Below, piece by piece: positions 1 through 64,000 of a DNA stretch of 64,000 nt (its first letter is position 1; the number at the start of each line of letters is the position of its first letter). The stretch covers positions 62,001 through 126,000 of the forward strand of contig DASUCV010000011.1 of the NCBI GenBank assembly GCA_036275915.1, read 5' to 3'. This DNA comes from Candidatus Polarisedimenticolaceae bacterium. Its GTDB lineage: Bacteria > Acidobacteriota > Polarisedimenticolia > Polarisedimenticolales > DASRJG01. Under the pieces are notes generated by a model. That model made no database searches and was not told where the DNA came from. It saw only the letters and a list, made by a program, of their open reading frames with translations. The translations under genes and the position numbers were made by a program.

Positions 1-1
1 C

Positions 2-1303
2 GTGCGACGGACCTTCTTCTCCGACTACCGCCAGATCATGCAGTCCGACATGACGTGGCCGATCTCGGTCCTCATCCCCGCGCACGACGAGGAGAAGACG
101 ATCGTCGAGACCGTGCGCTCGATGCTCATGGTCAACTACGGCGAGTTCGAGATCGTCGTCATCAACGACGGCTCGAACGACAAGACGCTCGCTCGCCTCG
201 TCGAAGCGTACGAGCTGCGCCGCACCGACCAGCCGTACCGCCGCGTGATCCCGACGCAGCAGGTCCGGGCGGTCTACCGCTCGCTCGCGCACCCCAACCT
301 CGTCGTCGTCGACAAGGAGAAGGGCGGCAAGTCCGACGCGCTCAACGCCGGCATCAACCTCGCGCGCTACCCGCTCTTCTGCTCGATCGACGCCGACTCC
401 GTCATCGAGGACAACGCGCTCCTCCGCGTCGTGAAGCCGTTCATGGAGAAGCCGCACGAGACCGTCGCCGCCGGCGGCATCGTCCGCATCGTCAACGGCT
501 GTGAGGTCAAGGAAGGCCGCGTCACCCGCATCGCTCTTCCCGACCGCGCGATCCCGATCTTCCAGGTCGTCGAGTATCTCCGCGCTTTCCTCACGGGCCG
601 CGTCGGCTGGTCGAACCTCCAGTCGCTCCTCATCATCTCGGGCGCGTTCGGCATCTACAAGAAGCAGGAGGTCGTCGAGATCGGCGGCTACACGCACGAC
701 ACCGACACCGAAGACCTCGAGCTCGTCGTGCGCCTGCACGAGCACATGCGCCGCAAGAAGCAGCCCTACCGCGTCGTCTTCGTGCCCGATCCCGTCTGCT
801 GGACCGAATCGCCCGAGTCGCTCCGCGTGCTCGCGCGCCAGCGCAACCGCTGGCACCGCGGCCTCCTCCAAACGATCTGGATCCACAAGCGCATGTTCCT
901 GAACCCGCGCTACGGCACCGTCGGCATGTTCGCCTTCCCGTACTTCGCCATTTTCGAGCTGCTCGGTCCGTTCATCGAGACGTTCGGCTACATCGCCGTC
1001 ATCTTCTCTTACCTGCTCGGCATCCTCGACGTGCAGTACTTCCTACTCTTCCTCGCGGTCTCGGTGCTCTACGGCGTCTTCCTCTCGATCGCCGCGGTGC
1101 TTCTCGAGGAGATCTCGTTCCGCCGCTACCCCGGTTGGACCGATCTCGCCAAGCTCGTCGCCTACAGCGTCCTCGAGAACCTCGGCTACCGGCAGCTCCT
1201 CTCCGCGATCAAGGTCAAGGCGTTCTGGGACGCGATCCGCAGACGTCGAGCGTGGGGGAAGATGCAGCGGAAGGGGTTCCAGCCGGCGAGGGTGGAGAGC
1301 TAG
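2..1303 (+). CDS. Processive family 2 glycosyltransferase, 5'-truncated by window edge
   Basis: Membrane glycosyltransferase that would add sugars from an activated donor to a growing polysaccharide. Visible GT-A features (numbered from the GTG at base 2) are the IPAHDEE start, a DAD donor/metal motif at residues 130-132, a TED acceptor-site motif near 236-238 and QRNRW at 280-284, the signature of cellulose- or hyaluronan-synthase-like enzymes. Residues from about 310 to 390 are hydrophobic helices. The reading frame is open to the window edge, so the GTG is probably internal and N-terminal membrane segments are likely lost. Substrate cannot be inferred; a PgaC- or N4-receptor-type exopolysaccharide synthase is the closest general class. 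Confidence 0.85.
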   Translation: MRRTFFSDYRQIMQSDMTWPISVLIPAHDEEKTIVETVRSMLMVNYGEFEIVVINDGSNDKTLARLVEAYELRRTDQPYRRVIPTQQVRAVYRSLAHPNLVVVDKEKGGKSDALNAGINLARYPLFCSIDADSVIEDNALLRVVKPFMEKPHETVAAGGIVRIVNGCEVKEGRVTRIALPDRAIPIFQVVEYLRAFLTGRVGWSNLQSLLIISGAFGIYKKQEVVEIGGYTHDTDTEDLELVVRLHEHMRRKKQPYRVVFVPDPVCWTESPESLRVLARQRNRWHRGLLQTIWIHKRMFLNPRYGTVGMFAFPYFAIFELLGPFIETFGYIAVIFSYLLGILDVQYFLLFLAVSVLYGVFLSIAAVLLEEISFRRYPGWTDLAKLVAYSVLENLGYRQLLSAIKVKAFWDAIRRRRAWGKMQRKGFQPARVES

Positions 1304-1317
1304 CTTCGGAGGTGCAG

Positions 1318-1712
1318 ATGAGATCTCCCGTTTGGTTGCTAGGTGCTATAGGAATCGGGGCAGCGATCGCTGGGACAAGGCCCCCGGCGAGACTCACTCA
1401 AGAGGATTTGGACAAAGTCCTCAAGATCCGGTTTTCAGCAGATGGTGCAATCTCAGAAATCTCTGCGCACGACCATACCGTCTCCGAATCAGCGAGCTCG
1501 ACACAGCCCACGGACGAGCGACCATTGAGCTCTGGGAGGATGGCAAGGTGGTATGTCTCCGCTGGTACAACTCGAAGGACGGGCCTCCGTTCGGTGGAAC
1601 GCTCTACTTCGACGGCGTTCCGGTCACCGCCGCGTGGGGACCTTACCGAGAGAAAGAAGCAGCGGAGGAATTGCGGCGCATGGACGAGCAGTTGAAAGCT
1701 AAGAAGCCCTGA
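1318..1712 (+). pseudogene. Small exported protein, apparently frameshifted
   Basis: Two overlapping frames together look like one gene. A good ribosome binding site (GGAGGT, 4 bases of spacing) precedes ATG 1318, whose frame gives a hydrophobic leader (MRSPVWLLGAIGIGAAIAG) and a plausible acidic stretch to about base 1470. That frame then becomes Ser/Arg-rich nonsense, while the frame one base earlier becomes sensible (ELWEDGKVVCLRWYNS..., ending with charged KEAAEELRRMDEQLKAKKP and a stop at 1712). A single-base deletion near 1470-1490 would explain this. Base composition is less GC-rich than in the neighbours. No family recognised. It could be a real pseudogene or an assembly error. Confidence 0.5.
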
Positions 1713-1726
1713 ACGATGGCGTCGAG

Positions 1727-2392
1727 CTAAGTCGGCAAGATCTCATTGCGCTTACGCGGCAGCGCGCCAGTGTGCCACGCCAGCTCGATCGCCGAGTCGA
1801 GCCACTCGAGTCGCTGTGCGGGGCTCGCGGCCAAACCGCGGATGAGCTGGTCCTTCCGGTGCGCTTCCCAGCCGCCACCGTACGACTCGGACACCGCACC
1901 TCTTTGATTCTTGGCGATGATCTCGAGTGCGTCGATGTCCAGCAGATCTTGCGGACGACCTGCGGCTCGCTTCATTCGGATGAGGTGAGGAATGGAGGCG
2001 ATGCGCACGGAGCATTCGCCCAAGTCCTTGACCACCGAGTCCCGCCAGAGCATCTCGAACTCCAGCGGGTTCTCGACGAACAGATCCAGCTCCCTCATCG
2101 GTTGGGCGGGATCGACGAGCGAGAAGACACGCATCCCCTTCTCTTCGTTCCACTGCCTCCGACGATCTGCAAGGGCGAAGTCGAGAAGCTCGACGGGGGC
2201 TCGCGGTTTGAGGCCCAGATCTCGCAACGCCTCCATTGTTCTACGAGCAGCTTCGGGAGCGAGGTCGATCACGAGATCGACGTCATCCGTCAGACGCGTG
2301 TAACCGTGCAAGACCGTGGCGAGTCCGCCCACGATGACGTAACGCACGTTGGCGCCGTTGAGAGCGGCGAAGATCGGGGAAAATAGACTCAC
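1727..2392 (-). CDS. Nucleotidyltransferase of AbiEii/DUF6036 type
   Basis: Small nucleotidyltransferase-fold protein of 221 residues. The N-terminus has the pattern YVIVGGLATVLHGYTRLTDD followed by VDLVID: a glycine pair, then paired aspartates for metal and nucleotide binding. Such proteins (AbiEii, MenA and DUF6036 families) often occur as toxin-like partners or in mobile islands. The last 45 residues (HRKDQLIRGL..., SPAQRLEWLDSAIELAW) resemble, from memory, a short helical protein that in other genomes is encoded by a separate small gene next to the nucleotidyltransferase, so this may be a fused version. No separate antitoxin gene is visible. Its target is unknown. It sits next to a broken gene in an accessory patch. 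Confidence 0.7.
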   Translation of the reverse strand: MSLFSPIFAALNGANVRYVIVGGLATVLHGYTRLTDDVDLVIDLAPEAARRTMEALRDLGLKPRAPVELLDFALADRRRQWNEEKGMRVFSLVDPAQPMRELDLFVENPLEFEMLWRDSVVKDLGECSVRIASIPHLIRMKRAAGRPQDLLDIDALEIIAKNQRGAVSESYGGGWEAHRKDQLIRGLAASPAQRLEWLDSAIELAWHTGALPRKRNEILPT

Positions 2393-2464
2393 GAAGCGAA
2401 GATACCGGTACCCGACTTCGGCTGGCCGTAGAACTCTGCTGATTCGGGTTGCGTCCCGGAAACG

Positions 2465-3907
2465 TCAGAACGTGGGCTTTGGATCGGCGAACGTCGTCTG
2501 ACTCGGGAACTCCCCGAACAGCGCATACCCGGCGGGGTACGGCGCGGTATGCAAGAGAATCGCTCGATGCTTATCCGACGCCGCGAGCCACTCTCGAACC
2601 GGTCCAGCATCTTCGTCGGTTTGCACGCGAACTGCGATGGCATCGGCTCCAAGCGCGCTCGCACGCTCGACGACGCGCGTTGACTGCCCCGCGTCCTCGA
2701 CGGGAACGTACTCGATCTTCAATGAAGGGATGAACGCTGCGAGCGCGCGGAAGTAGCGCGCGGGCGCGTCGTAGTAGCGCAGCGGTCCGCGCCCCTCAAA
2801 GTCCTCGACGACGAACGTCTCGTCGATCGCGAAGCGGATAGGGCGGTCGCCGATGATGGCGTGATCGCCTTCGGCGCGCACGGGGGCGGAGCCGAGCAAG
2901 ACTCCGGGCGCTTCATAGCCGACGATGTCGCCGGTGAAGCGGTCGCAGGGGAACCACGCGTCGACGCCGGCGCGTGCGAGGTCGTAGGCGGCCTGCATCT
3001 TGCCGGTGGTGTCGCCGCAGCCGACGACGAGCGAGACTCCCGCACGGCGCGCGGGCTCGACGAGCGCTGAAATCCCGTGCGTATCGACGATGAGGGCGAC
3101 GTCGTGCCAGACGAAGGTCGTGGGGTACTGGATCTTGTCGTCAAGGATCTCGTAGCGGAAGACGCCGTTCGCGTCGGCGCCGAGCCATTTGTCGCCGTGC
3201 TTGACGGCGAGCGCGCCGGTGAGCGGGACGATCTTCACCGGTGCCGCGGCGGCGAGGTCGCGCAGGCGCGCGCCCTCGTGCCAGGTGAGGAGCTTGCCGG
3301 CGTCCACATCGCCGGCCTTCTCGTCCCAGGCGAGCTGGTAGGAGAGCCAGTCTCTGACGGTGCGCTCGACCTGGGCGCCGACGCGCGTTCCCGGTTGAAC
3401 AACGATCCTGCTGGCGCCGAGGACGAACGAGGTCGTGCCGGGAGGGACGACGAGCTTCTTCGCGATCGTCGTCTCGGCGAATTCGGGTTCGAAGCGGTGC
3501 TCGGCGAGCGCGAGGTAGACGCGCGACTTCCATGAGGCTCCGGCGGCCCGCGCGTTCGCCGAGGCGGTCTGGAACGCCGCCTTGGTGTCCGCGCCGCAGC
3601 CCTCCGCGGTGAAGGCGACGATTTCCGAAGCCAGGAGCTTACGTGCGGGATCGGCCTGATCGAGGCGTTCGATTTCCTCGCGCACATCGCACGCGGCCTT
3701 CGCGTCTTGCTTGACGACGGCGAGGAGGAGCTTCCGCTGCGCGTCGAGGAACGGATCGTCCATGTGACGATCGCCGTAGACCTCGAGAAGCTCCTTCTTC
3801 TGGTCGGCGGGCTGGTACTCCCAGAAGCACGGATGGCAGACCGGTGGCTTCCGCGCGGCGCAGCCGGCGAGCACGATCGCGAAGAGGACGCTGCCGACCC
3901 GGCGCAT
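2465..3907 (-). CDS. Orphan lipoprotein of unknown function
   Basis: Predicted lipoprotein of 480 residues. The start at 3907 is chosen because it opens directly into a lipoprotein signal peptide with lipobox LAG-C16; longer upstream frame would be antisense to the next gene and is Arg/Ser-rich. A Cys-rich segment (PPVCHPCFWEYQPADQKK) follows the lipidated cysteine. Residues about 30-150 look helical, the centre looks beta-rich, and the C-terminal third (VVGCGDTTGKMQAAYDLARAG onward) has alternating strand/helix character. I recognise no family. It is divergent from the gene at 3988, with about 80 bases for both promoters. Confidence 0.75.
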   Translation of the reverse strand: MRRVGSVLFAIVLAGCAARKPPVCHPCFWEYQPADQKKELLEVYGDRHMDDPFLDAQRKLLLAVVKQDAKAACDVREEIERLDQADPARKLLASEIVAFTAEGCGADTKAAFQTASANARAAGASWKSRVYLALAEHRFEPEFAETTIAKKLVVPPGTTSFVLGASRIVVQPGTRVGAQVERTVRDWLSYQLAWDEKAGDVDAGKLLTWHEGARLRDLAAAAPVKIVPLTGALAVKHGDKWLGADANGVFRYEILDDKIQYPTTFVWHDVALIVDTHGISALVEPARRAGVSLVVGCGDTTGKMQAAYDLARAGVDAWFPCDRFTGDIVGYEAPGVLLGSAPVRAEGDHAIIGDRPIRFAIDETFVVEDFEGRGPLRYYDAPARYFRALAAFIPSLKIEYVPVEDAGQSTRVVERASALGADAIAVRVQTDEDAGPVREWLAASDKHRAILLHTAPYPAGYALFGEFPSQTTFADPKPTF

Positions 3908-3987
3908 CTTCGGATTATCCCTTTGCGATGCAAGCGGGCGGTGGCAAGATGCCCGAGCACGGGGCTCCTGGGACTGGGGTCGAGACC

Positions 3988-4548
3988 ATGACGACGCGAA
4001 GAAAGCCGGGCACCGCGCCCAAGATCTCGAACGATGCCGTCGCCGCGAAGACCGGGAAGACGTGGAAGCAGTGGTCCGCGATTCTCGATCGCGCGGGCGG
4101 GCGGAAGATGACCCACCAGCAGCTCGTCTCGGTGCTGACCAAGTCGTACGACCTCGTTCCGTGGTGGCAGCAGATGGTCGCCGTCGGCTACGAGCAGACA
4201 CACGGCCTGCGCGCCAAGCACGAGACGACGTCGGGCTACCAGGTCTCGCGGAGCAAGACGATGGCGGCCCCCGTCGGGGACGTCTTCGAGGCGTGGGGGA
4301 ACGCGCGCAAGCGCGCGCAGTGGCTCCCCGGGGCCAGGCTGACGATCCGCAAGGCGACCGAGAACAAGAACCTGCGCATCACCTGGGGGGACGGCACGAT
4401 GATCGAGGTCGGCCTGTTCTCCAAGGGGGCGCGGAAGACGCAGATCGCCGTCCAGCACGGCCGGCTCGCTTCGGCGCGGGCCGCCGCGGCGCAGAAGGCG
4501 TACTGGGGAGACGCCCTCGACCGGCTCGCGCAACTCCTCACCGCCTGA
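3988..4548 (+). CDS. DUF4287 plus SRPBCC-fold protein
   Basis: Cytosolic protein of 186 residues. The first ~65 residues (KISNDAVAAKTGKTWKQWSA through YEQTHGLR) match the helical DUF4287 pattern. Residues ~70-180 resemble an SRPBCC/AHSA1-type ligand-binding fold (SRSKTMAAPVGDVFEAWGNA, WLPGARLTIRKAT, LRITWGDGTMIEV). The combination is common in uncharacterised bacterial proteins. ATG 3988 is used because the DUF begins just after it; an in-frame ATG at 3931 would add 19 residues with no recognisable content. It is followed after 34 bases by the carboxypeptidase gene in the same direction. Confidence 0.75.
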   Translation: MTTRRKPGTAPKISNDAVAAKTGKTWKQWSAILDRAGGRKMTHQQLVSVLTKSYDLVPWWQQMVAVGYEQTHGLRAKHETTSGYQVSRSKTMAAPVGDVFEAWGNARKRAQWLPGARLTIRKATENKNLRITWGDGTMIEVGLFSKGARKTQIAVQHGRLASARAAAAQKAYWGDALDRLAQLLTA

Positions 4549-4582
4549 GCCGTAAACCGATTCCCACGCCGACGGAGTCCGC

Positions 4583-7504
4583 ATGAGACGCTGGACCCTA
4601 CTCGTCGCGCTCTTGTCTTGCGCGACCCTCTCCTCCGCCGCGCCGGCTCCCGGCGTGGGCCTCGATCGCCTGTTCCCCGGCGCCCGCTTCGATCCGGCGG
4701 TGCCGACGCAGGAGTCGGTAGTCGGGTTCACGCCCGGCTCGCGACCGATCACCTACGACGAGCTGATGCGGTACGTGGGCGCGGTCGCCGCGGCGAGCAA
4801 GCGCGTCAAGGTGCTCCCATACGCCAAGACCTACGAGGATCGCGAGCTCGTCGTCATCGCGGTCGGCGAGGAATCGACGATCGCCGGTCTCGACGCGTTT
4901 CGCGACGAGCACGCCAAGCTCACCGATCCTCGCCGAACGAGTGATGCAGCTGTTTCGGGTGCGAAGTCCGTCGCATGGATGGCGTACGGGATCCACGGGA
5001 ACGAGATCTCGTCGACCGATGCCGCGGCGGCGCTCCTGTATTGGCTCGCCGCCGGCGAGGACGATCGAGCACGCGCGGTCCGCAAGGCGTCGCTCGTCCT
5101 CATCGACCCCTGCGAGAACCCCGACGGGCGCGAGCGCGCGCTCTCGCAGATCCGATGGTTCGCCCACAAGACGCCGACGGGCGACCTCGACGACCTGTCA
5201 CACACGGCGATCTGGCCGTACGGCCGCGGCAACCACTACATGTTCGACATGAACCGCGACTGGATCACGCTCACGCAGCCCGAGTCGCGCCGGGTCGCCG
5301 AGATCGCGAAGTGGAATCCGCAGGTCATGGTCGACAGCCACGAGATGGGCCAGGAGAGCACCTACCTCTTCTCGCCGGCGCGCCCGCCGCTCAATCCGTT
5401 CCTCCCGAAGAGCTACCTCGAGCAGGCGCGGCTCTACGCCGCCGATCAGGCGAAGGCGCTCGATGCGCGCAGCTATCCCTACTACACGCGTGAGTGGGAC
5501 GACGAGTTCTTCCCTGGATACGGGTCGTCGTGGGCGATGTACCGCGGGGCGGTCGGAATCCTCTACGAGATGTCGCAGACGAACGGGACCTTCGTGCTCA
5601 AGTCGTCCGGCGAGACGCGGACGTACCTGCAGGCGGTCGAGCATCACGTCATCAGCTCGGTAGCGAATCTCTCGACGCTCGCCGCGAGCGGGCCGAAGGC
5701 GATCGCGGTGACGCTGGCGACGCGCCGCGACGGGATCGAGCGGGGCACGACGGGGAAGGTGAGGGCGTGGGTTCTTCCGCGCGGACGATTCCCGGATCGG
5801 ACCGACGCCTTGGGCCGTCTCCTCATGAATCAGGGGATCGAGGTGCAGCGGCTGTCGGCGCAGACGACCGTGTCCGGTCTCGTCGATAGTGCGACCGGCG
5901 AGTCACGATCGGTCGATCTTCCGGCCGGGAGCTGGCTCGTGCCGATGGATCAGCCTTCGGGCAACCTGGCGCGCGCCATCCTGGATCCCCACGTTCCGAT
6001 GAATGCGGATTTCCTCTTCGCGGAACGGAAGTCGATCGAGACCGGGAAGGGGACGCGGAGCTACGACACGACCGCCTGGTCGCTGCCGCTGCTCTTCGGG
6101 GTCGAGGCGTACTGGAGCGCGACGAAGCCGGCGGGCGCATGGCAGCCGGACATCAAGCTGCCGCTGCCGCCGGCGGGTGTCGAGGGGTCGCCTGCGCCGA
6201 CGACGTTCGGTTGGGTGTTCGAGGGATCATCCGACGGCGCCGGTCTCGCGGTCGCCGATCTCCTTCAGGCCGGGGTCTCGCTGCGCCTCGCCGAGAAGCC
6301 GTTCCGCGTGGACGGCCGTGAGTTCGCGGCCGGATCGATCCTCGTGAAGAAGGAGGCGAACGGGACCGACGTCGGGCGCCTGCTCGACGACGTGGGGAAG
6401 AAGCATGGCATTGCGATCATGACCGCCTCGACGGCGCTCGCGGAGACCGGCGCCGATCTCGGCGGCGGCTTCTTCCACGCGCTCGCGGCCCCGCACATCG
6501 CGGTCCTCACCGGTCCTGCCGTCTCGCGCGAAGGCTACGGCGCGATCTGGCATTGGCTCGACACGGTGGTCGGTCTGCGCTTCTCCGCGATCGACCTCGC
6601 TTCGCTTCCCGGCACCGATCTCCGCCGCTACAACGTCGTCGTCGTGCCGCCGCTCGACTGGTCGGCGTCCGCGGTCAAGGCGGTTCTCGGCAAGGGCGGC
6701 CTCGACGGCCTGAAGGAATGGGTCGAAGGAGGCGGCACGCTCATCGGGGTCGGTGCTTCGGAGCTGTTGGCCGATAAGGACCTCGGGCTCACGAAGGCGC
6801 GCCTGCGCAGCCAGGCTCTCGACACGTCGCCGCCGCTCGTCTGGAGCCTCCGCGCCGACGAGGCGGAGGCCGCGGGCACCCTCGCGGCGCCAGGCCTCGA
6901 CGCTCCCGAGGATAAGAAAGATGCGAAGGCGAGCCCACCGAAGCGCACGTCGCCCTACGACGTCGCGCCGGTCATCGGCCCCGGCGCGAAGGCGTTCGTG
7001 GAAGGCACGGACATCGGCACGCCGCTCGGAGGAGCGCCGGTCGATCTCGACACGTGGCTCAAGCCGGTTCTCCCTTCGGGGCAGAGCGCGCCGAAGGACG
7101 AAGACCGCCGGCGCGTCGACGATCGTCTTCGCCGCTTCGCGCCGCAGGGGGCGCTCCTGCGAGCCGACGTCGATCCCGATCTTTATCTCACCTGGGGACA
7201 GCCGTCCGATCTCACCGTCTACTACGGCGCCGACGACGCGCTCATCGTGCGTCCACCGGTGCGCGCGCTCGCGGTCTTCTCCGGGATCGACACGATCCAA
7301 CGCGGCGGTCTGCTCTGGCCCGAGTTCGCGGCCCGTCTCGCGAAGACCGCCTACGCCTCGCAGGAGTCGGTCGGCCGCGGCCAAGTGATCCTCTTCATCG
7401 ACCACCCGGACTTTCGCGGATGGACGATCGGCACGCGCCGTCTCCTGTTGAACGCGCTGCTCTACGGGCCGGGGGTCGGCGCGCAAGCGCCCGCGGCGTG
7501 GTAG
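4583..7504 (+). CDS. Secreted M14-family zinc carboxypeptidase
   Basis: Exported metallopeptidase of 973 residues that would remove C-terminal residues from peptides or cleave peptidoglycan-like substrates. Residues 1-20 form a signal peptide (LLVALLSCATLSSAA). The zinc ligands of M14 peptidases are visible: HGNE (H138, E141) and H253 in VDSHEMG, with supporting motifs PCENPDGRER and DMNRDW. E329 in ILYEMSQTNG is the likely catalytic glutamate. A long C-terminal half (about 380-973) contains a beta-rich segment and a GATase-like region, as in large bacterial M14 proteins. It begins a co-directional gene run; its stop overlaps the possible start of the transporter gene. Confidence 0.88.
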   Translation: MRRWTLLVALLSCATLSSAAPAPGVGLDRLFPGARFDPAVPTQESVVGFTPGSRPITYDELMRYVGAVAAASKRVKVLPYAKTYEDRELVVIAVGEESTIAGLDAFRDEHAKLTDPRRTSDAAVSGAKSVAWMAYGIHGNEISSTDAAAALLYWLAAGEDDRARAVRKASLVLIDPCENPDGRERALSQIRWFAHKTPTGDLDDLSHTAIWPYGRGNHYMFDMNRDWITLTQPESRRVAEIAKWNPQVMVDSHEMGQESTYLFSPARPPLNPFLPKSYLEQARLYAADQAKALDARSYPYYTREWDDEFFPGYGSSWAMYRGAVGILYEMSQTNGTFVLKSSGETRTYLQAVEHHVISSVANLSTLAASGPKAIAVTLATRRDGIERGTTGKVRAWVLPRGRFPDRTDALGRLLMNQGIEVQRLSAQTTVSGLVDSATGESRSVDLPAGSWLVPMDQPSGNLARAILDPHVPMNADFLFAERKSIETGKGTRSYDTTAWSLPLLFGVEAYWSATKPAGAWQPDIKLPLPPAGVEGSPAPTTFGWVFEGSSDGAGLAVADLLQAGVSLRLAEKPFRVDGREFAAGSILVKKEANGTDVGRLLDDVGKKHGIAIMTASTALAETGADLGGGFFHALAAPHIAVLTGPAVSREGYGAIWHWLDTVVGLRFSAIDLASLPGTDLRRYNVVVVPPLDWSASAVKAVLGKGGLDGLKEWVEGGGTLIGVGASELLADKDLGLTKARLRSQALDTSPPLVWSLRADEAEAAGTLAAPGLDAPEDKKDAKASPPKRTSPYDVAPVIGPGAKAFVEGTDIGTPLGGAPVDLDTWLKPVLPSGQSAPKDEDRRRVDDRLRRFAPQGALLRADVDPDLYLTWGQPSDLTVYYGADDALIVRPPVRALAVFSGIDTIQRGGLLWPEFAARLAKTAYASQESVGRGQVILFIDHPDFRGWTIGTRRLLLNALLYGPGVGAQAPAAW

Positions 7505-8766
7505 CGGGCACCGGCCGCGTTCCGCGCGTGCTCCCCGAGGAGCGGCCGGCCGTCTTCTGGGCGTTCGCCCACTTCTTCTTGATTCTCTGCGGCTACTACA
7601 TGCTCCGCCCGCTGCGGGACGAGATGGGAATCCTCGGAGGGGTGAAGAACCTGCCGTGGATGTTCACCGCGACGTTCGTCGTCATGCTCCTCGTGGTCCC
7701 CTTTTACTCAGCCGTCGTCGCACGTGTTCCGCGGCGGAAGATCATTCCCATCGTCTATCGCTTCTGCGAGGCGAACCTCCTCGCGTTCCTCGTGCTCGAC
7801 CGGCTCGGGATCGGCGAGATCTGGGTCGCGCGCGTCTTCTTCGTCTGGGTGTCGGTCTTCAACCTTCTCGTCGTGTCCGTGTTCTGGAGCTCCGTCGTCG
7901 ATGCGTTCGGCCAGGGGCAGGGGAAGCGCCTCTTCGGCATCATCGCCGCCGGCGGCGGGCTCGGCGCGATCGCCGGCCCGGGAATCGCCTCGGTGCTGGT
8001 GCAGCCGTTCGGAAGGGCCGCGCTCTTCGTCGCCTCGGCGCTCACGATCGAGCTGGCGGTCCACTGCGTGCGTCATCTCATCGCGTGGGCTGAGAAGCAC
8101 AAGGCCGGCTCCGTCGGCGTCGCACCCGACCGTCCGATCGGGGGAGGCGTGTTGGCGGGCTTCAGGTCGGCGCTCGCATCGCCCTATCTGCTCGCGATCT
8201 CGGGGATGCTGCTCGCCTACACGTTCACCTCGTCGGTTCTCTACAGCGACCAAGCGCACATCGTCCAGGCCTCGATCGCCGACTCGTCGGCGCGCACGGC
8301 GCTCTTCGCGAGAATCGACTTCTGGGTCAACATCGTCGCGCTGGCGTCGCAGACCGTTCTCACCGGCTGGGTGCTGACGGCGCTCGGCCTCCTCGTCGCG
8401 CTGTGCGTTCTCCCGCTCGTGACGGCCGGCGGCTTCGCCGCGCTCGCTCTCTCCCCGGGGATCTCGGTGCTCGTGGCGTTTCAAATCGCGCGGCGCGGCC
8501 TCCAGTACGGCCTCGAGCGTCCATCGCGGGAGGTCCTCTTCACCGCCGTCACGTCCGAAGAGAAGTACAAGGCGAAGTCGTTCATCGACACCGTCGTCTT
8601 TCGCGGCGGGGATGCCTTTTCGCTCTGGGCCTATACCGCTTTCACGTCCCTGTCTCCGCCACAGTGGCTCACGACCACGGTTATGCTCTTGATCTGCGCC
8701 GGCTGGATCGCGCTCGCCGTCTTCGCGTCGCGGCGCCAGGCGACGCTCGAGAGGAGCCAGGCATGA
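7498..8766 (+). CDS. MFS / nucleotide-carrier-like membrane transporter
   Basis: Polytopic inner-membrane transporter of about 422 residues with 10-12 hydrophobic helices. The N-terminal motif YYMLRPLRDEMG is characteristic of bacterial members of the ATP/ADP carrier-like (TLC, Npt) branch of the major facilitator superfamily; the C-terminal half carries RRGLQYGLERPSREVLFTAV, also typical there. The substrate need not be a nucleotide in free-living bacteria. The start is uncertain: GTG 7498 overlaps the carboxypeptidase stop, and GTG 7528 is the alternative. The stop overlaps the next gene by ATGA, so translational coupling is likely. Confidence 0.8.
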   Translation: MVAGTGRVPRVLPEERPAVFWAFAHFFLILCGYYMLRPLRDEMGILGGVKNLPWMFTATFVVMLLVVPFYSAVVARVPRRKIIPIVYRFCEANLLAFLVLDRLGIGEIWVARVFFVWVSVFNLLVVSVFWSSVVDAFGQGQGKRLFGIIAAGGGLGAIAGPGIASVLVQPFGRAALFVASALTIELAVHCVRHLIAWAEKHKAGSVGVAPDRPIGGGVLAGFRSALASPYLLAISGMLLAYTFTSSVLYSDQAHIVQASIADSSARTALFARIDFWVNIVALASQTVLTGWVLTALGLLVALCVLPLVTAGGFAALALSPGISVLVAFQIARRGLQYGLERPSREVLFTAVTSEEKYKAKSFIDTVVFRGGDAFSLWAYTAFTSLSPPQWLTTTVMLLICAGWIALAVFASRRQATLERSQA

Positions 8767-9863
8767 ATCGGAGGCGAAGGACGTTCATCAAGGCCGCCGC
8801 GGTCGCGGGGGCCGGAGCCGCGCTGAGCGCCTCTTTGCCGAAGGTCCTTGCGGCACCGGCGTCGAAGCCGATGAAGATCCTGATCCTCGGCGGCACCTCG
8901 TTCTTGGGCCCGCAGATCGTCGAGGCGGCGCAGGCGCGCGGCCACGTGATCACGCTCTTCAATCGCGGGAAGACGAACCCCGGCCTCTTCCCCGACGTCG
9001 AGAAGCTCCACGGTGACCGGAACGGCGATCTCAAAAGCCTCGAGGGGCGCCAGTGGGACTCGGTCGTCGACACGTCGGGGTTCGTGCCCCGGCTCGTCAC
9101 GCTCTCCGCGTCGCTCCTGGCGCCGAGCGTCAAGCAGTACGTCTTCATCTCGACGATCTCGGTATTCGCCGAGAACCTGAAGCCGGGGACGGCGGAGAAC
9201 GGACCTCTCGCCACGATGCCCGACGAGACGAGCGAGGACGTGCAGAAGTACTACGGCGCTCTGAAGGCGCTCTCGGAGAAGGCGGCCGACAAGGCGATGT
9301 CCGGCCGCGCGTGCAACATCCGCCCCGGACTCATCGTGGGTCCCGGCGACAAGAGCGATCGGTACACCTACTGGCCGGTCCGTCTCGCGCGCGGCGGTGA
9401 GGTCCTCGCCCCGGGCGACGGCAGCGACCCGGTGCAGTTCGTCGACGTTCGCGATCTCGGCGCGTGGGTCATCCTCGCGGTCGAGAAGAACTTGAACGGC
9501 ACCTACAACGCGACCGGGCCGGAGAAGAAGCTCACCATGAAGAAGTTCCTCGAGGAGACGAAGAAGGGGGTGGGCGGCGACCCGAAGCTCACCTGGGTCC
9601 CGGCCGACTTCCTCGAGAAGAAAGAGGTCGCGCCCTGGAGCGACATGCCGGTGTGGGTCCCGGGCGACGCCGGGTTCACGCAGATCGATTGCAAGAGGGC
9701 GATCGCCGCCGGCCTCTCCTTCCGTTCGCCGTCCGCCACCGCGAAGGACACGCGCGCCTGGTTCCGCACGCTTCCGGAAGATCGTCGCGGTAAGCTCAGT
9801 GCGGGGATCACCGCCGAGAAGGAAGCGGAGATCCTCGCCGCATGGCACGCCTCGGCGAAGTGA
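8763..9863 (+). CDS. Tat-signal NAD-dependent epimerase/dehydratase family protein
   Basis: Short-chain dehydrogenase-like protein of 366 residues. The N-terminus RRRRTFIKAAAVAGAGAAL is a classic twin-arginine signal (RRxFxK), so the folded protein should be exported with its cofactor. The mature part starts with the Rossmann glycine motif ILGGTSFLGPQIVEAA. FISTISVFAENL and YYGALKALSEKA supply Ser/Tyr/Lys positions of the extended SDR active site. Similar Tat-signal epimerases occur in Acidobacteria and Planctomycetes; substrates are unknown. ATG 8763 overlaps the transporter stop (ATGA), and the aldolase gene follows after 7 bases. Confidence 0.83.
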   Translation: MNRRRRTFIKAAAVAGAGAALSASLPKVLAAPASKPMKILILGGTSFLGPQIVEAAQARGHVITLFNRGKTNPGLFPDVEKLHGDRNGDLKSLEGRQWDSVVDTSGFVPRLVTLSASLLAPSVKQYVFISTISVFAENLKPGTAENGPLATMPDETSEDVQKYYGALKALSEKAADKAMSGRACNIRPGLIVGPGDKSDRYTYWPVRLARGGEVLAPGDGSDPVQFVDVRDLGAWVILAVEKNLNGTYNATGPEKKLTMKKFLEETKKGVGGDPKLTWVPADFLEKKEVAPWSDMPVWVPGDAGFTQIDCKRAIAAGLSFRSPSATAKDTRAWFRTLPEDRRGKLSAGITAEKEAEILAAWHASAK

Positions 9864-9870
9864 GGGAGCG

Positions 9871-10662
9871 ATGGACTGGGGACTGTCGGACCGCTTGCAG
9901 AGGATCCTGAGACCGCCCGCGGGGCGCACGGTCATGCTCGCGGTCGATCACGGCTACTTTCTCGGTCCGACCTCCGGCCTCGAGAAGCCGAGGACGACGA
10001 TCGAGCCGCTCCTTCCGTTCGCGGACTCGCTCATGCTCACGCGCGGCGTGCTCCGCACCTCGGTGCCTGCCGGGACCGGCGTCCCGATCGTGCTCCGCGT
10101 CTCCGGCGGCGCGTCGATCCTCCGCGAGCTGTCGCACGAGGGGCTGACGGTTGCGATGGAAGACGCGATCCGCCTGAACGCGTCGGCGGTGACGTTGTCG
10201 ATCTTCGTCGGTGCCGAAGGCGAGCGCGAGACCCTCCTCAACCTCGCGAAGCTCGTCGATGCCGGGCACCGCTACGGCATCCCCGTGCTCGCCGTCACCG
10301 CGGTCGGGAAGGACATGGTCCGCGACGCGCGCTATCTCGGACTCGCCTGCCGCATCGCGGCGGAGATCGGCGCGCACCTCGTGAAAACCTACTACTGCGA
10401 CGGCTTCGAAGAGGTCGTCGGCAGTACTCCCGTGCCCCTCATCGTCGCCGGCGGGAAGAAGACGCCCGAGCGCGACGCGATCGCGCTCGCGTGGAACGCG
10501 GTGAACGCCGGTGCCGCGGGCGTCGACATGGGACGCAACATCTTTCAATCCGACGCGCCGGTCGGGATGATCCGCGCCGTCCGCGCGGTCGTGCACCAGG
10601 GCGTTTCGATCGAAGAGGCGACGGCGATCTACGAGGGGGAGAAGCCGCGGATCGCGCGATGA
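9871..10662 (+). CDS. Class I aldolase of the LsrF/DhnA (DeoC-FbaB) family
   Basis: Cytosolic TIM-barrel aldolase or thiolase of 263 residues, related to LsrF, which handles phosphorylated autoinducer-2, and to archaeal-type class I fructose-bisphosphate aldolase. Family features are VDHGYFLGPTSGLE near the N-terminus, Schiff-base lysine candidate K172 in HLVKTYYCD, the phosphate-binding IVAGGKK loop and the C-terminal GAAGVDMGRNIFQ. A ribosome binding site (GAGGGAG) precedes ATG 9871. It is coupled by ATGA to the downstream alcohol dehydrogenase, suggesting a sugar-phosphate or polyol catabolic unit; no lsrK or lsrR is present, so AI-2 processing specifically is not supported. Confidence 0.82.
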   Translation: MDWGLSDRLQRILRPPAGRTVMLAVDHGYFLGPTSGLEKPRTTIEPLLPFADSLMLTRGVLRTSVPAGTGVPIVLRVSGGASILRELSHEGLTVAMEDAIRLNASAVTLSIFVGAEGERETLLNLAKLVDAGHRYGIPVLAVTAVGKDMVRDARYLGLACRIAAEIGAHLVKTYYCDGFEEVVGSTPVPLIVAGGKKTPERDAIALAWNAVNAGAAGVDMGRNIFQSDAPVGMIRAVRAVVHQGVSIEEATAIYEGEKPRIAR

Positions 10663-11663
10663 GGGCCGCGGTCTACTACGCGAACGACGACGTCCGCCTC
10701 GAAGAGCGTCCACGTCCCCTCGCCGGCCCCGGCGAGCTGGTCTTCCGCGTGATGGCGTCCGGCCTCTGCGGCTCGGACGTCATGGAGTGGTACCGCAAGC
10801 CGAAGGCGCCGGTCGTGCTCGGGCACGAGGTCGCGGGCGAGGTCGTCGAGATCGGCGAAGGGCTCGCCGGCTTCGTCGCCGGCGACCGCATCGTCGCGAC
10901 GCACCACGTTCCCTGCAACACGTGCCGTTACTGCCGTGCCGGCCATCACCCGGTGTGCGAGACGCTTCGAACGACGCACTTCGATCCCGGCGGCCTCGCG
11001 GAGCTGGTCCGTCTCCCCGCCGTGAACGTGCTCCGCGGCACGCTCGCGCTCCCGCCTGGCGTGAGCTACGAGGAAGGCTCGTTCGTCGAGCCGCTCGCCT
11101 GCGCCGTGAGGGGCCAACGGGTCGCAGGAGGCGCCTCTGAAAAGCGTGTCGCCGTCATCGGAAGCGGCCTCTCGGGTCTCCTACACATCGTCTGGGCGAA
11201 GGCATCGGGCGCGGCGAGCATCGTCGCAAGCGATCTCTCGCCGTACCGCCTGGCCGCCGCGCGCCGAGCGGGGGCGACCGAGACGCTCGACGCGAGAGCC
11301 GAGGCCCTACCTCCGCGGTGCGCCGACGTCGCCATCCTCTGCGCCGCCTCGATGCCGGCGCTCGACGCCGCGATCCGCATGCTCGACCGCGGCGGCACGC
11401 TTCTGGTCTTCGCCCTCTTCCCGCCCGGGACGACGGCGAGCCTGCCGCTTCACGAGCTCGGACGGGACGGTATCTCGATCGTGCACTCCTACGCCGGGCC
11501 TCCGGCCGACATGAAGACCGCGCTCGACGCGATCGCCAACCGGCGCGTGGACGTGCGTTCTCTCATCACGCACCGTCTCCCTCTCGCCGACGCACAAGAG
11601 GGCTTCCGCCTCGTCGCCGAAGCCGGAGATTCCTTGAAAGTGATCGTGGAGCCGCAGCGCTGA
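10659..11663 (+). CDS. Zinc-dependent medium-chain alcohol dehydrogenase
   Basis: NAD(P)-dependent dehydrogenase of 334 residues in the sorbitol/threonine dehydrogenase branch. Catalytic zinc ligands are C37 (SGLCGSD) and the H56-E57 pair in GHEVAGEV. Four structural-zinc cysteines are visible at 86, 89, 92 and 100 (CNTCRYCRAGHHPVC). The Rossmann glycine motif reads VIGSGLSGLLH. The start overlaps the aldolase stop by ATGA, so the two are probably made together: the dehydrogenase could oxidise a polyol to a ketose that the aldolase later cleaves after phosphorylation, which is inference. The gene ends 16 bases from a convergent gene. Confidence 0.88.
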   Translation: MRAAVYYANDDVRLEERPRPLAGPGELVFRVMASGLCGSDVMEWYRKPKAPVVLGHEVAGEVVEIGEGLAGFVAGDRIVATHHVPCNTCRYCRAGHHPVCETLRTTHFDPGGLAELVRLPAVNVLRGTLALPPGVSYEEGSFVEPLACAVRGQRVAGGASEKRVAVIGSGLSGLLHIVWAKASGAASIVASDLSPYRLAAARRAGATETLDARAEALPPRCADVAILCAASMPALDAAIRMLDRGGTLLVFALFPPGTTASLPLHELGRDGISIVHSYAGPPADMKTALDAIANRRVDVRSLITHRLPLADAQEGFRLVAEAGDSLKVIVEPQR

Positions 11664-11679
11664 AAGGTTACTGTCCCCT

Positions 11680-12258
11680 TCAGATTCCGAGCTCGTGCTT
11701 CAAGTCCGCGACGACGTCATCAGCGGGGACGCCGAACCAGGCGTGCTGAACGACACCTTTGGTATCGAGGACGACCGCCGCGGGGATGAACGGAACCTTC
11801 GCGAGCGGGTCGGGGCTGGGGCGCTTGTAGCCGTAGACGGGGAACGGGTACGCCGCGGTCACCTCGGCGGGAGCGGCGGGGTTCTGGTCGAGCTTGTCGG
11901 TCTGCAGCCCGACGAGACGGATGCCGGCCGCCGGCGGCGACTGAAGGAGCGTTCGCCAGATGGGGACCGCCTCCTTGCAGGCGGGGCAGGTCGACGAGAA
12001 GACGAAGAGCACCGTCTTGGACTCGCCCTCGCCGAAACCGATCGTCTTGGTGTCGCCGGTGTCGGTGACGACGGGGAACGGCGTGACGACGTCGCCCGCG
12101 GCGAGCTGTGGCGGCGGGGGGCCGCCCCCGTGGGCGAGCTGCTGCTTGAGCGAGCGATTCTGGATCGCGAGCGCGACGACGAGGCCCGACAGCGCCACGC
12201 AGGCGATGACGAGGAAGATCGAGAACCCGTCCCGGCGTCTAGGTTCGGCGGCGCTCAT
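11680..12258 (-). CDS. Membrane-anchored thioredoxin-like protein (TlpA/ResA type)
   Basis: Thiol-disulfide oxidoreductase of 192 residues facing the periplasm. Residues ~12-33 form a single membrane anchor (FSIFLVIACVALSGLVVALA), followed by a Pro/Gly-rich linker. The AhpC/TSA-thioredoxin fold holds the redox motif CPAC (C91, C94) in FVFSSTCPACKEAVP; a cis-proline region reads VPFIPAAVVLD. Such proteins reduce disulfides during cytochrome c maturation or act as peroxiredoxin-like reductants. The multiheme cytochrome at 14324 is a possible beneficiary (inference). Its start overlaps the thiolase stop by ATGA. Confidence 0.83.
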   Translation of the reverse strand: MSAAEPRRRDGFSIFLVIACVALSGLVVALAIQNRSLKQQLAHGGGPPPPQLAAGDVVTPFPVVTDTGDTKTIGFGEGESKTVLFVFSSTCPACKEAVPIWRTLLQSPPAAGIRLVGLQTDKLDQNPAAPAEVTAAYPFPVYGYKRPSPDPLAKVPFIPAAVVLDTKGVVQHAWFGVPADDVVADLKHELGI

Positions 12259-13460
12259 CGTCCCACCTTCACGACCGTCGCCGCGGCGGTGTCGCCCGCG
12301 GCGCACCCGACGAAGAGGCCGTAACCTCCGCCGAGGATCGCGAGCTCCTCGACGAGCTCGATGATGAGGCGCATCCCCGTCGGGCCCTGAGGGTGCCCGT
12401 AGATCAAGGACGAACCGTAGTTGTTGAACCCTTCGATCGGGAGGCCGAGGGTCTTGGCGAGGTAGACGTCGTTCACGGCGAACGGATTGTGCGTCTTCAT
12501 CGCCTTCACATCGCCGAGCTTGATCCCCGCGGCGTCGAGCGCTGCGTTCGCGGCCGGTACGGTTGCCATCGCCATGAATCCTTTCTTCGCGCGGCCCTGA
12601 CCGTAAGCGACGATCTGGACCTCGATCGCCGCGTCCCTCGAAAGCTCCTTCGCCCGCTCGCGCGAGGTGACGACCATACCGCAGTTTCCGTCGGCCGGGT
12701 GCGTCTGGCTGCCGAAGGTCACCGTACCGTTGGGGAGAACCGGCTTGAGCTTCGCCAGGCCGTCCTTCGTCGTCTCGAAGACCCCCTCGTCGCCCGTCAG
12801 CGTGGCGACCGTCTTCCGGCCCGACGCGTCCTTCACCTCGAACGGCAGGAGCATGTAGCGCTTTTGAAATGCGTGGTCGTCGGCGAGCGCCTTCGCGTAC
12901 TGCTGGTAGCGGACGAGCGTGCACGCGTCCTGCTCATCGCGCGAGATCCCGGCCTCGGCGGCGACGTTCTCGGCGGTCTGGATCATCGAATTCCGTGCCC
13001 ACGGGTCGAAGCCGAAGGAGTCCATGACGATGTCCTCCTTCTCGCCCATGCCGCCGGGGCCGCCGGGGTTCGGGTAGTAGACGTGCGCCCCGTTGCTGCA
13101 GCGATCGACGGTGATGGCGAGGACGGTCGCGTTGGCGTTGCCCTCGATCTCGGCCGCCGCGGCCGCCGTCGTGCGGGCGCCGGTCGCGCAGGCCTGGCTC
13201 ACCATCGGGCCGGTCGTCGCCTCGGCGCCGATCATCGCCGCGAGCCACGGCCCGCCGTAGAGCTGATGCTTCTGGAGGACGGTGTAGCCGAGGACGAGAG
13301 AGTCGAGCGCCTTGGGGTCGATCTTTCGCTCGGCGAGCGCGCGCTTCGCGGTCTCGGCGCCGAGCGCCATGGCGTTCAGATGCGCCAAGCTGCCCTGCCA
13401 TTTCGAGAACGGCGTGCTCCAGTAGGCGCCGTAGGGGACGAAGCTCTTCGCGAAGCGCAT
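12255..13460 (-). CDS. Thiolase (acetyl-CoA acetyltransferase family)
   Basis: Thiolase of 401 residues that condenses or cleaves acyl-CoA thioesters. The nucleophilic cysteine is C91 in SQACATGARTT. A histidine-bearing THNPFAVND replaces the more usual GHPxGxSG motif, and the last catalytic cysteine lies in GLFVGCAAGD. The altered histidine motif places it among divergent thiolases rather than FadA. ATG 13460 is the first start after the divergent promoter region shared with the exonuclease gene at 13530. It is translationally coupled to the thioredoxin gene downstream. Confidence 0.82.
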   Translation of the reverse strand: MRFAKSFVPYGAYWSTPFSKWQGSLAHLNAMALGAETAKRALAERKIDPKALDSLVLGYTVLQKHQLYGGPWLAAMIGAEATTGPMVSQACATGARTTAAAAAEIEGNANATVLAITVDRCSNGAHVYYPNPGGPGGMGEKEDIVMDSFGFDPWARNSMIQTAENVAAEAGISRDEQDACTLVRYQQYAKALADDHAFQKRYMLLPFEVKDASGRKTVATLTGDEGVFETTKDGLAKLKPVLPNGTVTFGSQTHPADGNCGMVVTSRERAKELSRDAAIEVQIVAYGQGRAKKGFMAMATVPAANAALDAAGIKLGDVKAMKTHNPFAVNDVYLAKTLGLPIEGFNNYGSSLIYGHPQGPTGMRLIIELVEELAILGGGYGLFVGCAAGDTAAATVVKVGR

Positions 13461-13515
13461 GAGGGTCTCCACGCGGATCGGAGGTGGAAGACCGCCGAGT
13501 CTAGCAGCTTGCCGG

Positions 13516-13521
13516 TAGAAT
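13516..13521 (+). promoter_or_regulatory. -10 box (TAGAAT) of the exonuclease gene
   Basis: TAGAAT lies 8 bases before ATG 13530, which would put the transcription start at or within about 2 bases of the start codon. No Shine-Dalgarno fits in the gap. No clear -35 box is seen. Confidence 0.45.
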
Positions 13522-13529
13522 CTCCGGGG

Positions 13530-14333
13530 ATGCTCCGGCACACCTTCCTCCACGTTCCCGGCATCGGCGAGAAGCGCGAGCGCGATCTCTGGAAGCGCGG
13601 TTTCACCGATTGGTCGGCGTTCCGGAACGCCTACCCGCCGGGCCCCTGGCGCGACCTCATCCTCGACCGGCTCGACGAGGAGACGGCGGCGCGCGCCCTT
13701 CCCGCGCGGGAGGCGTGGCGGCTCGCGCGCGCGTTCCCCGGCCGCATGCTCTACCTCGACATCGAGACGACCGGGCTCTCGGTCGACGGCGATGCGGTGA
13801 CGTGCATCGGAACCTGCGACGGGCGCGAGGTGCGCGCGTTCGTGCGCGGGCGCGATCTCGAGCGCTTTCCCGAAGCTCTCCGCGACGTCAGCATCCTCGT
13901 GACCTACAACGGATCGTCGTTCGATCTCCCGGTCCTTCGCCGCGCCTTCCCCGAAGTCGAATTCGACGGCTTCCACCACATCGACCTCCGCTATCCGCTC
14001 CGGCGGCTCGGCGTTCGCGGCGGCCTCAAGGGCGCCGAGCGGCAGCTCGGGATCGAACGGCCCGAGGCGCTCGCCGGCGTCGACGGATTCATGGCGGTGC
14101 TTCTGTGGCACGAGCACCGCGCGGGGAACGCGACGGCCCTCGACACGCTGGTTCGCTATTGCCTCGAGGACGTGGTCAACCTCATGCCGCTGCTCGCGCT
14201 CACCTTCAACCGCCTCACGGCACCGATGCCGATCGACATCCCGCCGATCGAGGCGGGTGCGCGCCCCGAGATCCCGTACGGGGCCGACGCGGAGCTCGTC
14301 GGCGCGATCGCGCGAAAGAGGGCATGGGACTAG
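13530..14333 (+). CDS. YprB-like RNase H-fold 3'-5' exonuclease
   Basis: Predicted DEDD-type nuclease of 267 residues. The N-terminal ~40 residues (LHVPGIGEKRERDLWKRGF) resemble a helix-hairpin-helix DNA-binding motif. The exonuclease domain starts with YLDIETTGLS (D77, E79), continues with TYNGSSFDLPVL and HHIDLRYPLRRLG, and ends with YCLEDVVNL supplying the last acidic residue. This matches the RNase_H_2/YprB family. Its biological role is not well defined; DNA repair or processing is likely. Its last codons overlap the start of the cytochrome gene. Confidence 0.82.
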   Translation: MLRHTFLHVPGIGEKRERDLWKRGFTDWSAFRNAYPPGPWRDLILDRLDEETAARALPAREAWRLARAFPGRMLYLDIETTGLSVDGDAVTCIGTCDGREVRAFVRGRDLERFPEALRDVSILVTYNGSSFDLPVLRRAFPEVEFDGFHHIDLRYPLRRLGVRGGLKGAERQLGIERPEALAGVDGFMAVLLWHEHRAGNATALDTLVRYCLEDVVNLMPLLALTFNRLTAPMPIDIPPIEAGARPEIPYGADAELVGAIARKRAWD

Positions 14334-16252
14334 GCCGTCTTTCGCTCGCCCTCGGCCTCGCCGGCCTCGTCGCGTGCTCTCGCGGCGGAGCTCCGGCTCC
14401 GTCCGCAGGCCCGGGAAACGCCGACGCGCACTACGTCGGCCGCGACGCGTGCCGGTCGTGTCACACCGAGACCTGGTCGACCTTCGCGCACACCGGGATG
14501 GGACTCTCCTGGTACCCCGTCGCCGGCGCACCGGTCATCGAGGACTGGACGCAGAAGAACGTCTTCGAGGTTCAAGCGACGGGGTTGCGCTACCGCATGC
14601 TCCGGCGCGACGGGAAGTTCTTCATGCGACAGTCGATCTCGGACGGACGCGGCGGAGAGGCCGCGGTCGACGAGCGCGAGCTGACGTGGATCGTCGGCTC
14701 GGCGCACCACAGCCGGACCTATCTCGTCACCGACGGCGACAAGCTCTTCCAGGCGCCGGTCTGCTGGTACACGAAGGACGCGGCCTGGGATCTCTGCCCC
14801 GGCTACGAGTTCAAGAACGATTACTTCTCTCGCGAGATCTCGCACACCTGCGTCTTCTGCCACAACGCGAAGATGGAGCTGCAACCCGGGGCCCACAACG
14901 CGTACACGGCGATTCCCCACGGGATCGACTGCGAGCGCTGCCACGGCCCCGGCGAGCGGCACGTCGCGAAGTGGTCGCGCGGCGACACGCCGACGGGGGA
15001 GGGCGACGCGGCGATCGTCAATCCGCGCCGTCTCACCGCCGAGCGGCGCATGCAGATCTGCTTCCAATGCCATCTCGGCGACTCGAAGGCGACCGAGCGC
15101 GTGCAGCGGAACGAGAAGCCGCTCGAGGACTTCCGTCCGGGCGAGGCGATCACCGATGCGATGCTGCCCTACCGGTTCTCGCAGGCGACGCCGCACGACT
15201 ACGGTCTCTCGGCTCAAGCCGATCGCCTCCTCCTCTCCCGTTGCTTCCGCGAGAGCGGCGGCAAGCTCGAGTGCGTGACCTGTCACGACCCGCACGTCAC
15301 CGTCTACCGCGCCGACCGTCCCGCCGATTTCTTCACGTCGAAGTGCAAGGGATGTCACGGTCCGGACGCGTGCAAGGCACCCGCGGCCGCGCGCCAGGCG
15401 ACGTCGCCGCCGGACGACTGCGTCCTCTGCCACATGCGCAAGGCGACGCCCGACGACCACAATCACGCGCTCTTCACCGATCACTGGATCCGCCGGAAGA
15501 TCGACGAAGCGCCGGCGCCGCGGACCGATCTCTCGGTCGAGCCGTACCTGCCTGCGGCGGCCGCCGCGCTTCCCGCAGCCGATCGTGCCTACTATCTCGC
15601 GCGCGCGATCTCGCTCAGGACCTTCGCCGTGCCGCCCCAGATGAGCCGTCCCATGTGGCCGGCGGCCGAGGCAAAGTTCCGCGAGGCGATCGCCCAGGGG
15701 TTTGCCGACCCGCAGGCTCATTTTTTCTTGGGGAAGTCGCTCGCCGCGGAGGGACATCACGATGAGGCCGCATCCGAGTACGCCGCGGCGTATGCGAAGG
15801 ACCCAGGCGACTACGACGTCGCGCTCGCGCAGGCGCAGGCGCTCCTCAGGAAGCATCAGGCGGACGAGGCGATGAAGGTGCTCTCGGCGGCGAGCGTCAA
15901 GGATCCCGATCGGGCCGGGGCCTGGGCGGAGATGGCGCGCGCTCGAGCCGGCCAGGGCGACTACGCGGGCGCGTCGGCGCTGTTCGCGCGGGCGATCCGG
16001 TGCGAGCCGTGGGTCGCTTCCCTCCACGCGAACGCCGCGATGATGCTCTCCGCGCTCGAGAAGCACCCGGACGCGATCGCGGAGGCGGAGACGGCGCTCC
16101 GCCTCGACCCGGAAGGTCCTTCGACGTGGGAGGCGTACGCGACCCTGCTCGAGCGCGCGGGCCGCCCAGCCGACGCCGAGGTCGCGAAGCGCCGGGCGAA
16201 GGAGCTGGCTCAGGCCCGCGGGCGGCGAATGAACGACGTCCGCGCGATGTGA
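14324..16252 (+). CDS. Heptaheme c-type cytochrome lipoprotein with TPR tail
   Basis: Exported electron-transfer protein of 642 residues. A signal peptide ends in a lipobox (LVA-C18). Seven CxxCH heme motifs are visible: CRSCH, CVFCH, CERCH, CFQCH, CVTCH, CKGCH and CVLCH, in the spacing typical of cytochrome c554-like multiheme proteins. Additional histidines (HTGM, SAHHSR, HNHALF) could be distal ligands. The C-terminal ~210 residues are tetratricopeptide repeats. Multiheme-TPR fusions are common in Acidobacteria, Planctomycetes and Deltaproteobacteria and probably scaffold electron-transfer partners; donor and acceptor are unknown. ATG 14324 overlaps the exonuclease stop. Confidence 0.9.
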   Translation: MGLGRLSLALGLAGLVACSRGGAPAPSAGPGNADAHYVGRDACRSCHTETWSTFAHTGMGLSWYPVAGAPVIEDWTQKNVFEVQATGLRYRMLRRDGKFFMRQSISDGRGGEAAVDERELTWIVGSAHHSRTYLVTDGDKLFQAPVCWYTKDAAWDLCPGYEFKNDYFSREISHTCVFCHNAKMELQPGAHNAYTAIPHGIDCERCHGPGERHVAKWSRGDTPTGEGDAAIVNPRRLTAERRMQICFQCHLGDSKATERVQRNEKPLEDFRPGEAITDAMLPYRFSQATPHDYGLSAQADRLLLSRCFRESGGKLECVTCHDPHVTVYRADRPADFFTSKCKGCHGPDACKAPAAARQATSPPDDCVLCHMRKATPDDHNHALFTDHWIRRKIDEAPAPRTDLSVEPYLPAAAAALPAADRAYYLARAISLRTFAVPPQMSRPMWPAAEAKFREAIAQGFADPQAHFFLGKSLAAEGHHDEAASEYAAAYAKDPGDYDVALAQAQALLRKHQADEAMKVLSAASVKDPDRAGAWAEMARARAGQGDYAGASALFARAIRCEPWVASLHANAAMMLSALEKHPDAIAEAETALRLDPEGPSTWEAYATLLERAGRPADAEVAKRRAKELAQARGRRMNDVRAM

Positions 16253-16428
16253 TCGCGGATCTTCTTCGCCTCGACGTCGACGAGGCGCAGCTTCGCCGCG
16301 ACGTCGTCGGGAAGGTTCGGACGCAGGAGCAGAAGCTCGAGATAGCCGAAGATCGCCATCAGCGCGTTGTTCGTGTCGTGCCGCACCTCGCCGATCAACG
16401 AAGCCACGTCGTCCGGAACGTCGCTCAT
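16210..16428 (-). CDS. Stand-alone histidine-kinase DHp-like helix-pair protein
   Basis: Small protein of 72 residues resembling only the dimerisation and histidine phosphotransfer (HisKA) part of a sensor kinase. The H-box reads EVRHDTNNALMAIFGYLELL, and the second helix (KLRLVDVEAKKIRDHIART) follows. No ATP-binding domain is encoded. It could be a phosphotransfer or competing dimerisation partner, or a diverged remnant. Its start overlaps the THEP1 stop by ATGA, and its last 43 bases run antisense through the end of the cytochrome gene. Confidence 0.65.
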   Translation of the reverse strand: MSDVPDDVASLIGEVRHDTNNALMAIFGYLELLLLRPNLPDDVAAKLRLVDVEAKKIRDHIARTSFIRRPRA

Positions 16429-16961
16429 CGGAGTCCCCCCTCGATCGCGCGCACGATCTCGGCCGCCATCGCCTCGCTCCCGCCGCGGCTCACCGTCAGG
16501 AGCCTCGCGCGCGGATGCTGCTTCACCCGTTTGACGAATCCAACCCCGACCGCCGCCACGGTGGCGAGGAGCGGACTCGCGTCGTCGAGGAGCTCGATCA
16601 TGCGTGCCTTGAAGCTCTCGGACAGGCATTCCATCTTGCCGATCTCGTCGACGACGACGAGCGTGCCTGGGCCTGCGGGAACGGTCGACGCAAGTCCGAT
16701 CGTCTCGAGGCCTTGGAGATCGACGCCGTAGGGGCCGATGCGCGCCGATCCCGCGCTCCGCACGTGAGCGAGCAGGAAGTCGCGGCCGTCGAGCGTGACA
16801 CCGCGGAAGCCGACGCGCCGGGATCCTTCGCGAAGCTCTTCGGTGAAGAAGCCGCACATCGGAATCCGTCCGTCGAGGCGCTCGACGACGCGGCGGATCG
16901 CCGTCGTCTTTCCTGAGCCAGGATCGCCGGTGAGAAGGAGCTTAGGAGGTGGGGGAGTCAT
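16425..16961 (-). CDS. THEP1-type nucleoside-triphosphatase
   Basis: P-loop NTPase of 178 residues. Walker A is LLTGDPGSGKTTAIRR near the N-terminus; the family-typical MCGFFTEELREGSRRVGF follows, and Walker B reads LVVVDEIGKMEC. These match the THEP1 family (nucleotide/RNA phosphatase with slow turnover, cellular role unsettled). Start 16961 is preferred because a longer frame would run into the tRNA gene whose mature 3' end is at 16965. It is coupled to the small DHp-like gene. Confidence 0.85.
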   Translation of the reverse strand: MTPPPPKLLLTGDPGSGKTTAIRRVVERLDGRIPMCGFFTEELREGSRRVGFRGVTLDGRDFLLAHVRSAGSARIGPYGVDLQGLETIGLASTVPAGPGTLVVVDEIGKMECLSESFKARMIELLDDASPLLATVAAVGVGFVKRVKQHPRARLLTVSRGGSEAMAAEIVRAIEGGLR

Positions 16962-16964
16962 GCG

Positions 16965-17040
16965 TGGCAGGAGAGACAGGAATCGAACCTGCAACCCCCG
17001 GTTTTGGAGACCGGTGCTCTGCCAATTGAGCTACTCTCCT
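16965..17040 (-). tRNA. tRNA-Trp (anticodon CCA)
   Basis: The 76-base minus-strand sequence folds as a tRNA: acceptor stem AGGAGAG paired with CTCTCCT, D-arm AGCTCAATTGGCAGAGC, anticodon loop CTCCAAA (anticodon CCA), T-arm with GGTTCGAATCC, discriminator G. The terminal CCA is encoded in the DNA (16965-16967). Confidence 0.96.
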
Positions 17041-17080
17041 GTGCGGACCCGATCGTTCGAAACGGGCGGAGTGTACCGTC

Positions 17081-17716
17081 TCATCCGACCCGCCGCCAAG
17101 TCCCGCGAAAGCGCCGCCGGCCTTCCTTCTCGTACTTTTCCTCGAAATTCGTGAGCGGTCCGTCGACCGGCAGCGGGAACTCCACGCCGCCGAACGCCGG
17201 TTGGCGCGCGAACGCCGCGTGGCCGTCGACGAGCGGCTCGATGGCGGCCCAGTAATCGTCGTGGTCGGTCGCGACGTGGAGCCAACCGCCTGGGACGAGC
17301 GTCGCGGCCATCGCGTCGACGTTGGCCGGCTGGAGGAATCGCCGTTTCTGATGGCGCTTCTTCGGCCACGGGTCGGGATAGAAGACGTAGTACGCCGTGA
17401 CCGAGCGCTCGGGCACCGCGCGGCGCACGAGCTCGTTCGCGTCGATGCGAATGAAACGCACGTTCTCGAGCCCGGCGCGCTCGGCACGGGCCTCGGCGAT
17501 CCTGAGGTACTCGTTCGACCACTCGACGCCGAGGTGCAGCACGTCGGGGCGTGCCTGAGCGACCGTGAGGAGGAATCGTCCCTTGCCGATCCCGATCTCG
17601 ATCTCGACACGGCCGGCCCGCCCGAAGGTCGAGCGCCAATCGATCCCGTCGACGGAGGCCACCGGATCAAGCCGGAGCGTCGAGGTCGAAGCCACCTTGA
17701 TCGACATGCCGGCCAT
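17081..17716 (-). CDS. trmB: tRNA (guanine-N7-)-methyltransferase
   Basis: SAM-dependent enzyme of 211 residues that methylates G46 in the tRNA variable loop. Family motifs are the SAM-binding IEIGIGKGRFLL, the acidic VEWSNEYLRIAE, the TrmB signature YPDPWPKKRHQKRR, and the C-terminal TDHDDYW and TNFEEKY. ATG 17716 or ATG 17707 could be the start. It lies 2 bases after the folC stop, so they form one operon reading toward tRNA-Trp. Confidence 0.93.
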   Translation of the reverse strand: MAGMSIKVASTSTLRLDPVASVDGIDWRSTFGRAGRVEIEIGIGKGRFLLTVAQARPDVLHLGVEWSNEYLRIAEARAERAGLENVRFIRIDANELVRRAVPERSVTAYYVFYPDPWPKKRHQKRRFLQPANVDAMAATLVPGGWLHVATDHDDYWAAIEPLVDGHAAFARQPAFGGVEFPLPVDGPLTNFEEKYEKEGRRRFRGTWRRVG

Positions 17717-17718
17717 TG

Positions 17719-18954
17719 TTACATCGAGATCGGACCGGGCGCCTCCGGCCCCTCGAGGAGCGCGAGCACCGCTCCGATGAGGTACAGCGAGCCGGCGACG
17801 AGAACCGTGCCCTCAGGGCCGGCGACCTCGCGGGCCCGCGCGATTGCCGCGAGCGGCTCGGTCCGCGCCTCGGCGGAAAGACCGAGCCTGCGCGCGAGGC
17901 CGGCGAGGACGCCGGGCTCGGCAGCCCGCTCGACGGGCGGCCGCGTCATGACCGCCGCTGCGACGTGCGGCACGAGCGGCGACAGGATCGCGCCGGCGTC
18001 CTTGTCGGCCATGGCGGCGAAGACGAGCACGGGACGGGGTCCCGGCCGCGCGGCGAGATACCGCGCGAGCGCTTCCGCACCAGCGGCGTTGTGCGCGCCG
18101 TCGAGCAGCATCTCGGGAGCTCCCGCCAATCGCTGAAGCCTCCCGGGCCAGCGCGCGGAGGCGAGCCCCCGGCGTATCGCGCCTTCCGCGGCAGGAAAAC
18201 CGGCCGCGGAGGCGTAGGCGCAAAACGTCGCGACCGCGACCCGCGCGTTGGCACGCTGGTGCTCTCCCGCGAGAGCGAGGTCGACCGGCTCGGGAAGCGG
18301 CGCGTCGCGCGCGTCGAGGAACGTCGCGCCGATCGCGGCGCAATGAGATCTCACGACGGCGATCGCCTCTTCCTGCTCGATGCCGGACACGAGCGGCCGG
18401 CCGGCGCGTGCGATCTCGGCCTTCTCCGCTGCGATCGCCGGAAGCGTGCCGCCGAGGATCGCGACGTGGTCGAGGTCGACCGTGACGATTGCGCTCACGC
18501 GCGGCTCCGTCGCGTTCGTCGCGTCGAGGCGGCCGCCGAGCCCGACCTCGAGGACGGCGTCGCCGACCTTCGCCTCCCGGAACGCGACCAGCGCCGCCGC
18601 CGTCATGACCTCGAAGAACGAGGGATGCACCGGAAGGCGCTCGGCGGCGTCGCGCACGCGAGCAAGGATCTCGTCGAAGACACGAGAATCGATGTCGGCG
18701 CCCGCGATGCGGATCCGCTCCTCGGGCCGGACGAGATGGGGCGAGGTGTAGAGGCCGCTCCTCCTGCCCGCGGCCGCGAGCATCGCGTCGAGCATCGCGG
18801 CGACCGAGCCCTTGCCGTTCGTGCCACCGACGAGCACGATCGAAAGCTCATCCTCGTGATGATCGAGAAGGGCGAGCAGGGAACGAATGCCGGTGAGGCC
18901 GAGCTTGATGCCGTGGGTCTGCAGTCCGTAGAGCCAGGCGACCGAATCCCGCAT
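17719..18954 (-). CDS. folC: Folylpolyglutamate / dihydrofolate synthase
   Basis: Mur-ligase-fold enzyme of 411 residues that glutamylates folates (and may make dihydrofolate from dihydropteroate). The P-loop reads GGTNGKGSVAAML; FolC-specific motifs are GLYTSPHLVRPEERIRI, LEVGLGGRLDATNA and LLDGAHNAAG. Start 18954 follows a minus-strand -10 box and opens directly into MRDSVAWLYGLQTHGIKLGL, the normal FolC N-terminus. It is followed by trmB. Confidence 0.93.
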   Translation of the reverse strand: MRDSVAWLYGLQTHGIKLGLTGIRSLLALLDHHEDELSIVLVGGTNGKGSVAAMLDAMLAAAGRRSGLYTSPHLVRPEERIRIAGADIDSRVFDEILARVRDAAERLPVHPSFFEVMTAAALVAFREAKVGDAVLEVGLGGRLDATNATEPRVSAIVTVDLDHVAILGGTLPAIAAEKAEIARAGRPLVSGIEQEEAIAVVRSHCAAIGATFLDARDAPLPEPVDLALAGEHQRANARVAVATFCAYASAAGFPAAEGAIRRGLASARWPGRLQRLAGAPEMLLDGAHNAAGAEALARYLAARPGPRPVLVFAAMADKDAGAILSPLVPHVAAAVMTRPPVERAAEPGVLAGLARRLGLSAEARTEPLAAIARAREVAGPEGTVLVAGSLYLIGAVLALLEGPEAPGPISM

Positions 18955-18965
18955 CGTGTGAGGGC

Positions 18966-18972
18966 TATGATA
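18966..18972. promoter_or_regulatory. Bidirectional overlapping -10 boxes, folC / GT39
   Basis: TATGAT (18966-18971) points to GTG 18978 with 6 bases between. The shifted reverse complement TATCAT (18972-18967, minus strand) points to folC ATG 18954 with 12 bases between. The two hexamers share five base pairs, so the two polymerases could not bind at once. Confidence 0.5.
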
Positions 18973-18977
18973 CGGCC

Positions 18978-20576
18978 GTGGAGGAGAAGGGCGTCCTCGC
19001 ACTCTTCGCGGTGATCCTCGCGGCCCTCGCCGTTCTTTTCCTTCGGCTCGGCGCCACCCCGCTCCTCGATCCCGACGAAGCCCGCTTCGCCCGCACCTCG
19101 GTCGAGATGGTGCGGAGCCACGACTACGTCGTGCCGACGTTCGAGGGCCAGCCGCGCCTCGTCAAGCCGCCGCTCCTCCACTGGATCCAGGCCTCGCTCT
19201 TTCGCATCGCCGGCCCTTCCGAGATGCTGGCGCGCCTTCCCGCGGCGGCCGCGACCCTCGTCTCCCTCCTCCTCGTCGCCTGGATCGGCTGGCGCCGCTT
19301 CGGCGTCGAGGGCGCCGCGTGGGCGACCGCGATCTTCCTCACCTTCCCGATCGTCGTCATGATCGGTCGGATCGGCACGCTCGACGCGCTCCTCTCCGTC
19401 CACGTGCTCGCCGTCGTCGCTCTCGATCTCGTCCAGCCGGACGACGGCGGGCTGCAGAGGAGCGCCGTCATCGGCGGTCTTCTCGGTCTCGCCTTCCTCG
19501 TGAAGGGGCCGGTCGGTGTCGCGCTTCCCCTTCTCATCATGCTCGCGGGGCGGACGGCGACCGGGCGCGAGCTGGTGCCTTCGTTGCGGTCCGCGATCAC
19601 GGCGCTTCTCGGGTGGGCCGCGGTGACGCTTCCGTGGGGGCTGGTCTTCATCCAGCGCATCGGCGGCGTTCGCGCCGCGGCGACGCTGCGATCCGAGGTG
19701 CTCGACCGGTACGTGGAGGGTACCGTTCACGTCCAGCCGTGGTGGTTCTTCGGCGGCGTCGCCGCGCTCGGCTTCCTGCCGTGGATCGTCCCGCTGGTGC
19801 TCGGGACGATCCGCGGGCTCCTCCGCTGGCGCGATGCCGAATCGCCGACCGGGCCTTACGCGGCGGCGGCGCTCGTCGCGGGCCTCGTCTTCTTCTCGCT
19901 CGGCAAGGGGAAGCTGGCGAACTACATCCTCCCGCTCGCGCCGTTGGCGGCGCTCGTCGTCACGTTCGAGCTAGGGCAGGAGCTGGTTCATCCCTCGAGG
20001 AACCGCGCCGGCCCGCAGCTCCTGACCGCGACACTCGTCGCGCTCGCCATCGTCCTCGGCGCCGCGGGCGCCACGCGTCTCGAGAACCGCGCCGAGGGGC
20101 TCGCGTACTTCGGCGCCGCCGTGTACGGGCTCACCGCCGTCGTCGCCCTCTACGGCACCGTGAAGAACGCGCCGCGCATCTCCTACGCTGCCGCGGCGAT
20201 GGGCAGCATCGTCTTCCTCATCGGCGTCGTCTGCGGGATCCCGCCGTTTCTCGCCGAGACGAGGAGCACAGCTCCGCTCGTTACCAAGGTTCCCGCGCTG
20301 CTCTCGGTCCGTCCTCTCGTGGAAGTCGACATCAACCTGCCGAGCCTCACGTACTACGCCGACCGGGTGCCCGAGCGCCTCTCGGGACCGCAGCTCCCCG
20401 CACGCCTCGCGCAGGGCGACAATCCGCTCGTCGTGATCAGCGATTCCGATTGGCCGGCGCTTGCCCCCGAGGTTCGCGCCGGGCTCCGCGAAATCGGGCG
20501 GAGCGGGAAGCTCAAAGTCATGGAGCGCTCGGACCGGCAACGAAACTCGGACGAAAGTAAGCCCCCCACGCCTTGA
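18978..20576 (+). CDS. GT39 (ArnT/PMT-like) membrane glycosyltransferase
   Basis: Integral membrane glycosyltransferase of 532 residues that would use a polyprenyl-phosphate sugar donor on the periplasmic side. About 10-12 hydrophobic helices are visible. The first periplasmic loop has the family motif LLDPDEARFARTSVEMV (Asp-Glu catalytic pair) and VKPPLLHWIQASLF. A soluble C-terminal tail follows residue ~430. It resembles ArnT-type lipid A modifiers or protein O-mannosyltransferases; the acceptor is unknown. GTG 18978 is placed by the adjoining -10 box. accD follows in the same direction but has its own putative promoter. Confidence 0.85.
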   Translation: MEEKGVLALFAVILAALAVLFLRLGATPLLDPDEARFARTSVEMVRSHDYVVPTFEGQPRLVKPPLLHWIQASLFRIAGPSEMLARLPAAAATLVSLLLVAWIGWRRFGVEGAAWATAIFLTFPIVVMIGRIGTLDALLSVHVLAVVALDLVQPDDGGLQRSAVIGGLLGLAFLVKGPVGVALPLLIMLAGRTATGRELVPSLRSAITALLGWAAVTLPWGLVFIQRIGGVRAAATLRSEVLDRYVEGTVHVQPWWFFGGVAALGFLPWIVPLVLGTIRGLLRWRDAESPTGPYAAAALVAGLVFFSLGKGKLANYILPLAPLAALVVTFELGQELVHPSRNRAGPQLLTATLVALAIVLGAAGATRLENRAEGLAYFGAAVYGLTAVVALYGTVKNAPRISYAAAAMGSIVFLIGVVCGIPPFLAETRSTAPLVTKVPALLSVRPLVEVDINLPSLTYYADRVPERLSGPQLPARLAQGDNPLVVISDSDWPALAPEVRAGLREIGRSGKLKVMERSDRQRNSDESKPPTP

Positions 20577-20596
20577 CGCGCGACGGAGCGCACTGT

Positions 20597-20602
20597 TAGG
20601 TT
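20597..20602 (+). promoter_or_regulatory. Candidate -10 box (TAGGTT) of accD
   Basis: TAGGTT ends 7 bases before ATG 20610, the same spacing as other apparent leaderless genes in this window. There is no Shine-Dalgarno in the gap. Confidence 0.35.
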
Positions 20603-20609
20603 CGCCGTC

Positions 20610-21488
20610 ATGGCGTGGTTCAAGAAGGAGAAGACCCCCAAGCTCAAAGCCGGTGAACGGAAGATCACGATCCCCGAGGGCTTGTGGGTCAAGTGCGACA
20701 ACTGCAAGGAGATCATCTACAAGAAGGAAGTCGCACGGAACGCCAACGTCTGCCCCAAGTGCAACTACCACTTCCGCATCAGCGCGCGTGAGCGGCTCGA
20801 AGGCCTCTTCGACGACGGGCGCTTCCGCGAATTCGACACCGAGATCGCTCCCGTCGACGCCCTCGGCTTCGTCGACTCGAAGCCGTACGCGGCGCGCCTC
20901 GAGTCCTATCAGAAAGAGACCGGGCTCAAGGACGCGCTGATCGCGTGCGAAGGGCTCATCGGCGGAATGCCGGTCATCGCCGCCGTCATGGAATACGGCT
21001 TCATGGGCGGCTCGATGGGGAGCGTCGTCGGCGAAAAGGTCACCCGCGCCGCCGAGCGCGCCTACTCGGTCCACTGTCCGCTCCTCGTCGTCTCATGCTC
21101 CGGCGGCGCGCGTATGCAGGAAGGCGCGCTCTCGCTCATGCAGATGGCGAAGATCTCCGCCGCGCTCGCTCGCCTCGACGAAAAGGGGATTCCCTACATC
21201 TCGATCCTGACCGATCCGACGACGGGAGGGGTCACCGCGTCGTTCGCCATGCTCGGCGACCTCATCATCGCCGAGCCGAAGGCGCTCATCGGCTTCGCCG
21301 GCCCGCGCGTCATCGAGCAGACGATCCGCCAGAAGCTCCCGGTCGGCTTCCAGCGCGCCGAATTCCTCCTCGAGCACGGTATGATCGACATCATCGTCGA
21401 GCGCGCGCAGATGCGCGACACGCTCATCCAGTGCCTTCAGTTCATGATCGGCGCGCGTAAACCTGTGTCGGTGACGTCGAGATTGTGA
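20610..21488 (+). CDS. accD: Acetyl-CoA carboxylase carboxyltransferase subunit beta
   Basis: Transfers carboxyl from biotin carrier protein to acetyl-CoA, the first step of fatty acid synthesis. It has 292 residues. The N-terminal zinc ribbon is visible ([20 protein letters not shown] then PKC). The crotonase-like core carries [37 protein letters not shown] and [14 protein letters not shown]. Its last three codons and stop (Ser-Arg-Leu-stop) lie inside a perfect inverted repeat that gives the convergent gene the same ending. accA is not in the window. Confidence 0.95.
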
Positions 21489-21584
21489 AGGGGACCAATT
21501 CTCAGAAGGGACAGCTTCCGAAACTCTGCACTTCGAGTTTCGGAAGCTGTCCCTTCTGAGAATTGGTCCCCTTCACAATCTCGA
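21477..21584. repeat. Perfect 50-bp inverted repeat between convergent accD and pduO
   Basis: Arms at 21477-21526 and 21535-21584 are exact reverse complements with an 8-base loop (TGCACTTC). Each arm contains the last codons and stop of the gene it meets, so both proteins end in Ser-Arg-Leu. The arms contain AGGGGACC and AGGGACAG blocks reminiscent of REP-type palindromes. It is far longer than an ordinary terminator and lacks a terminal T-run, though it would form a bidirectional hairpin in either transcript. Confidence 0.95.
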
Positions 21585-22136
21585 GTTCCAGAGGACGTCG
21601 GCGATGCCGCGGTGCTTGTTCTCGAAGCGCGCCATGACGAAGAGCGCATCCGACAACCGGTTCAAGTAGGGGACGACGAAAGCGCCGACCGCCTCCTCGC
21701 GCGCGAGCCCGACGGCCAGACGCTCGGCGCGCCGGCAGACGGTACGAGCGACGTGCAAGCGGGCCGCTCCCTCGGAGCCGCCGGGAAGGATGAAATTCTG
21801 GAGCGGGCCGAGCGTTTCGTTCATCCGGTCGATCGCCGCTTCGAGCTCCTGGACGTGACGCTCCTCTATCCGCGGCACCGGGCGCTTCGCCTTGTCCTCC
21901 TCGAAGGCGCAGAGATCGGACCCGAGGTGGAACAGCTCGTTCTGGATCCGCGTCAAGCCGGACATGAGCGACGGCTCGAGGCCGCCTGCGACCGCCTCGC
22001 CGATGATCGAGTTCAGCTCGTCGACGGTGCCGTAGACCTCGATCCGGAGCGCGTCCTTCGGCAGGCGCCGGCCGCCGCCGAGCGCCGTCGTCCCGTCGTC
22101 GCCGGTCTTCGTGTAGATCTTCGTGAGCTTCGGCAT
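21573..22136 (-). CDS. pduO: PduO-type cob(I)alamin adenosyltransferase
   Basis: Enzyme of 187 residues that converts cob(I)alamin plus ATP into coenzyme B12. N-terminal ATP-binding signature [21 protein letters not shown]; the central helical bundle carries [40 protein letters not shown] and [14 protein letters not shown], all typical of PduO. ATG 22136 starts directly at the conserved [12 protein letters not shown]. Located 19 bases after btuB, so under the same cobalamin riboswitch. Its 3' end lies within the palindrome. Confidence 0.95.
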
Positions 22137-22155
22137 CCTCGCTCCACGGGCGGCG

Positions 22156-24222
22156 TCACAGGCGCCAGCCGATGCCGGCAAGATAGCGCCGGCCGGGGGC
22201 AGGGGTCACGAAGACCTCGTTGACGAACGTCGAAAAATCCAAGGCGTAGATTCCGCGAGTCGCGTACGTCTCGTCGAGCAGGTTGAGCGCCGACGCGAAG
22301 ACCTGGACACGGCCGCGCTTCGTTCCCAAGGAACGTTCCCAGCTCAGCCGCACGTTCACGACCGTGTAGTCCGGCAGCCGCTGCTGGGCGTTCTCGGGAT
22401 CGTTGTCGAGAACCTGTGAGCCGACGTAGAGCGCGTCCGCGCGCAGGCCGAACCCGCGTGGCAGCGCCGCGTCGACCCCCGCGGCGAGCCGCCATTTCGG
22501 GACGAGGGGAACCTCGTTCCCGTCGTTCGGGCCGCTCGTGAACGACGAATCGGTGTACGTCGCATTCGCGAACGCCGAGACCCCGCGTCCGATCGTGCCG
22601 CGCCCTGATACCTCCACGCCGCGCCGAGCCGTCTCCCCGGCGTTCACGTTGCGTCCGAACGGATCCGTCGCCGTCGGCGTTGGGTCGAAGATGATCTCGT
22701 CTTTCGTCGTCGTCCAGAAGAGCGCGGCTTCGAGCGAGCCGATCCGCCCGCGGCTCCGCGTGCCCAGCTCGAAGGCTCGCGCATCCTCGGGCTTCAGATC
22801 CGGATTGCTGCCGAATCCCGGAAACGCGTAAAGCTGCTCCGCCGTCGGCGGGAGAAAGGCGTCGGCGTACGACGCATAGAGATCGACCGCGACCGACGGG
22901 TGGAAGGTCACGCCTGCGCGCGGCGAGATCTGGTCGAACGTCGTCTGTCCGCTCGCTGGCCCAGCGATCGTCTCGTCGTAGCTCACGCGGCTCGAGTCCC
23001 CGCGGACCCCGGCCATGACGTTCCATCGTGACGTGATCGTCCACGAGTCCTGCGCGAAGATGGCCGCGTTCCGCGTCTTGGCGGTGTTGCTGGACGAGGG
23101 GGCGTTCGGGTCGTACGTGCCGGGATCGGCCGGCGGGGTCGAGAAGCCGGTGTCGTCCGACGACCCATCGAGCCCTTCGAGCCCGAACGCCAGAAGGTGC
23201 GAGCCGTCGCCGCTCTTGAATTCACGGGAGGCCTGAGCCACGAGGCTCCACGTGTCGGCGTCCGCGTCCAGGAAGAACCCGCCGAACGTCGGCGCGGCCC
23301 GCCCCGTCGTGAGGGTCTTCGCCTTGTCGTTTCGGAAGCCGAGCGTCGTCGCGACCGAGAACCCCGCGCCCACGGGACCCTGAAACGTCATGGAGGCCTG
23401 ACGCTGATCGACGTTCGAGTTGTCGAGCAGATTGAAGGTGTTCTGCGTCGGGTCGGCGTGGAACTCGGCGAGGGTCAGCGCGCCGGGGTTGCCGTAATCG
23501 AGACTGGAGGAGGTCAGGAGCAAACCGAGCCTCCGTCCGCCCCCGAGATCGAAGCCGCCGTTCGCGTCGAAGCGCTTCTGATCGCCCCCCGAGTTGGGGC
23601 GGAAGCCGTCGGTCGTGTCGTAGGCGCCCGACACGAACAGGTCGAACTTCCCATAGTGGTCGCCGTAGCTTCCATCCACGCGCCACGTGTTCCACGTTCC
23701 ACCCGACGCCGCGATCGCGGCGCTCGGCGAGGTGCCGCGTCGTGTGATCACGCGGACGACTCCGGCCTCCGACCCGCCGCCTGCCAGCGCCGCCGACGGA
23801 CCGCGCGTGATCTCGACCCTCTCGATCGCGTTGAGCGGGATCTGCTCGAGCGCCGCGACGTTGTTCCGCGGGTCGTTGATCCGGGCACCGTCGACGAAGA
23901 CGGCGAGCCCCTCGTCTCCCGCGAACCCGCGGAGGTCGAGCGACTTCTGCACGTCGTTCCCGACCTGGTCGATCAAGACGACGCCGGCCTCCTGGGAGAT
24001 CAGGTCCTGGAGGTTCCGCGCCCCGCTCTTCTCGATCGCCTCGCGATCGATGACCGTGACGTGCGCCGGCACGTCACTCTTCGCGACGCCGGCGTCTTCC
24101 AGACGTGTGGCGGTGACGAGGACGTGCTCGTTGACGTCCTTCTCGTCGTCGGCAAAGGCGGGGATGAAGATCGAGCTGATGAGAAGAAGAGAGAAGAGGA
24201 GACCGGATTCGAGACGCCGCAT
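22156..24222 (-). CDS. btuB: TonB-dependent vitamin B12 receptor
   Basis: Outer-membrane receptor of 688 residues. Signal peptide (residues 1-25), a TonB-box-like [10 protein letters not shown], then the plug domain with [50 protein letters not shown] and [14 protein letters not shown]. Residues from about 155 to the C-terminus form alternating amphipathic strands of a 22-strand barrel. Cobalamin is inferred as substrate because a cobalamin riboswitch immediately precedes the gene, btuFCD lie upstream, and an adenosyltransferase follows. The start has a GGGAGG ribosome binding site. Confidence 0.92.
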
Positions 24223-24259
24223 GCGAACCTCCCGTTCGGCTGGCGCGATGGCGCATGGG

Positions 24260-24423
24260 ACGCTCGCCCGGTCTCCTGGCTCACGGATCGTCCGCCCCGG
24301 GCTCCTTCCCGAACGCCCAACCCCTCTCGGGATCTCTGACGTTCAGTGGATGCCGCCCGTGGCGTCCCCGTTCACAGTGGCGGGGGCCGCGCGGGATTCT
24401 CACCCGCTTCCCTCGACGAGCGT
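24260..24423 (-). ncRNA. Cobalamin riboswitch
   Basis: Minus-strand RNA with the B12-riboswitch core. The P1 stem is ACGCTCG paired with CGAGCGT at the two ends. GGGAAGCGGGTGAGAATCCCG, the conserved CCGCCACTGTGA, a GGGAAGG segment and the B12 box GTGAGCCAGGAGACC follow in canonical order. It ends 37 bases before btuB ATG and 16 bases after the btuD stop. No T-run terminator follows P1, so translational control of btuB-pduO is likely. Confidence 0.95.
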
Positions 24424-24439
24424 CTGTTGTGAAAGAACG

Positions 24440-25243
24440 TTACGAACCGTGGACGTTACCACGGGAGACCGGAATCACGAACGGCCGTCCCGACGACGGA
24501 TCGGTCGCGATCTCGACGTCGACCTCGTAAACCGCCCGGATCGGCTCGGGGCGGAGCACCTCGGCCGGCGCACCGTCGGCGACGACGGCGCCGTCGCGGA
24601 GCAGGACCAGCCGGTCGCAGTAGCGAGCCGCGAGGTTGATGTCGTGGCTGACGACCACGACGGTCAGGCCCTGTTCATCGCGAAGGCGAGACAGCAGGGT
24701 GTAAACGGCGAGGCGGTGCTTGAGGTCGAGGTACGCCGTCGGCTCATCGAGCAAGAGAAGGCGCGCTTGCTGCGTCAGCGCGCGGGCGAGAAGCACGCGC
24801 TGGCGCTCACCGCCCGACAGAGCGCGGAACGACCGCTCGGCGAGAACGGCGATCTCGCACCGCTCCATCGCGTCGCGCGCGATCGTGAGATCGGACGCGG
24901 ACTCGATACCGAGCAGGCCCAGGTGCGGGGCGCGCCCCATGCGCACGATCTCGTCCACCGAGAACTCGAAGACGGGGTGCGTCTCCTGAGGGACGACGGC
25001 GACGCGACGGGCGCGCTCGCGCGAGGGGAGGGCGGCGAGGTCGTCGCCGAAGAGGGCGATGCGACCATTCGAGGGGCGGAGGGCCGCGGACGCGAGGCGG
25101 ACGAGCGTCGTCTTGCCGGTGCCGTTGGGGCCGAGCACTCCCGTGATGCTCCCCGCCGCGACCGCGAGGTCGAGGCCTCGCAGGACCGGTGTCCGCCCAT
25201 AGCCGAAGTCGATGCGCTCGAACGCCAGCGCCGGCGCGCTCAT
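24440..25243 (-). CDS. btuD: Vitamin B12 ABC transporter ATP-binding protein
   Basis: ATPase of the B12 importer, 267 residues. Walker A is GPNGTGKTT, the Q-loop is in VVPQETHPVFEFSV, the ABC signature is LSGGERQR, Walker B is LLLLDEPTAYLDLKH and the switch histidine is in VVSHDINLA. The family could also serve iron-siderophore uptake, but position next to the cobalamin riboswitch and adenosyltransferase favours B12. Its start overlaps the btuC stop by 4 bases. The C-terminal ~25 residues extend beyond the core domain. Confidence 0.9.
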   Translation of the reverse strand: MSAPALAFERIDFGYGRTPVLRGLDLAVAAGSITGVLGPNGTGKTTLVRLASAALRPSNGRIALFGDDLAALPSRERARRVAVVPQETHPVFEFSVDEIVRMGRAPHLGLLGIESASDLTIARDAMERCEIAVLAERSFRALSGGERQRVLLARALTQQARLLLLDEPTAYLDLKHRLAVYTLLSRLRDEQGLTVVVVSHDINLAARYCDRLVLLRDGAVVADGAPAEVLRPEPIRAVYEVDVEIATDPSSGRPFVIPVSRGNVHGS

Positions 25244-26232
25244 GCTTCCCTCAAGCGCCGCATCAAGAGAACGAGGAAGAACGGTCCGCCGACGATCGCG
25301 GTGACGACGCCGACCGGCAGCTCCGTGGGAGCGAGCAGCGTACGGGCCACGGCGTCGGCCAGCATGAGGATCGCGGCGCCGCCGACCGCCGAGACCGGAA
25401 TCAGGACGCGGTGGTCGGCGCCGAAGATCCGGCGCATCGCGTGGGGAACGATGAGGCCGACGAAACCGATGATCCCGGTGAAGGCGACCGCAGCGGCGGT
25501 GATCAGAGATGCCGCGATCACGACCGTCCAGGTCGCCCGCTCGACCCCGACGCCGAGCTGGCTGGCCTCTTCGTCACCGAGCGCGAGCAGGTTCAACGTG
25601 TGGGCATGGGCGCCGAGGGCCGCGACGCCGATCGTGCAGAGCGCCGCGACGGTGACGAGCGACGACCAGGGCGGCGACACCATCGCCCCCATCAGGTAGG
25701 AGAGCGTTCCCTGGAACCGCGCCGGGTCGCCGGCGCTCACGAAGAACTGGATGATCGCGGAGTCGAAGGCGTTGAGGACGACCCCGGTCAGGAGAAGGGC
25801 GGTCGTCTCGGTCCTGCCGCGAAAACGCGCGAGGCCGAAGAGGATGATCAGGGTCGTCAGCGCGCCGACAAAGGCTGCGACGGGACGGCCCGCGGAGAAC
25901 GTGAGGGCCGCTGGCGGCGCCGCCGCGATGAAGATGACGGCGCCGAGAGCCGCGCCTCCCGAGACGCCGAGGATGTAGGGATCGGCCAGCGGGTTCCGCA
26001 GGACCGCTTGATAAGCGCACCCGGCGACCGAGAGCGCCGCACCAACACACGCGGCGAGGAGCACTCTCGCCAGTCGCACGTCGAAGAGGATCAGGCGGCT
26101 CGAGGGGTCACCGCTCAAGAGATCGGAGAGTCCAACGCGGCTCGGCCCGACGCTGACCGCGAGGACGAGCGCCGCCGCGGCCACCGCGGTGACGACCGCC
26201 AGGCCGGCAAGGCGCGACCGCGAACCGCTCAC
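25240..26232 (-). CDS. btuC: Vitamin B12 ABC transporter permease
   Basis: FecCD/BtuC-type inner-membrane permease of 330 residues with about ten hydrophobic helices. Family motifs include LFDVRLARVLLAACVGAALS, the conserved NPLADPYILGVSGGAALGA and GFVGLIVPHAMRRIFGADHR, the last containing the coupling region for the ATPase. Both ends overlap neighbours by 4 bases (btuF and btuD), so the three are translationally coupled. Confidence 0.92.
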   Translation of the reverse strand: MSGSRSRLAGLAVVTAVAAAALVLAVSVGPSRVGLSDLLSGDPSSRLILFDVRLARVLLAACVGAALSVAGCAYQAVLRNPLADPYILGVSGGAALGAVIFIAAAPPAALTFSAGRPVAAFVGALTTLIILFGLARFRGRTETTALLLTGVVLNAFDSAIIQFFVSAGDPARFQGTLSYLMGAMVSPPWSSLVTVAALCTIGVAALGAHAHTLNLLALGDEEASQLGVGVERATWTVVIAASLITAAAVAFTGIIGFVGLIVPHAMRRIFGADHRVLIPVSAVGGAAILMLADAVARTLLAPTELPVGVVTAIVGGPFFLVLLMRRLREA

Positions 26233-27068
26233 GGTGTGCCGCTGGGGTGGAGGATCGCGGCGAGCTGCTCGGCGGCATCGGCAACGCGCGGACCGGGCCG
26301 GAGCGCGACGCCGTTGTCGAGGAGGACGACGCGCTTCGCCGCCACCGCCGGGATCTGCGGCCAGCGCGCCCAGAACGCCTCCTCCGGGCTCTCCTTCCCC
26401 GACGGCGGTACGTCCATCCGCGCTTGGAGGATCACCTGCGGCTTCGCCGCGACGACCGCTTCCAGCCCGAGGCGCGGGTAGCGAGGCTCGGTGACGACGT
26501 TCTTCCCGCCGGCGATCACGACGAGCTCCGAGGGAAGAGTGTCGCGCCCGGCCGCATAGATCGGCTCGGTTTGTACACAGAAGAGCGTCGGTACCGCCGG
26601 AAGGCCCGAGACCTTACGTCGCACCGCGTTCAGACGCTCCCGGATGGAGGCGACGAGGGAGCGACCCTTCTCGGCGTTTCCCACCAAGCGGGCGACCGCC
26701 TCGATGGCGCTCAGCGATTCCTCGAGCGTTTCGGCCTGGACGACTTCGACGCGCAAACCGGCACGCTGCATGGCGAGCGCTGCATCGCGGTTCCCCGGAC
26801 CCGGGCTGACGACGACGAGGTCGGGCTTGAGCGCGAGCACCGCCTCGACCGACGGGTTCACGTAGCCGCCGACCTTCGCGCGGGTCTTCGCTTCGGGCGG
26901 GTAATCGCAGAAGTCGGTTACCCCGACGACGCGATCGCCGGCGCCGACGGCAAAGAGGATCTCGGTGAGTGCCGGTGTCAGCGAGACGATCCGTGCGGGA
27001 GGCGCCGGTGCGGCCGGCGGAGGTGTTGCGGCCAGCGCGGCGATCAGGGTGAGGGTGATCAAAAACAC
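26229..27068 (-). CDS. btuF: Periplasmic B12-binding protein
   Basis: Substrate-binding protein of about 279 residues. GTG 27068 opens into a signal peptide (FLITLTLIAALAATPPP). The mature part has the cobalamin/siderophore-binding fold: RIVSLTPALTEILFAVGAGD, VVGVTDFCDYPPEAKTRAKVGGY and ALKPDLVVVS, typical of BtuF-like proteins. A long alpha-helix linking the lobes is visible near 120-150. It delivers cobalamin to BtuCD. The receiver-TonB gene ends 33 bases upstream in the same direction. Confidence 0.88.
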   Translation of the reverse strand: MFLITLTLIAALAATPPPAAPAPPARIVSLTPALTEILFAVGAGDRVVGVTDFCDYPPEAKTRAKVGGYVNPSVEAVLALKPDLVVVSPGPGNRDAALAMQRAGLRVEVVQAETLEESLSAIEAVARLVGNAEKGRSLVASIRERLNAVRRKVSGLPAVPTLFCVQTEPIYAAGRDTLPSELVVIAGGKNVVTEPRYPRLGLEAVVAAKPQVILQARMDVPPSGKESPEEAFWARWPQIPAVAAKRVVLLDNGVALRPGPRVADAAEQLAAILHPSGTP

Positions 27069-27101
27069 GACGGCGGGGATGTTATCCCGGCCGCGGCATG
27101 G

Positions 27102-28976
27102 TCACATCTTGAACGTGACCTGCTCGATCTTCCAGACCTTGACCGGGACGCCGGCCTTCGTCGCCGGCCGGTACGTCCAGGAGCGCGCCGCGCGAACAGC
27201 CGCTTCGTTGAGATCGGCTCCCGGAACACCCTGGACGAGGGTCACGTCGTCGACCGTTCCTTGCTCGTTCACGAGCACCTTCATGACGACCGTGCCCTGG
27301 ATGCGAAGCTGCCGCGCCTGCATCGAGTAGACCGGGAGCTTGCGGGAAAGCGATACGGGCGACGTCTCCGCCTCGGCGCTGTCGACCGTCGTTCCGGGGA
27401 CGACACTCGGAGCCGCAGCTGCGGCCGCTGGCAGGTCGACCGGCTCGACGCTCGGGACGCCTTCGTCCGCGCCCGCCGGCGCCGCGATCGGAACCGGCTC
27501 GGCGGCCTTCTGCTGGCTCGACGGCGAGGGCTTTGTGGCGGGGAATTGGTGCGGCGGAGTCGCCTTCGGGAGCTCCGCCTGCTCCGTCTTGGCCGCGGGC
27601 TTCGTCGCCGAGGGTGTCGAGGCGGTCGCCAGCGGTGCCGGGCGCTGGGGGAGCGGCTGGATCGCATTCAGGACGACCGATGGCGGTTGAGGTGCCGGCG
27701 TGGGTGCCTGCGCTGCCGGCTCCGGCGCACGGTGAGGCGCGGGAACGGTCTCACTCGTCGACGACTCGGCGCTCGACACGCTCGGCTTCATGAAGACGAA
27801 ATAGCCCGCGGCGGCGAGCCCCGCGAGGACCAGCAGCGCCCAGATCCACACGGGAACGCCGCGGCGCGCCGGCTTCCCGGCAAGCTCGGCTTCCGCGAGG
27901 GTGCCTTGCGGCAAGGTCATCGTGGCCACGGGCGGCAAGGGAGCCTGCGGGCGAGCGGTCTCGGCGATCGGGGTCACGCGGGCAGGCGCGGGAGGCGGCT
28001 GCGGAGCCGGGGACGCCTGCGCCTTGCCCTTCTTCTTGCGGCGCGATCGCCCGGCCTCGAAGTTGACGAGCTGACCCGGCGTCTCGGCGGCGGGTGCCGT
28101 CTCGGGAGGCGCGGGCGCCGCGACCTCTTCTTGAACGGGAAGCGACTCCAGCAGCGACGGAGCCGCCTCCTGGTCGGACGGGAAGGTCTGCGGCATGGGA
28201 TCGAAGACCGGCGCCGCCTCGAGTGCCAGCGAGCCGGACATCGACCCCAGCTCGGCGGTGAGCTCCTTCTGCATCTGCGCGAACGGATCGTCGATCTCGT
28301 GTGCCATCGGCTCGACAACGGGCATCTCGGCGATCGGCGCCGGCGCGACCTCGATCGGCGGAGGGATCTCGGCCGGTGGCGACGGCACAAGCTCGTTGCC
28401 GGGAAGAATCGCGTCGAGGCGAGCCATGATCTCTTCTTCGGTGAAGTCCTTGATGACCGAAGGCGTCGTCGACGATTTCATCGGCACGGGCCGCGCGGGC
28501 GCCGGCTCGACCGTGATCGCCTTCGCCGTAGCGGCAGGCTCGCTCGCGGTGACGCCGGCCGCTTCGCGACTCTCACCGCCGCCGCTCCCGGCGCTCGCCG
28601 ATCCCGAGAAGAACTTGCCGACGACCGCGAGGAGCTGCTCCGGAGCGATCGGTTTCTCGATGTACTCGTCGCAGCCGTAGATGTGCAGCGCCTGCGTCCG
28701 GTACTTCCGTCCCTTGTAGACCCCCGTCGTGATGAGGACCGGGGTGCGCTTCCCGTGAGGGGTTCGTTTCAGCTCCTGGCACACCTCGAAGCCGTGCCGC
28801 TTCGGGATCATCGCCTCGACCAGGACCATGTCAGGGCTGAGGCGATGGAACGCCTCGATGCCGCTCACGCCATCGGTGGCGACCTCGACGCCGTACCCCG
28901 CATCGGTCAGCGGTTGGCGGAACCGCTCGATGCTTCGCGGTTCGTAGTCGATCAAGAGAATCGTGCGGTGCGCCAT
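27102..28976 (-). CDS. Receiver domain-TM-TonB fusion protein
   Basis: 624-residue protein joining a response-regulator receiver to a TonB energy transducer. Residues 1-125 are receiver-like (ILLIDYEPRS, ITTGVYKGRKYRTQALHIYG, YIEKPI). The phosphoacceptor aspartate is replaced by E54 in MVLVEAMIP, and the acidic pocket has Tyr11 in place of one Asp; T84 and K108 are kept. A Pro/Ala-rich linker leads to one membrane helix (about 374-396, VWIWALLVLAGLAAAGYFVF), a second Pro-rich periplasmic stretch, and a TonB C-terminal domain (about 545-624, RIQGTVVMKVLVNEQGTVDD...SWTYRPA). The receiver is cytosolic and TonB periplasmic. ATG 28976 is set by the receiver. It probably energises BtuB. Confidence 0.88.
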   Translation of the reverse strand: MAHRTILLIDYEPRSIERFRQPLTDAGYGVEVATDGVSGIEAFHRLSPDMVLVEAMIPKRHGFEVCQELKRTPHGKRTPVLITTGVYKGRKYRTQALHIYGCDEYIEKPIAPEQLLAVVGKFFSGSASAGSGGGESREAAGVTASEPAATAKAITVEPAPARPVPMKSSTTPSVIKDFTEEEIMARLDAILPGNELVPSPPAEIPPPIEVAPAPIAEMPVVEPMAHEIDDPFAQMQKELTAELGSMSGSLALEAAPVFDPMPQTFPSDQEAAPSLLESLPVQEEVAAPAPPETAPAAETPGQLVNFEAGRSRRKKKGKAQASPAPQPPPAPARVTPIAETARPQAPLPPVATMTLPQGTLAEAELAGKPARRGVPVWIWALLVLAGLAAAGYFVFMKPSVSSAESSTSETVPAPHRAPEPAAQAPTPAPQPPSVVLNAIQPLPQRPAPLATASTPSATKPAAKTEQAELPKATPPHQFPATKPSPSSQQKAAEPVPIAAPAGADEGVPSVEPVDLPAAAAAAPSVVPGTTVDSAEAETSPVSLSRKLPVYSMQARQLRIQGTVVMKVLVNEQGTVDDVTLVQGVPGADLNEAAVRAARSWTYRPATKAGVPVKVWKIEQVTFKM

Positions 28977-29085
28977 GCCCACCCGCCCTGAAAGTTCTTC
29001 GCTCGGCCCCGTGGACACCCCCTGGTGCCCGCGGAAAACATAGGTGCCGGTGGAGGCGGATTCAAGTCGCAGTAAAGTCACTCCC

Positions 29086-30294
29086 GTGAGCGTTTCTACG
29101 TGGGGAAATGGGGTCCGCGCGCTCGCCGCTCGCAGCGGCGGTGGTTCCGTCTTCTTCGAGCAGCGCACCGACGTCGTTCTGACCGCCGGACGGGACCGTC
29201 CACGCGCCGTCTCGATCATGCCGTCCCGCGGAGCGGCACTCGGCGATGCGCTGAGCTCGATCCACGTCACGGATCCTCTGCTCGACGCTTTCAGCGAGCC
29301 GATCCGGGCAGAAGCCGCCGCTGTCGAGGAAGCGCAGCGGCAAGAAGGCCTCTTCGAAGCCGCGATCGCCGGACACGAGGACCTCGACTGGACGCTGAGG
29401 GTTGTTGCGTTCCACCAAAACATTTGGGTGAGCGACCCCGACGGCAATTTGTCCTCCGACACGCGTCGGGGTTGTCGCGCCGAGCTGAAGCTCGGACTCG
29501 GATCGCGCTCCCACACGGTGGATTGGGTCGCCTCACCGGAGGGAAAGCTTGCATCCGCGATCGAGCGTCTGATCGCCGGACCGAGGCGACGGCTTTCCCC
29601 CGGTACCACCTGCGCCGTCTTCGATGCGGGGATCGCCGGACTCATCGCCCATGAATTGGTTGGCCATGCTCTCGAAGGGGATGTACTCCAGCGGCGTCGG
29701 ACGTGGATCCAAGGCGGTCTACCCAAAACCTGCCGCCCGTTCCGGGTCGAGGACGATCCCCGGCGCGGGCGCGCCGCATGGAAGACCGACGACGAGGGCG
29801 TCTCCAGCCGGTCGGTCCTGCTGACCGACGACGATCGTGTCGCCGGGTACCTGCTCGACCGGACGTCCGCAGCGGCCCGGTCGGCGGCGTCGACCGGTCA
29901 TGGGCGCCGGTCGAGCTTCCGCGATCCGGTGCGCCCGAGGATGGGTTGCACGTTCGTCCATGCCGGCGACGACGACCCGGCGGCGATCCTCTCCGAGACA
30001 TCCGGCGGCGTGTTCGTTCGACGCATGATCGCGGGCCACACCGATGCGGTCCGAGGCGTGGCCTCGTTCATCGTCACCGACGCCGACCTCATCGAAGCGG
30101 GGCGATGCACGACCCCGCTCGAACCGTTCGTGATGGAAGTGCGCGGGCGCGACGTGTGGTCGTCGCTTGATCGAATCGGGACCGATCTCGTCTTCGATGC
30201 ATGCGTGGGATCGTGCGTACGCGATGGCCAACCCCTGGCCGTAAGCGTCGGCGCGCCGACAATTCGATTAGGGGTGATCACGGTCAATTGTTAG
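29086..30294 (+). CDS. tldD: TldD-like metalloprotease subunit, compact form
   Basis: Zinc protease subunit of about 402 residues. The HExxxH site is H189-E190-H194 (HELVGHALEGD). The C-terminal ACVGSCVRDGQPLAVSVGAP matches the TldD segment that supplies the cysteine zinc ligand. STGHGRRSSFRDPVRPRM corresponds to the conserved glycine/arginine loop. TldD/TldE heterodimers cut unstructured peptides and mature some RiPPs and microcin B17. This copy is shorter than the ~480-residue E. coli subunit. Start: GTG 29086 is preferred, with GTG 29044 as an in-frame alternative. Its partner follows after 34 bases. Confidence 0.82.
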   Translation: MSVSTWGNGVRALAARSGGGSVFFEQRTDVVLTAGRDRPRAVSIMPSRGAALGDALSSIHVTDPLLDAFSEPIRAEAAAVEEAQRQEGLFEAAIAGHEDLDWTLRVVAFHQNIWVSDPDGNLSSDTRRGCRAELKLGLGSRSHTVDWVASPEGKLASAIERLIAGPRRRLSPGTTCAVFDAGIAGLIAHELVGHALEGDVLQRRRTWIQGGLPKTCRPFRVEDDPRRGRAAWKTDDEGVSSRSVLLTDDDRVAGYLLDRTSAAARSAASTGHGRRSSFRDPVRPRMGCTFVHAGDDDPAAILSETSGGVFVRRMIAGHTDAVRGVASFIVTDADLIEAGRCTTPLEPFVMEVRGRDVWSSLDRIGTDLVFDACVGSCVRDGQPLAVSVGAPTIRLGVITVNC

Positions 30295-30328
30295 AAAAAC
30301 CTGACGAGAAAGTTTTGAGCGAGGAACG

Positions 30329-31390
30329 ATGACCGCCATGGACACCGAGGTCATCATGGAGCGCGCGCTTGGGTGTTGGCGGCGCATCGCGCGCGAGTCT
30401 GGCCGCATCGAGTTGTACGTGAAGGTCAGCGATCGGCGACGCGTCGAAGCGAACGATGCGGTCCGCGAGGTGCACGACGCCGGGGTTGCGGTGCGCTTGT
30501 TCGACGAGCGTGGCGGTCGCGCGCGCTTCGGCGCGTGCGTTGGTTCCTCTGACGGCGCGATCGTGTGGGCCGCGCGTGAGGCGCACAAAGGAGGGGAGCA
30601 GGTCTGCGGTCTCACGCCCGACGGGCGAGAGGGCGACTATCGATCGACCGACCTCGACCCGATGCTCGCGCCGGCGGAGCCCGAAGAGCTCCGCGAGTGG
30701 GTGAGGCGAGATCGTCTGGAGTGGATCGAGGCGGGGACCACCACCGAGATCCTGATCGGTCCGACCGGCTGGGTGGCGCAGCGACGGCGGCAGCGGATTT
30801 GGTGGCGAACACTCGAGGAGCCGGCGAGGATCCTCGCCAAGCGGGTGACCACCCAATGGGAACCCGGCTCGAACGAGCTTCTGAAAGTGTCGATAGAATC
30901 GGGAACCGCCAAGATCGCGCTCTTGCCCGACGGGGCGGCACCTATAGTCGCGGCGCTCGCGGCTCGAGGTGGTGAAGAACTTCCCACATCGTGGGTGCTG
31001 ACCGACGAGCCCTCGCACCCCGAAGGGCTTGTGGGTGGCCGGTTCGATGACGCAGGCTTCCCAACGAAAACCGATAGCGGCGGGTGTCTTTGCCGTCGCT
31101 CATTCCGTGACCCGCCGGAAATGCGGCCGACGAACCAAGTTCTCCGATCCACCGATACCGAAATGTCTCCACGAGTCGCGGGAATCGCGTCACGAGCCCG
31201 CGTGATTCCGCTTGGTCCGGAGGATTGGGTGGTGGAGCTCGACCTTCCTCACGGGGAGAAACGTTGGTTTCGGGGAGAGCCCGCGCACCTGGCGCAAGCC
31301 TGCTGCGCGACGTTCGGTGCGCCTCGGGTGACCGCCGACGGACCGATCGTGCCGGGCATCATCGTGGACACCCAAAGACTATCCGGCTAG
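30329..31390 (+). CDS. TldE/PmbA-like partner subunit, diverged
   Basis: Protein of 353 residues paired with the upstream TldD-like subunit. The N-terminus (ARESGRIELYVKVSDRRRVE) resembles the TldE substrate-channel domain, and LVGGRFDDAGFPTKTDSGG is the PmbA/TldE motif that normally reads G-FD-EGxPT. As expected for TldE, there is no HExxxH. Sequence conservation is weak elsewhere and the protein is about 100 residues shorter than PmbA. A GAGG ribosome binding site precedes ATG 30329. Its end overlaps the convergent kinase gene by 12 bases. The substrate is unknown. Confidence 0.68.
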   Translation: MTAMDTEVIMERALGCWRRIARESGRIELYVKVSDRRRVEANDAVREVHDAGVAVRLFDERGGRARFGACVGSSDGAIVWAAREAHKGGEQVCGLTPDGREGDYRSTDLDPMLAPAEPEELREWVRRDRLEWIEAGTTTEILIGPTGWVAQRRRQRIWWRTLEEPARILAKRVTTQWEPGSNELLKVSIESGTAKIALLPDGAAPIVAALAARGGEELPTSWVLTDEPSHPEGLVGGRFDDAGFPTKTDSGGCLCRRSFRDPPEMRPTNQVLRSTDTEMSPRVAGIASRARVIPLGPEDWVVELDLPHGEKRWFRGEPAHLAQACCATFGAPRVTADGPIVPGIIVDTQRLSG

Positions 31391-32371
31391 AGCCTTCACT
31401 TCTTCGAGAAGAGCGCCGAGCGGTGCTGTCGAACGGTCGCCCGGGAGGAGCCGGCGCAAGCGCTCAACGGTGCGTGGGATTGCGCTCCGGTAGCGCTCGC
31501 GCCCGAGCCGCGAGATCTGATAGCCGAAGGTGCCGAGCGCCTTGATCATCCTTTGCGCGCCGGCCTCGTGGAAGCGGCGGCGGAACGCCTCGCCATCCGC
31601 GGCCGCGTCGAGGTGAACGCGGTACGCCTCGAGGTGCTCGCGCACTTCCTCCTCGCTGAAGTCGACGTAGGCGTCGCGTAGAAGCGAAGCGAGGTCGTAC
31701 GTGTCGGGACCCCATCGGGCGTCCTGGATGTCGACCATCGCCAGCGAGCCGTGATGCGTGACCATCAGATTCCGGCTGTGGTAGTCGCGATGGCACATCA
31801 CGCGTGGATGCTTCGCCACCGTCACCGCGAGCGCGAAGAGAGGCTCTTCGAGTGCGGCGCAGGCATCGTGGCGGCGCAGGAGCCCGCCGACGTAGTGTTC
31901 GAGGAAATACCGCATCTCGAAGAGGAAGCGCTCCTGGTCGAGTGCCGGTCCGCCGGCCCGGTCCGAGCGCCCGAGCGCGTCCGTTCCCCGCGTCGCGATC
32001 CGCGCCGCGAGGCCGACCGCCGAGCCGTAGAGCTCGCGGCGCGACCGCGCCCGCCCTTCATCGGCGCGACCGAGCGCCTCTTCCAGCGTCACGTCGCCGA
32101 GATCCTCGAGGACGATCGCGCCGGCATCCGGTAGCACGTCGAGGACGCGCGCCACGGGGAGCTCCGCGCGCTCGAAGATCCTCGCGAGCTTGACGTCATC
32201 GGTTTCGCCGGTGAACGGCGCCCCATAGTCCATCACGATGCGCGTGCCGCCGGATTCGAGGAAGAGGCGATGAAAGCGGCGGGTCGATGCGTCTCCCGGC
32301 AGCGTCGACCAGCGTGCGCCCGGGTGGAGCGCCTCGATGGCCGATCCGAGATCGGGCCGCAGTGCGGTCAA
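31379..32371 (-). CDS. AmgK-like sugar kinase (aminoglycoside phosphotransferase fold)
   Basis: Small-molecule kinase of about 330 residues. The catalytic loop VMCHRDYHSRNLMV and metal-binding VDIQDARWGPDTYDLASLLRD match AmgK, the anomeric N-acetylmuramate/N-acetylglucosamine kinase of cell-wall recycling. IVMDYGAPFTGETDD lies in the nucleotide lobe. No ATG or GTG is available after the upstream gene; TTG 32371 overlaps its stop (TTGA) and is the best start. Pairing with a MurU-like nucleotidyltransferase supports the assignment; a choline- or LPS-sugar kinase role is an alternative. Confidence 0.78.
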   Translation of the reverse strand: MTALRPDLGSAIEALHPGARWSTLPGDASTRRFHRLFLESGGTRIVMDYGAPFTGETDDVKLARIFERAELPVARVLDVLPDAGAIVLEDLGDVTLEEALGRADEGRARSRRELYGSAVGLAARIATRGTDALGRSDRAGGPALDQERFLFEMRYFLEHYVGGLLRRHDACAALEEPLFALAVTVAKHPRVMCHRDYHSRNLMVTHHGSLAMVDIQDARWGPDTYDLASLLRDAYVDFSEEEVREHLEAYRVHLDAAADGEAFRRRFHEAGAQRMIKALGTFGYQISRLGRERYRSAIPRTVERLRRLLPGDRSTAPLGALLEEVKALAG

Positions 32372-33447
32372 CGGGCGGACGCCCCGTCGAACCGCCGAAC
32401 GAGGAGGTCTGCGATGCGCTCGGCCCCCATGGGCACGGCCATGTCGCCTTCCGGCGCCGCCACGATGACGGCATTCGCCGCCTCGAAGTCGATCGGAATC
32501 TCGGTGCCCGGGCCGACGATGCACCGCGTCAGGGACGAGCCCGGTCCCACCCAGCTCTCGGGCATGACGACCGAATCTTCGAGAACGGCGTGCTCTCCCA
32601 CCATGACCCCCAGGCCGATCGCCAGCGTGCCACGAAGTCGGATGTGCTCCGCGTGGAGATCGGCCCCAGGCCCGACGGCGACCGTGGCGGTATCGAAGGT
32701 GCGCACAGGGTCGAAGTTGCCGAGGCGCGCCCGCGCTTCGGGATCCATCGAGACGAGCCGGATCGATCCCTCGAGGTACTCGTGCGGCTCACCGAACTCC
32801 CACCAGAAGCCGTCGTGCACGTAGGCGTTGAGCTGTCCCCCTGCGACGAGATCGAAGTAAACCTCGCGCACGATGTCGGACGGCCGGCCGCTGGGGATCC
32901 TGTCGAGCACCTCCTCTTCGATGAGGTGGTAGCCCGTGAAGAGGTAGCGGCCCGAACCGCCCTTGTCCTTCTTGCTTCCGAAGGCGACGACGCGACCGTC
33001 GTCGCCGACGGTGAGGGGGGTGTATCCCGGCCGATGCGGGACGACGACGAGCGTGACGAGGCATCCCGAGCGAAGGTGAGAGCGGAGCGCGCTCGCGAGC
33101 GAGATGTCGGCCAGGAAGTCCGCATTGCGGACGAGGATCGTCCCGCTCCCGCGCAGCATCGCCTCCGCCGCCTTCAGGCCTCCGCCGGTCCCGAGAAGGC
33201 GCTCGCTCTCGACCGAGAAATCGAGCGCGTTCAGACCGAGGAGGCGTCCGTCGCCGAGAGCATGACGGAGCTCGTCGGGAAGGTGGTGCACGTTGACGAC
33301 GGCCTCCTCGATTCCCTCGGCGGCGAGGCGCGCGATGATCTGAGGTGCCAGAGGCCGGCCGAGCACGGGGATGAGCGGCTTCGGCACCGTTTGCGTGAGC
33401 GGAAGCATCCTCTCGCCGATCCCCGCCGCGAGGAGCATCGCCTTCAT
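32368..33447 (-). CDS. MurU-like sugar-1-phosphate nucleotidyltransferase
   Basis: Enzyme of 359 residues that would join NTP and a sugar-1-phosphate. The signature LLAAGIGERMLPLTQTVPKPL is followed by VNVHHLPDELRHAL, LLGTGGGLKAAE, the catalytic NADFLAD and GEPHEYLEG. Residues beyond ~235 show hexapeptide-like spacing (VAVGPGADLHAEHIRLRGTL, VGEHAVLEDSVVMPES), a left-handed beta helix absent from short MurU proteins and reminiscent of GlmU or GDP-mannose pyrophosphorylases. With the AmgK-like kinase it could convert MurNAc to UDP-MurNAc, bypassing MurA/MurB in recycling. Overlaps both neighbours by 4 bases. Confidence 0.8.
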   Translation of the reverse strand: MKAMLLAAGIGERMLPLTQTVPKPLIPVLGRPLAPQIIARLAAEGIEEAVVNVHHLPDELRHALGDGRLLGLNALDFSVESERLLGTGGGLKAAEAMLRGSGTILVRNADFLADISLASALRSHLRSGCLVTLVVVPHRPGYTPLTVGDDGRVVAFGSKKDKGGSGRYLFTGYHLIEEEVLDRIPSGRPSDIVREVYFDLVAGGQLNAYVHDGFWWEFGEPHEYLEGSIRLVSMDPEARARLGNFDPVRTFDTATVAVGPGADLHAEHIRLRGTLAIGLGVMVGEHAVLEDSVVMPESWVGPGSSLTRCIVGPGTEIPIDFEAANAVIVAAPEGDMAVPMGAERIADLLVRRFDGASAR

Positions 33448-34010
33448 GCTTCCTCCGTCATCAAGAGGTCACCCACGGGGACACCCCGAAGCAAAGCGTC
33501 GTGCTCGTGCAGCTCGCGATACGTAGACACGATGTAGTCACCCGGCGAGGCACCGAGCGAGGCTGCGGCGCGATCGACCGCCTCCGGGCCACCCTCGAGC
33601 TCGACGAAGGTGCCGATCGGCGTCTCGTCGAGCTCGGCATCGACCTCGTCGAGCGCGAACGACGTCCGGTACTTCTGGTACCGGTACGCAGGCGCGAAAC
33701 CGAGCTCGGCCAAGATGCGCATCAGCATTCCTTGATCGCCGACCTCGGTCTCGAACTCGTTCTTGAGCTTGTGCACGTGCGTCCCCTCGACCGGCGTCTT
33801 CAGGGTCAGCACGATGCGGTTCCCGTCGCGGCGCACGCGAAGGACGCGACCGCTCCGCGCGAGCGCGCCGCCGTCGCGATCGTAGACGACGTTGTCCTCG
33901 AACCGGCGCGGGATGGAGAGACGGGCGCCCGCTCTTTCGAGTGCTTCCCGCGCGAGGCCTGCCGAAGGGAACGCCAGCTTGATCTCGTTCTCTCTGCTGG
34001 ACTTCCCCAT
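33444..34010 (-). CDS. CYTH-domain protein (CyaB/ThTPase superfamily)
   Basis: Triphosphate-tunnel enzyme of 188 residues. The N-terminal ENEIKLAF is the EXEXK-like signature, followed by basic strands LRVRRDGNRIVLTLKTP, NEFETEV and RYQKYRTSF, and the acidic TPIGTFVELEG, as in class IV adenylate cyclase and thiamine- or inorganic triphosphatases. Substrate cannot be assigned. It leads the three-gene operon with the MurU-like and AmgK-like genes and has a -10 box 7 bases before its ATG, overlapping the lnt promoter. Confidence 0.85.
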   Translation of the reverse strand: MGKSSRENEIKLAFPSAGLAREALERAGARLSIPRRFEDNVVYDRDGGALARSGRVLRVRRDGNRIVLTLKTPVEGTHVHKLKNEFETEVGDQGMLMRILAELGFAPAYRYQKYRTSFALDEVDAELDETPIGTFVELEGGPEAVDRAAASLGASPGDYIVSTYRELHEHDALLRGVPVGDLLMTEEA

Positions 34011-34017
34011 CGAGCGG

Positions 34018-34027
34018 ATGATAGCAT
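34018..34027. promoter_or_regulatory. Bidirectional overlapping -10 boxes, CYTH operon / lnt
   Basis: On the minus strand TATCAT (34023-34018) is 7 bases from ATG 34010. On the plus strand TAGCAT (34022-34027) is 6 bases from TTG 34034. The boxes overlap by two base pairs. Both genes would be leaderless and compete for polymerase, as at 18966. Confidence 0.5.
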
Positions 34028-34033
34028 CGCGCT

Positions 34034-35578
34034 TTGACCGCTCTCGCTCGCCACCCCTTCAAGCTTCCCGTCCTCGCCGGCGTCCTCCTCGCCTTCGGCT
34101 ACTTCACGCTCGGCCTCGTCGTCCCCAGCCTCGTCGCGCTCGTCCCCTTGCTGATCTGGCTCGATGCGAACCTCGACCGGCCGTGGCGCTTCTTCCGCAA
34201 CGGCGGCTTCGTCTTCGGCATGGCGTGGAACCTTCTCATCCTGCATTGGATGCGCGCGATGCTGCAGATGAGCTTCCTCGCGATCTTCGCTTACGTCGGC
34301 CTCGCCGCGATCTTTGCCGCCGGAAGTGCCCTGCTCGTGATCGTTCTCGCGTGGACGCGGAAGCGGACCGGCTGGTCGTACGCGATCCTCCTGCCGTCGG
34401 TGTGGCTCACCCTCGAGTGGGTGCTCGCCCATGGCGACCTCAGAATGACCGCGCAACACCTCGGCCAATCCGCCGCGACGTACCCGTTTCTCGTTCAATT
34501 CGCCGATCTCGGGGGTCCGTACGGAATCGGTCTGGTGCTCTTGCTCTCGAACGTGTTTCTGTTCGACGCGTGGTCTGCTTCGGGGCGGAAGCCCCGCGCA
34601 TTCGCGGTGGCCTCGTGGCTCGTTCTGATCGGGGGTGTCCTGGCGTACGACGCTTGGTCGTGGGGGCATCCTCCGCAACCCGCCGGCACGCTCAAGGTCG
34701 GCCTGGTCCAGCCCAACGTCCCGCTCCTCGAGAAGATGGATCCCGCCACCGACGCGGCGCAGCAGAAGCTGCTCTTCGATCTCACGCGCCGTGCGGCGGG
34801 GCAGGGGGCCCAGGTCATCGTATGGCCGGAAACCGCGTGGCCGAGGCCGTTCTACCACTGGCCCGACCGGCCGCAAACCTACGCGATCGGTGACGTGCAG
34901 TCGCTCGCACGCGAGCTGGGGGTGACGCTCGTCGTCGGGGCGGAGTATGGGATCGTGCGCAACAACCGGCCGCAGGCCTTCTACAACGCGGTCTTCGTCG
35001 TACACCCCGACGGCAAGCTCGACGATGCGTGGAGCGCCAAGGTCTACCTCGTGCCGTTCGTCGAGGCGGTGCCGTTCAAGCCGGTCCTCGGCCCGCTCCT
35101 GTCCGGCCGCGGGGGATGGATGCACTGGCTCGCCGGCGGGTTCACGCCGGGGCCCCGCATCGCACCGCTGCCGGTGGATGGCACGGCGATCGGCGTCAGC
35201 GTCTGCTACGAGGAGCTGTACTTCGACTTGCAGCGGAAGCTCCGTAACGCGGGAGCGAAGATCCAGGCGGTGATCACGAACGACGCCTGGTTCGGCACCA
35301 CCTTCTTCCAGACCTACCAGGCGAACACCGACCGCCTCCGGGCGATCGAGAACCGTACTTCTTTCGTCCGCGTCGCCAACAGCGGTATCTCGGCGTTCAT
35401 CGATCCTCTCGGCCGGGATCTCGCGTGGACCGATCTCAATGTCGAGGACGTGCGCGTCGGGGAGCTGCCGCTCGCAGGCCCGCCGACGGTTTACGATCGC
35501 GCGGGCGACGTTCCCGCCTGGCTCGCGGCGGCGGGGCTCGTCACCGCCTGCGCCGCCGCATGGAGACGATCCCGATGA
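34034..35578 (+). CDS. lnt: Apolipoprotein N-acyltransferase
   Basis: Inner-membrane enzyme of 514 residues that adds the third acyl chain to lipoproteins before export to the outer membrane, consistent with a diderm. An N-terminal block of about 6-7 helices precedes a nitrilase-fold domain with the catalytic triad E266 (WPETAWP), K336 (AKVYLVPF) and C391 (SVCYEELY). TNDAWFGTTFFQTYQANTDRLRAIENR is also family-typical. The start is TTG, placed by the -10 box. The stop overlaps the creatininase-family start by ATGA. Confidence 0.93.
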   Translation: MTALARHPFKLPVLAGVLLAFGYFTLGLVVPSLVALVPLLIWLDANLDRPWRFFRNGGFVFGMAWNLLILHWMRAMLQMSFLAIFAYVGLAAIFAAGSALLVIVLAWTRKRTGWSYAILLPSVWLTLEWVLAHGDLRMTAQHLGQSAATYPFLVQFADLGGPYGIGLVLLLSNVFLFDAWSASGRKPRAFAVASWLVLIGGVLAYDAWSWGHPPQPAGTLKVGLVQPNVPLLEKMDPATDAAQQKLLFDLTRRAAGQGAQVIVWPETAWPRPFYHWPDRPQTYAIGDVQSLARELGVTLVVGAEYGIVRNNRPQAFYNAVFVVHPDGKLDDAWSAKVYLVPFVEAVPFKPVLGPLLSGRGGWMHWLAGGFTPGPRIAPLPVDGTAIGVSVCYEELYFDLQRKLRNAGAKIQAVITNDAWFGTTFFQTYQANTDRLRAIENRTSFVRVANSGISAFIDPLGRDLAWTDLNVEDVRVGELPLAGPPTVYDRAGDVPAWLAAAGLVTACAAAWRRSR

Positions 35579-36321
35579 CACATCGCTTGAACGATCTGAG
35601 CTGGGAGCGGTTCCGCGCGCTCGTTCCCGCTTCGTGCGATCTCGCGATCGTTCCGGTGGGGACGATCGAAGCGCACGGCGCGATCCCGTTGGGGACCGAC
35701 ACGATCATCCCGGAGGCGCTCGCCGTGCGGTTGGCGCCCAAGTGGAACGCGCTGATCGCACCCAGCGTCGCCTACGGTGTCACGAACTCTCTGCTTCCGT
35801 ATCCGGGATCGACCACCGTCTCCTCGGCGACGTTCCGTGCCTATCTTTTCGAGGCGGCGGCGGGGCTCGTCGACACCGGCTTCAGGAGGATCGTCATCCT
35901 GAACGGGCACGGCGGTCAGAGCGAAGAGGTGGCCGACGTCGTCGCGCGGCTCTGGAACGAGAAACGCGCGTTCGCCGTCGCGGTCGAGTGGTGGGGGTTC
36001 GCCGAGGACGCGACGGCGGAGATCTACCCCGGCACGGTCTCCGGCCACGCCGGTGTCGAGGAGACCGCGATGGTGCTCGCGGTGGCGCCCGATCTCATCG
36101 ACACGGAGCGTGCGACGGCGATTCGCCGGTTCGCCCGACGTCACGGCTTACGCGCGCGCCCCTTTCCCGCCTCGATCATCCTCGACCGCCCCGAGACGAA
36201 GGGCGAAGGCGCGCCCGTTCTCGATCCGTCGAAGGCGAAGGCGTTCTTCGATCGCGTCGTCCAGGCGATCGATGTCTCGATCGGCGACGTATTCGCCGGT
36301 TGGCGGGAGCTCCGTCCTTAG
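35575..36321 (+). CDS. Creatininase-family amidohydrolase
   Basis: Metal-dependent hydrolase of 248 residues. Metal and active-site motifs are VGTIEAHGAIPLGTDT, LNGHGGQSEEV and SGHAGVEETAMVL, the E/H/D ligand set of the creatininase/MftE/FAPy-deformylase family. Which amide it cuts is unknown; most members are not creatininases. ATG 35575 overlaps the lnt stop; ATG 35560 is an in-frame alternative. It ends 4 bases into the convergent GGDEF gene. Confidence 0.85.
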   Translation: MTHRLNDLSWERFRALVPASCDLAIVPVGTIEAHGAIPLGTDTIIPEALAVRLAPKWNALIAPSVAYGVTNSLLPYPGSTTVSSATFRAYLFEAAAGLVDTGFRRIVILNGHGGQSEEVADVVARLWNEKRAFAVAVEWWGFAEDATAEIYPGTVSGHAGVEETAMVLAVAPDLIDTERATAIRRFARRHGLRARPFPASIILDRPETKGEGAPVLDPSKAKAFFDRVVQAIDVSIGDVFAGWRELRP

Positions 36322-37262
36322 GCCGGAGCGACGACGATCCGGTTCTTCCCCGCCTTCTTCGCCGCGTAGAGCGCGCGATCGGCCGCGGCGACGAGCTGAT
36401 CGGCGGAGGCGATCTCGGAGTTCGAGGGGAAGGTCGCGACACCTGCCGAGACCGTCAGGCTGAGCCGGTGGTCGGATTCCAGGAAGTTGAACTCGGCCAC
36501 CGCCGCGCGGATACGCTCGGCGACCCGCTCGGCCTGCTCGCCCTCGGTGTGAGGCAAGAGAACCGCGAATTCCTCGCCGCCGTAGCGTGCAGGGAGGTCG
36601 GTGGCGCGTGCGCCGCCCGAGACGAGCATGGCGAACTCGCGGAGGGCGCGATCGCCCGCCTGATGGCCGAGCGTGTCGTTGATCCTCTTGAAGTCGTCGA
36701 GATCGAGCATGACGAGGGAGAGCGCCTGTCCGTAGCGCTCCGAGCGGACCCATTCTTCGTGGAGACGCTTGATGAAGAGCCGGTAGTTCGCGAGTCCGGT
36801 CTTCGAGTCGATCGTCGCCATCTCCTCGAGCTGGGCGTTCGAGGCTTGCAGCTCGCGGTTGGTCGTCTCGAGCGTGAGCAGGACCTCACGCTTCCGCAGC
36901 ATGGCGCGGATCCGCGCGTCGACCTCGTCGAAATTGAACGGCTTCTCGACGTAGTCGTCGATCCCCGCGTCGTCGAACCCTTCACGCTTCGTCTGCGGGT
37001 CGCGCTTGGCCGACAGGAGGATGACCGGGATGTTCCGAGTGGCGGCGGAAGACTTCAGGCGCTTCGACGCGGCGAACCCGTTCGTCCGCGGCATCATCAG
37101 GTCCATGAGGATGATGTCGGGGTGCTCCGAGGCGGCGCGGTGGACTCCTTCGTCGCCGTCGCCCGCCTCCAGGATCACGAACGGCTGATTCCGATACCAC
37201 TCGCGGACGAGCCGCGCCGTCTGGGGATCGTCGTCGACGACCAGGATGCGTACGGTGTCCAC
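36318..37262 (-). CDS. PleD-like response regulator with diguanylate cyclase output
   Basis: 314-residue cytosolic protein that makes cyclic di-GMP on phosphorylation. The receiver domain (1-125) has ILVVDDDP, phosphoacceptor D54 (LMDLMMP), LSAKR and VEKPF. A coiled-coil (REVLLTLETTNRELQASNAQ) leads to the GGDEF domain with the active-site RYGGEEFAVLLP. An RATD inhibition site sits five residues before GGEEF, so feedback control by c-di-GMP is expected. GTG 37262. It lies downstream of ftsZ in the same direction. Confidence 0.93.
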   Translation of the reverse strand: MDTVRILVVDDDPQTARLVREWYRNQPFVILEAGDGDEGVHRAASEHPDIILMDLMMPRTNGFAASKRLKSSAATRNIPVILLSAKRDPQTKREGFDDAGIDDYVEKPFNFDEVDARIRAMLRKREVLLTLETTNRELQASNAQLEEMATIDSKTGLANYRLFIKRLHEEWVRSERYGQALSLVMLDLDDFKRINDTLGHQAGDRALREFAMLVSGGARATDLPARYGGEEFAVLLPHTEGEQAERVAERIRAAVAEFNFLESDHRLSLTVSAGVATFPSNSEIASADQLVAAADRALYAAKKAGKNRIVVAPA

Positions 37263-37285
37263 GCGGGGGAAGTTTACAGTCTACG

Positions 37286-37317
37286 GTTCACAGTCAACAG
37301 TACTGTCGACTGTGAAC
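37286..37317. repeat. Inverted repeat downstream of ftsZ
   Basis: GTTCACAGTC (37286-37295) pairs with GACTGTGAAC (37308-37317), and the centre ACAGTACTGT is itself palindromic. A further ACTGTGAAC copy follows at 37323-37331. It sits between the ftsZ stop and the GGDEF start, where it could act as a hairpin in the ftsZ transcript; no T-run. Confidence 0.7.
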
Positions 37318-37337
37318 TGTCAACTGTGAACTTCCCG

Positions 37338-38576
37338 TCAATCCATCTGCTTGCGCAGGAACGCCGGGACGTCGAGATCGTCCTTCATCTTGCCGAAGTT
37401 CGGGCCGAATCCCTGATCGGCCGGCTCGAGCTCCGGCTCCTCGACGCGCCCGCGCCGGAAGAAACCGCGGCTCGGGCGGTTCGGGACCGGCTCGTCGGCG
37501 GGTTCCGGCGGTGCCATCCGCTCCATCGTCCGGACCGGTGTCTTCATCGACATCGACATCCCGGAGCGCACGTCGTCGCGGTTGAAGCCAGTCGCGATGA
37601 CGGTGACCTTGACCTTGCCCTGCATCGCACGGTCGATGACGGTCCCGAAGATGATGTTGGCGTCGGGGTCGGAGGCCTCCTGGATGATGTTCGCCGCCTC
37701 CGAGACCTCGTGGAGCGACATGTCCTCGCCGCCGGTGATGTTGATGAGGACGCCGCGCGCGCCGTGGATCGACGTGTCCTCGAGGAGCGGCGACGAGATC
37801 GCGCGCTGGGCCGCTTCGACGGCGCGGTGCTCACCGTCGGCGATCCCCGTTCCCATGAGCGCCATGCCCATCCCCGACATGATCGTCTTGACGTCGGCGA
37901 AGTCGAGGTTGATCTCGCCCGGAACGGTGATGAGGTCGGAGATCCCCTGCACCGCTTGCCGGAGGATGTCGTCGGCCATGAGGAACGCCTCGGCGAGGGG
38001 CGTTCCCTTCTCGACGGTGTGGAGGAGCTTGTCGTTCGGGATCGTGATGACCGTGTCGACGACCTGCCGGAGGGCGGCGAGCCCCTCGTCGGCCTGGATA
38101 CGGCGCCGGCGGCCCTCGAACGCGAACGGCTTCGTCACCACCGCGACGACGAGCGCTCCCGCGTCACGTGCGATCTGCGAGATGACTGGCGCGCCTCCCG
38201 TGCCGGTGCCGCCGCCGAGCCCCGAGGTGATGAACACCATGTCGGCGCCCGCGAGCGCCTCGAGGATCTCTTCCTTGTCCTCGTTCGCCGCGCTCTTCCC
38301 GACCTCGGGGTTCGCGCCGGCGCCGAGCCCCTTCGTCAGCTTCATCCCGAGCTGCAGCTTCTGCGGCGCGCGGTTGCTGCGGAGCGCCTGGACGTCGGTG
38401 TTCGCGGCGACGAACTCGACCCCCGCGACACCGGCGGCGATCATGCGGTTCACCGCGTTGCCGCCGCCTCCGCCGACACCGATGACGCGGATCTTCGCCG
38501 CGGCCGGTGCGGTGTCGTCGAAGCTGACCTTGACGGGCTGATTCTTGCGACCCGAGTTGTCGTCCATCGTGATCAT
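37338..38576 (-). CDS. ftsZ: Cell division protein FtsZ
   Basis: Tubulin-like GTPase of 412 residues that forms the cytokinetic ring. The N-terminal [19 protein letters not shown], the tubulin signature GGGTGTG (121-127) and the T7 loop [15 protein letters not shown] are present. A variable linker follows residue ~330, and the C-terminal [13 protein letters not shown] is the conserved peptide for FtsA/ZipA-type partners. ATG 38576 is chosen for its GAGGAG ribosome binding site 7 bases upstream. Last gene of the dcw cluster here. Confidence 0.96.
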
Positions 38577-38596
38577 GCGCGATCTCCTCGTCATGG

Positions 38597-39835
38597 TCAG
38601 AACATCTCCGCGAACCAATTACGAACGCGATGGCCCAACTTCACGAACATGCCCGGTGCCACGGAGAAGCCACGCGGGTGATCTTTCGTGTGTCGCGCCG
38701 AGTACAGCGCAAGGCCGACCGCAGTCGCGAACTGCGGTCCTGAGGCGGGCTCGGTCAGGCCGTTGACCCCCCCGGGCTGCCCGAGGCGCACGGGGAGATC
38801 GAACACTTGCTCCGCGACCTCCACCATACCAGGAAGTAGGCTGCCTCCGCCCGTGAGAACGACTCCCGCGTTCAATAATTTTTCGAAGCCGGCGCGTCCG
38901 ACCTCTTCGTGGATGAGAGTAAAAATTTCTTCGGCGCGCGGTTGGAGAATCTCCGCCATCACCTGACGGCTGAGCATGCGCGGCTTGCGTCCGCCGACCG
39001 ACGGCACTTCGATCCCTTCATCGCCTTCGACGAGCGTCGCGAGCGAGCAGCCGTGCTTCTTCTTGAGGCGCTCGGCATCGGGGATCGGCGTCCGCAGGCC
39101 GACCGCGAGGTCGTTGGTGAAGTGATCGCCGCCCGCGGGCAGCACTGCGGTGTGCCAGATCGATCCCTTCTCGAAGATCGCAAGGTCGGTCGTGCCGCCG
39201 CCGATGTCGATGAGGGCGACGCCGAGATCGCGCTCGTCGGCGGCGAGGACGGCCTCGGAGGCCGCGAGCTGCTCGAGCACGGTGTCGCGCACCTCGATCC
39301 CGGCGCGGTTCACGCATGTGACGAGGTTCTGGATCGAGGTCGTCGCGGCGGTCACGATGTGGACGTTGGCCTCGAGGCGCGCGCCGGTCATCCCGACCGG
39401 CTGCGTGATCCCGCCCTGGTCGTCGAGGACGAACTCCTGCGGGAGCACGTGGAGAATCTCCCGGTCCTGAGGGATCGACACCGCGCGGGCGGCGTCCATG
39501 ACCCGGCGCAGGTCCTCCCGGGAGACCGTCCGCTCCTTCCCGGCGATCGCGACGACCCCGCGGCTGTTGAACGAGCGGATGTGGCCGCCGGCGATCCCGA
39601 CGGTCGCCGACTCGACGGCGACCCCGGCCATCATCTCGGCCTCCTCGACGCACGACCGGACCGCATCGACCGTCGCATCGAGGTTGACGACCACGCCCTT
39701 CCTCAGGCCGCGCGAAGGGGCTGAGCCGAGGCCGACGATGTCGACCGACCCGCTCTCCCGCATCTCGGCGACGACGCACGAGATCTTGGTGGTTCCGATG
39801 TCGAGTCCGACGATGTAGCGCTCGTTCTTCGGCAT
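38597..39835 (-). CDS. ftsA: Cell division protein FtsA
   Basis: Actin-fold ATPase of 412 residues that anchors FtsZ to the membrane. Phosphate-binding [33 protein letters not shown] and [17 protein letters not shown] are the FtsA/MreB-superfamily motifs; the 1C subdomain follows residue ~85. The C-terminal [14 protein letters not shown] is a short amphipathic membrane-targeting helix. It lies 2 bases after ftsQ and 20 before ftsZ. Confidence 0.95.
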
Positions 39836-39837
39836 GT

Positions 39838-40686
39838 CTAATCACTCTCCATGGCGGGAGGTTCCGCGGCGGGAAGGATGGATATTCTTCGGTTCCAGCG
39901 GAGATCGACCCGTCCCCCGGGTCCGACCTTCCGCGCGATCATCGGCTTCAAGGCGAGGTACGCATCGAGGTTGCGATCGACGTCGTCGGGATCGAGGAGG
40001 ATCTCGGCGGTATCGTCGACGCGCGAGACGGCGACGCGGTCCGGCTGGGAGAGATCTAGCTCGGAGATTCCGCGCGCCCAAGCGGTCCGCGAACGGTGGA
40101 GGGTCATGAGGAGCCCGACGCCGCGCGCGAGCGCAGCTCCCAGCGCCTCGCCCTGAAAGCGGTCGAGCCCGGTCAGGAGCGGCAAGTCGTACGGGAAATC
40201 GGGGCCGACCGGACCCATGACGAACCCGCCGTCGTCGACGACGTAAACCATTCCCCGGAGGAGCGCGAGCGCGCCCGGCGTGCGCTCGGTGACGGAAACG
40301 CGCAGGACCCCCGGCAGGACCCGCTTCACCGTCGCCTCCTTGACCCAAGGATCCTTCGTCGCGGCCTTCGCGACTTCGTCGAGATCGAGCTCGACGAGGT
40401 TCCGGCCGACGTACGGCCGGAGGACGGCGCGCACCGAATCGGCGTTCGTGTGAAGGACGCCCTCGACATCGATCGTCTTCACCGAAAGCTCGGTCGAGGT
40501 CGCGAAGTGCCGAGCCACCGACGCTCCGAAGGCGACGAGGATCGCGCCGATGGCGAGGTTGGCCGCGAGGATTCCGGCCCACCGCAGGAGGACGCGCGTG
40601 CGCCGGGCCTTCCGGACGTGCCGGTTGACGCGGCGACGCCAGTAGCGGCGGTCGGGCTCGGGGAAGGTGCGGCCCTCTTCGATCAA
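39838..40686 (-). CDS. ftsQ: Cell division protein FtsQ
   Basis: Bitopic divisome protein of 282 residues. A basic cytosolic N-terminus (RRYWRRRVNRHVRKARRTR) precedes one membrane helix (~37-57) and a POTRA domain starting at LSVKTIDVEGVLHTNADSV, with PWVKEATVKRVLPGVLRVSVTER characteristic of FtsQ/DivIB. The start is TTG 40686, overlapping the murC stop by TTGA. The identity rests on fold pattern plus position between murC and ftsA. Confidence 0.92.
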   Translation of the reverse strand: MIEEGRTFPEPDRRYWRRRVNRHVRKARRTRVLLRWAGILAANLAIGAILVAFGASVARHFATSTELSVKTIDVEGVLHTNADSVRAVLRPYVGRNLVELDLDEVAKAATKDPWVKEATVKRVLPGVLRVSVTERTPGALALLRGMVYVVDDGGFVMGPVGPDFPYDLPLLTGLDRFQGEALGAALARGVGLLMTLHRSRTAWARGISELDLSQPDRVAVSRVDDTAEILLDPDDVDRNLDAYLALKPMIARKVGPGGRVDLRWNRRISILPAAEPPAMESD

Positions 40687-42086
40687 CGGGCCTCCTTCCT
40701 GCGGCGCAACGGTGTCGCCTCCGCCGCCTCGGCGAGGAGCGCATCGCCGACCTTCCAGACGTCTCCAGCGCCGAGCGTCAGCACGAGATCCCCGGGCTGG
40801 ATCGCCGCGCGGACGATCTTCGGCACCTCGGCCAGGCGTTCGGCGAATGTCACGTCACGGTGGCCGCTCCGCGCGATCGCCTCCGCGACCGAGCGGCCGT
40901 CGACCCCTTCGATCGCCGGCTCGCCGGCCGCGTAGATCTCGGTGACGACGACGCGGTCGGCGAGCGCGAATGCGCGGCCGAACTCCTCGAGAAGCGCGCG
41001 CGTCCGGGTGTACCGGTGCGGCTGGAACACGACGACCGTGCGCGCACCGAAGCCGTCGCGCGCCGCCGCGAGCGTCGCCTCGATCTCGGTGGGATGGTGC
41101 CCGTAGTCGTCGACGACGCGCGCCCCGAACGCCTCGCCCTTGAGCTGGAACCTCCGGTCGACCGCGCGAAACCGGCGCAGTGCCTTGGCGATCTTCGAGA
41201 ACGGCACGTCGAGCTCGAGGCCCACCGCGATCGCGGCGAGCGCGTTCGCGACCGAGTGGCGCCCCGGTACCTTGAGACGCACGGAGCCGAGCTTGTCCCG
41301 CCGCTGCCGCGCGGTGAACGTCGCGCCGAAGCCGTCGAACGTCACGTGGTCGGCGGTGAGATCGGCGTCGCTCGAGAGGCCGTAGGTGACGAGCTTGCGG
41401 TCGACGCGGGGGAGGATCGCGCGGAGATTCGGCTCGTCGAGGCAGACGATCGCCGCCCCGTAGAACGGGACGCGTGAGAGAAACTTCACGAAGGCGTCCT
41501 GGATCTCACCCAGGCCGGCGTAGTGGTCGAGATGCTCGCGGTCGATGTTGGTGACGACCGCGATCGTGGGCTTCATCTTGAGGAACGAGCCGTCCGACTC
41601 GTCGGCCTCAGCAACCATGAACTCGCCCTTGCCGACCTTCGCCCCCGAGCGGAGCGACTTGACTCGGCCGCCGATCACGACGGTCGGATCGAGCTCACCC
41701 TCCGTGAGCACCTCCGCGATCATCGCGGTGGTCGACGTCTTCCCGTGCGCTCCGGCGACGGCGATCCCGTACTTGAGCCGCATCAGCTCGGCGAGCATCT
41801 CGGCGCGAGGGATCACCGGGATCTTTCGCCGGCGGGCCTCGACGACCTCCGGGTTGTCGGGCCGGATCGCCGACGAGACGACGACGACGTCGGCCGACGT
41901 GACGTGATCGGCGCGATGACCCTTCATGACCTTGGCACCCAGCTTCTTGAGCCGTCGCGTGGCGTCACCCTGGGCGAGGTCGGATCCCGTGACGCGATAG
42001 CCGAGGTTGACGAGGACCTCCGCGATGCCGCTCATCCCCGAGCCGCCGATGCCGACGAAGTGGATGCGGCGCACCTTACGAAACAC
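40683..42086 (-). CDS. murC: UDP-N-acetylmuramate-L-alanine ligase
   Basis: Adds L-alanine to UDP-MurNAc, first amino acid of the peptidoglycan stem. 467 residues. N-terminal IHFVGIGGSGMSGIAEVL and TGSD are MurC-specific; ATP site VAGAHGKTSTTAM; then EADESDGSFL, TNIDREHLDHY, and the C-terminal DDYGHHPTEIEATL. GTG 42086 overlaps the murG end by 11 bases; GTG 42074 is also possible. Confidence 0.95.
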   Translation of the reverse strand: MFRKVRRIHFVGIGGSGMSGIAEVLVNLGYRVTGSDLAQGDATRRLKKLGAKVMKGHRADHVTSADVVVVSSAIRPDNPEVVEARRRKIPVIPRAEMLAELMRLKYGIAVAGAHGKTSTTAMIAEVLTEGELDPTVVIGGRVKSLRSGAKVGKGEFMVAEADESDGSFLKMKPTIAVVTNIDREHLDHYAGLGEIQDAFVKFLSRVPFYGAAIVCLDEPNLRAILPRVDRKLVTYGLSSDADLTADHVTFDGFGATFTARQRRDKLGSVRLKVPGRHSVANALAAIAVGLELDVPFSKIAKALRRFRAVDRRFQLKGEAFGARVVDDYGHHPTEIEATLAAARDGFGARTVVVFQPHRYTRTRALLEEFGRAFALADRVVVTEIYAAGEPAIEGVDGRSVAEAIARSGHRDVTFAERLAEVPKIVRAAIQPGDLVLTLGAGDVWKVGDALLAEAAEATPLRRRKEAR

Positions 42087-43185
42087 CGCGGCCCTCCGTC
42101 GTCCCGCCGAGGAGGAGATCGGCGACATCGGCGATCCGTCGCGCGGCGTCCGGCTTCGCGAGCGTCTTCGCGGCGGCGGCCATGCTCGCGCGACGGGCCG
42201 GATCGGCCGCGAGCGAGGCGATCTCCGCGGCCAAGCGCGCGCCCTCGAGCTCCGCATCGGGAATCACGACGGCGGCGCCGGCGTCCCGCACGGCCTCCGC
42301 GTTCATCCTCTGGTGATCGTCGGCGGCGTGAGGGAACGGCACGAGGATCGCGGAGCGGCCGGCGGCCGCCAGCTCGGCGAGCGTGGTCGCCCCGGCGCGC
42401 GAGACGACGAGGTCGGCCGCGGCGAGCCTCTCCGGCATGTCGTCGAAGAACGGCCGGACGAGGGCGTCGAGCTCCGGGTGCGCCGCGTAGGCCTGCGCCA
42501 CTTGCTCGTGCGCCTCCACGCCGGTTTGGTGGACGACCCGCGGCGGCGGGCTCATGGCGGCGAGGCGCGGGAGGGCGTCGACGGCCGCCCGATTGATCGA
42601 CCTCGCCCCCCGGCTGCCGCCGAAGACGAGGAGCGAGAGGCGTGCTCCTCCCGGCGCGGGCCCGATCGCCGCGAACTCGGGACGGATTGGATTTCCGGTG
42701 ACGATGCCGATCCCGTGGAGCCGGGCCTTGGCCGCCTCGGACGGCACGCACACCGCCGAGGCGCGCGGCGCCAACCAGCGGTTCGTCGCTCCGGGAAAGT
42801 GGTTCTGCTCCATCAGCATCGTTTCGACCCGCACGAGCCACGCCGCGAGCACCGCGGGCCCGGACGCGTACCCGCCGACCCCGACGACGAGCGCGGGCCG
42901 GCGCCGCACGAACGCTCCCACCGAGCGGACCACAGCGAGCGAGGCCGACGCCGCGGATCGCAGACGGGCGAGCGCCCCGGCACCCTTGAGTCCGGACAGT
43001 GGCAGCAGCGTGAGGTCGTACCCGGCCCGGGGCACGAGCTTCGCCTCGAGGCCGTTGCGCGCCCCGACGAAGCGGACCCGGCGCTCGGGATGGCGGCGGC
43101 GCAGCTCGTCCGCGACGGCGAGCGCAGGGAAGAGGTGGCCACCGGTCCCGCCGCCGGCGAAGACGATGTCGCGATTCCTCTCCAC
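42076..43185 (-). CDS. murG: UDP-GlcNAc : lipid I N-acetylglucosaminyltransferase
   Basis: GT28 enzyme of 369 residues that makes lipid II at the inner face of the cytoplasmic membrane. Motifs are the N-terminal FAGGGTGGHLFPALAVADEL, TGNPIRPEF, FGGSRGARSINRA and the donor-binding SRAGATTLAELAAAGRSAILVPFPHAADDHQ. It lies 16 bases downstream of ftsW and overlaps murC. Confidence 0.96.
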   Translation of the reverse strand: MERNRDIVFAGGGTGGHLFPALAVADELRRRHPERRVRFVGARNGLEAKLVPRAGYDLTLLPLSGLKGAGALARLRSAASASLAVVRSVGAFVRRRPALVVGVGGYASGPAVLAAWLVRVETMLMEQNHFPGATNRWLAPRASAVCVPSEAAKARLHGIGIVTGNPIRPEFAAIGPAPGGARLSLLVFGGSRGARSINRAAVDALPRLAAMSPPPRVVHQTGVEAHEQVAQAYAAHPELDALVRPFFDDMPERLAAADLVVSRAGATTLAELAAAGRSAILVPFPHAADDHQRMNAEAVRDAGAAVVIPDAELEGARLAAEIASLAADPARRASMAAAAKTLAKPDAARRIADVADLLLGGTTEGRGVS

Positions 43186-43201
43186 GCTGCCACCCGGCTC
43201 C

Positions 43202-44296
43202 TCAGTTCGAATGCTGCGAGACGTTCAGGACGAGCCCGATCACGGCGAACGACGCGATGAGCGAAGAGCCGCCGTAGCTCAAGAGCGGAAACGGAAGTCC
43301 CTTCGTCGGCAACAGGCCGACGCAGACCCCCATGTGGATGAGCGCCTGGAGGCTGACGAGCATCGTGCCCCCGAGCGCGATGTAGAACGAGAACCGCCCG
43401 GGCGAATAGACCGCCGCCCTCAGGCCCCGCCACGTGAAGAGGCCCACACCCACGAGGAGAAGCAGCGTGCCGATGAGGCCCAGCTCCTCGCCGACGACCG
43501 AGAAGACGAAGTCGGTGTGGGCGGCCGGGAGGTAGTACGCCTTCTGCTGGCCCATGCCGAACCCGACCCCGGTGGCTCCGCCGCTCCCGACGGCGAGCAG
43601 CGACTGCGCGAGCTGGAAGCCGGCGCCCTGCGTGTCGCTCTCGGGGTGGAGGAACGTCTCGATGCGCTTCATCCGATACGGCTGCGCGACGACCGCCAGC
43701 ACGACGAAGAGGATCCCGACTCCGGCGGCGGCGCCGATGTAACGCCACTCGAGGCCGGCGACAAAGACCATCACGGCGGCCGTCGCCAAGACCATGACCG
43801 CCGATCCGAGGTCGGGCTCGATGACGATGAGGAAGGCCATCGCGCCGACGAGCGCCGCGATCGGTCCGAGCGACCGGCGGAAATCGTTGACCTCGGCGGC
43901 GGACTTCCTCGATAGGAGATGCGCGAGGAGGATCACCGTCGCGATCTTCGCGAGCTCCGACGGCTGCAGCCCGAGCCCACCCAGCCGGAACCACCGGTGC
44001 GCGCCGCCCGCGGCCGGCATCGCGAGCACGAGGAGGAGGAGGACCACTGTGATGCCGACGAGCGAGAGCGCCGTGCGGCGCTCGTCCAAGCGCTCGAGCG
44101 GCAGCGCCATCGTTCCCGCCATGGCGAGGACCCCGACCGCGAGGAAGACGCCGTGGCGCACGAGGAAGTAGGTCGGGTCCTTCCCCATACTCATTGCGAT
44201 GTAGTGGGACGCGCTGCCGACGATGAAGAACCCCGCGAGGCCGAGGACGAGCGAGGTCAGGAGGAGCCATCGGTCGAACGAGCGGCGCTTCGGCAC
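43202..44296 (-). CDS. ftsW: Lipid II polymerase FtsW (SEDS family)
   Basis: Membrane glycosyltransferase of 364 residues with about ten hydrophobic helices, polymerising septal peptidoglycan with FtsI. SEDS motifs: GGAHRWFRLGGLGLQPSELAK, EPDLGSA, the catalytic-loop region GMGQQKAYYLPAAHTDFVFS and the C-terminal LPFPLLSYGGSSL. GTG 44296 gives an N-terminus of normal length and lies 2 bases after mraY. murD, usually between mraY and ftsW, is absent. Confidence 0.94.
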   Translation of the reverse strand: MPKRRSFDRWLLLTSLVLGLAGFFIVGSASHYIAMSMGKDPTYFLVRHGVFLAVGVLAMAGTMALPLERLDERRTALSLVGITVVLLLLVLAMPAAGGAHRWFRLGGLGLQPSELAKIATVILLAHLLSRKSAAEVNDFRRSLGPIAALVGAMAFLIVIEPDLGSAVMVLATAAVMVFVAGLEWRYIGAAAGVGILFVVLAVVAQPYRMKRIETFLHPESDTQGAGFQLAQSLLAVGSGGATGVGFGMGQQKAYYLPAAHTDFVFSVVGEELGLIGTLLLLVGVGLFTWRGLRAAVYSPGRFSFYIALGGTMLVSLQALIHMGVCVGLLPTKGLPFPLLSYGGSSLIASFAVIGLVLNVSQHSN

Positions 44297-44298
44297 GG

Positions 44299-45384
44299 CT
44301 ACCTCAGCTTGAGCGTCGCGAGGCCGAGGAGCGCGAAGATGATGGCGACGATCCAGAAACGGATCACGACCTTCGTCTCGCTCCAGCCCGACAGCTCGAA
44401 GTGGTGATGCAGCGGGGACATGAGGAAGATCCGCTTGCCCCGCGATTTGAACGACGCGACCTGAAGGATGACCGACAACGCCTCGAGCACGAAGAGGCCG
44501 CCGACGATGACGAGCACGAACTCCTGCTTGATCAAGAGAGCGACCGTCCCGAGCGCGCCTCCGAGCGCCATCGACCCGACGTCGCCCATGAAGACCTCGG
44601 CCGGGTGGCCGTTGAACCAGAGGAAGCCGAGCGAGGAGCCGACGAGCGCACCGCAGAAGATCGTCAGCTCCGCGGTGCCCTTGACGTTCGCGATGCCCAG
44701 GTAGTCGGCGACGATCGCGTTCCCGGCGGCGTACGCGAGCACCATGAAGGTCGTCGATGCGATCAGGGTCGAGCCGATCGCGAGACCGTCCAATCCGTCG
44801 GTCAGGTTCACGGCGTTCGACGCCCCCGTGAGGACGAGCACGACGAAGAGCGGGAACGCAACGCCGAGCATCGGCGAAAACGACTTGAAGAACGGGAAGA
44901 TGAGGCGCGTCGAGAACACGCCCTCGAGCGACATCCAGTAGAGGAAGAAACCGATCACGAGACCGAGCGCGATCTGGAGCGTGAACTTGCGGCGCGCGGT
45001 GAGGCCGAGATTCCTCTTCTTCGCGACCTTCGTGTAGTCGTCCCAGAATCCGATCGCGCCGAACGCGGCCATCGACACGACGGCGATCCACACGAAGACG
45101 TTCGTCAGATCGGCCCAGAGGAGCGTCGTCGGCAGGACCGAGGTGAGGATGAGGAGCCCGCCCATCGTCGGCGTGCCGCGCTTGGACTGATGGCTCTTCG
45201 GCCCTTCCTCGCGGATCTCCTGGCCGATCTGGAAGAGGCGGAGGCGGCGGATCAGCCACGGCCCGAGGATGAACGAGACGATCATCGCGGTTAGGATCGC
45301 CATCGCCGTGCGGAACGTGATGTAACGGAAGACGTTGAACACCCGCAGGCTGGTGTGGAGCGGGTAGAGCAGGTGGTAGAACAT
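44299..45384 (-). CDS. mraY: Phospho-N-acetylmuramoyl-pentapeptide-transferase
   Basis: Polytopic enzyme of 361 residues that makes lipid I from UDP-MurNAc-pentapeptide and undecaprenyl phosphate. Motifs: [14 protein letters not shown], the Asp-rich [45 protein letters not shown] and [15 protein letters not shown] near the C-terminus. TGATG overlap with murF. Confidence 0.97.
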
Positions 45385-46790
45385 CAGGCAGCCTCGCCCT
45401 GCCGTGCGACCAGGGCTTCCACCACGAGCTCGAGCTTCACACCCCGCGAGCCCTTGACGACGACGAGATCGCCCGGACGGACGAGCGGCGGCACGAGACG
45501 CGCGGCCTGCGCCGCATCGTCGGCGCCCTGAGCGTCGACGCCCGCGCGGCGCGCCGCCTCGACCGCGTGACGCGCGAGCGGGCCCACGCCGACGACGAGC
45601 GCGACGCCGGAACGCGCCGCCAGCTCTCCCGACGATCGGTGGAACTCGGGCGCTTCCGGTCCCAGCTCGAGCATGTCGCCCATCACGAGGACGCGGCGGC
45701 CCGGCGGCGTGCTGGCGGCGAGCGTCGCGAGGACCGACGCGAGCGCCTCAGGGTTGCTGTTGTAGGTGTCGTCCACGACGATGACGCCGCCCGGCAGATG
45801 GGAGAGCCTGCCGCGCCCCGGCGCGGGCTCGACGCGCGCGATCGCCTCGAGCGCGTGGTCGAGCGGCGCGCCGCAGGCGACGAGGACCGCCGCCGCGGCG
45901 AAGGCGTCGAGCGCCGCGTGCGATCCGCCGATCTTGAGCGCGATCTCGTACGAGCGGCCCTGGTGGCGGAACGTCACGGTCGCGCCGGGCACGAACCGGT
46001 CGGTGAGGCCGGTGAGGACGAGGTCGGCGCTCTCCGACCGGCCGTAAGTGACGCGCGGGCCGGCGTGGCGGGCGGCCTGGACCCGCACGCGCGGATCGTC
46101 GAGGTTCACGACGGAGATCGCGTCGTCGCGAAGTACGGCGAACAGCTCGCCCTTCGCCGCGGCGATGTCGTCGATCGAGCTGAAGAACTCGAGGTGGACC
46201 GGCCTGACGTTCGTGACCAGTCCGACGTCCGGATCCGCGAGGTGCGCGAGGAACGCGATCTGGCCCGGGCCGTTCATTCCCATCTCGAACACGGCGGCTT
46301 CGGCATCGTCGGGGCAGCCGAGCAGCGAGAGGGGGAGGCCGAGCTCGTTGTTGAGATTGCCGGTCGTGCGGTGGACCCGCTGCCCCGCGGCGAGCCCCGC
46401 CGCCACGAACTCCTTGGTCGTCGTCTTGCCGGCGCTTCCGGTGATGGCGACGACCGTGGCGCCGACGCGGTGGCGGGCGTAGGCGCCGCAGCGCGCGAGG
46501 GCTGCCGTCACATCGTCGACCTGGATCAGCGCTCCGGGAAACGGCCGGCCGCTCTCGGGGACGCGTGAGACGATCGCCGCAGCGGCGCCCGCGCGGGCGG
46601 CGTCCCCGAGGAACGCATGGCCGTCGGTCTTGGTGCCGGGGAGCGCGAAAAAGGCCCCGCCGGCCGCCAGCTTGCGCGTGTCGATCGCGTACGACGCGAC
46701 ACGCACGTGTGGATCGCCGGACACGAGGTGTCCGCCGGTCGCCTCGACCAGCTCTTCGACGCTAAGCGTCGGCACGTCGGCCTCCGGCAT
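45384..46790 (-). CDS. murF: UDP-MurNAc-tripeptide D-alanyl-D-alanine ligase
   Basis: Adds D-Ala-D-Ala to the stem peptide. About 468 residues. N-terminal [19 protein letters not shown] and [19 protein letters not shown] site [26 protein letters not shown]; and [20 protein letters not shown] are MurF features. ATG 46790 overlaps the murE end by 29 bases; GTG 46775 is an alternative. Confidence 0.95.
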
Positions 46791-48261
46791 ATCCGAGATC
46801 GGCAAGCACGCGGCGCGCCACGTCGCGGTCGTCGAACGGCTCCACGCGGTCGGCGAAGGTCTGGGTCGTCTCGTGGCCCTTCCCCGCGATGACGACGGCG
46901 TCGCCGGCCTGCGCCTCGCCGAGCGCGGTCGCGATCGCGCGGGCACGATCGGAGACCGTCGTCACCCGGCTCCTGCCTTCGGAGAGCGCTCCCGCGGCAA
47001 CGTCCCGCAGGATCGCTTCGGGATCTTCGCTGCGCGGATTGTCGGAGGTCAGGACGACGCGGTCGGCGAGACGCGCCGCGACCCGGCCCATCCCCGGCCG
47101 CTTTCCGCGGTCCCGGTCGCCGCCGCATCCGAACACCACCGTGAGCCGGCCGGGCGTGATCGCGCGGACCGCCCGCAAGACCGCGTCGAGCGACTCCTCC
47201 GTGTGCGCGTAATCGACGAGCACCGCGAACGGCTGCCCGGAACCGACGGGCTCGAGCCGCCCGGGGACGCGCGCGACCCGAGCGATGCCCGTGGCGACGG
47301 CGTCCGGCGGGACCTCGAGCGCGAGGGCGCACGCGGCCGCGGCGGCGGCATTCATGACGTTGAACGGGCCGGGAAGCGGCGTCTCGAGATCCAGCGGGCC
47401 CTTCGGCGTCTCGAGGCGGAGCGCGGATCCGTCGAGCCCGGAGCGCTCGGACGAGATCCATACCGCGGCGCCCGGGCTGCGCCCGAAGGTGAGCACGCGC
47501 CCTCGCGTCCGGGCGGCGAGGGCGGTGTGCGCCTCGTCGTCGGCCGACAACACCGCCGTATCGCCGACGCGCAGCCTGTCGAACAGGAGCGCCTTCGCCT
47601 CGAAGTACGCGGCCGGCGAGCCGTGAAAGTCGAGATGATCCCGGCCGAGATTGAGGAACGCCGCCACCGTGAAGCGCGCTCCGGCGACGCGGTCGAGGAC
47701 GAGCGCGTGGGACGACACCTCCATCGCCACGAGATCGGTGCCCGCATCGCGCATCGCCGCGAGCAAGCGGTAGAGGTCGGTGGCCTCGGGTGTCGTGCGC
47801 TCCGCCGTCGTCTCGCGGCCGCCGTAGGCGACGCCGACGGTCCCGATCCGTCCTGCGCGACGCCCGGCCGCCGCCGCGATCGACTCGACGAGGTAGGTGA
47901 CGGTCGTCTTGCCCTTCGTGCCGGTGACGCCGACGAGCGTCATCGCCTCGTCGGGCCGGCCGAACCATTCACGAGCGACGAGACCCATGGCGAGCCGCGC
48001 CGACGCGACCTCGACCCATTCCGTGCCGATTCCGGGAGGTGCTTTGGATTCGGCGACGATGGCGGCCGCACCGCGCGCGACGGCCTCGCCCGCGTGCCGG
48101 ACGCCGTCGTCCTTGAGGCCGCGAAGCGCGAAGAAGAGATCGCCCGACGCGACGCGGCGCGAATCCGAGCTCAGTCCCTTCACGGGAGGATCGGAGGACG
48201 GCATCGATCGAGGGGTGACCCCGGCTCCGGCCAGGAGCGACGCCAGAGGACGTGGCGTCAT
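46762..48261 (-). CDS. murE: UDP-MurNAc-L-Ala-D-Glu:meso-diaminopimelate ligase
   Basis: Adds the third stem residue. 499 residues. ATP site VGVTGTKGKTTVTYL, TTPEATDLYRLL, VSSHALVLDRV, NLGRDHLDFHGS, and the substrate-selecting DNPR at 407-410 (TSDNPRSEDP), which indicates meso-diaminopimelate rather than lysine. ATG 48261 overlaps the ftsI stop by ATGA. Confidence 0.96.
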   Translation of the reverse strand: MTPRPLASLLAGAGVTPRSMPSSDPPVKGLSSDSRRVASGDLFFALRGLKDDGVRHAGEAVARGAAAIVAESKAPPGIGTEWVEVASARLAMGLVAREWFGRPDEAMTLVGVTGTKGKTTVTYLVESIAAAAGRRAGRIGTVGVAYGGRETTAERTTPEATDLYRLLAAMRDAGTDLVAMEVSSHALVLDRVAGARFTVAAFLNLGRDHLDFHGSPAAYFEAKALLFDRLRVGDTAVLSADDEAHTALAARTRGRVLTFGRSPGAAVWISSERSGLDGSALRLETPKGPLDLETPLPGPFNVMNAAAAAACALALEVPPDAVATGIARVARVPGRLEPVGSGQPFAVLVDYAHTEESLDAVLRAVRAITPGRLTVVFGCGGDRDRGKRPGMGRVAARLADRVVLTSDNPRSEDPEAILRDVAAGALSEGRSRVTTVSDRARAIATALGEAQAGDAVVIAGKGHETTQTFADRVEPFDDRDVARRVLADLGYAGGRRADA

Positions 48262-50336
48262 CGCGCCCGCCGTGACGTCTTGCGCGCCGCGAGCAGGGTG
48301 GGGGCGTCGGTCCCGGAGTCGAGCGGCGCCGGATCCTTCTCGATCGCCTTCGGATCGCCGAGGTGAAGGACGCACGCCTGACCCGCGGCGAGAGGCGTTC
48401 CCGCGGCCGGCGTCACGCGCACGACGACGCCGTCGCCCTCGACCCGCGCGCGATAGCCGCGCGCGACGAGCGCCGCGATCGCCTCGCGCGCCGTCTTCCC
48501 ACGTACGTCGGGCACCTGGCCGGAGGCGGTCTCGACGAGCGCGGGACCGTCGGACTTCTCCTCGTCCTTGCGTTTCGTTCCCTTCTCGGCCTTCGCCTTC
48601 TTCTCCGCCGCGGCCTTCAGCTCGTCGCGTCGCGCCTGCCAGGGATCGTCGTCCGGAGGCACGCGCAGGTAAGCGAGGCCGTCCGCGACGATGCGCTCGA
48701 AGACGGGAGCGGCCACCTGGCCGCCGTAGAAGAAGCTCCCGCGCGGCGTGTCGAGCACGACGAACGCGCAAAGGCGCGGATCGTTCAGCGGGCCGAATCC
48801 ACCGAACGACGCGAAGTACTCGTGCTCCGTGTAGCCCCCGCCTCCGGGGAGCACCTTCTTCGCGGTGCCCGTCTTCCCGGCGATGTGATAGCCGGGGATC
48901 TTCGCGTTCTCGCCCGTGCCGCGGATGACGACCCCTTCGAGCATGTTCGTCATCGAGGCCGCGGTGCGGGACGAGACAACCCGCCGCGGCTCTGGCGCCT
49001 CGACCGGCGTGACCGTGCCGTTCTCGTCGCGGGTCCCGAGGACGATGCGCATGGGATTGAGGACGCCGTCGTTCGCGATCGCGGCGTACGCCTGCACGAT
49101 CTGGAGAGGCGTCACGTCGATCTCGTAGCCGATGGAGAAGGCGCACGGCGTGTTGAGCGACATCCGGGCGAGCGACGTGATGTTCCCGTTCCGCTCTCCA
49201 GGCAGCTCGATGCCGGTCTTGCGGCCGAACCCGAAGTTCACGATCGTCTCGCGCAGGAACTCCTTGGGGACCGTCCTTCCGACCTGCACCATCCCGACGT
49301 TCGACGAGTGCTCCAGGATCTCGCGCACCGACAGGACGCCGAACTTGTGGACGTCGGTGTAGGTCTTGCCGGCGACGGTGATCTTCGAACAGTCGAACCG
49401 CTGCTCGGGTGTGACGGTGCCGCGCTCGATCGCCGCGGACGCGCTGACGAGCTTGAACGTCGAGCCCGGCTCGTACAGCGATTCGACGGCGCGGTTCCGC
49501 CGGCTTTCGTCCGATCCCTTGCCGTAGGACTGAGCGTCGACCGTCGGCCGGTTGGCGAGGGCGAGCACCTGGCCCGTCTTGGGGTCGACGACGATCGCGG
49601 TGGCCGCCCGCGCGCCGGTCTCTTCCATGGCGCGGTCCAGCTCGCGCTCGACGATGTGCTGGAGCACGAGGTCGATCGTGAGGACGACGTCCCCGCTGCG
49701 CTTGGCCGGAGGGCGCAGCTGCTGGAGGAGCATCGCGCCCTTCGCGTCACGCACGGCGAGGAACTTCGTCGAGTCACCCTGGAGCGCGTCGTCGTATTTC
49801 TTCTCGATTCCCGCGGTCCCGTGCTGATCGGTATCGGTGGCCCCGACGATATGCACGCCGAGAGCCCCCTGCGGGTAGAAACGCTTCGGCTCCTCCTGGA
49901 AGTCGATCGGGCCGCCGTGGCCGATCTGCGGATCGAGCTCGGCGATCGGCTTCGCCTGCACGGGGTCGATGCGGCGCTTCAGCCAGACGAACGGCTCGTC
50001 CGACCGCAGCTGCGTCCGAAGCTCCTGCTCGGGGCGTCCCAGGTAGGGAGCGATGAGGTGCGCGAGCCGGTCGGGATCCTTGATACGCGACGGGTGGGCG
50101 TAGAGCGATTGCGTGTTGAGGCTCACGGCCAGCTCGCGGCCGTTCCGGTCGAGGATGGAACCGCGCTGCCCGCCGACCTCGATGACCTGCTCGTGCTGCC
50201 GCCGCGCGCGCGCCCGGAGGTGATCCGCCTCGAAGATCTGGAGGGTGACGAGACGCCACGCGATCCCGCACGCGGCGCATCCGAGTACGGCGGCGACGAT
50301 CACGGCGCGACTGCGGATCGGGTCTTGCTTCCTCAC
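48258..50336 (-). CDS. ftsI: Septal penicillin-binding protein 3 with PASTA domain
   Basis: Monofunctional transpeptidase of 692 residues. One membrane helix (~10-30), the class B pedestal (GQRGSILDRNGRELAVS), then catalytic motifs S292-TF-K295, S344-S-N346 and K488-T-G490. After the enzyme domain a Lys/Glu-rich linker leads to one PASTA domain (about 605-667, VPDVRGKTAREAIAALVARG). PASTA tails on FtsI are usual in Gram-positives and also occur in some diderms. It partners FtsW. Confidence 0.95.
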   Translation of the reverse strand: MRKQDPIRSRAVIVAAVLGCAACGIAWRLVTLQIFEADHLRARARRQHEQVIEVGGQRGSILDRNGRELAVSLNTQSLYAHPSRIKDPDRLAHLIAPYLGRPEQELRTQLRSDEPFVWLKRRIDPVQAKPIAELDPQIGHGGPIDFQEEPKRFYPQGALGVHIVGATDTDQHGTAGIEKKYDDALQGDSTKFLAVRDAKGAMLLQQLRPPAKRSGDVVLTIDLVLQHIVERELDRAMEETGARAATAIVVDPKTGQVLALANRPTVDAQSYGKGSDESRRNRAVESLYEPGSTFKLVSASAAIERGTVTPEQRFDCSKITVAGKTYTDVHKFGVLSVREILEHSSNVGMVQVGRTVPKEFLRETIVNFGFGRKTGIELPGERNGNITSLARMSLNTPCAFSIGYEIDVTPLQIVQAYAAIANDGVLNPMRIVLGTRDENGTVTPVEAPEPRRVVSSRTAASMTNMLEGVVIRGTGENAKIPGYHIAGKTGTAKKVLPGGGGYTEHEYFASFGGFGPLNDPRLCAFVVLDTPRGSFFYGGQVAAPVFERIVADGLAYLRVPPDDDPWQARRDELKAAAEKKAKAEKGTKRKDEEKSDGPALVETASGQVPDVRGKTAREAIAALVARGYRARVEGDGVVVRVTPAAGTPLAAGQACVLHLGDPKAIEKDPAPLDSGTDAPTLLAARKTSRRAR

Positions 50337-50378
50337 GCTACGGATCCTCGGCTGCCGCGCGCACGGTCACCGTTCCGA

Positions 50379-50747
50379 TCAGCGCGGCCGGGCGGCCGGA
50401 AGCTCTCCCGGCGCGACGACGACGACGCGCGAGGGAGACGGATGCTCGAGGCCGAGGTCGCGGACCGCCCGCGACTCCACGGACGGGAGCGATTCGAGCG
50501 ACGCCTTGTCGATGCGCAGGCGCCGCTCCCGCTCGTCGAGGCGTGCCTCGCTCGCGCGGATGTTCTCGATGGCGTAGCTCGCCTGCACGTAGCTCATCGT
50601 CTGCAGGAGGTAGACGATGAACGGGATGCCGGCGACGGCGAGGCCGAGGGCGACCGTCCAAACCCAGCGCGCATGGCGCTTGTCGACCTCGCGGTGGATC
50701 GATTGGTTCCGCCAACGGCGGACGTGCTCGGATGCTTGGGGTCCCAT
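50379..50747 (-). CDS. ftsL: FtsL-like cell division protein
   Basis: Bitopic protein of 122 residues with a basic N-terminus, one membrane helix (~30-50, WTVALGLAVAGIPFIVYLL) and a periplasmic coiled coil (ENIRASEARLDERERRLRID). Sequence similarity among FtsL proteins is low, so the call relies on topology, size and the conserved position between rsmH and ftsI. ATG 50747 overlaps the rsmH stop by TGATG. Confidence 0.82.
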   Translation of the reverse strand: MGPQASEHVRRWRNQSIHREVDKRHARWVWTVALGLAVAGIPFIVYLLQTMSYVQASYAIENIRASEARLDERERRLRIDKASLESLPSVESRAVRDLGLEHPSPSRVVVVAPGELPAARPR

Positions 50748-51712
50748 CACAACCTCTCGACCACGCGCAGCTTCGCGCTCCGCGCGCGGGGATTCGCCTC
50801 GACCTCGGCCTGGCCGGGAACCACCGCGCGGGAGGTGACGATGCGGACGATGTTCTCGCGGCCGCAGCCGCAGACCGGAAGTCCAGGCGGGCAGACGCAA
50901 CGATCGGCGAGACCGTGCATCGCGCGCTTCACCGCCCGGTCCTCGAGCGAGTGGAACGAGATGACGGCCAGGCGCCCGCCACGCCGGAGGAGCGACACCG
51001 CGCCGGCGACGAACGCGGGCAGGTAGGACACCTCCTGGTTCACGGCGATCCGGAGCGCCTGGAACGTGCGCGTCGCCGGGTGGATCCGGAATCGCCGCGC
51101 GGCGGGTCCCGCCGTCCGCTCGACCAGGGAGGCCAGCTCACCGGTCGTACGGATCGGCCGTTCCTCACGCGCGCGGACGATCGCACGCGCGATCCTGCCG
51201 GCCAGCCGTTCCTCGCCCCACGTCGCGATGAGCTCGCGCAGCTCGCCCTCGCCCAAGCGCGCGACGAGATCGGCGGCGGACGGCTCGCCCGACGCGGGAT
51301 CGAGGCGCATGTCGAGCGGGCCGTCGGCGGCGAACGAGAATCCGCGGGCCGGATCGTCGAGCTGAGCGGAGGAGATGCCGAGGTCCGCGAGGACGGCATC
51401 GACGATCACGACGCCCGAGTCCTGCATGAGAGCGGCGATGTCCCGATGGTGGCCCTGGTGCGCTTCGAATCGCCGTCCGAACCTCGCGAGGCGCCGGTGC
51501 GCGAGATCGAGCGCCGCGGGATCGCGATCGATCCCGATGACGCGGCCCTCGGGACCGACCCTCTCGAGCAGGGCCTCGGCGTGGCCGCCCGGCCCCAGCG
51601 TCGCGTCGATGACGACGGCACCGGGCACGACCCGGAGCAGCTCGATCGATTCCTCGAGCAGGACGGGCTCGTGGACCCTTTCCGCGTCGTTCATCATCCG
51701 CTCGGCAAGCAT
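50747..51712 (-). CDS. rsmH: 16S rRNA (cytosine-1402-N4)-methyltransferase
   Basis: SAM-dependent methyltransferase (MraW) of about 321 residues. Motifs: HEPVLLEESIELL, DATLGPGGHAEALLER, GIDRDPAAL, ADLGISSAQLDDPARGFSF, PATRTFQALRIAVNQE and ISFHSLEDRAVKRAM. A Cys-rich CVCPPGLPVCGC near the C-terminus is also family-typical. ATG 51712 fits immediately after mraZ; ATG 51697 and 51694 are alternatives. Confidence 0.96.
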   Translation of the reverse strand: MLAERMMNDAERVHEPVLLEESIELLRVVPGAVVIDATLGPGGHAEALLERVGPEGRVIGIDRDPAALDLAHRRLARFGRRFEAHQGHHRDIAALMQDSGVVIVDAVLADLGISSAQLDDPARGFSFAADGPLDMRLDPASGEPSAADLVARLGEGELRELIATWGEERLAGRIARAIVRAREERPIRTTGELASLVERTAGPAARRFRIHPATRTFQALRIAVNQEVSYLPAFVAGAVSLLRRGGRLAVISFHSLEDRAVKRAMHGLADRCVCPPGLPVCGCGRENIVRIVTSRAVVPGQAEVEANPRARSAKLRVVERL

Positions 51713-51713
51713 G

Positions 51714-52154
51714 TCAAATGCCCAGATCGGCGAGCGTCCCGAGATCGGCATCGCTGAGCGGCTCGGCCGCCAAGCGCTCCTCGAACGCTGCCCGGTTCCA
51801 GATTTCCAGGTGATCCTGCTGGCCCAGGACGACGACCTCGCCGCGGACGCCGGCTCGCTCGCGCAGCAACGGGTGAACCAAAATCCGGCCCTGGGCGTCG
51901 AGAGGGCACGACTGACCGTAGTAATTCACGGCGTTCTTGAACCGCATGACCGCGGGGTTCATGGACGACGCGTGCGACAGGCGCTCCTCGATGCGCGACC
52001 AGACGTCCATCGGATAGACCCGAACGGACTCGCCGCGGAGGCTCGTGACGAAGAAGTCGCTCGAATGCTTGGCGTCGAGCACCGGCCGGAACGTCGAGGG
52101 AAGCTTCAGGCGGCCCTTGTCGTCGAGCTTCGCCAGAGCGCTCCCACGCAACAT
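51714..52154 (-). CDS. mraZ: Transcriptional regulator MraZ
   Basis: DNA-binding regulator of the dcw cluster, 146 residues, with two AbrB-like SpoVT folds: LRGSALAKLDDKGRLKLPST at the N-terminus and NYYGQSCPLDAQGRILVHPL in the second half. MraZ rings bind tandem repeats before their own gene; such repeats are visible at 52276-52311. A GGGAGG ribosome binding site precedes the ATG. Confidence 0.96.
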   Translation of the reverse strand: MLRGSALAKLDDKGRLKLPSTFRPVLDAKHSSDFFVTSLRGESVRVYPMDVWSRIEERLSHASSMNPAVMRFKNAVNYYGQSCPLDAQGRILVHPLLRERAGVRGEVVVLGQQDHLEIWNRAAFEERLAAEPLSDADLGTLADLGI

Positions 52155-52165
52155 CGCCGCCTCCC

Positions 52166-52253
52166 GTCCACGGGCTCAGGAGAGAGCGGGCGGTTGCGCG
52201 ACAGGATTCGCGCGCGCCAGACCTCGCCTCGTCTTTTTCAGCCGCCCGTGGAC
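52166..52253 (-). promoter_or_regulatory. mraZ 5' leader with long-range inverted repeat
   Basis: GTCCACGGGC (52166-52175) and GCCCGTGGAC (52244-52253) are perfect 10-base reverse complements at the two ends of the region before mraZ. If both are transcribed, the near arm directly abuts the GGGAGG ribosome binding site, so pairing could affect translation. No -10 box was confidently identified. Confidence 0.4.
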
Positions 52254-52275
52254 GATCAGAAGGGGAGGAGGAGGG

Positions 52276-52311
52276 GCACGTCGGCCCACTTCATTCCACT
52301 TCCGACCACCT
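52276..52311 (-). promoter_or_regulatory. MraZ-binding repeat array (operator)
   Basis: On the minus strand GTGG occurs at 52309-52306, 52299-52296 and 52289-52286, with a fourth GTGC at 52279-52276: four units at an exact 10-base period. This matches known MraZ operators, which are tandem TGGG- or GTG-containing repeats with 10-bp spacing upstream of mraZ. It lies about 120-155 bases before the mraZ start codon. Confidence 0.75.
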
Positions 52312-52397
52312 CGCGGATGATAGGGAGCTAAATGAAGGGTGTCAACGGGTTTTCTGGCAGAATTCGACCAGCCGCTCGGGCGAAAACAGAACGAAAA

Positions 52398-52748
52398 TCA
52401 GCGCGAAGGGTTCGGGTCGTCCTGGTACTTCGGCTGGAGACCCTTGAATCCCTTGATCCCGAGCGGATCGACGCCGTCAGGTCCGTCCTGGATTCCCTCG
52501 ATCGTCGGCTCTTCGGGGAGGACGACGAAGTGCATTCCGCCCAGTCCGAGCAGCGATCCATAGGTCGCGAGCACGCGATGCCAGGCGCGCTGCGTCGCCG
52601 GGACGCTCAACATGGGCAGAGGCGCATGAGCTGAGCTTGCCGCGGGCTGGGCGACGGCGTCCGCGCGGCCGATGCCGGCATGAGCCGCACCGCCGGCCGC
52701 GACGCCGAGAACGATGACGCAAGAGAGGAACGCGCGACGGTCAAGCAT
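52398..52748 (-). CDS. Small exported protein paired with HTH-TPR regulator
   Basis: Protein of 116 residues with a signal sequence (LDRRAFLSCVIVLGVAAGG..., ending AHAG); the RRAFLS start could be a twin-arginine signal. The mature part is Ala/Pro-rich, then AWHRVLATYGSLLGLGGMHFV, and a polar C-terminus (GIKGFKGLQPKYQDDPNPSR). No cysteine pairs or known domain. ATG 52748 overlaps the regulator's stop by 8 bases, so the two are translated together. It could be a secreted signal-peptide precursor or an unrelated envelope protein. Confidence 0.7.
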   Translation of the reverse strand: MLDRRAFLSCVIVLGVAAGGAAHAGIGRADAVAQPAASSAHAPLPMLSVPATQRAWHRVLATYGSLLGLGGMHFVVLPEEPTIEGIQDGPDGVDPLGIKGFKGLQPKYQDDPNPSR

Positions 52749-53931
52749 CGCTCCGCCTCCTTTCGACGAACGAATCGAAAGCTTCCACCTCGGGGAATCG
52801 GCGCTCGAGGCTCGAACGGAGCACCTTGAGCCGTCCGAAAGCGATCTTTTCCCGTGTCGGGTTCCCCTGATCGATCGCCATCTTCCATTCGTAGTACGCG
52901 TTGAAAAACAGGACGTCGGGGTACTTCTCGGGCGAGCCGGCAAGCGCATCGGACTGCCGGAAGCACGCTTGGGCCTGGGTGGGGTCCGAGGCGCGCAGGC
53001 ACGCTTCGCCCAGATTGCTCCACGCTTGGGCTTCGAGGCGGCGGTGTCCGATCGCCCGCGCTTCGGCCAAGGATGCCCGGAGCAGCCGGATCCCTTCCCT
53101 CGTCTTGCCCAAGGCGACGTAGCTGTCGCCGACGTTGATGCGGACGCGCACGGCTTCATGCGGCTCGCCGCAGGTGTCGTAGAGCGTTCCGGCCTCGCGG
53201 TACCGCTCGATCGCCTCGAGATGCCGCTGCCGGGAGGCGAGGACGCGCCCGAGGGTGTGGAGCGCACGCGCGGCGAGGATGCTCTGCTCCTCGGTTTTCG
53301 CTAATCCGAGAGCCTTTTCAGCCTCGATCTCCGCGAGGAGCAAGTCACCCTGGTCCGCGTGGAGATTCGCCAGATTGAGCAGCGCGCGGGCGCTGATGAG
53401 CGTGCTGAGGCCGGGCCCGCCGCGAAGCGCCTGGCGAAGCTCCTGTTCCGCGAGCGCGAGCTTGCCGAGGCGCGAGAGCGCCATGGCGAGATTGACCCGG
53501 GTTTGTGCGATGAGCACGTCCCCGCCCTCGGTCGTGCCGTCGTGAAGGCGGTCGAGGGCGAACTCGTAGTACGCGAAAGCCTGGCCGAAGTCGCCGGCCT
53601 TCAGCGCGAGATTGCCTTCCGTGACCATGGCGGCCGGATCACCCTCGATCGGCTTCAGTTCTTCATAAGCTTCCAGGTCGACGACGTCGGAGAACGCCTG
53701 AACCGAAACGTTGAAGACGCTGGCCAGGACGCGAAGCTTGTCGAACGAGGGATAACAGATCCCCTTTTCATACCGGGAGAGCTGAGAGTTGTCGATTTCG
53801 CCGCCTTCGGCCTTGGCGCGCTCCTCGACCCTCCTGAGCGAGTACCCGTACCCAGCCCGGAGCCGCTTCAGGTAGTTCCCGAGGCGCACGCTCCCTTTGA
53901 GTGCGTTTTCCGCTTGGGCTTCCATCGCCAT
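52741..53931 (-). CDS. XRE-type HTH regulator with TPR domain
   Basis: 396-residue regulator. Residues ~15-80 are a helix-turn-helix of the XRE class (GNYLKRLRAGYGYSLRRVEE, IDNSQLSRYEKGICYPSFDKLRVLASVFNVS). Residues ~100-375 are about seven tetratricopeptide repeats (GNLALKAGDFGQAFAYYEFALD, ARALLNLANLHADQGDLLLAEIEAEKAL and so on). HTH-TPR architecture resembles RRNPP quorum-sensing receptors (PlcR, NprR, PrgX), although TPR regulators also bind other ligands. A GGAGCGGAGG ribosome binding site precedes ATG 53931. The 10-base palindrome GTCCGCGGAC at 54009-54018 is a possible operator. Confidence 0.82.
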   Translation of the reverse strand: MAMEAQAENALKGSVRLGNYLKRLRAGYGYSLRRVEERAKAEGGEIDNSQLSRYEKGICYPSFDKLRVLASVFNVSVQAFSDVVDLEAYEELKPIEGDPAAMVTEGNLALKAGDFGQAFAYYEFALDRLHDGTTEGGDVLIAQTRVNLAMALSRLGKLALAEQELRQALRGGPGLSTLISARALLNLANLHADQGDLLLAEIEAEKALGLAKTEEQSILAARALHTLGRVLASRQRHLEAIERYREAGTLYDTCGEPHEAVRVRINVGDSYVALGKTREGIRLLRASLAEARAIGHRRLEAQAWSNLGEACLRASDPTQAQACFRQSDALAGSPEKYPDVLFFNAYYEWKMAIDQGNPTREKIAFGRLKVLRSSLERRFPEVEAFDSFVERRRSDA

Positions 53932-54138
53932 GTCCCCTCCGCTCCCCGGCCGCTTTCATCCTGGCGGTGAGCCCCTTGAACGGGTGCTTCGTCGAATCGC
54001 CAGAATCTGTCCGCGGACTCCGGTACCACAATGAATTACATCATCGTTTTCGACCCGGCAAGTGGCAGTTCTTTCGGGGGGCCTGGCGTGCGGGGATCTT
54101 GCAGCGGCCGGATCCGCGACATCCGAGGGTTCGCCCCC

Positions 54139-57522
<3,384 letters not shown>

Positions 57523-57526
57523 GCGC

Positions 57527-58945
57527 ATGAGCGATGTCATCCACGTCGTCGTCATCGAGGACGAGCAGCCGAGCCGCGAGAGCTACGAGCGCGCGCTCTC
57601 GAAGATCGGCTACAAGGTCACGGGCTTCGGCCAGGCCGCGCCCGCGCTCGACTTCCTCCGCGCGCACCGCGACGTCGTCCTGGTCGTGACCGACCTCATC
57701 ATGCCGGGCATCGACGGCTTTGGCGTCCTCGCCGCGGCGCGTGAGATCGACCCCGAGATCGGCGTGCTCATGATCACGGGACACGGCTCCGTCGAGTCGG
57801 CGGTCGACGCGATGAAACGGGGCGCCGAGGACTACCTCACCAAGCCGGTCGACGTCTTCGAGCTCAGGAAGCGCGCGTCGGCGATCGTCGAGAAGCGGCT
57901 GCTCAGCCGGCGCGTCGTCGAGCTCGAGAGCCGCCTCGTCGAGAAATTCGGCAGCCTCGTCGGCCATTCGAAGCCGATGGAGGCGCTCTTCCGCCAGATG
58001 GACCTCGTCTCGCCGACGCGGTCGAACGTGCTCATCGTCGGCGAGTCCGGGACCGGCAAGGAGCTCGTCGCCAACGCGCTCCACGACAACTCGCCGCGCA
58101 AGGACGCGCGGTTCCTTCCGATCAACTGCGCCGCGATTCCTGCGGAAATCCTCGAGTCGGAGCTGTTCGGCCACGAGCGCGGCTCGTTCACCGGCGCGAC
58201 CGGACGCAAGATCGGGAAGTTCGAGCTCGCGGATCGCGGCACGCTCTTTCTCGACGAAATCGGGGAGCTGCCGCTCGACATGCAGGTCAAGCTCCTCCGC
58301 GTCTTGGAGACGCGCGAGTTCATGCGCGTCGGCGGCACGGAGAACATCCGCGTCGACATCCGGCTGGTCGCGGCGACGAACGCGGATCTCGAGGCGGCGG
58401 TCGAGCGCGGCGCGTTCCGGAGCGACCTCTACTACCGGCTCAAGGTCGTGACCCTGCGCATCCCGCCGCTTCGAGAGCGTCGCGAGGACATCCCGCTCCT
58501 CGCCACCCACTTCCTGACGGCGTTCGCGAAGGAGAACGAGCGGGAGGGGATGAAGTTCGCGCCGGAGGCGATGCGCGCGCTCATGGAGGCGCGCTGGGAA
58601 GGGAACGTCCGCGAGCTGCGCAACTTGGTCGAGAGCCTCGTCGTGCTCACACCGACCGTCGAGATCGGTCTGCAAGACCTGCCCGACGAGCTGCGGGCGA
58701 CGCAGACCTCGACCGGGCCGGCGGAGCTTGACGCCGCCACCGCCACGCGCCCGGCGCCGCCCGCCACCCCACCGGGCGCGGTCCTCACCATGGACGAGAT
58801 CGAGCGGCGCGCCATCCTCGCGGCGCTCGAGCGCACCGGCGGGAACCGGACGCAGGCCGCGGAGATGCTCGGGATCGGCCTGCGTACGCTCCAGCGCAAG
58901 CTGAAGGAGTACAAGGTTGCCGGGTATGCGGACATCGAGTCCTGA
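57527..58945 (+). CDS. NtrC-family sigma54-dependent response regulator
   Basis: 472 residues. Receiver with phosphoacceptor D56 (VVTDLIMP), conserved MITGHGS and LTKPVD. AAA+ domain with Walker A GESGTGKELV, the sigma54-contact loop GSFTGA, Walker B TLFLDEIGELP and the R-finger region. A Fis-type helix-turn-helix ends the protein (GNRTQAAEMLGIGLRTLQRKLKEY). The start at 57527 fits the receiver N-terminus. Likely cognate to the kinase encoded before ligA. Confidence 0.95.
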   Translation: MSDVIHVVVIEDEQPSRESYERALSKIGYKVTGFGQAAPALDFLRAHRDVVLVVTDLIMPGIDGFGVLAAAREIDPEIGVLMITGHGSVESAVDAMKRGAEDYLTKPVDVFELRKRASAIVEKRLLSRRVVELESRLVEKFGSLVGHSKPMEALFRQMDLVSPTRSNVLIVGESGTGKELVANALHDNSPRKDARFLPINCAAIPAEILESELFGHERGSFTGATGRKIGKFELADRGTLFLDEIGELPLDMQVKLLRVLETREFMRVGGTENIRVDIRLVAATNADLEAAVERGAFRSDLYYRLKVVTLRIPPLRERREDIPLLATHFLTAFAKENEREGMKFAPEAMRALMEARWEGNVRELRNLVESLVVLTPTVEIGLQDLPDELRATQTSTGPAELDAATATRPAPPATPPGAVLTMDEIERRAILAALERTGGNRTQAAEMLGIGLRTLQRKLKEYKVAGYADIES

Positions 58946-59095
58946 CCCGCAGCGGGCCGCCAAAGCGGCCGGGATGAGCGCCCTGGGCGCCAGTTTGACG
59001 CTCAGCCGTCCGCGGGCTGCCCGGAAGAACGAGGCTTTTGCGGCAGGCTCGCCGCCGGCGCCCCGGCACGACAATTGCCCTTCTCGAAGAGCGGC

Positions 59096-59509
59096 ATGAC
59101 ACCGCTCGGGCACCATCAGTACACGGTTTTGGTCGTCGACGACGACACCTCGGTGCTCGATTGCTACCGCAAGCTGCTCGGACGTGCCGGCTACCGCACC
59201 CTCGTCGAGAGCAACCCGCGCAAGGTCCTGACCGAAGGCCGCGACCTGGGCGAGGTCGACCTGCTCCTCGTCGATTACAAGATGCCCGAGATGGACGGCC
59301 TCAGCTTGCTCGCGGAGCTCCGGCGCCGGGAGTTCCGGGCGCGCTGCATCCTCGTCTCGGCGTTCTTGAACGACGCCGTTCGCCAGCAGGCGCGTCACCT
59401 CGGAGTCGACCAGATCCTCGAGAAGCCGGTCGACGTCGGCTCACTCCGCACGGTGATGACGGAGCTTCTTCCGACCGACGGGTCTCAGGCGGCGAACCTC
59501 GCCGGCTGA
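59096..59509 (+). CDS. Stand-alone receiver-domain response regulator
   Basis: CheY-like protein of about 137 residues. TVLVVDDDTS, phosphoacceptor D60 (LLVDYKMPEMDG), LVSAF and LEKPVD are all intact. No output domain; it may act in a phosphorelay or by protein interaction, plausibly with the neighbouring kinase. ATG 59096 is preferred over the in-frame start at 59075. Confidence 0.85.
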   Translation: MTPLGHHQYTVLVVDDDTSVLDCYRKLLGRAGYRTLVESNPRKVLTEGRDLGEVDLLLVDYKMPEMDGLSLLAELRRREFRARCILVSAFLNDAVRQQARHLGVDQILEKPVDVGSLRTVMTELLPTDGSQAANLAG

Positions 59510-59530
59510 ATCTCGGTCAATCGGCGCGCG

Positions 59531-59536
59531 TATAGT
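59531..59536 (+). promoter_or_regulatory. -10 box (TATAGT) of htrA
   Basis: TATAGT precedes ATG 59562 by 25 bases, leaving room for the GGGAG ribosome binding site at about 59551. This promoter therefore makes a conventional leader. No upstream sigma54-type GG...GC pair was recognised. Confidence 0.45.
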
Positions 59537-59561
59537 GCGTCGTGACAACGGGAGTCGAGCT

Positions 59562-61160
59562 ATGAATCGCAAGTCGAGCTTCGCGGCGCTGCTCGCGGTC
59601 GTGGGCGCGAGCATCGTCTTCGGCATGGTGCTTGGCGGCAAGCTGAACGCGCCCCCGGCGATCAAGGCGGCGTCGGCGACCCAGGGCGCCGCGCCGGCGG
59701 CGTTCGCGGCCGCGACGGGCCCGACGCACACCATCGCGCTCCCCGATTTCTCGGAGATCGCCGCGTCCACCCTCCCCGCGGTCGTCGGCGTCCAGAACAC
59801 CACGGTCGACAAGAAGGGCGTTCCCGACGAGGGCGGCGACGACGACGGCAGCGGCAACGGCGATCCGGACGATCCGATCTTCCGCTTCTTCTTCGGCCCG
59901 GGCGGGCCGCACCAGCAGCAATCTCCCCGCATGATGCCGCGGAGCCCGCAACGGAAGGTCTCGTCGGGCTCGGGCTTCATCATCACCGACGACGGCTACA
60001 TCCTGACGAACAACCACGTCGTCGAGGGTGCGACCAAGCTCGAGGTCACGCTCGACACCGGCGAGAAGTACGAGGCCGACGTCGTCGGCACCGACCCGAT
60101 GATCGATCTCGGGCTGATCAAGGTGAACACGAAGGGGAAGAAGCTCCCCACGGTGCCGCTGGGCGATTCCGACTCGCTGCGCGTCGGCCAGTGGGTGATG
60201 GCCGTCGGCAATCCGCTGGCACTCGAGCGCACGGTCACCGTCGGCGTCGTGTCCGGCAAGAAGCGCCAGGTGCCGATCGGCGACACGGTTCCCGCGCTTG
60301 CGAACTTCATCCAGACCGACGCTGCGATCAATTTCGGCAACTCCGGCGGGCCGCTCCTCGACGGCGCGGGCCGCGTCGTCGGCATCAACACCGCCATCTT
60401 CCGAGGCGAATGGGCCGAGGGGATCGGGTTTGCCATCCCGATCAACGAGGCGCGCAAGGCGGCCGAGGAGCTTCGCGCGGGCGGCAGCGTCAAGCGCGGC
60501 TACCTCGGCATCACGATGAACTCGTCCCCGGTCAACGACCGCGCGAAGGCGTACTACAAGCTCCCGGACACGACCGGCGTGATCATCGCCGAGGTCGCCC
60601 CGAAGGGCCCCGCCGCCGAGGCCGGCGTCCGCAAGAACGACGTCGTTCGCAAGATCGACGGCGAGGCGGTCAAGGACAACCAGGACCTTCTCGCGCGCAT
60701 CGCGTCGCGGAAGCCCGGCGAGACCGTGCGCCTCGAGATCATGCGCGACGGTGAGCCGGTCCACGTCGACGTCAAGCTGACCACGCGCCCGGTCACGTTC
60801 GACAAGAACGGCAATCAGCAGTCCGAGCCGGATGACGACCAGGCGGCGCCCTCCTCCGCGCAGGGGCTCGGCATCAAAGTTCAGGCGATCCCTCCCGCCC
60901 TGCGCTCGCAGCTCCAGCTGGGGAACGACGACGCGGGAGTCCTCATCAGCTCGGTCGATCCCGAATCGCAAGCGGCCGACGAAGGTCTGACGCCGCGCCA
61001 GCTCGTCGTCTCGCTCGACGACAAACCGATCCGCTCGGTCGCCGACTGGAACCACGTCGTCAAGGGCCTGAAGCCCGGCGACACGGTCAAGGTCGAGGTC
61101 TTCGTCGGAGGCCGCACCGAGTTCGTCTTCCTCGCCGTCCCGCAGTCGGGAGCGAAGTAA
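59562..61160 (+). CDS. HtrA/DegP-type periplasmic serine protease
   Basis: 532-residue envelope quality-control protease. A signal anchor (~7-25), a disordered acidic Gly/Asp-rich insert (~85-105), then the trypsin-like domain with catalytic H152 (NNHVVEGA), D182 (DPMIDLGLI) and S261 (NFGNSGGPLL). Two PDZ domains follow (about 310-405 and 440-530; RGYLGITM..., KKNDVVRKIDGEAV region and LGIKVQAIPP...). It sits between sigma54 regulators that could control it, and ends just before a strong terminator. Confidence 0.94.
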   Translation: MNRKSSFAALLAVVGASIVFGMVLGGKLNAPPAIKAASATQGAAPAAFAAATGPTHTIALPDFSEIAASTLPAVVGVQNTTVDKKGVPDEGGDDDGSGNGDPDDPIFRFFFGPGGPHQQQSPRMMPRSPQRKVSSGSGFIITDDGYILTNNHVVEGATKLEVTLDTGEKYEADVVGTDPMIDLGLIKVNTKGKKLPTVPLGDSDSLRVGQWVMAVGNPLALERTVTVGVVSGKKRQVPIGDTVPALANFIQTDAAINFGNSGGPLLDGAGRVVGINTAIFRGEWAEGIGFAIPINEARKAAEELRAGGSVKRGYLGITMNSSPVNDRAKAYYKLPDTTGVIIAEVAPKGPAAEAGVRKNDVVRKIDGEAVKDNQDLLARIASRKPGETVRLEIMRDGEPVHVDVKLTTRPVTFDKNGNQQSEPDDDQAAPSSAQGLGIKVQAIPPALRSQLQLGNDDAGVLISSVDPESQAADEGLTPRQLVVSLDDKPIRSVADWNHVVKGLKPGDTVKVEVFVGGRTEFVFLAVPQSGAK

Positions 61161-61184
61161 CCTTTTCCCCGCCACGATGAAGGC

Positions 61185-61226
61185 GCCGCGCGGCCCCGAA
61201 AGGGTCGCGCGGCGTGTGTTATTTTT
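61185..61226 (+). terminator. Rho-independent terminator after htrA
   Basis: 12-base-pair stem with one G-T pair (arms 61185-61196 and 61202-61213), loop CGAAA, then a T-rich tail ending in TATTTTT. The tail doubles as the candidate -10 of the next gene. Confidence 0.85.
61220..61225 (+). promoter_or_regulatory. -10 box (TATTTT) of second sigma54 activator
   Basis: TATTTT lies 6 bases before ATG 61232, inside the U-tract of the htrA terminator. The downstream gene would be leaderless. Confidence 0.4.
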
Positions 61227-61231
61227 CCGGC

Positions 61232-62620
61232 ATGGCGACGCGCCGCAAGCCGCTCGTGCTCGTCGTCGACGACGAGAGCGACATCCGGTCGTCCCTGCGC
61301 ATGATCCTCGAGTACGAAGGGTACGCCCTCGTCGAGGCGGCCTCCGGCGAGGATGCGCTGGCGCGGATCGAGCGGGAGCGCCCGGACGCGATGATCTGCG
61401 ACATCAAGATGCCGCGCATGGACGGCCTCGAAGCGTTGGCACGGGTGAAGCAGGCCGAGCCCACACTCCCCGTCATCATGATCTCCGGACACGCCACGAT
61501 CGCCACGGCCGTCGAGGCGACGAGGCTCGGCGCCTTCGATTTCATGGAGAAGCCGCTCGAGCGCGACCGCGTGCTCCTCGTCCTGCGGAACGCCCTCGAG
61601 AGGCGCCGCCTCGAGGACGAGAACCGCGACCTCAAGCTCGGCTACGAGGAGCGCTTCAAGCTCATCGGGTCGTCGGCGCCGCTGGCCTCGGTGCGCGAGG
61701 CGATGGCCCTCGCCGCGCCGACCAAGGCCTCGGTCCTCATCACCGGCGAGTCGGGGTCCGGCAAGGAGCTCGTGGCGCGTGGTATCCACAAGAACAGTCC
61801 GCGGGCGGCGAAAGCCTTCATCAAGGTCAACTGCGCGGCGATCCCCGATGAGCTCATCGAGTCCGAGCTGTTCGGCCATGAGAAGGGATCGTTCACGGGG
61901 GCGAGCCGCGACCAGCTCGGCAAGTTCGCGCAGGCCGACGGCGGCACCATCTTCCTGGACGAGGTCGGCGACATGAGCCTGAGGACCCAGTCGAAGGTCC
62001 TCCGCGCACTCCAGGACGGCGAGATCGAGCCGGTCGGGGCCGCGAAGTCGTTCGTGGTCGACGTGCGCGTCATCGCCGCGACGAACAAGCACCTCCCCGA
62101 CGAAATCGCCGGCGGACGCTTCCGAGAAGACCTCTTCTTCCGCCTGAACGTGGTGCCGATCCATCTGCCGCCGCTCAGAGATCGCCGCGACGACATTCCC
62201 GCGCTCGTCGCGGAGTTCGCCGCCGCGTTCTGCGCGGAGAACGGGATGAGGCCCAAGACCTTCACGGAGGACGCGATCGCGGCGCTTGCCCGCCTGCCGT
62301 GGCGCGGGAACGTGCGCGAGCTGCGCAACGCGGTCGAACGGCTCCTCATCATGACGCCGCGCCCGTCGATCCGCGCCGCCGACATTCCGCCGGGGCTGGG
62401 CCTGGCGCCCGCCGCCGAGCCGGCGGCCGCAGGCGCGGGCGCCGTCTCCCAGGCGGCGACCCTCCAGGAGTTCAAGGACGCCACCGAGAAGGCGTTCATC
62501 CTCGCGAAGCTCGAGGAGCACGACTGGAACGTCGCCGCGACCGCGAAGGCGATCGACACGCCGCGCTCGAACCTCTACAAGAAGCTCGAGACCTACGGTA
62601 TACGTAGGGACGCCGAATGA
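61232..62620 (+). CDS. NtrC-family sigma54-dependent response regulator
   Basis: 462 residues, second activator of this class here. Receiver with VLVVDDESD, D57 (MICDIKMP), MISGHAT and MEKPLE; AAA+ with Walker A GESGSGKELV, KGSFTGAS sigma54 loop, Walker B TIFLDEVGDMS; Fis-type HTH (DWNVAATAKAIDTPRSNLYKKLETY). Closest in arrangement to NtrX/AtoC-type regulators. Start fits the receiver and the -10 box. Stop overlaps the thiolase start by ATGA, tying it to the fatty-acid genes downstream. Confidence 0.95.
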   Translation: MATRRKPLVLVVDDESDIRSSLRMILEYEGYALVEAASGEDALARIERERPDAMICDIKMPRMDGLEALARVKQAEPTLPVIMISGHATIATAVEATRLGAFDFMEKPLERDRVLLVLRNALERRRLEDENRDLKLGYEERFKLIGSSAPLASVREAMALAAPTKASVLITGESGSGKELVARGIHKNSPRAAKAFIKVNCAAIPDELIESELFGHEKGSFTGASRDQLGKFAQADGGTIFLDEVGDMSLRTQSKVLRALQDGEIEPVGAAKSFVVDVRVIAATNKHLPDEIAGGRFREDLFFRLNVVPIHLPPLRDRRDDIPALVAEFAAAFCAENGMRPKTFTEDAIAALARLPWRGNVRELRNAVERLLIMTPRPSIRAADIPPGLGLAPAAEPAAAGAGAVSQAATLQEFKDATEKAFILAKLEEHDWNVAATAKAIDTPRSNLYKKLETYGIRRDAE

Positions 62621-63912
62621 TCGGCGACCGAGATGTCGTCGTCGTCGCCGGGGCGAGGACTCCCTTCGTCAAGGCGAACACGTCGCTGCGGCGCGTCGGC
62701 GCCGTCGAGCTCGGGCGCATCGCCGTCCGAGAGGCGATCGAGCGGGCCGAGCTCGACCCGGAGGCGATCGACGAGGTCGTCGTCGGCAACATCGCAGGTC
62801 CGGCCGACGCCGCGAACGTCGCGCGCGTGATCGCCCTCGAAGCGAAGATCCCGAAGAAGGTCCCCGCCGTCACGGTCAGCCGCAATTGCGCGTCGGGACT
62901 GGAGAGCGTCGTCGACGCCTCCTATCGCATCCGCGCGGGTGATGCGGACCTCATCGTCGCGGGCGCCGTCGAGTCGATGTCGAGGATCCCTTTCCTCTTC
63001 TCCGACGAGGCGCAGGACATCTGGACGCAGGTCGCCCGCGCGCGCAGCTTTCCGGCGCGGATCGCCGCCTTCGCCCGTTTCCGGCCACGGCATTTCAAGC
63101 CGGTCGTCGCGCTCGAGCTCGGGCTCACCGACCCGGTCTCGGGGCTCAACATGGGCCAGACGGCCGAAGTGCTCGCGCGCGAATTCCGCATCCCGCGCGA
63201 GGACCAGGACGCTTTCGCCCTCAGAAGTCACAAGCTCGCCGCGGCGGCGTGGAACGAGGGCCGGATGCAGGGCGAGGTCGTGGCCGTCCCGGTGCCGCCC
63301 CGCTTCGAGGACGCTGTCGATCGAGACAACGGCTTCCGCGAGAACCAGACTCCCGAGGCGCTCGCGAAGCTCCGGCCGATCTTCGATCGCAAGTTCGGCA
63401 CGGTTACGGCGGGGAACTCCTCACAGATCACCGACGGCGCGGTCGCCCTCGTGCTCGCGTCGGCCGAGCGGGCCCGCGCGCTCGGCCTTCCGGTCATGGG
63501 GAAGATCCGGTCGTGGGCGTTCGCCGGCTGCGACCCCGAGCGCATGGGGCTCGGCCCCGTCGTCGCCTCTCCGATCGCGCTCCGCCGCGCGGGCGGTCTC
63601 TCGATGGCGCGCATGGACCGCGTCGAGATCAACGAAGCGTTCGCGGCACAGGTGCTCGCCTGCTTCAAGGCGTTCGACTCGAAGGCGTTCTGCGAAGCGA
63701 CGCTGGGAAGCGGCGCAGTCGGAGCGCCGCCGCTCGAAAAGGTCAACGTCAACGGCGGCGCGATCGCGCTCGGCCACCCGGTCGGCGCCTCCGGCGGCCG
63801 GCTCATCCTGAGTCTTCTCCGCGAGATGCAGCGGGCCGATGTCTCGCTGGGCCTCGCCACCCTGTGCATCGGCGGCGGGCAGGGCGGCGCCGTCGTGGTC
63901 GAGAGGAGCTAG
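62617..63912 (+). CDS. Acetyl-CoA C-acyltransferase (FadA/FadI-type thiolase)
   Basis: Last step of beta-oxidation: cleaves 3-ketoacyl-CoA with CoA. 431 residues. N-terminal VVVVAGARTPFVKANTSL; nucleophile C91 in SRNCASGLES; NINEAF-type VEINEAFAAQVLACFKAF; GHPVGASGGR with the catalytic histidine; and CIGGGQGGAVV with the second cysteine. Length and motifs suit trifunctional-protein beta subunits. The next gene begins immediately after its stop and looks like the alpha subunit. Confidence 0.94.
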   Translation: MIGDRDVVVVAGARTPFVKANTSLRRVGAVELGRIAVREAIERAELDPEAIDEVVVGNIAGPADAANVARVIALEAKIPKKVPAVTVSRNCASGLESVVDASYRIRAGDADLIVAGAVESMSRIPFLFSDEAQDIWTQVARARSFPARIAAFARFRPRHFKPVVALELGLTDPVSGLNMGQTAEVLAREFRIPREDQDAFALRSHKLAAAAWNEGRMQGEVVAVPVPPRFEDAVDRDNGFRENQTPEALAKLRPIFDRKFGTVTAGNSSQITDGAVALVLASAERARALGLPVMGKIRSWAFAGCDPERMGLGPVVASPIALRRAGGLSMARMDRVEINEAFAAQVLACFKAFDSKAFCEATLGSGAVGAPPLEKVNVNGGAIALGHPVGASGGRLILSLLREMQRADVSLGLATLCIGGGQGGAVVVERS

Positions 63913-64000
63913 GTGAGCGATCCGTCCGGAATGAACCACTGGATCGATCCGAACGGGATCGTCCACATCGTCTTCGACCGCCCGAACGACAAGGTCAACC
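63913..64000 (+). CDS. Crotonase-type start of fatty-acid oxidation alpha subunit, truncated
   Basis: GTG 63913 directly follows the thiolase stop. The 29 visible residues include WIDPNGIVHIVFDRPNDKVN, the typical first strand pair of enoyl-CoA hydratase or FadJ/FadB proteins. The gene continues past the window. FadJ/FadB-like multifunctional enzyme is most likely given the thiolase partner; a simple enoyl-CoA hydratase cannot be excluded. Confidence 0.7.
   Translation, partial: MSDPSGMNHWIDPNGIVHIVFDRPNDKVN

Follow-up and report, generated by a model that had tools for sequence, protein, structure and literature searches.

A gene in the stretch of DNA analysed here (64,000 nucleotides, hereafter the window) was found to encode a protein in which a receiver domain devoid of its phosphorylation site is joined, through a single transmembrane (TM) segment, to a TonB C-terminal domain (TonB_C), and this fusion is kept in relatives. 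The gene occupies positions 27102..28976 of the minus strand and codes for 624 residues; its start at 28976 is supported by Met1, which is identical in all rows of a 15-row alignment of homologues (A1). The receiver corresponds to residues 1-122 (28611..28976, minus strand, as for the remaining parts of the protein), with a Pfam Response_reg match (PF00072) at residues 6-119 (E 1.3e-17, 64.4 bits, above the gathering score). TonB_C covers residues 548-623 (27108..27335; PF03544, E 5e-18, above the gathering score; TIGR01352 tonB_Cterm also over cut-off), and its sequence matches the TonB structures 1xx3 and 1u07. Pfam identified these two domains only, and no FHA domain, in the protein. A hydropathy scan placed the single TM, VWIWALLVLAGLAAAGYFVFM, at about residues 376-396 (27789..27851); it has no His and is followed by a Pro/Ala-rich stretch leading to TonB_C. 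TonB proteins are thought to have almost no cytosolic part. Here about 375 residues precede the TM, so that the short cytosolic N-terminus of TonB is not matched. This pre-TM stretch is long, of low complexity and Ala/Pro/Glu-rich, with a single conserved motif, DFTEEEIMARLDAILPG (residues 177-193; 28398..28448), which is common to three relatives (L069, L071 and L075) and occurs in a related form in L072 and in the standalone receiver L083.

Reading of the translated receiver (D10, Y11, E54, T84, Y105 and K108) revealed that Asp10, Thr84, Tyr105 and Lys108 are retained, whereas the second acidic residue is replaced by Tyr11 and the phosphoacceptor by Glu54, in agreement with the original prediction for positions 11, 54, 84 and 108. 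An AF2 model of the 122-residue domain, built from A1 and used for fold and confidence only, gave a mean pLDDT of 96.5, and its best PDB matches in Foldseek were ordinary receivers. This confidence and these matches, set against the residues lost, indicate that the receiver fold is intact and the phosphorylation site is not. On sequence criteria, namely a profile match combined with the loss of active-site residues (Y11 and E54), the domain is a pseudo-receiver.

The genes that follow on the same strand encode a btuF-like periplasmic binding protein (26229..27068; PF01497, Peripla_BP_2; NCBIfam BtuF, 107.8 bits, below cut-off), a btuC-like permease (25240..26232; Pfam FecCD; best NCBIfam model BtuC, below cut-off) and a btuD-like ATPase (24440..25243; Pfam ABC_tran; best NCBIfam model corrinoid ABC transporter ATPase, below cut-off), which confirms the proposed arrangement of receiver, TM and TonB_C in one protein encoded before btuFCD. 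They are followed, also on the minus strand, by a cobalamin riboswitch (24248..24436; RF00174, 88.7 bits, E 4e-21) located between btuD and the gene downstream of it, which codes for a BtuB-like TonB-dependent receptor (22156..24222; Pfam Plug and barrel), and by a PduO-type cob(I)yrinic acid a,c-diamide adenosyltransferase gene (21573..22181; TIGR00636, 200 bits, over cut-off). Since the NCBIfam matches to BtuF, BtuC and BtuD lie below their cut-offs, the assignment to B12 rests on the riboswitch, PduO and synteny together. The translated receptor carries near its N-terminus the sequence EHVLVTATR, which we take to be TonB-box-like by comparison with E. coli BtuB. Two genes on the plus strand complete the neighbourhood: accD (20610..21488; TIGR00515 over cut-off here and in L138 and L144), convergent in the window and the commonest neighbour of the family across the phylum, and a divergent TldD/PmbA-like gene (29044..30294; PF19289), which by synteny marks the same spot in the class. 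A long, near-perfect inverted repeat (21487-21577, arms of about 40 bp) separates accD from the convergent PduO gene; Rfam gives only sub-threshold miRNA matches for it, and it may serve as a terminator or belong to the REP/MITE-like elements.

To place the fusion in the class, 41 genomes were searched and the loci were read, giving 21 relatives, in which the names BtuF, BtuC and BtuD are assigned by similarity to the window proteins. Divergent TldD/PmbA-like genes flank the syntenic place on one side, and btuFCD, btuB, PduO and accD flank it on the other. A TM-TonB_C fusion lies there directly before btuF in the window genome, in G029, G031, G034 and G028 and apparently in G030, where it is split over two contigs. 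In five other genomes (G032, G033, G035, G036 and G037) a standalone receiver about 165 to 235 residues long occupies the place, adjoining PduO and accD, without btuFCD. Four of the five carry a TonB-fused copy elsewhere among unrelated genes, as well as a single btuC elsewhere, and no such copy was found in G032; the genes around off-locus fusions encode peptidase M64, an alpha/beta hydrolase, a methyltransferase and a PBP. G039 and G040 have a standalone receiver 30 bp before accD, and a BtuC search of these two genomes returned no match. In G038, the copy before btuF (L087, contig C30) stops soon after the TM and has no TonB_C, through either loss or a MAG error, and a TonB-fused copy (L079) is found elsewhere in that genome.

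The fusion is present in many Acidobacteriota of several families, among them G034, whose genome is a single contig. This recurrence of frame and fusion excludes that two genes had been joined through an assembly or frame error, an explanation for which no supporting point was found and whose probability we consider negligible. With regard to the active site, Glu54 is present in all syntenic members of the class, in support of the proposed pseudo-receiver, and Thr, Lys and the Tyr of Y-T coupling are retained in the window clade; in off-locus copies position 54 is Glu, Gln or Ala, and Asp in none.

A search of the phylum with A1 gave matches at 1e-20 or better in 112 of 297 genomes; 80 further loci were taken, and 103 aligned receivers were classified. 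The sampling covered Acidobacteriota; beyond the phylum, one contig scan returned close relatives only, the named matches being Acidobacteria MAGs, among them Candidatus Polarisedimenticola. The architectures comprised 33 receiver-only frames, 25 of receiver-TM-TonB_C and 29 of receiver-kinase, most of the latter with TM-TonB_C, and some receiver-only and receiver-kinase frames are cut by contig ends. Pfam analysis of eight chosen chains detected receiver, Pkinase and TonB_C in seven and receiver and TonB_C in the eighth. The family is apparently undescribed so far: a literature search for Acidobacteria with an architecture of TonB, kinase and receiver found none, and 'pseudo-receiver' appeared together with 'TonB' only in work that, by its title, deals with the kinase GacS.

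Classification of the 103 receivers revealed that the second acidic position is not Asp in 87 of them (77 Tyr, 8 Phe, 1 Asn and 1 His). The original prediction had named a prevalence of Asp54 among homologues as the observation that would speak against it; on the contrary, 79 of these 87 receivers are also without the phosphoacceptor Asp, site 54 being Glu in 50, Ser in 13, Arg in 11, Asp in 8, Ala in 3 and Gln in 2. In the remaining 16 receivers the second acidic position is Asp; all of them have Asp54, and none is fused to TonB_C. Parsimony on the receiver tree, which is based on 122 columns and has many open forks, required one change at the second acidic position and at least 10 at site 54. 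An AU test did not reject the Tyr/Phe rows as a single clade against all 18 others (p 0.305, with few columns and many open forks). Tyr11, and not Glu54, is the founding change of the family, and Tyr or Phe at the second acidic position is its hallmark. Glu54 was considered as a general hallmark and rejected, as site 54 varies and the second acidic residue is constant. The expectation that Glu would be found on aligning this site is borne out for the syntenic members of the class and does not extend to the phylum, where Ser, Arg, Ala and Gln also occur; for the same reason, a Glu phosphomimic is not the general mechanism.

Two lineages depart from the common pattern in other ways. Seven of the eight Asp54 cases belong to the f24 lineage (L180-L182 and L185-L188), with Asn at the first acidic position, Tyr at the second and Glu in place of Lys108. 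In a clade with Arg54 (L152-L158, L160, L162-L165 and L189), position 108 is Asp and position 84 is Cys, a charge-reversed counterpart of Glu54/Lys108. This reversal may weakly point to a retained contact between positions 54 and 108, weakly because it is confined to a single clade.

As to the rest of the domain, Gly36, Gly62 and Ala96 are invariant, and Phe63, Tyr87, Tyr92 and Glu107 are conserved at 91-96%; the strongly conserved surface of the predicted receiver is non-catalytic. The receiver could still be switched by another modification, such as Ser/Thr phosphorylation, or by a small ligand. A Ser/Thr kinase does share the chain with the receiver in 29 relatives; however, the window protein is without a kinase and site 54 is neither Ser nor Thr in the window clade, and we regard this explanation as very unlikely.

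The TM segment bears on whether the protein works as an ordinary TonB. A Ser-x3-His motif in the TM (SHLS) is used by TonB to engage ExbB and by TolA to engage TolQ; in E. coli TonB, ExbB is contacted by Ser16 and His20, a pair that recurs in TolA (PMC12215075). Among the 54 family TM segments checked, Ser-x3-His was present in none, nor was any His. On the other hand, four canonical TonBs of the window genome (L001, L003, L007 and L008) have His in their N-terminal TM. As the family TMs are without the His that TonBs of the same genome possess, a defining feature of an energised TonB is missing. These data are relevant to the idea of a dedicated TonB for BtuB, energised by ExbBD, in which a regulator added on the cytosolic side tunes B12 uptake, the tuning being what the original prediction had put forward. 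Such a role would fit the position of the gene, which immediately precedes btuF in a cluster of btuFCD, btuB and PduO that contains a cobalamin riboswitch, as well as the good match of TonB_C to TonB, the TonB-box-like N-terminus of the receptor and the existence of exbD genes in the genome. However, these exbD genes are on contigs other than that of the fusion gene, canonical TonBs with a His-containing TM are available for the receptors, and fusions are also found away from btu genes. Even without a His, the TM might interact with ExbB differently, but the absence of Ser-x3-His makes an energised TonB with an added regulator doubtful, and we consider it unlikely.

The neighbour genes across the relatives indicate two recurrent associations. 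In 11 family-level groups, no more than 1.1 kb separates accD from a family member; the two are mostly on the same strand and often less than 100 bp apart, and this proximity holds for standalone, kinase and TonB forms. Standalone receivers are located directly upstream of accD in f49, f55, f59 and f12. At five loci (L144, L145, L135, L197 and L203), proteins with receiver, Ser/Thr kinase, TM and TonB_C are encoded directly upstream of accD, and in several loci of this architecture accD is followed by a gene with a Mur-ligase domain, probably folC. The proximity in all three forms, together with the standalone receivers upstream of accD, would be accounted for if acetyl-CoA carboxylase were the main partner of the receiver, the ancestral gene having stood with accD and coupling fatty-acid or envelope synthesis to the state of the envelope, with btu a secondary association. 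Neighbourhood alone, however, is no proof of interaction; moreover, accD is convergent and 5-7 kb from the family gene in f1/f2, and the TonB forms of f49 are not at accD. We hold this explanation to be improbable.

The second association is with btuF, which is found directly downstream of a family member, within 600 bp, in 7 family-level groups from at least two separate clades (the window class and f14/f39). These members are usually also near btuCD-btuB and a cobalamin riboswitch. Riboswitches were detected in the window and at L069, L071, L074, L078, L087 and L209-L213, and five loci of f14/f39 show the order fusion with kinase, riboswitch, btuF, btuC, btuD and btuB. The riboswitch lies between the fusion gene and btuF in f14/f39 and f10, and after btuD in the f1/f2 loci; being downstream in all of them, it does not control the fusion gene itself. 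An exclusive link to B12 was rejected, since accD is the more frequent neighbour of the family and some of the fusions are surrounded by unrelated genes. The proposed connection with B12 is therefore retained in part: btuF linkage in 7 groups and at least two clades, with a riboswitch nearby, speaks for it, and the wider association with accD and the fusions far from btu in several relatives speak against it as a general rule.

Altogether, the explanation that we favour, with slightly less than even confidence, is that of a trans-envelope adaptor of the GltG type, with a cytosolic docking domain that is independent of phosphorylation and that has been recruited here to B12 uptake. This reading is based on the conservation of the fusion, the single loss of the second acidic residue, the conserved non-catalytic surface and the TM without His, as well as on the btuF linkage in 7 groups and the precedents of GltG and SjdR. 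From the fusion, the family, the loss of the phosphorylation site and the linkage to accD and btu, we infer the partners and the direction of signalling as follows. The receiver stays in the cytosol, and its sequence shows that the normal phosphotransfer cycle is blocked, the phosphoacceptor Asp being missing and the second metal-binding Asp being replaced by Tyr. Its conserved surface (HGFEVC; VYKGRKYR..A) and the linker motif DFTEEEIMARLDAILPG would bind a constant partner, and the single TM and the periplasmic Pro/Ala-rich arm would carry a TonB_C able to engage a partner in the outer membrane. Judging from synteny, the likeliest one here is the TonB box of the BtuB-like receptor, whose gene lies four genes further along. 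By such engagement, the adaptor would tether or position the B12 receptor relative to the BtuCD side of the inner membrane, rather than act as a TonB powered by ExbBD, by analogy with GltG and GltJ, which link the cytosol with the outer membrane during gliding. Several findings weigh against the adaptor: the gene is outside riboswitch control, fusions occur far from btu, and a BtuC search of G049, which carries the fusion, returned no match.

On a wider scale, we tentatively regard as possible, though well short of an even chance, an Acidobacteriota-wide class of trans-envelope proteins that arose from one Asp-to-Tyr change, in which a phosphate-blind domain, often together with a Ser/Thr kinase, communicates with the outer membrane by way of TonB_C, linking fatty-acid synthesis (accD) and B12 uptake to the envelope. 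Because the pseudo-receiver end and the TonB end span the envelope and the neighbours are accD or btu, the family may constitute a route from the cell interior to the outer membrane without phosphate signalling. It would thereby be a candidate connection from inside the cell to the outer membrane, in a phylum for which genetic models are scarce, and the natural variants at site 54 (E, S, R, A and Q), along with the standalone, TonB-fused and kinase-fused forms, provide a comparative series on the function of phosphate-blind receivers.

With the TonB of the TonB-ExbB-ExbD system, the window protein shares TonB_C, a Pro/Ala-rich periplasmic arm, one TM and a gene near that of a TonB-dependent receptor; it differs in its approximately 375 cytosolic residues including a receiver, in a TM without Ser-x3-His and in that exbBD is not adjacent. 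The family also resembles pseudo-receivers or aspartate-less receivers such as FrzS, ChxR and RitR, whose receiver fold is not accompanied by a usable phosphorylation site, but the family has a TM-TonB_C module as its output. In pseudo-receivers the phosphoacceptor is most often replaced by Glu, and loss at the second Asp is frequent (PMC4395418, PMC12632262); the main text of these two papers has no occurrence of TonB, and the working mode of pseudo-receivers is considered an open question (PMC12632262). In the TonB-like protein SjdR of Anabaena, the TM is likewise preceded by a cytosolic N-terminal extension. SjdR differs from the window protein in that its cytosolic residues number about 65 and its TonB C-terminus is incomplete, and a function other than TonB-dependent transport has been suggested for it by the authors of that study (PMC8262864). 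A close parallel is provided by GltG (PglI) and GltJ (AgmX) of the Agl-Glt gliding machinery of Myxococcus xanthus, which are also bitopic, with a cytosolic signalling domain, one TM, a periplasmic arm and TonB_C, GltG being FHA-TM-TonB_C (PMC3169522, PMC5349195). No gliding (Glt) genes were seen among the neighbourhoods examined. In comparison with GltG, the window protein carries a cytosolic pseudo-receiver instead of FHA, and the neighbours of its family are accD or btu.
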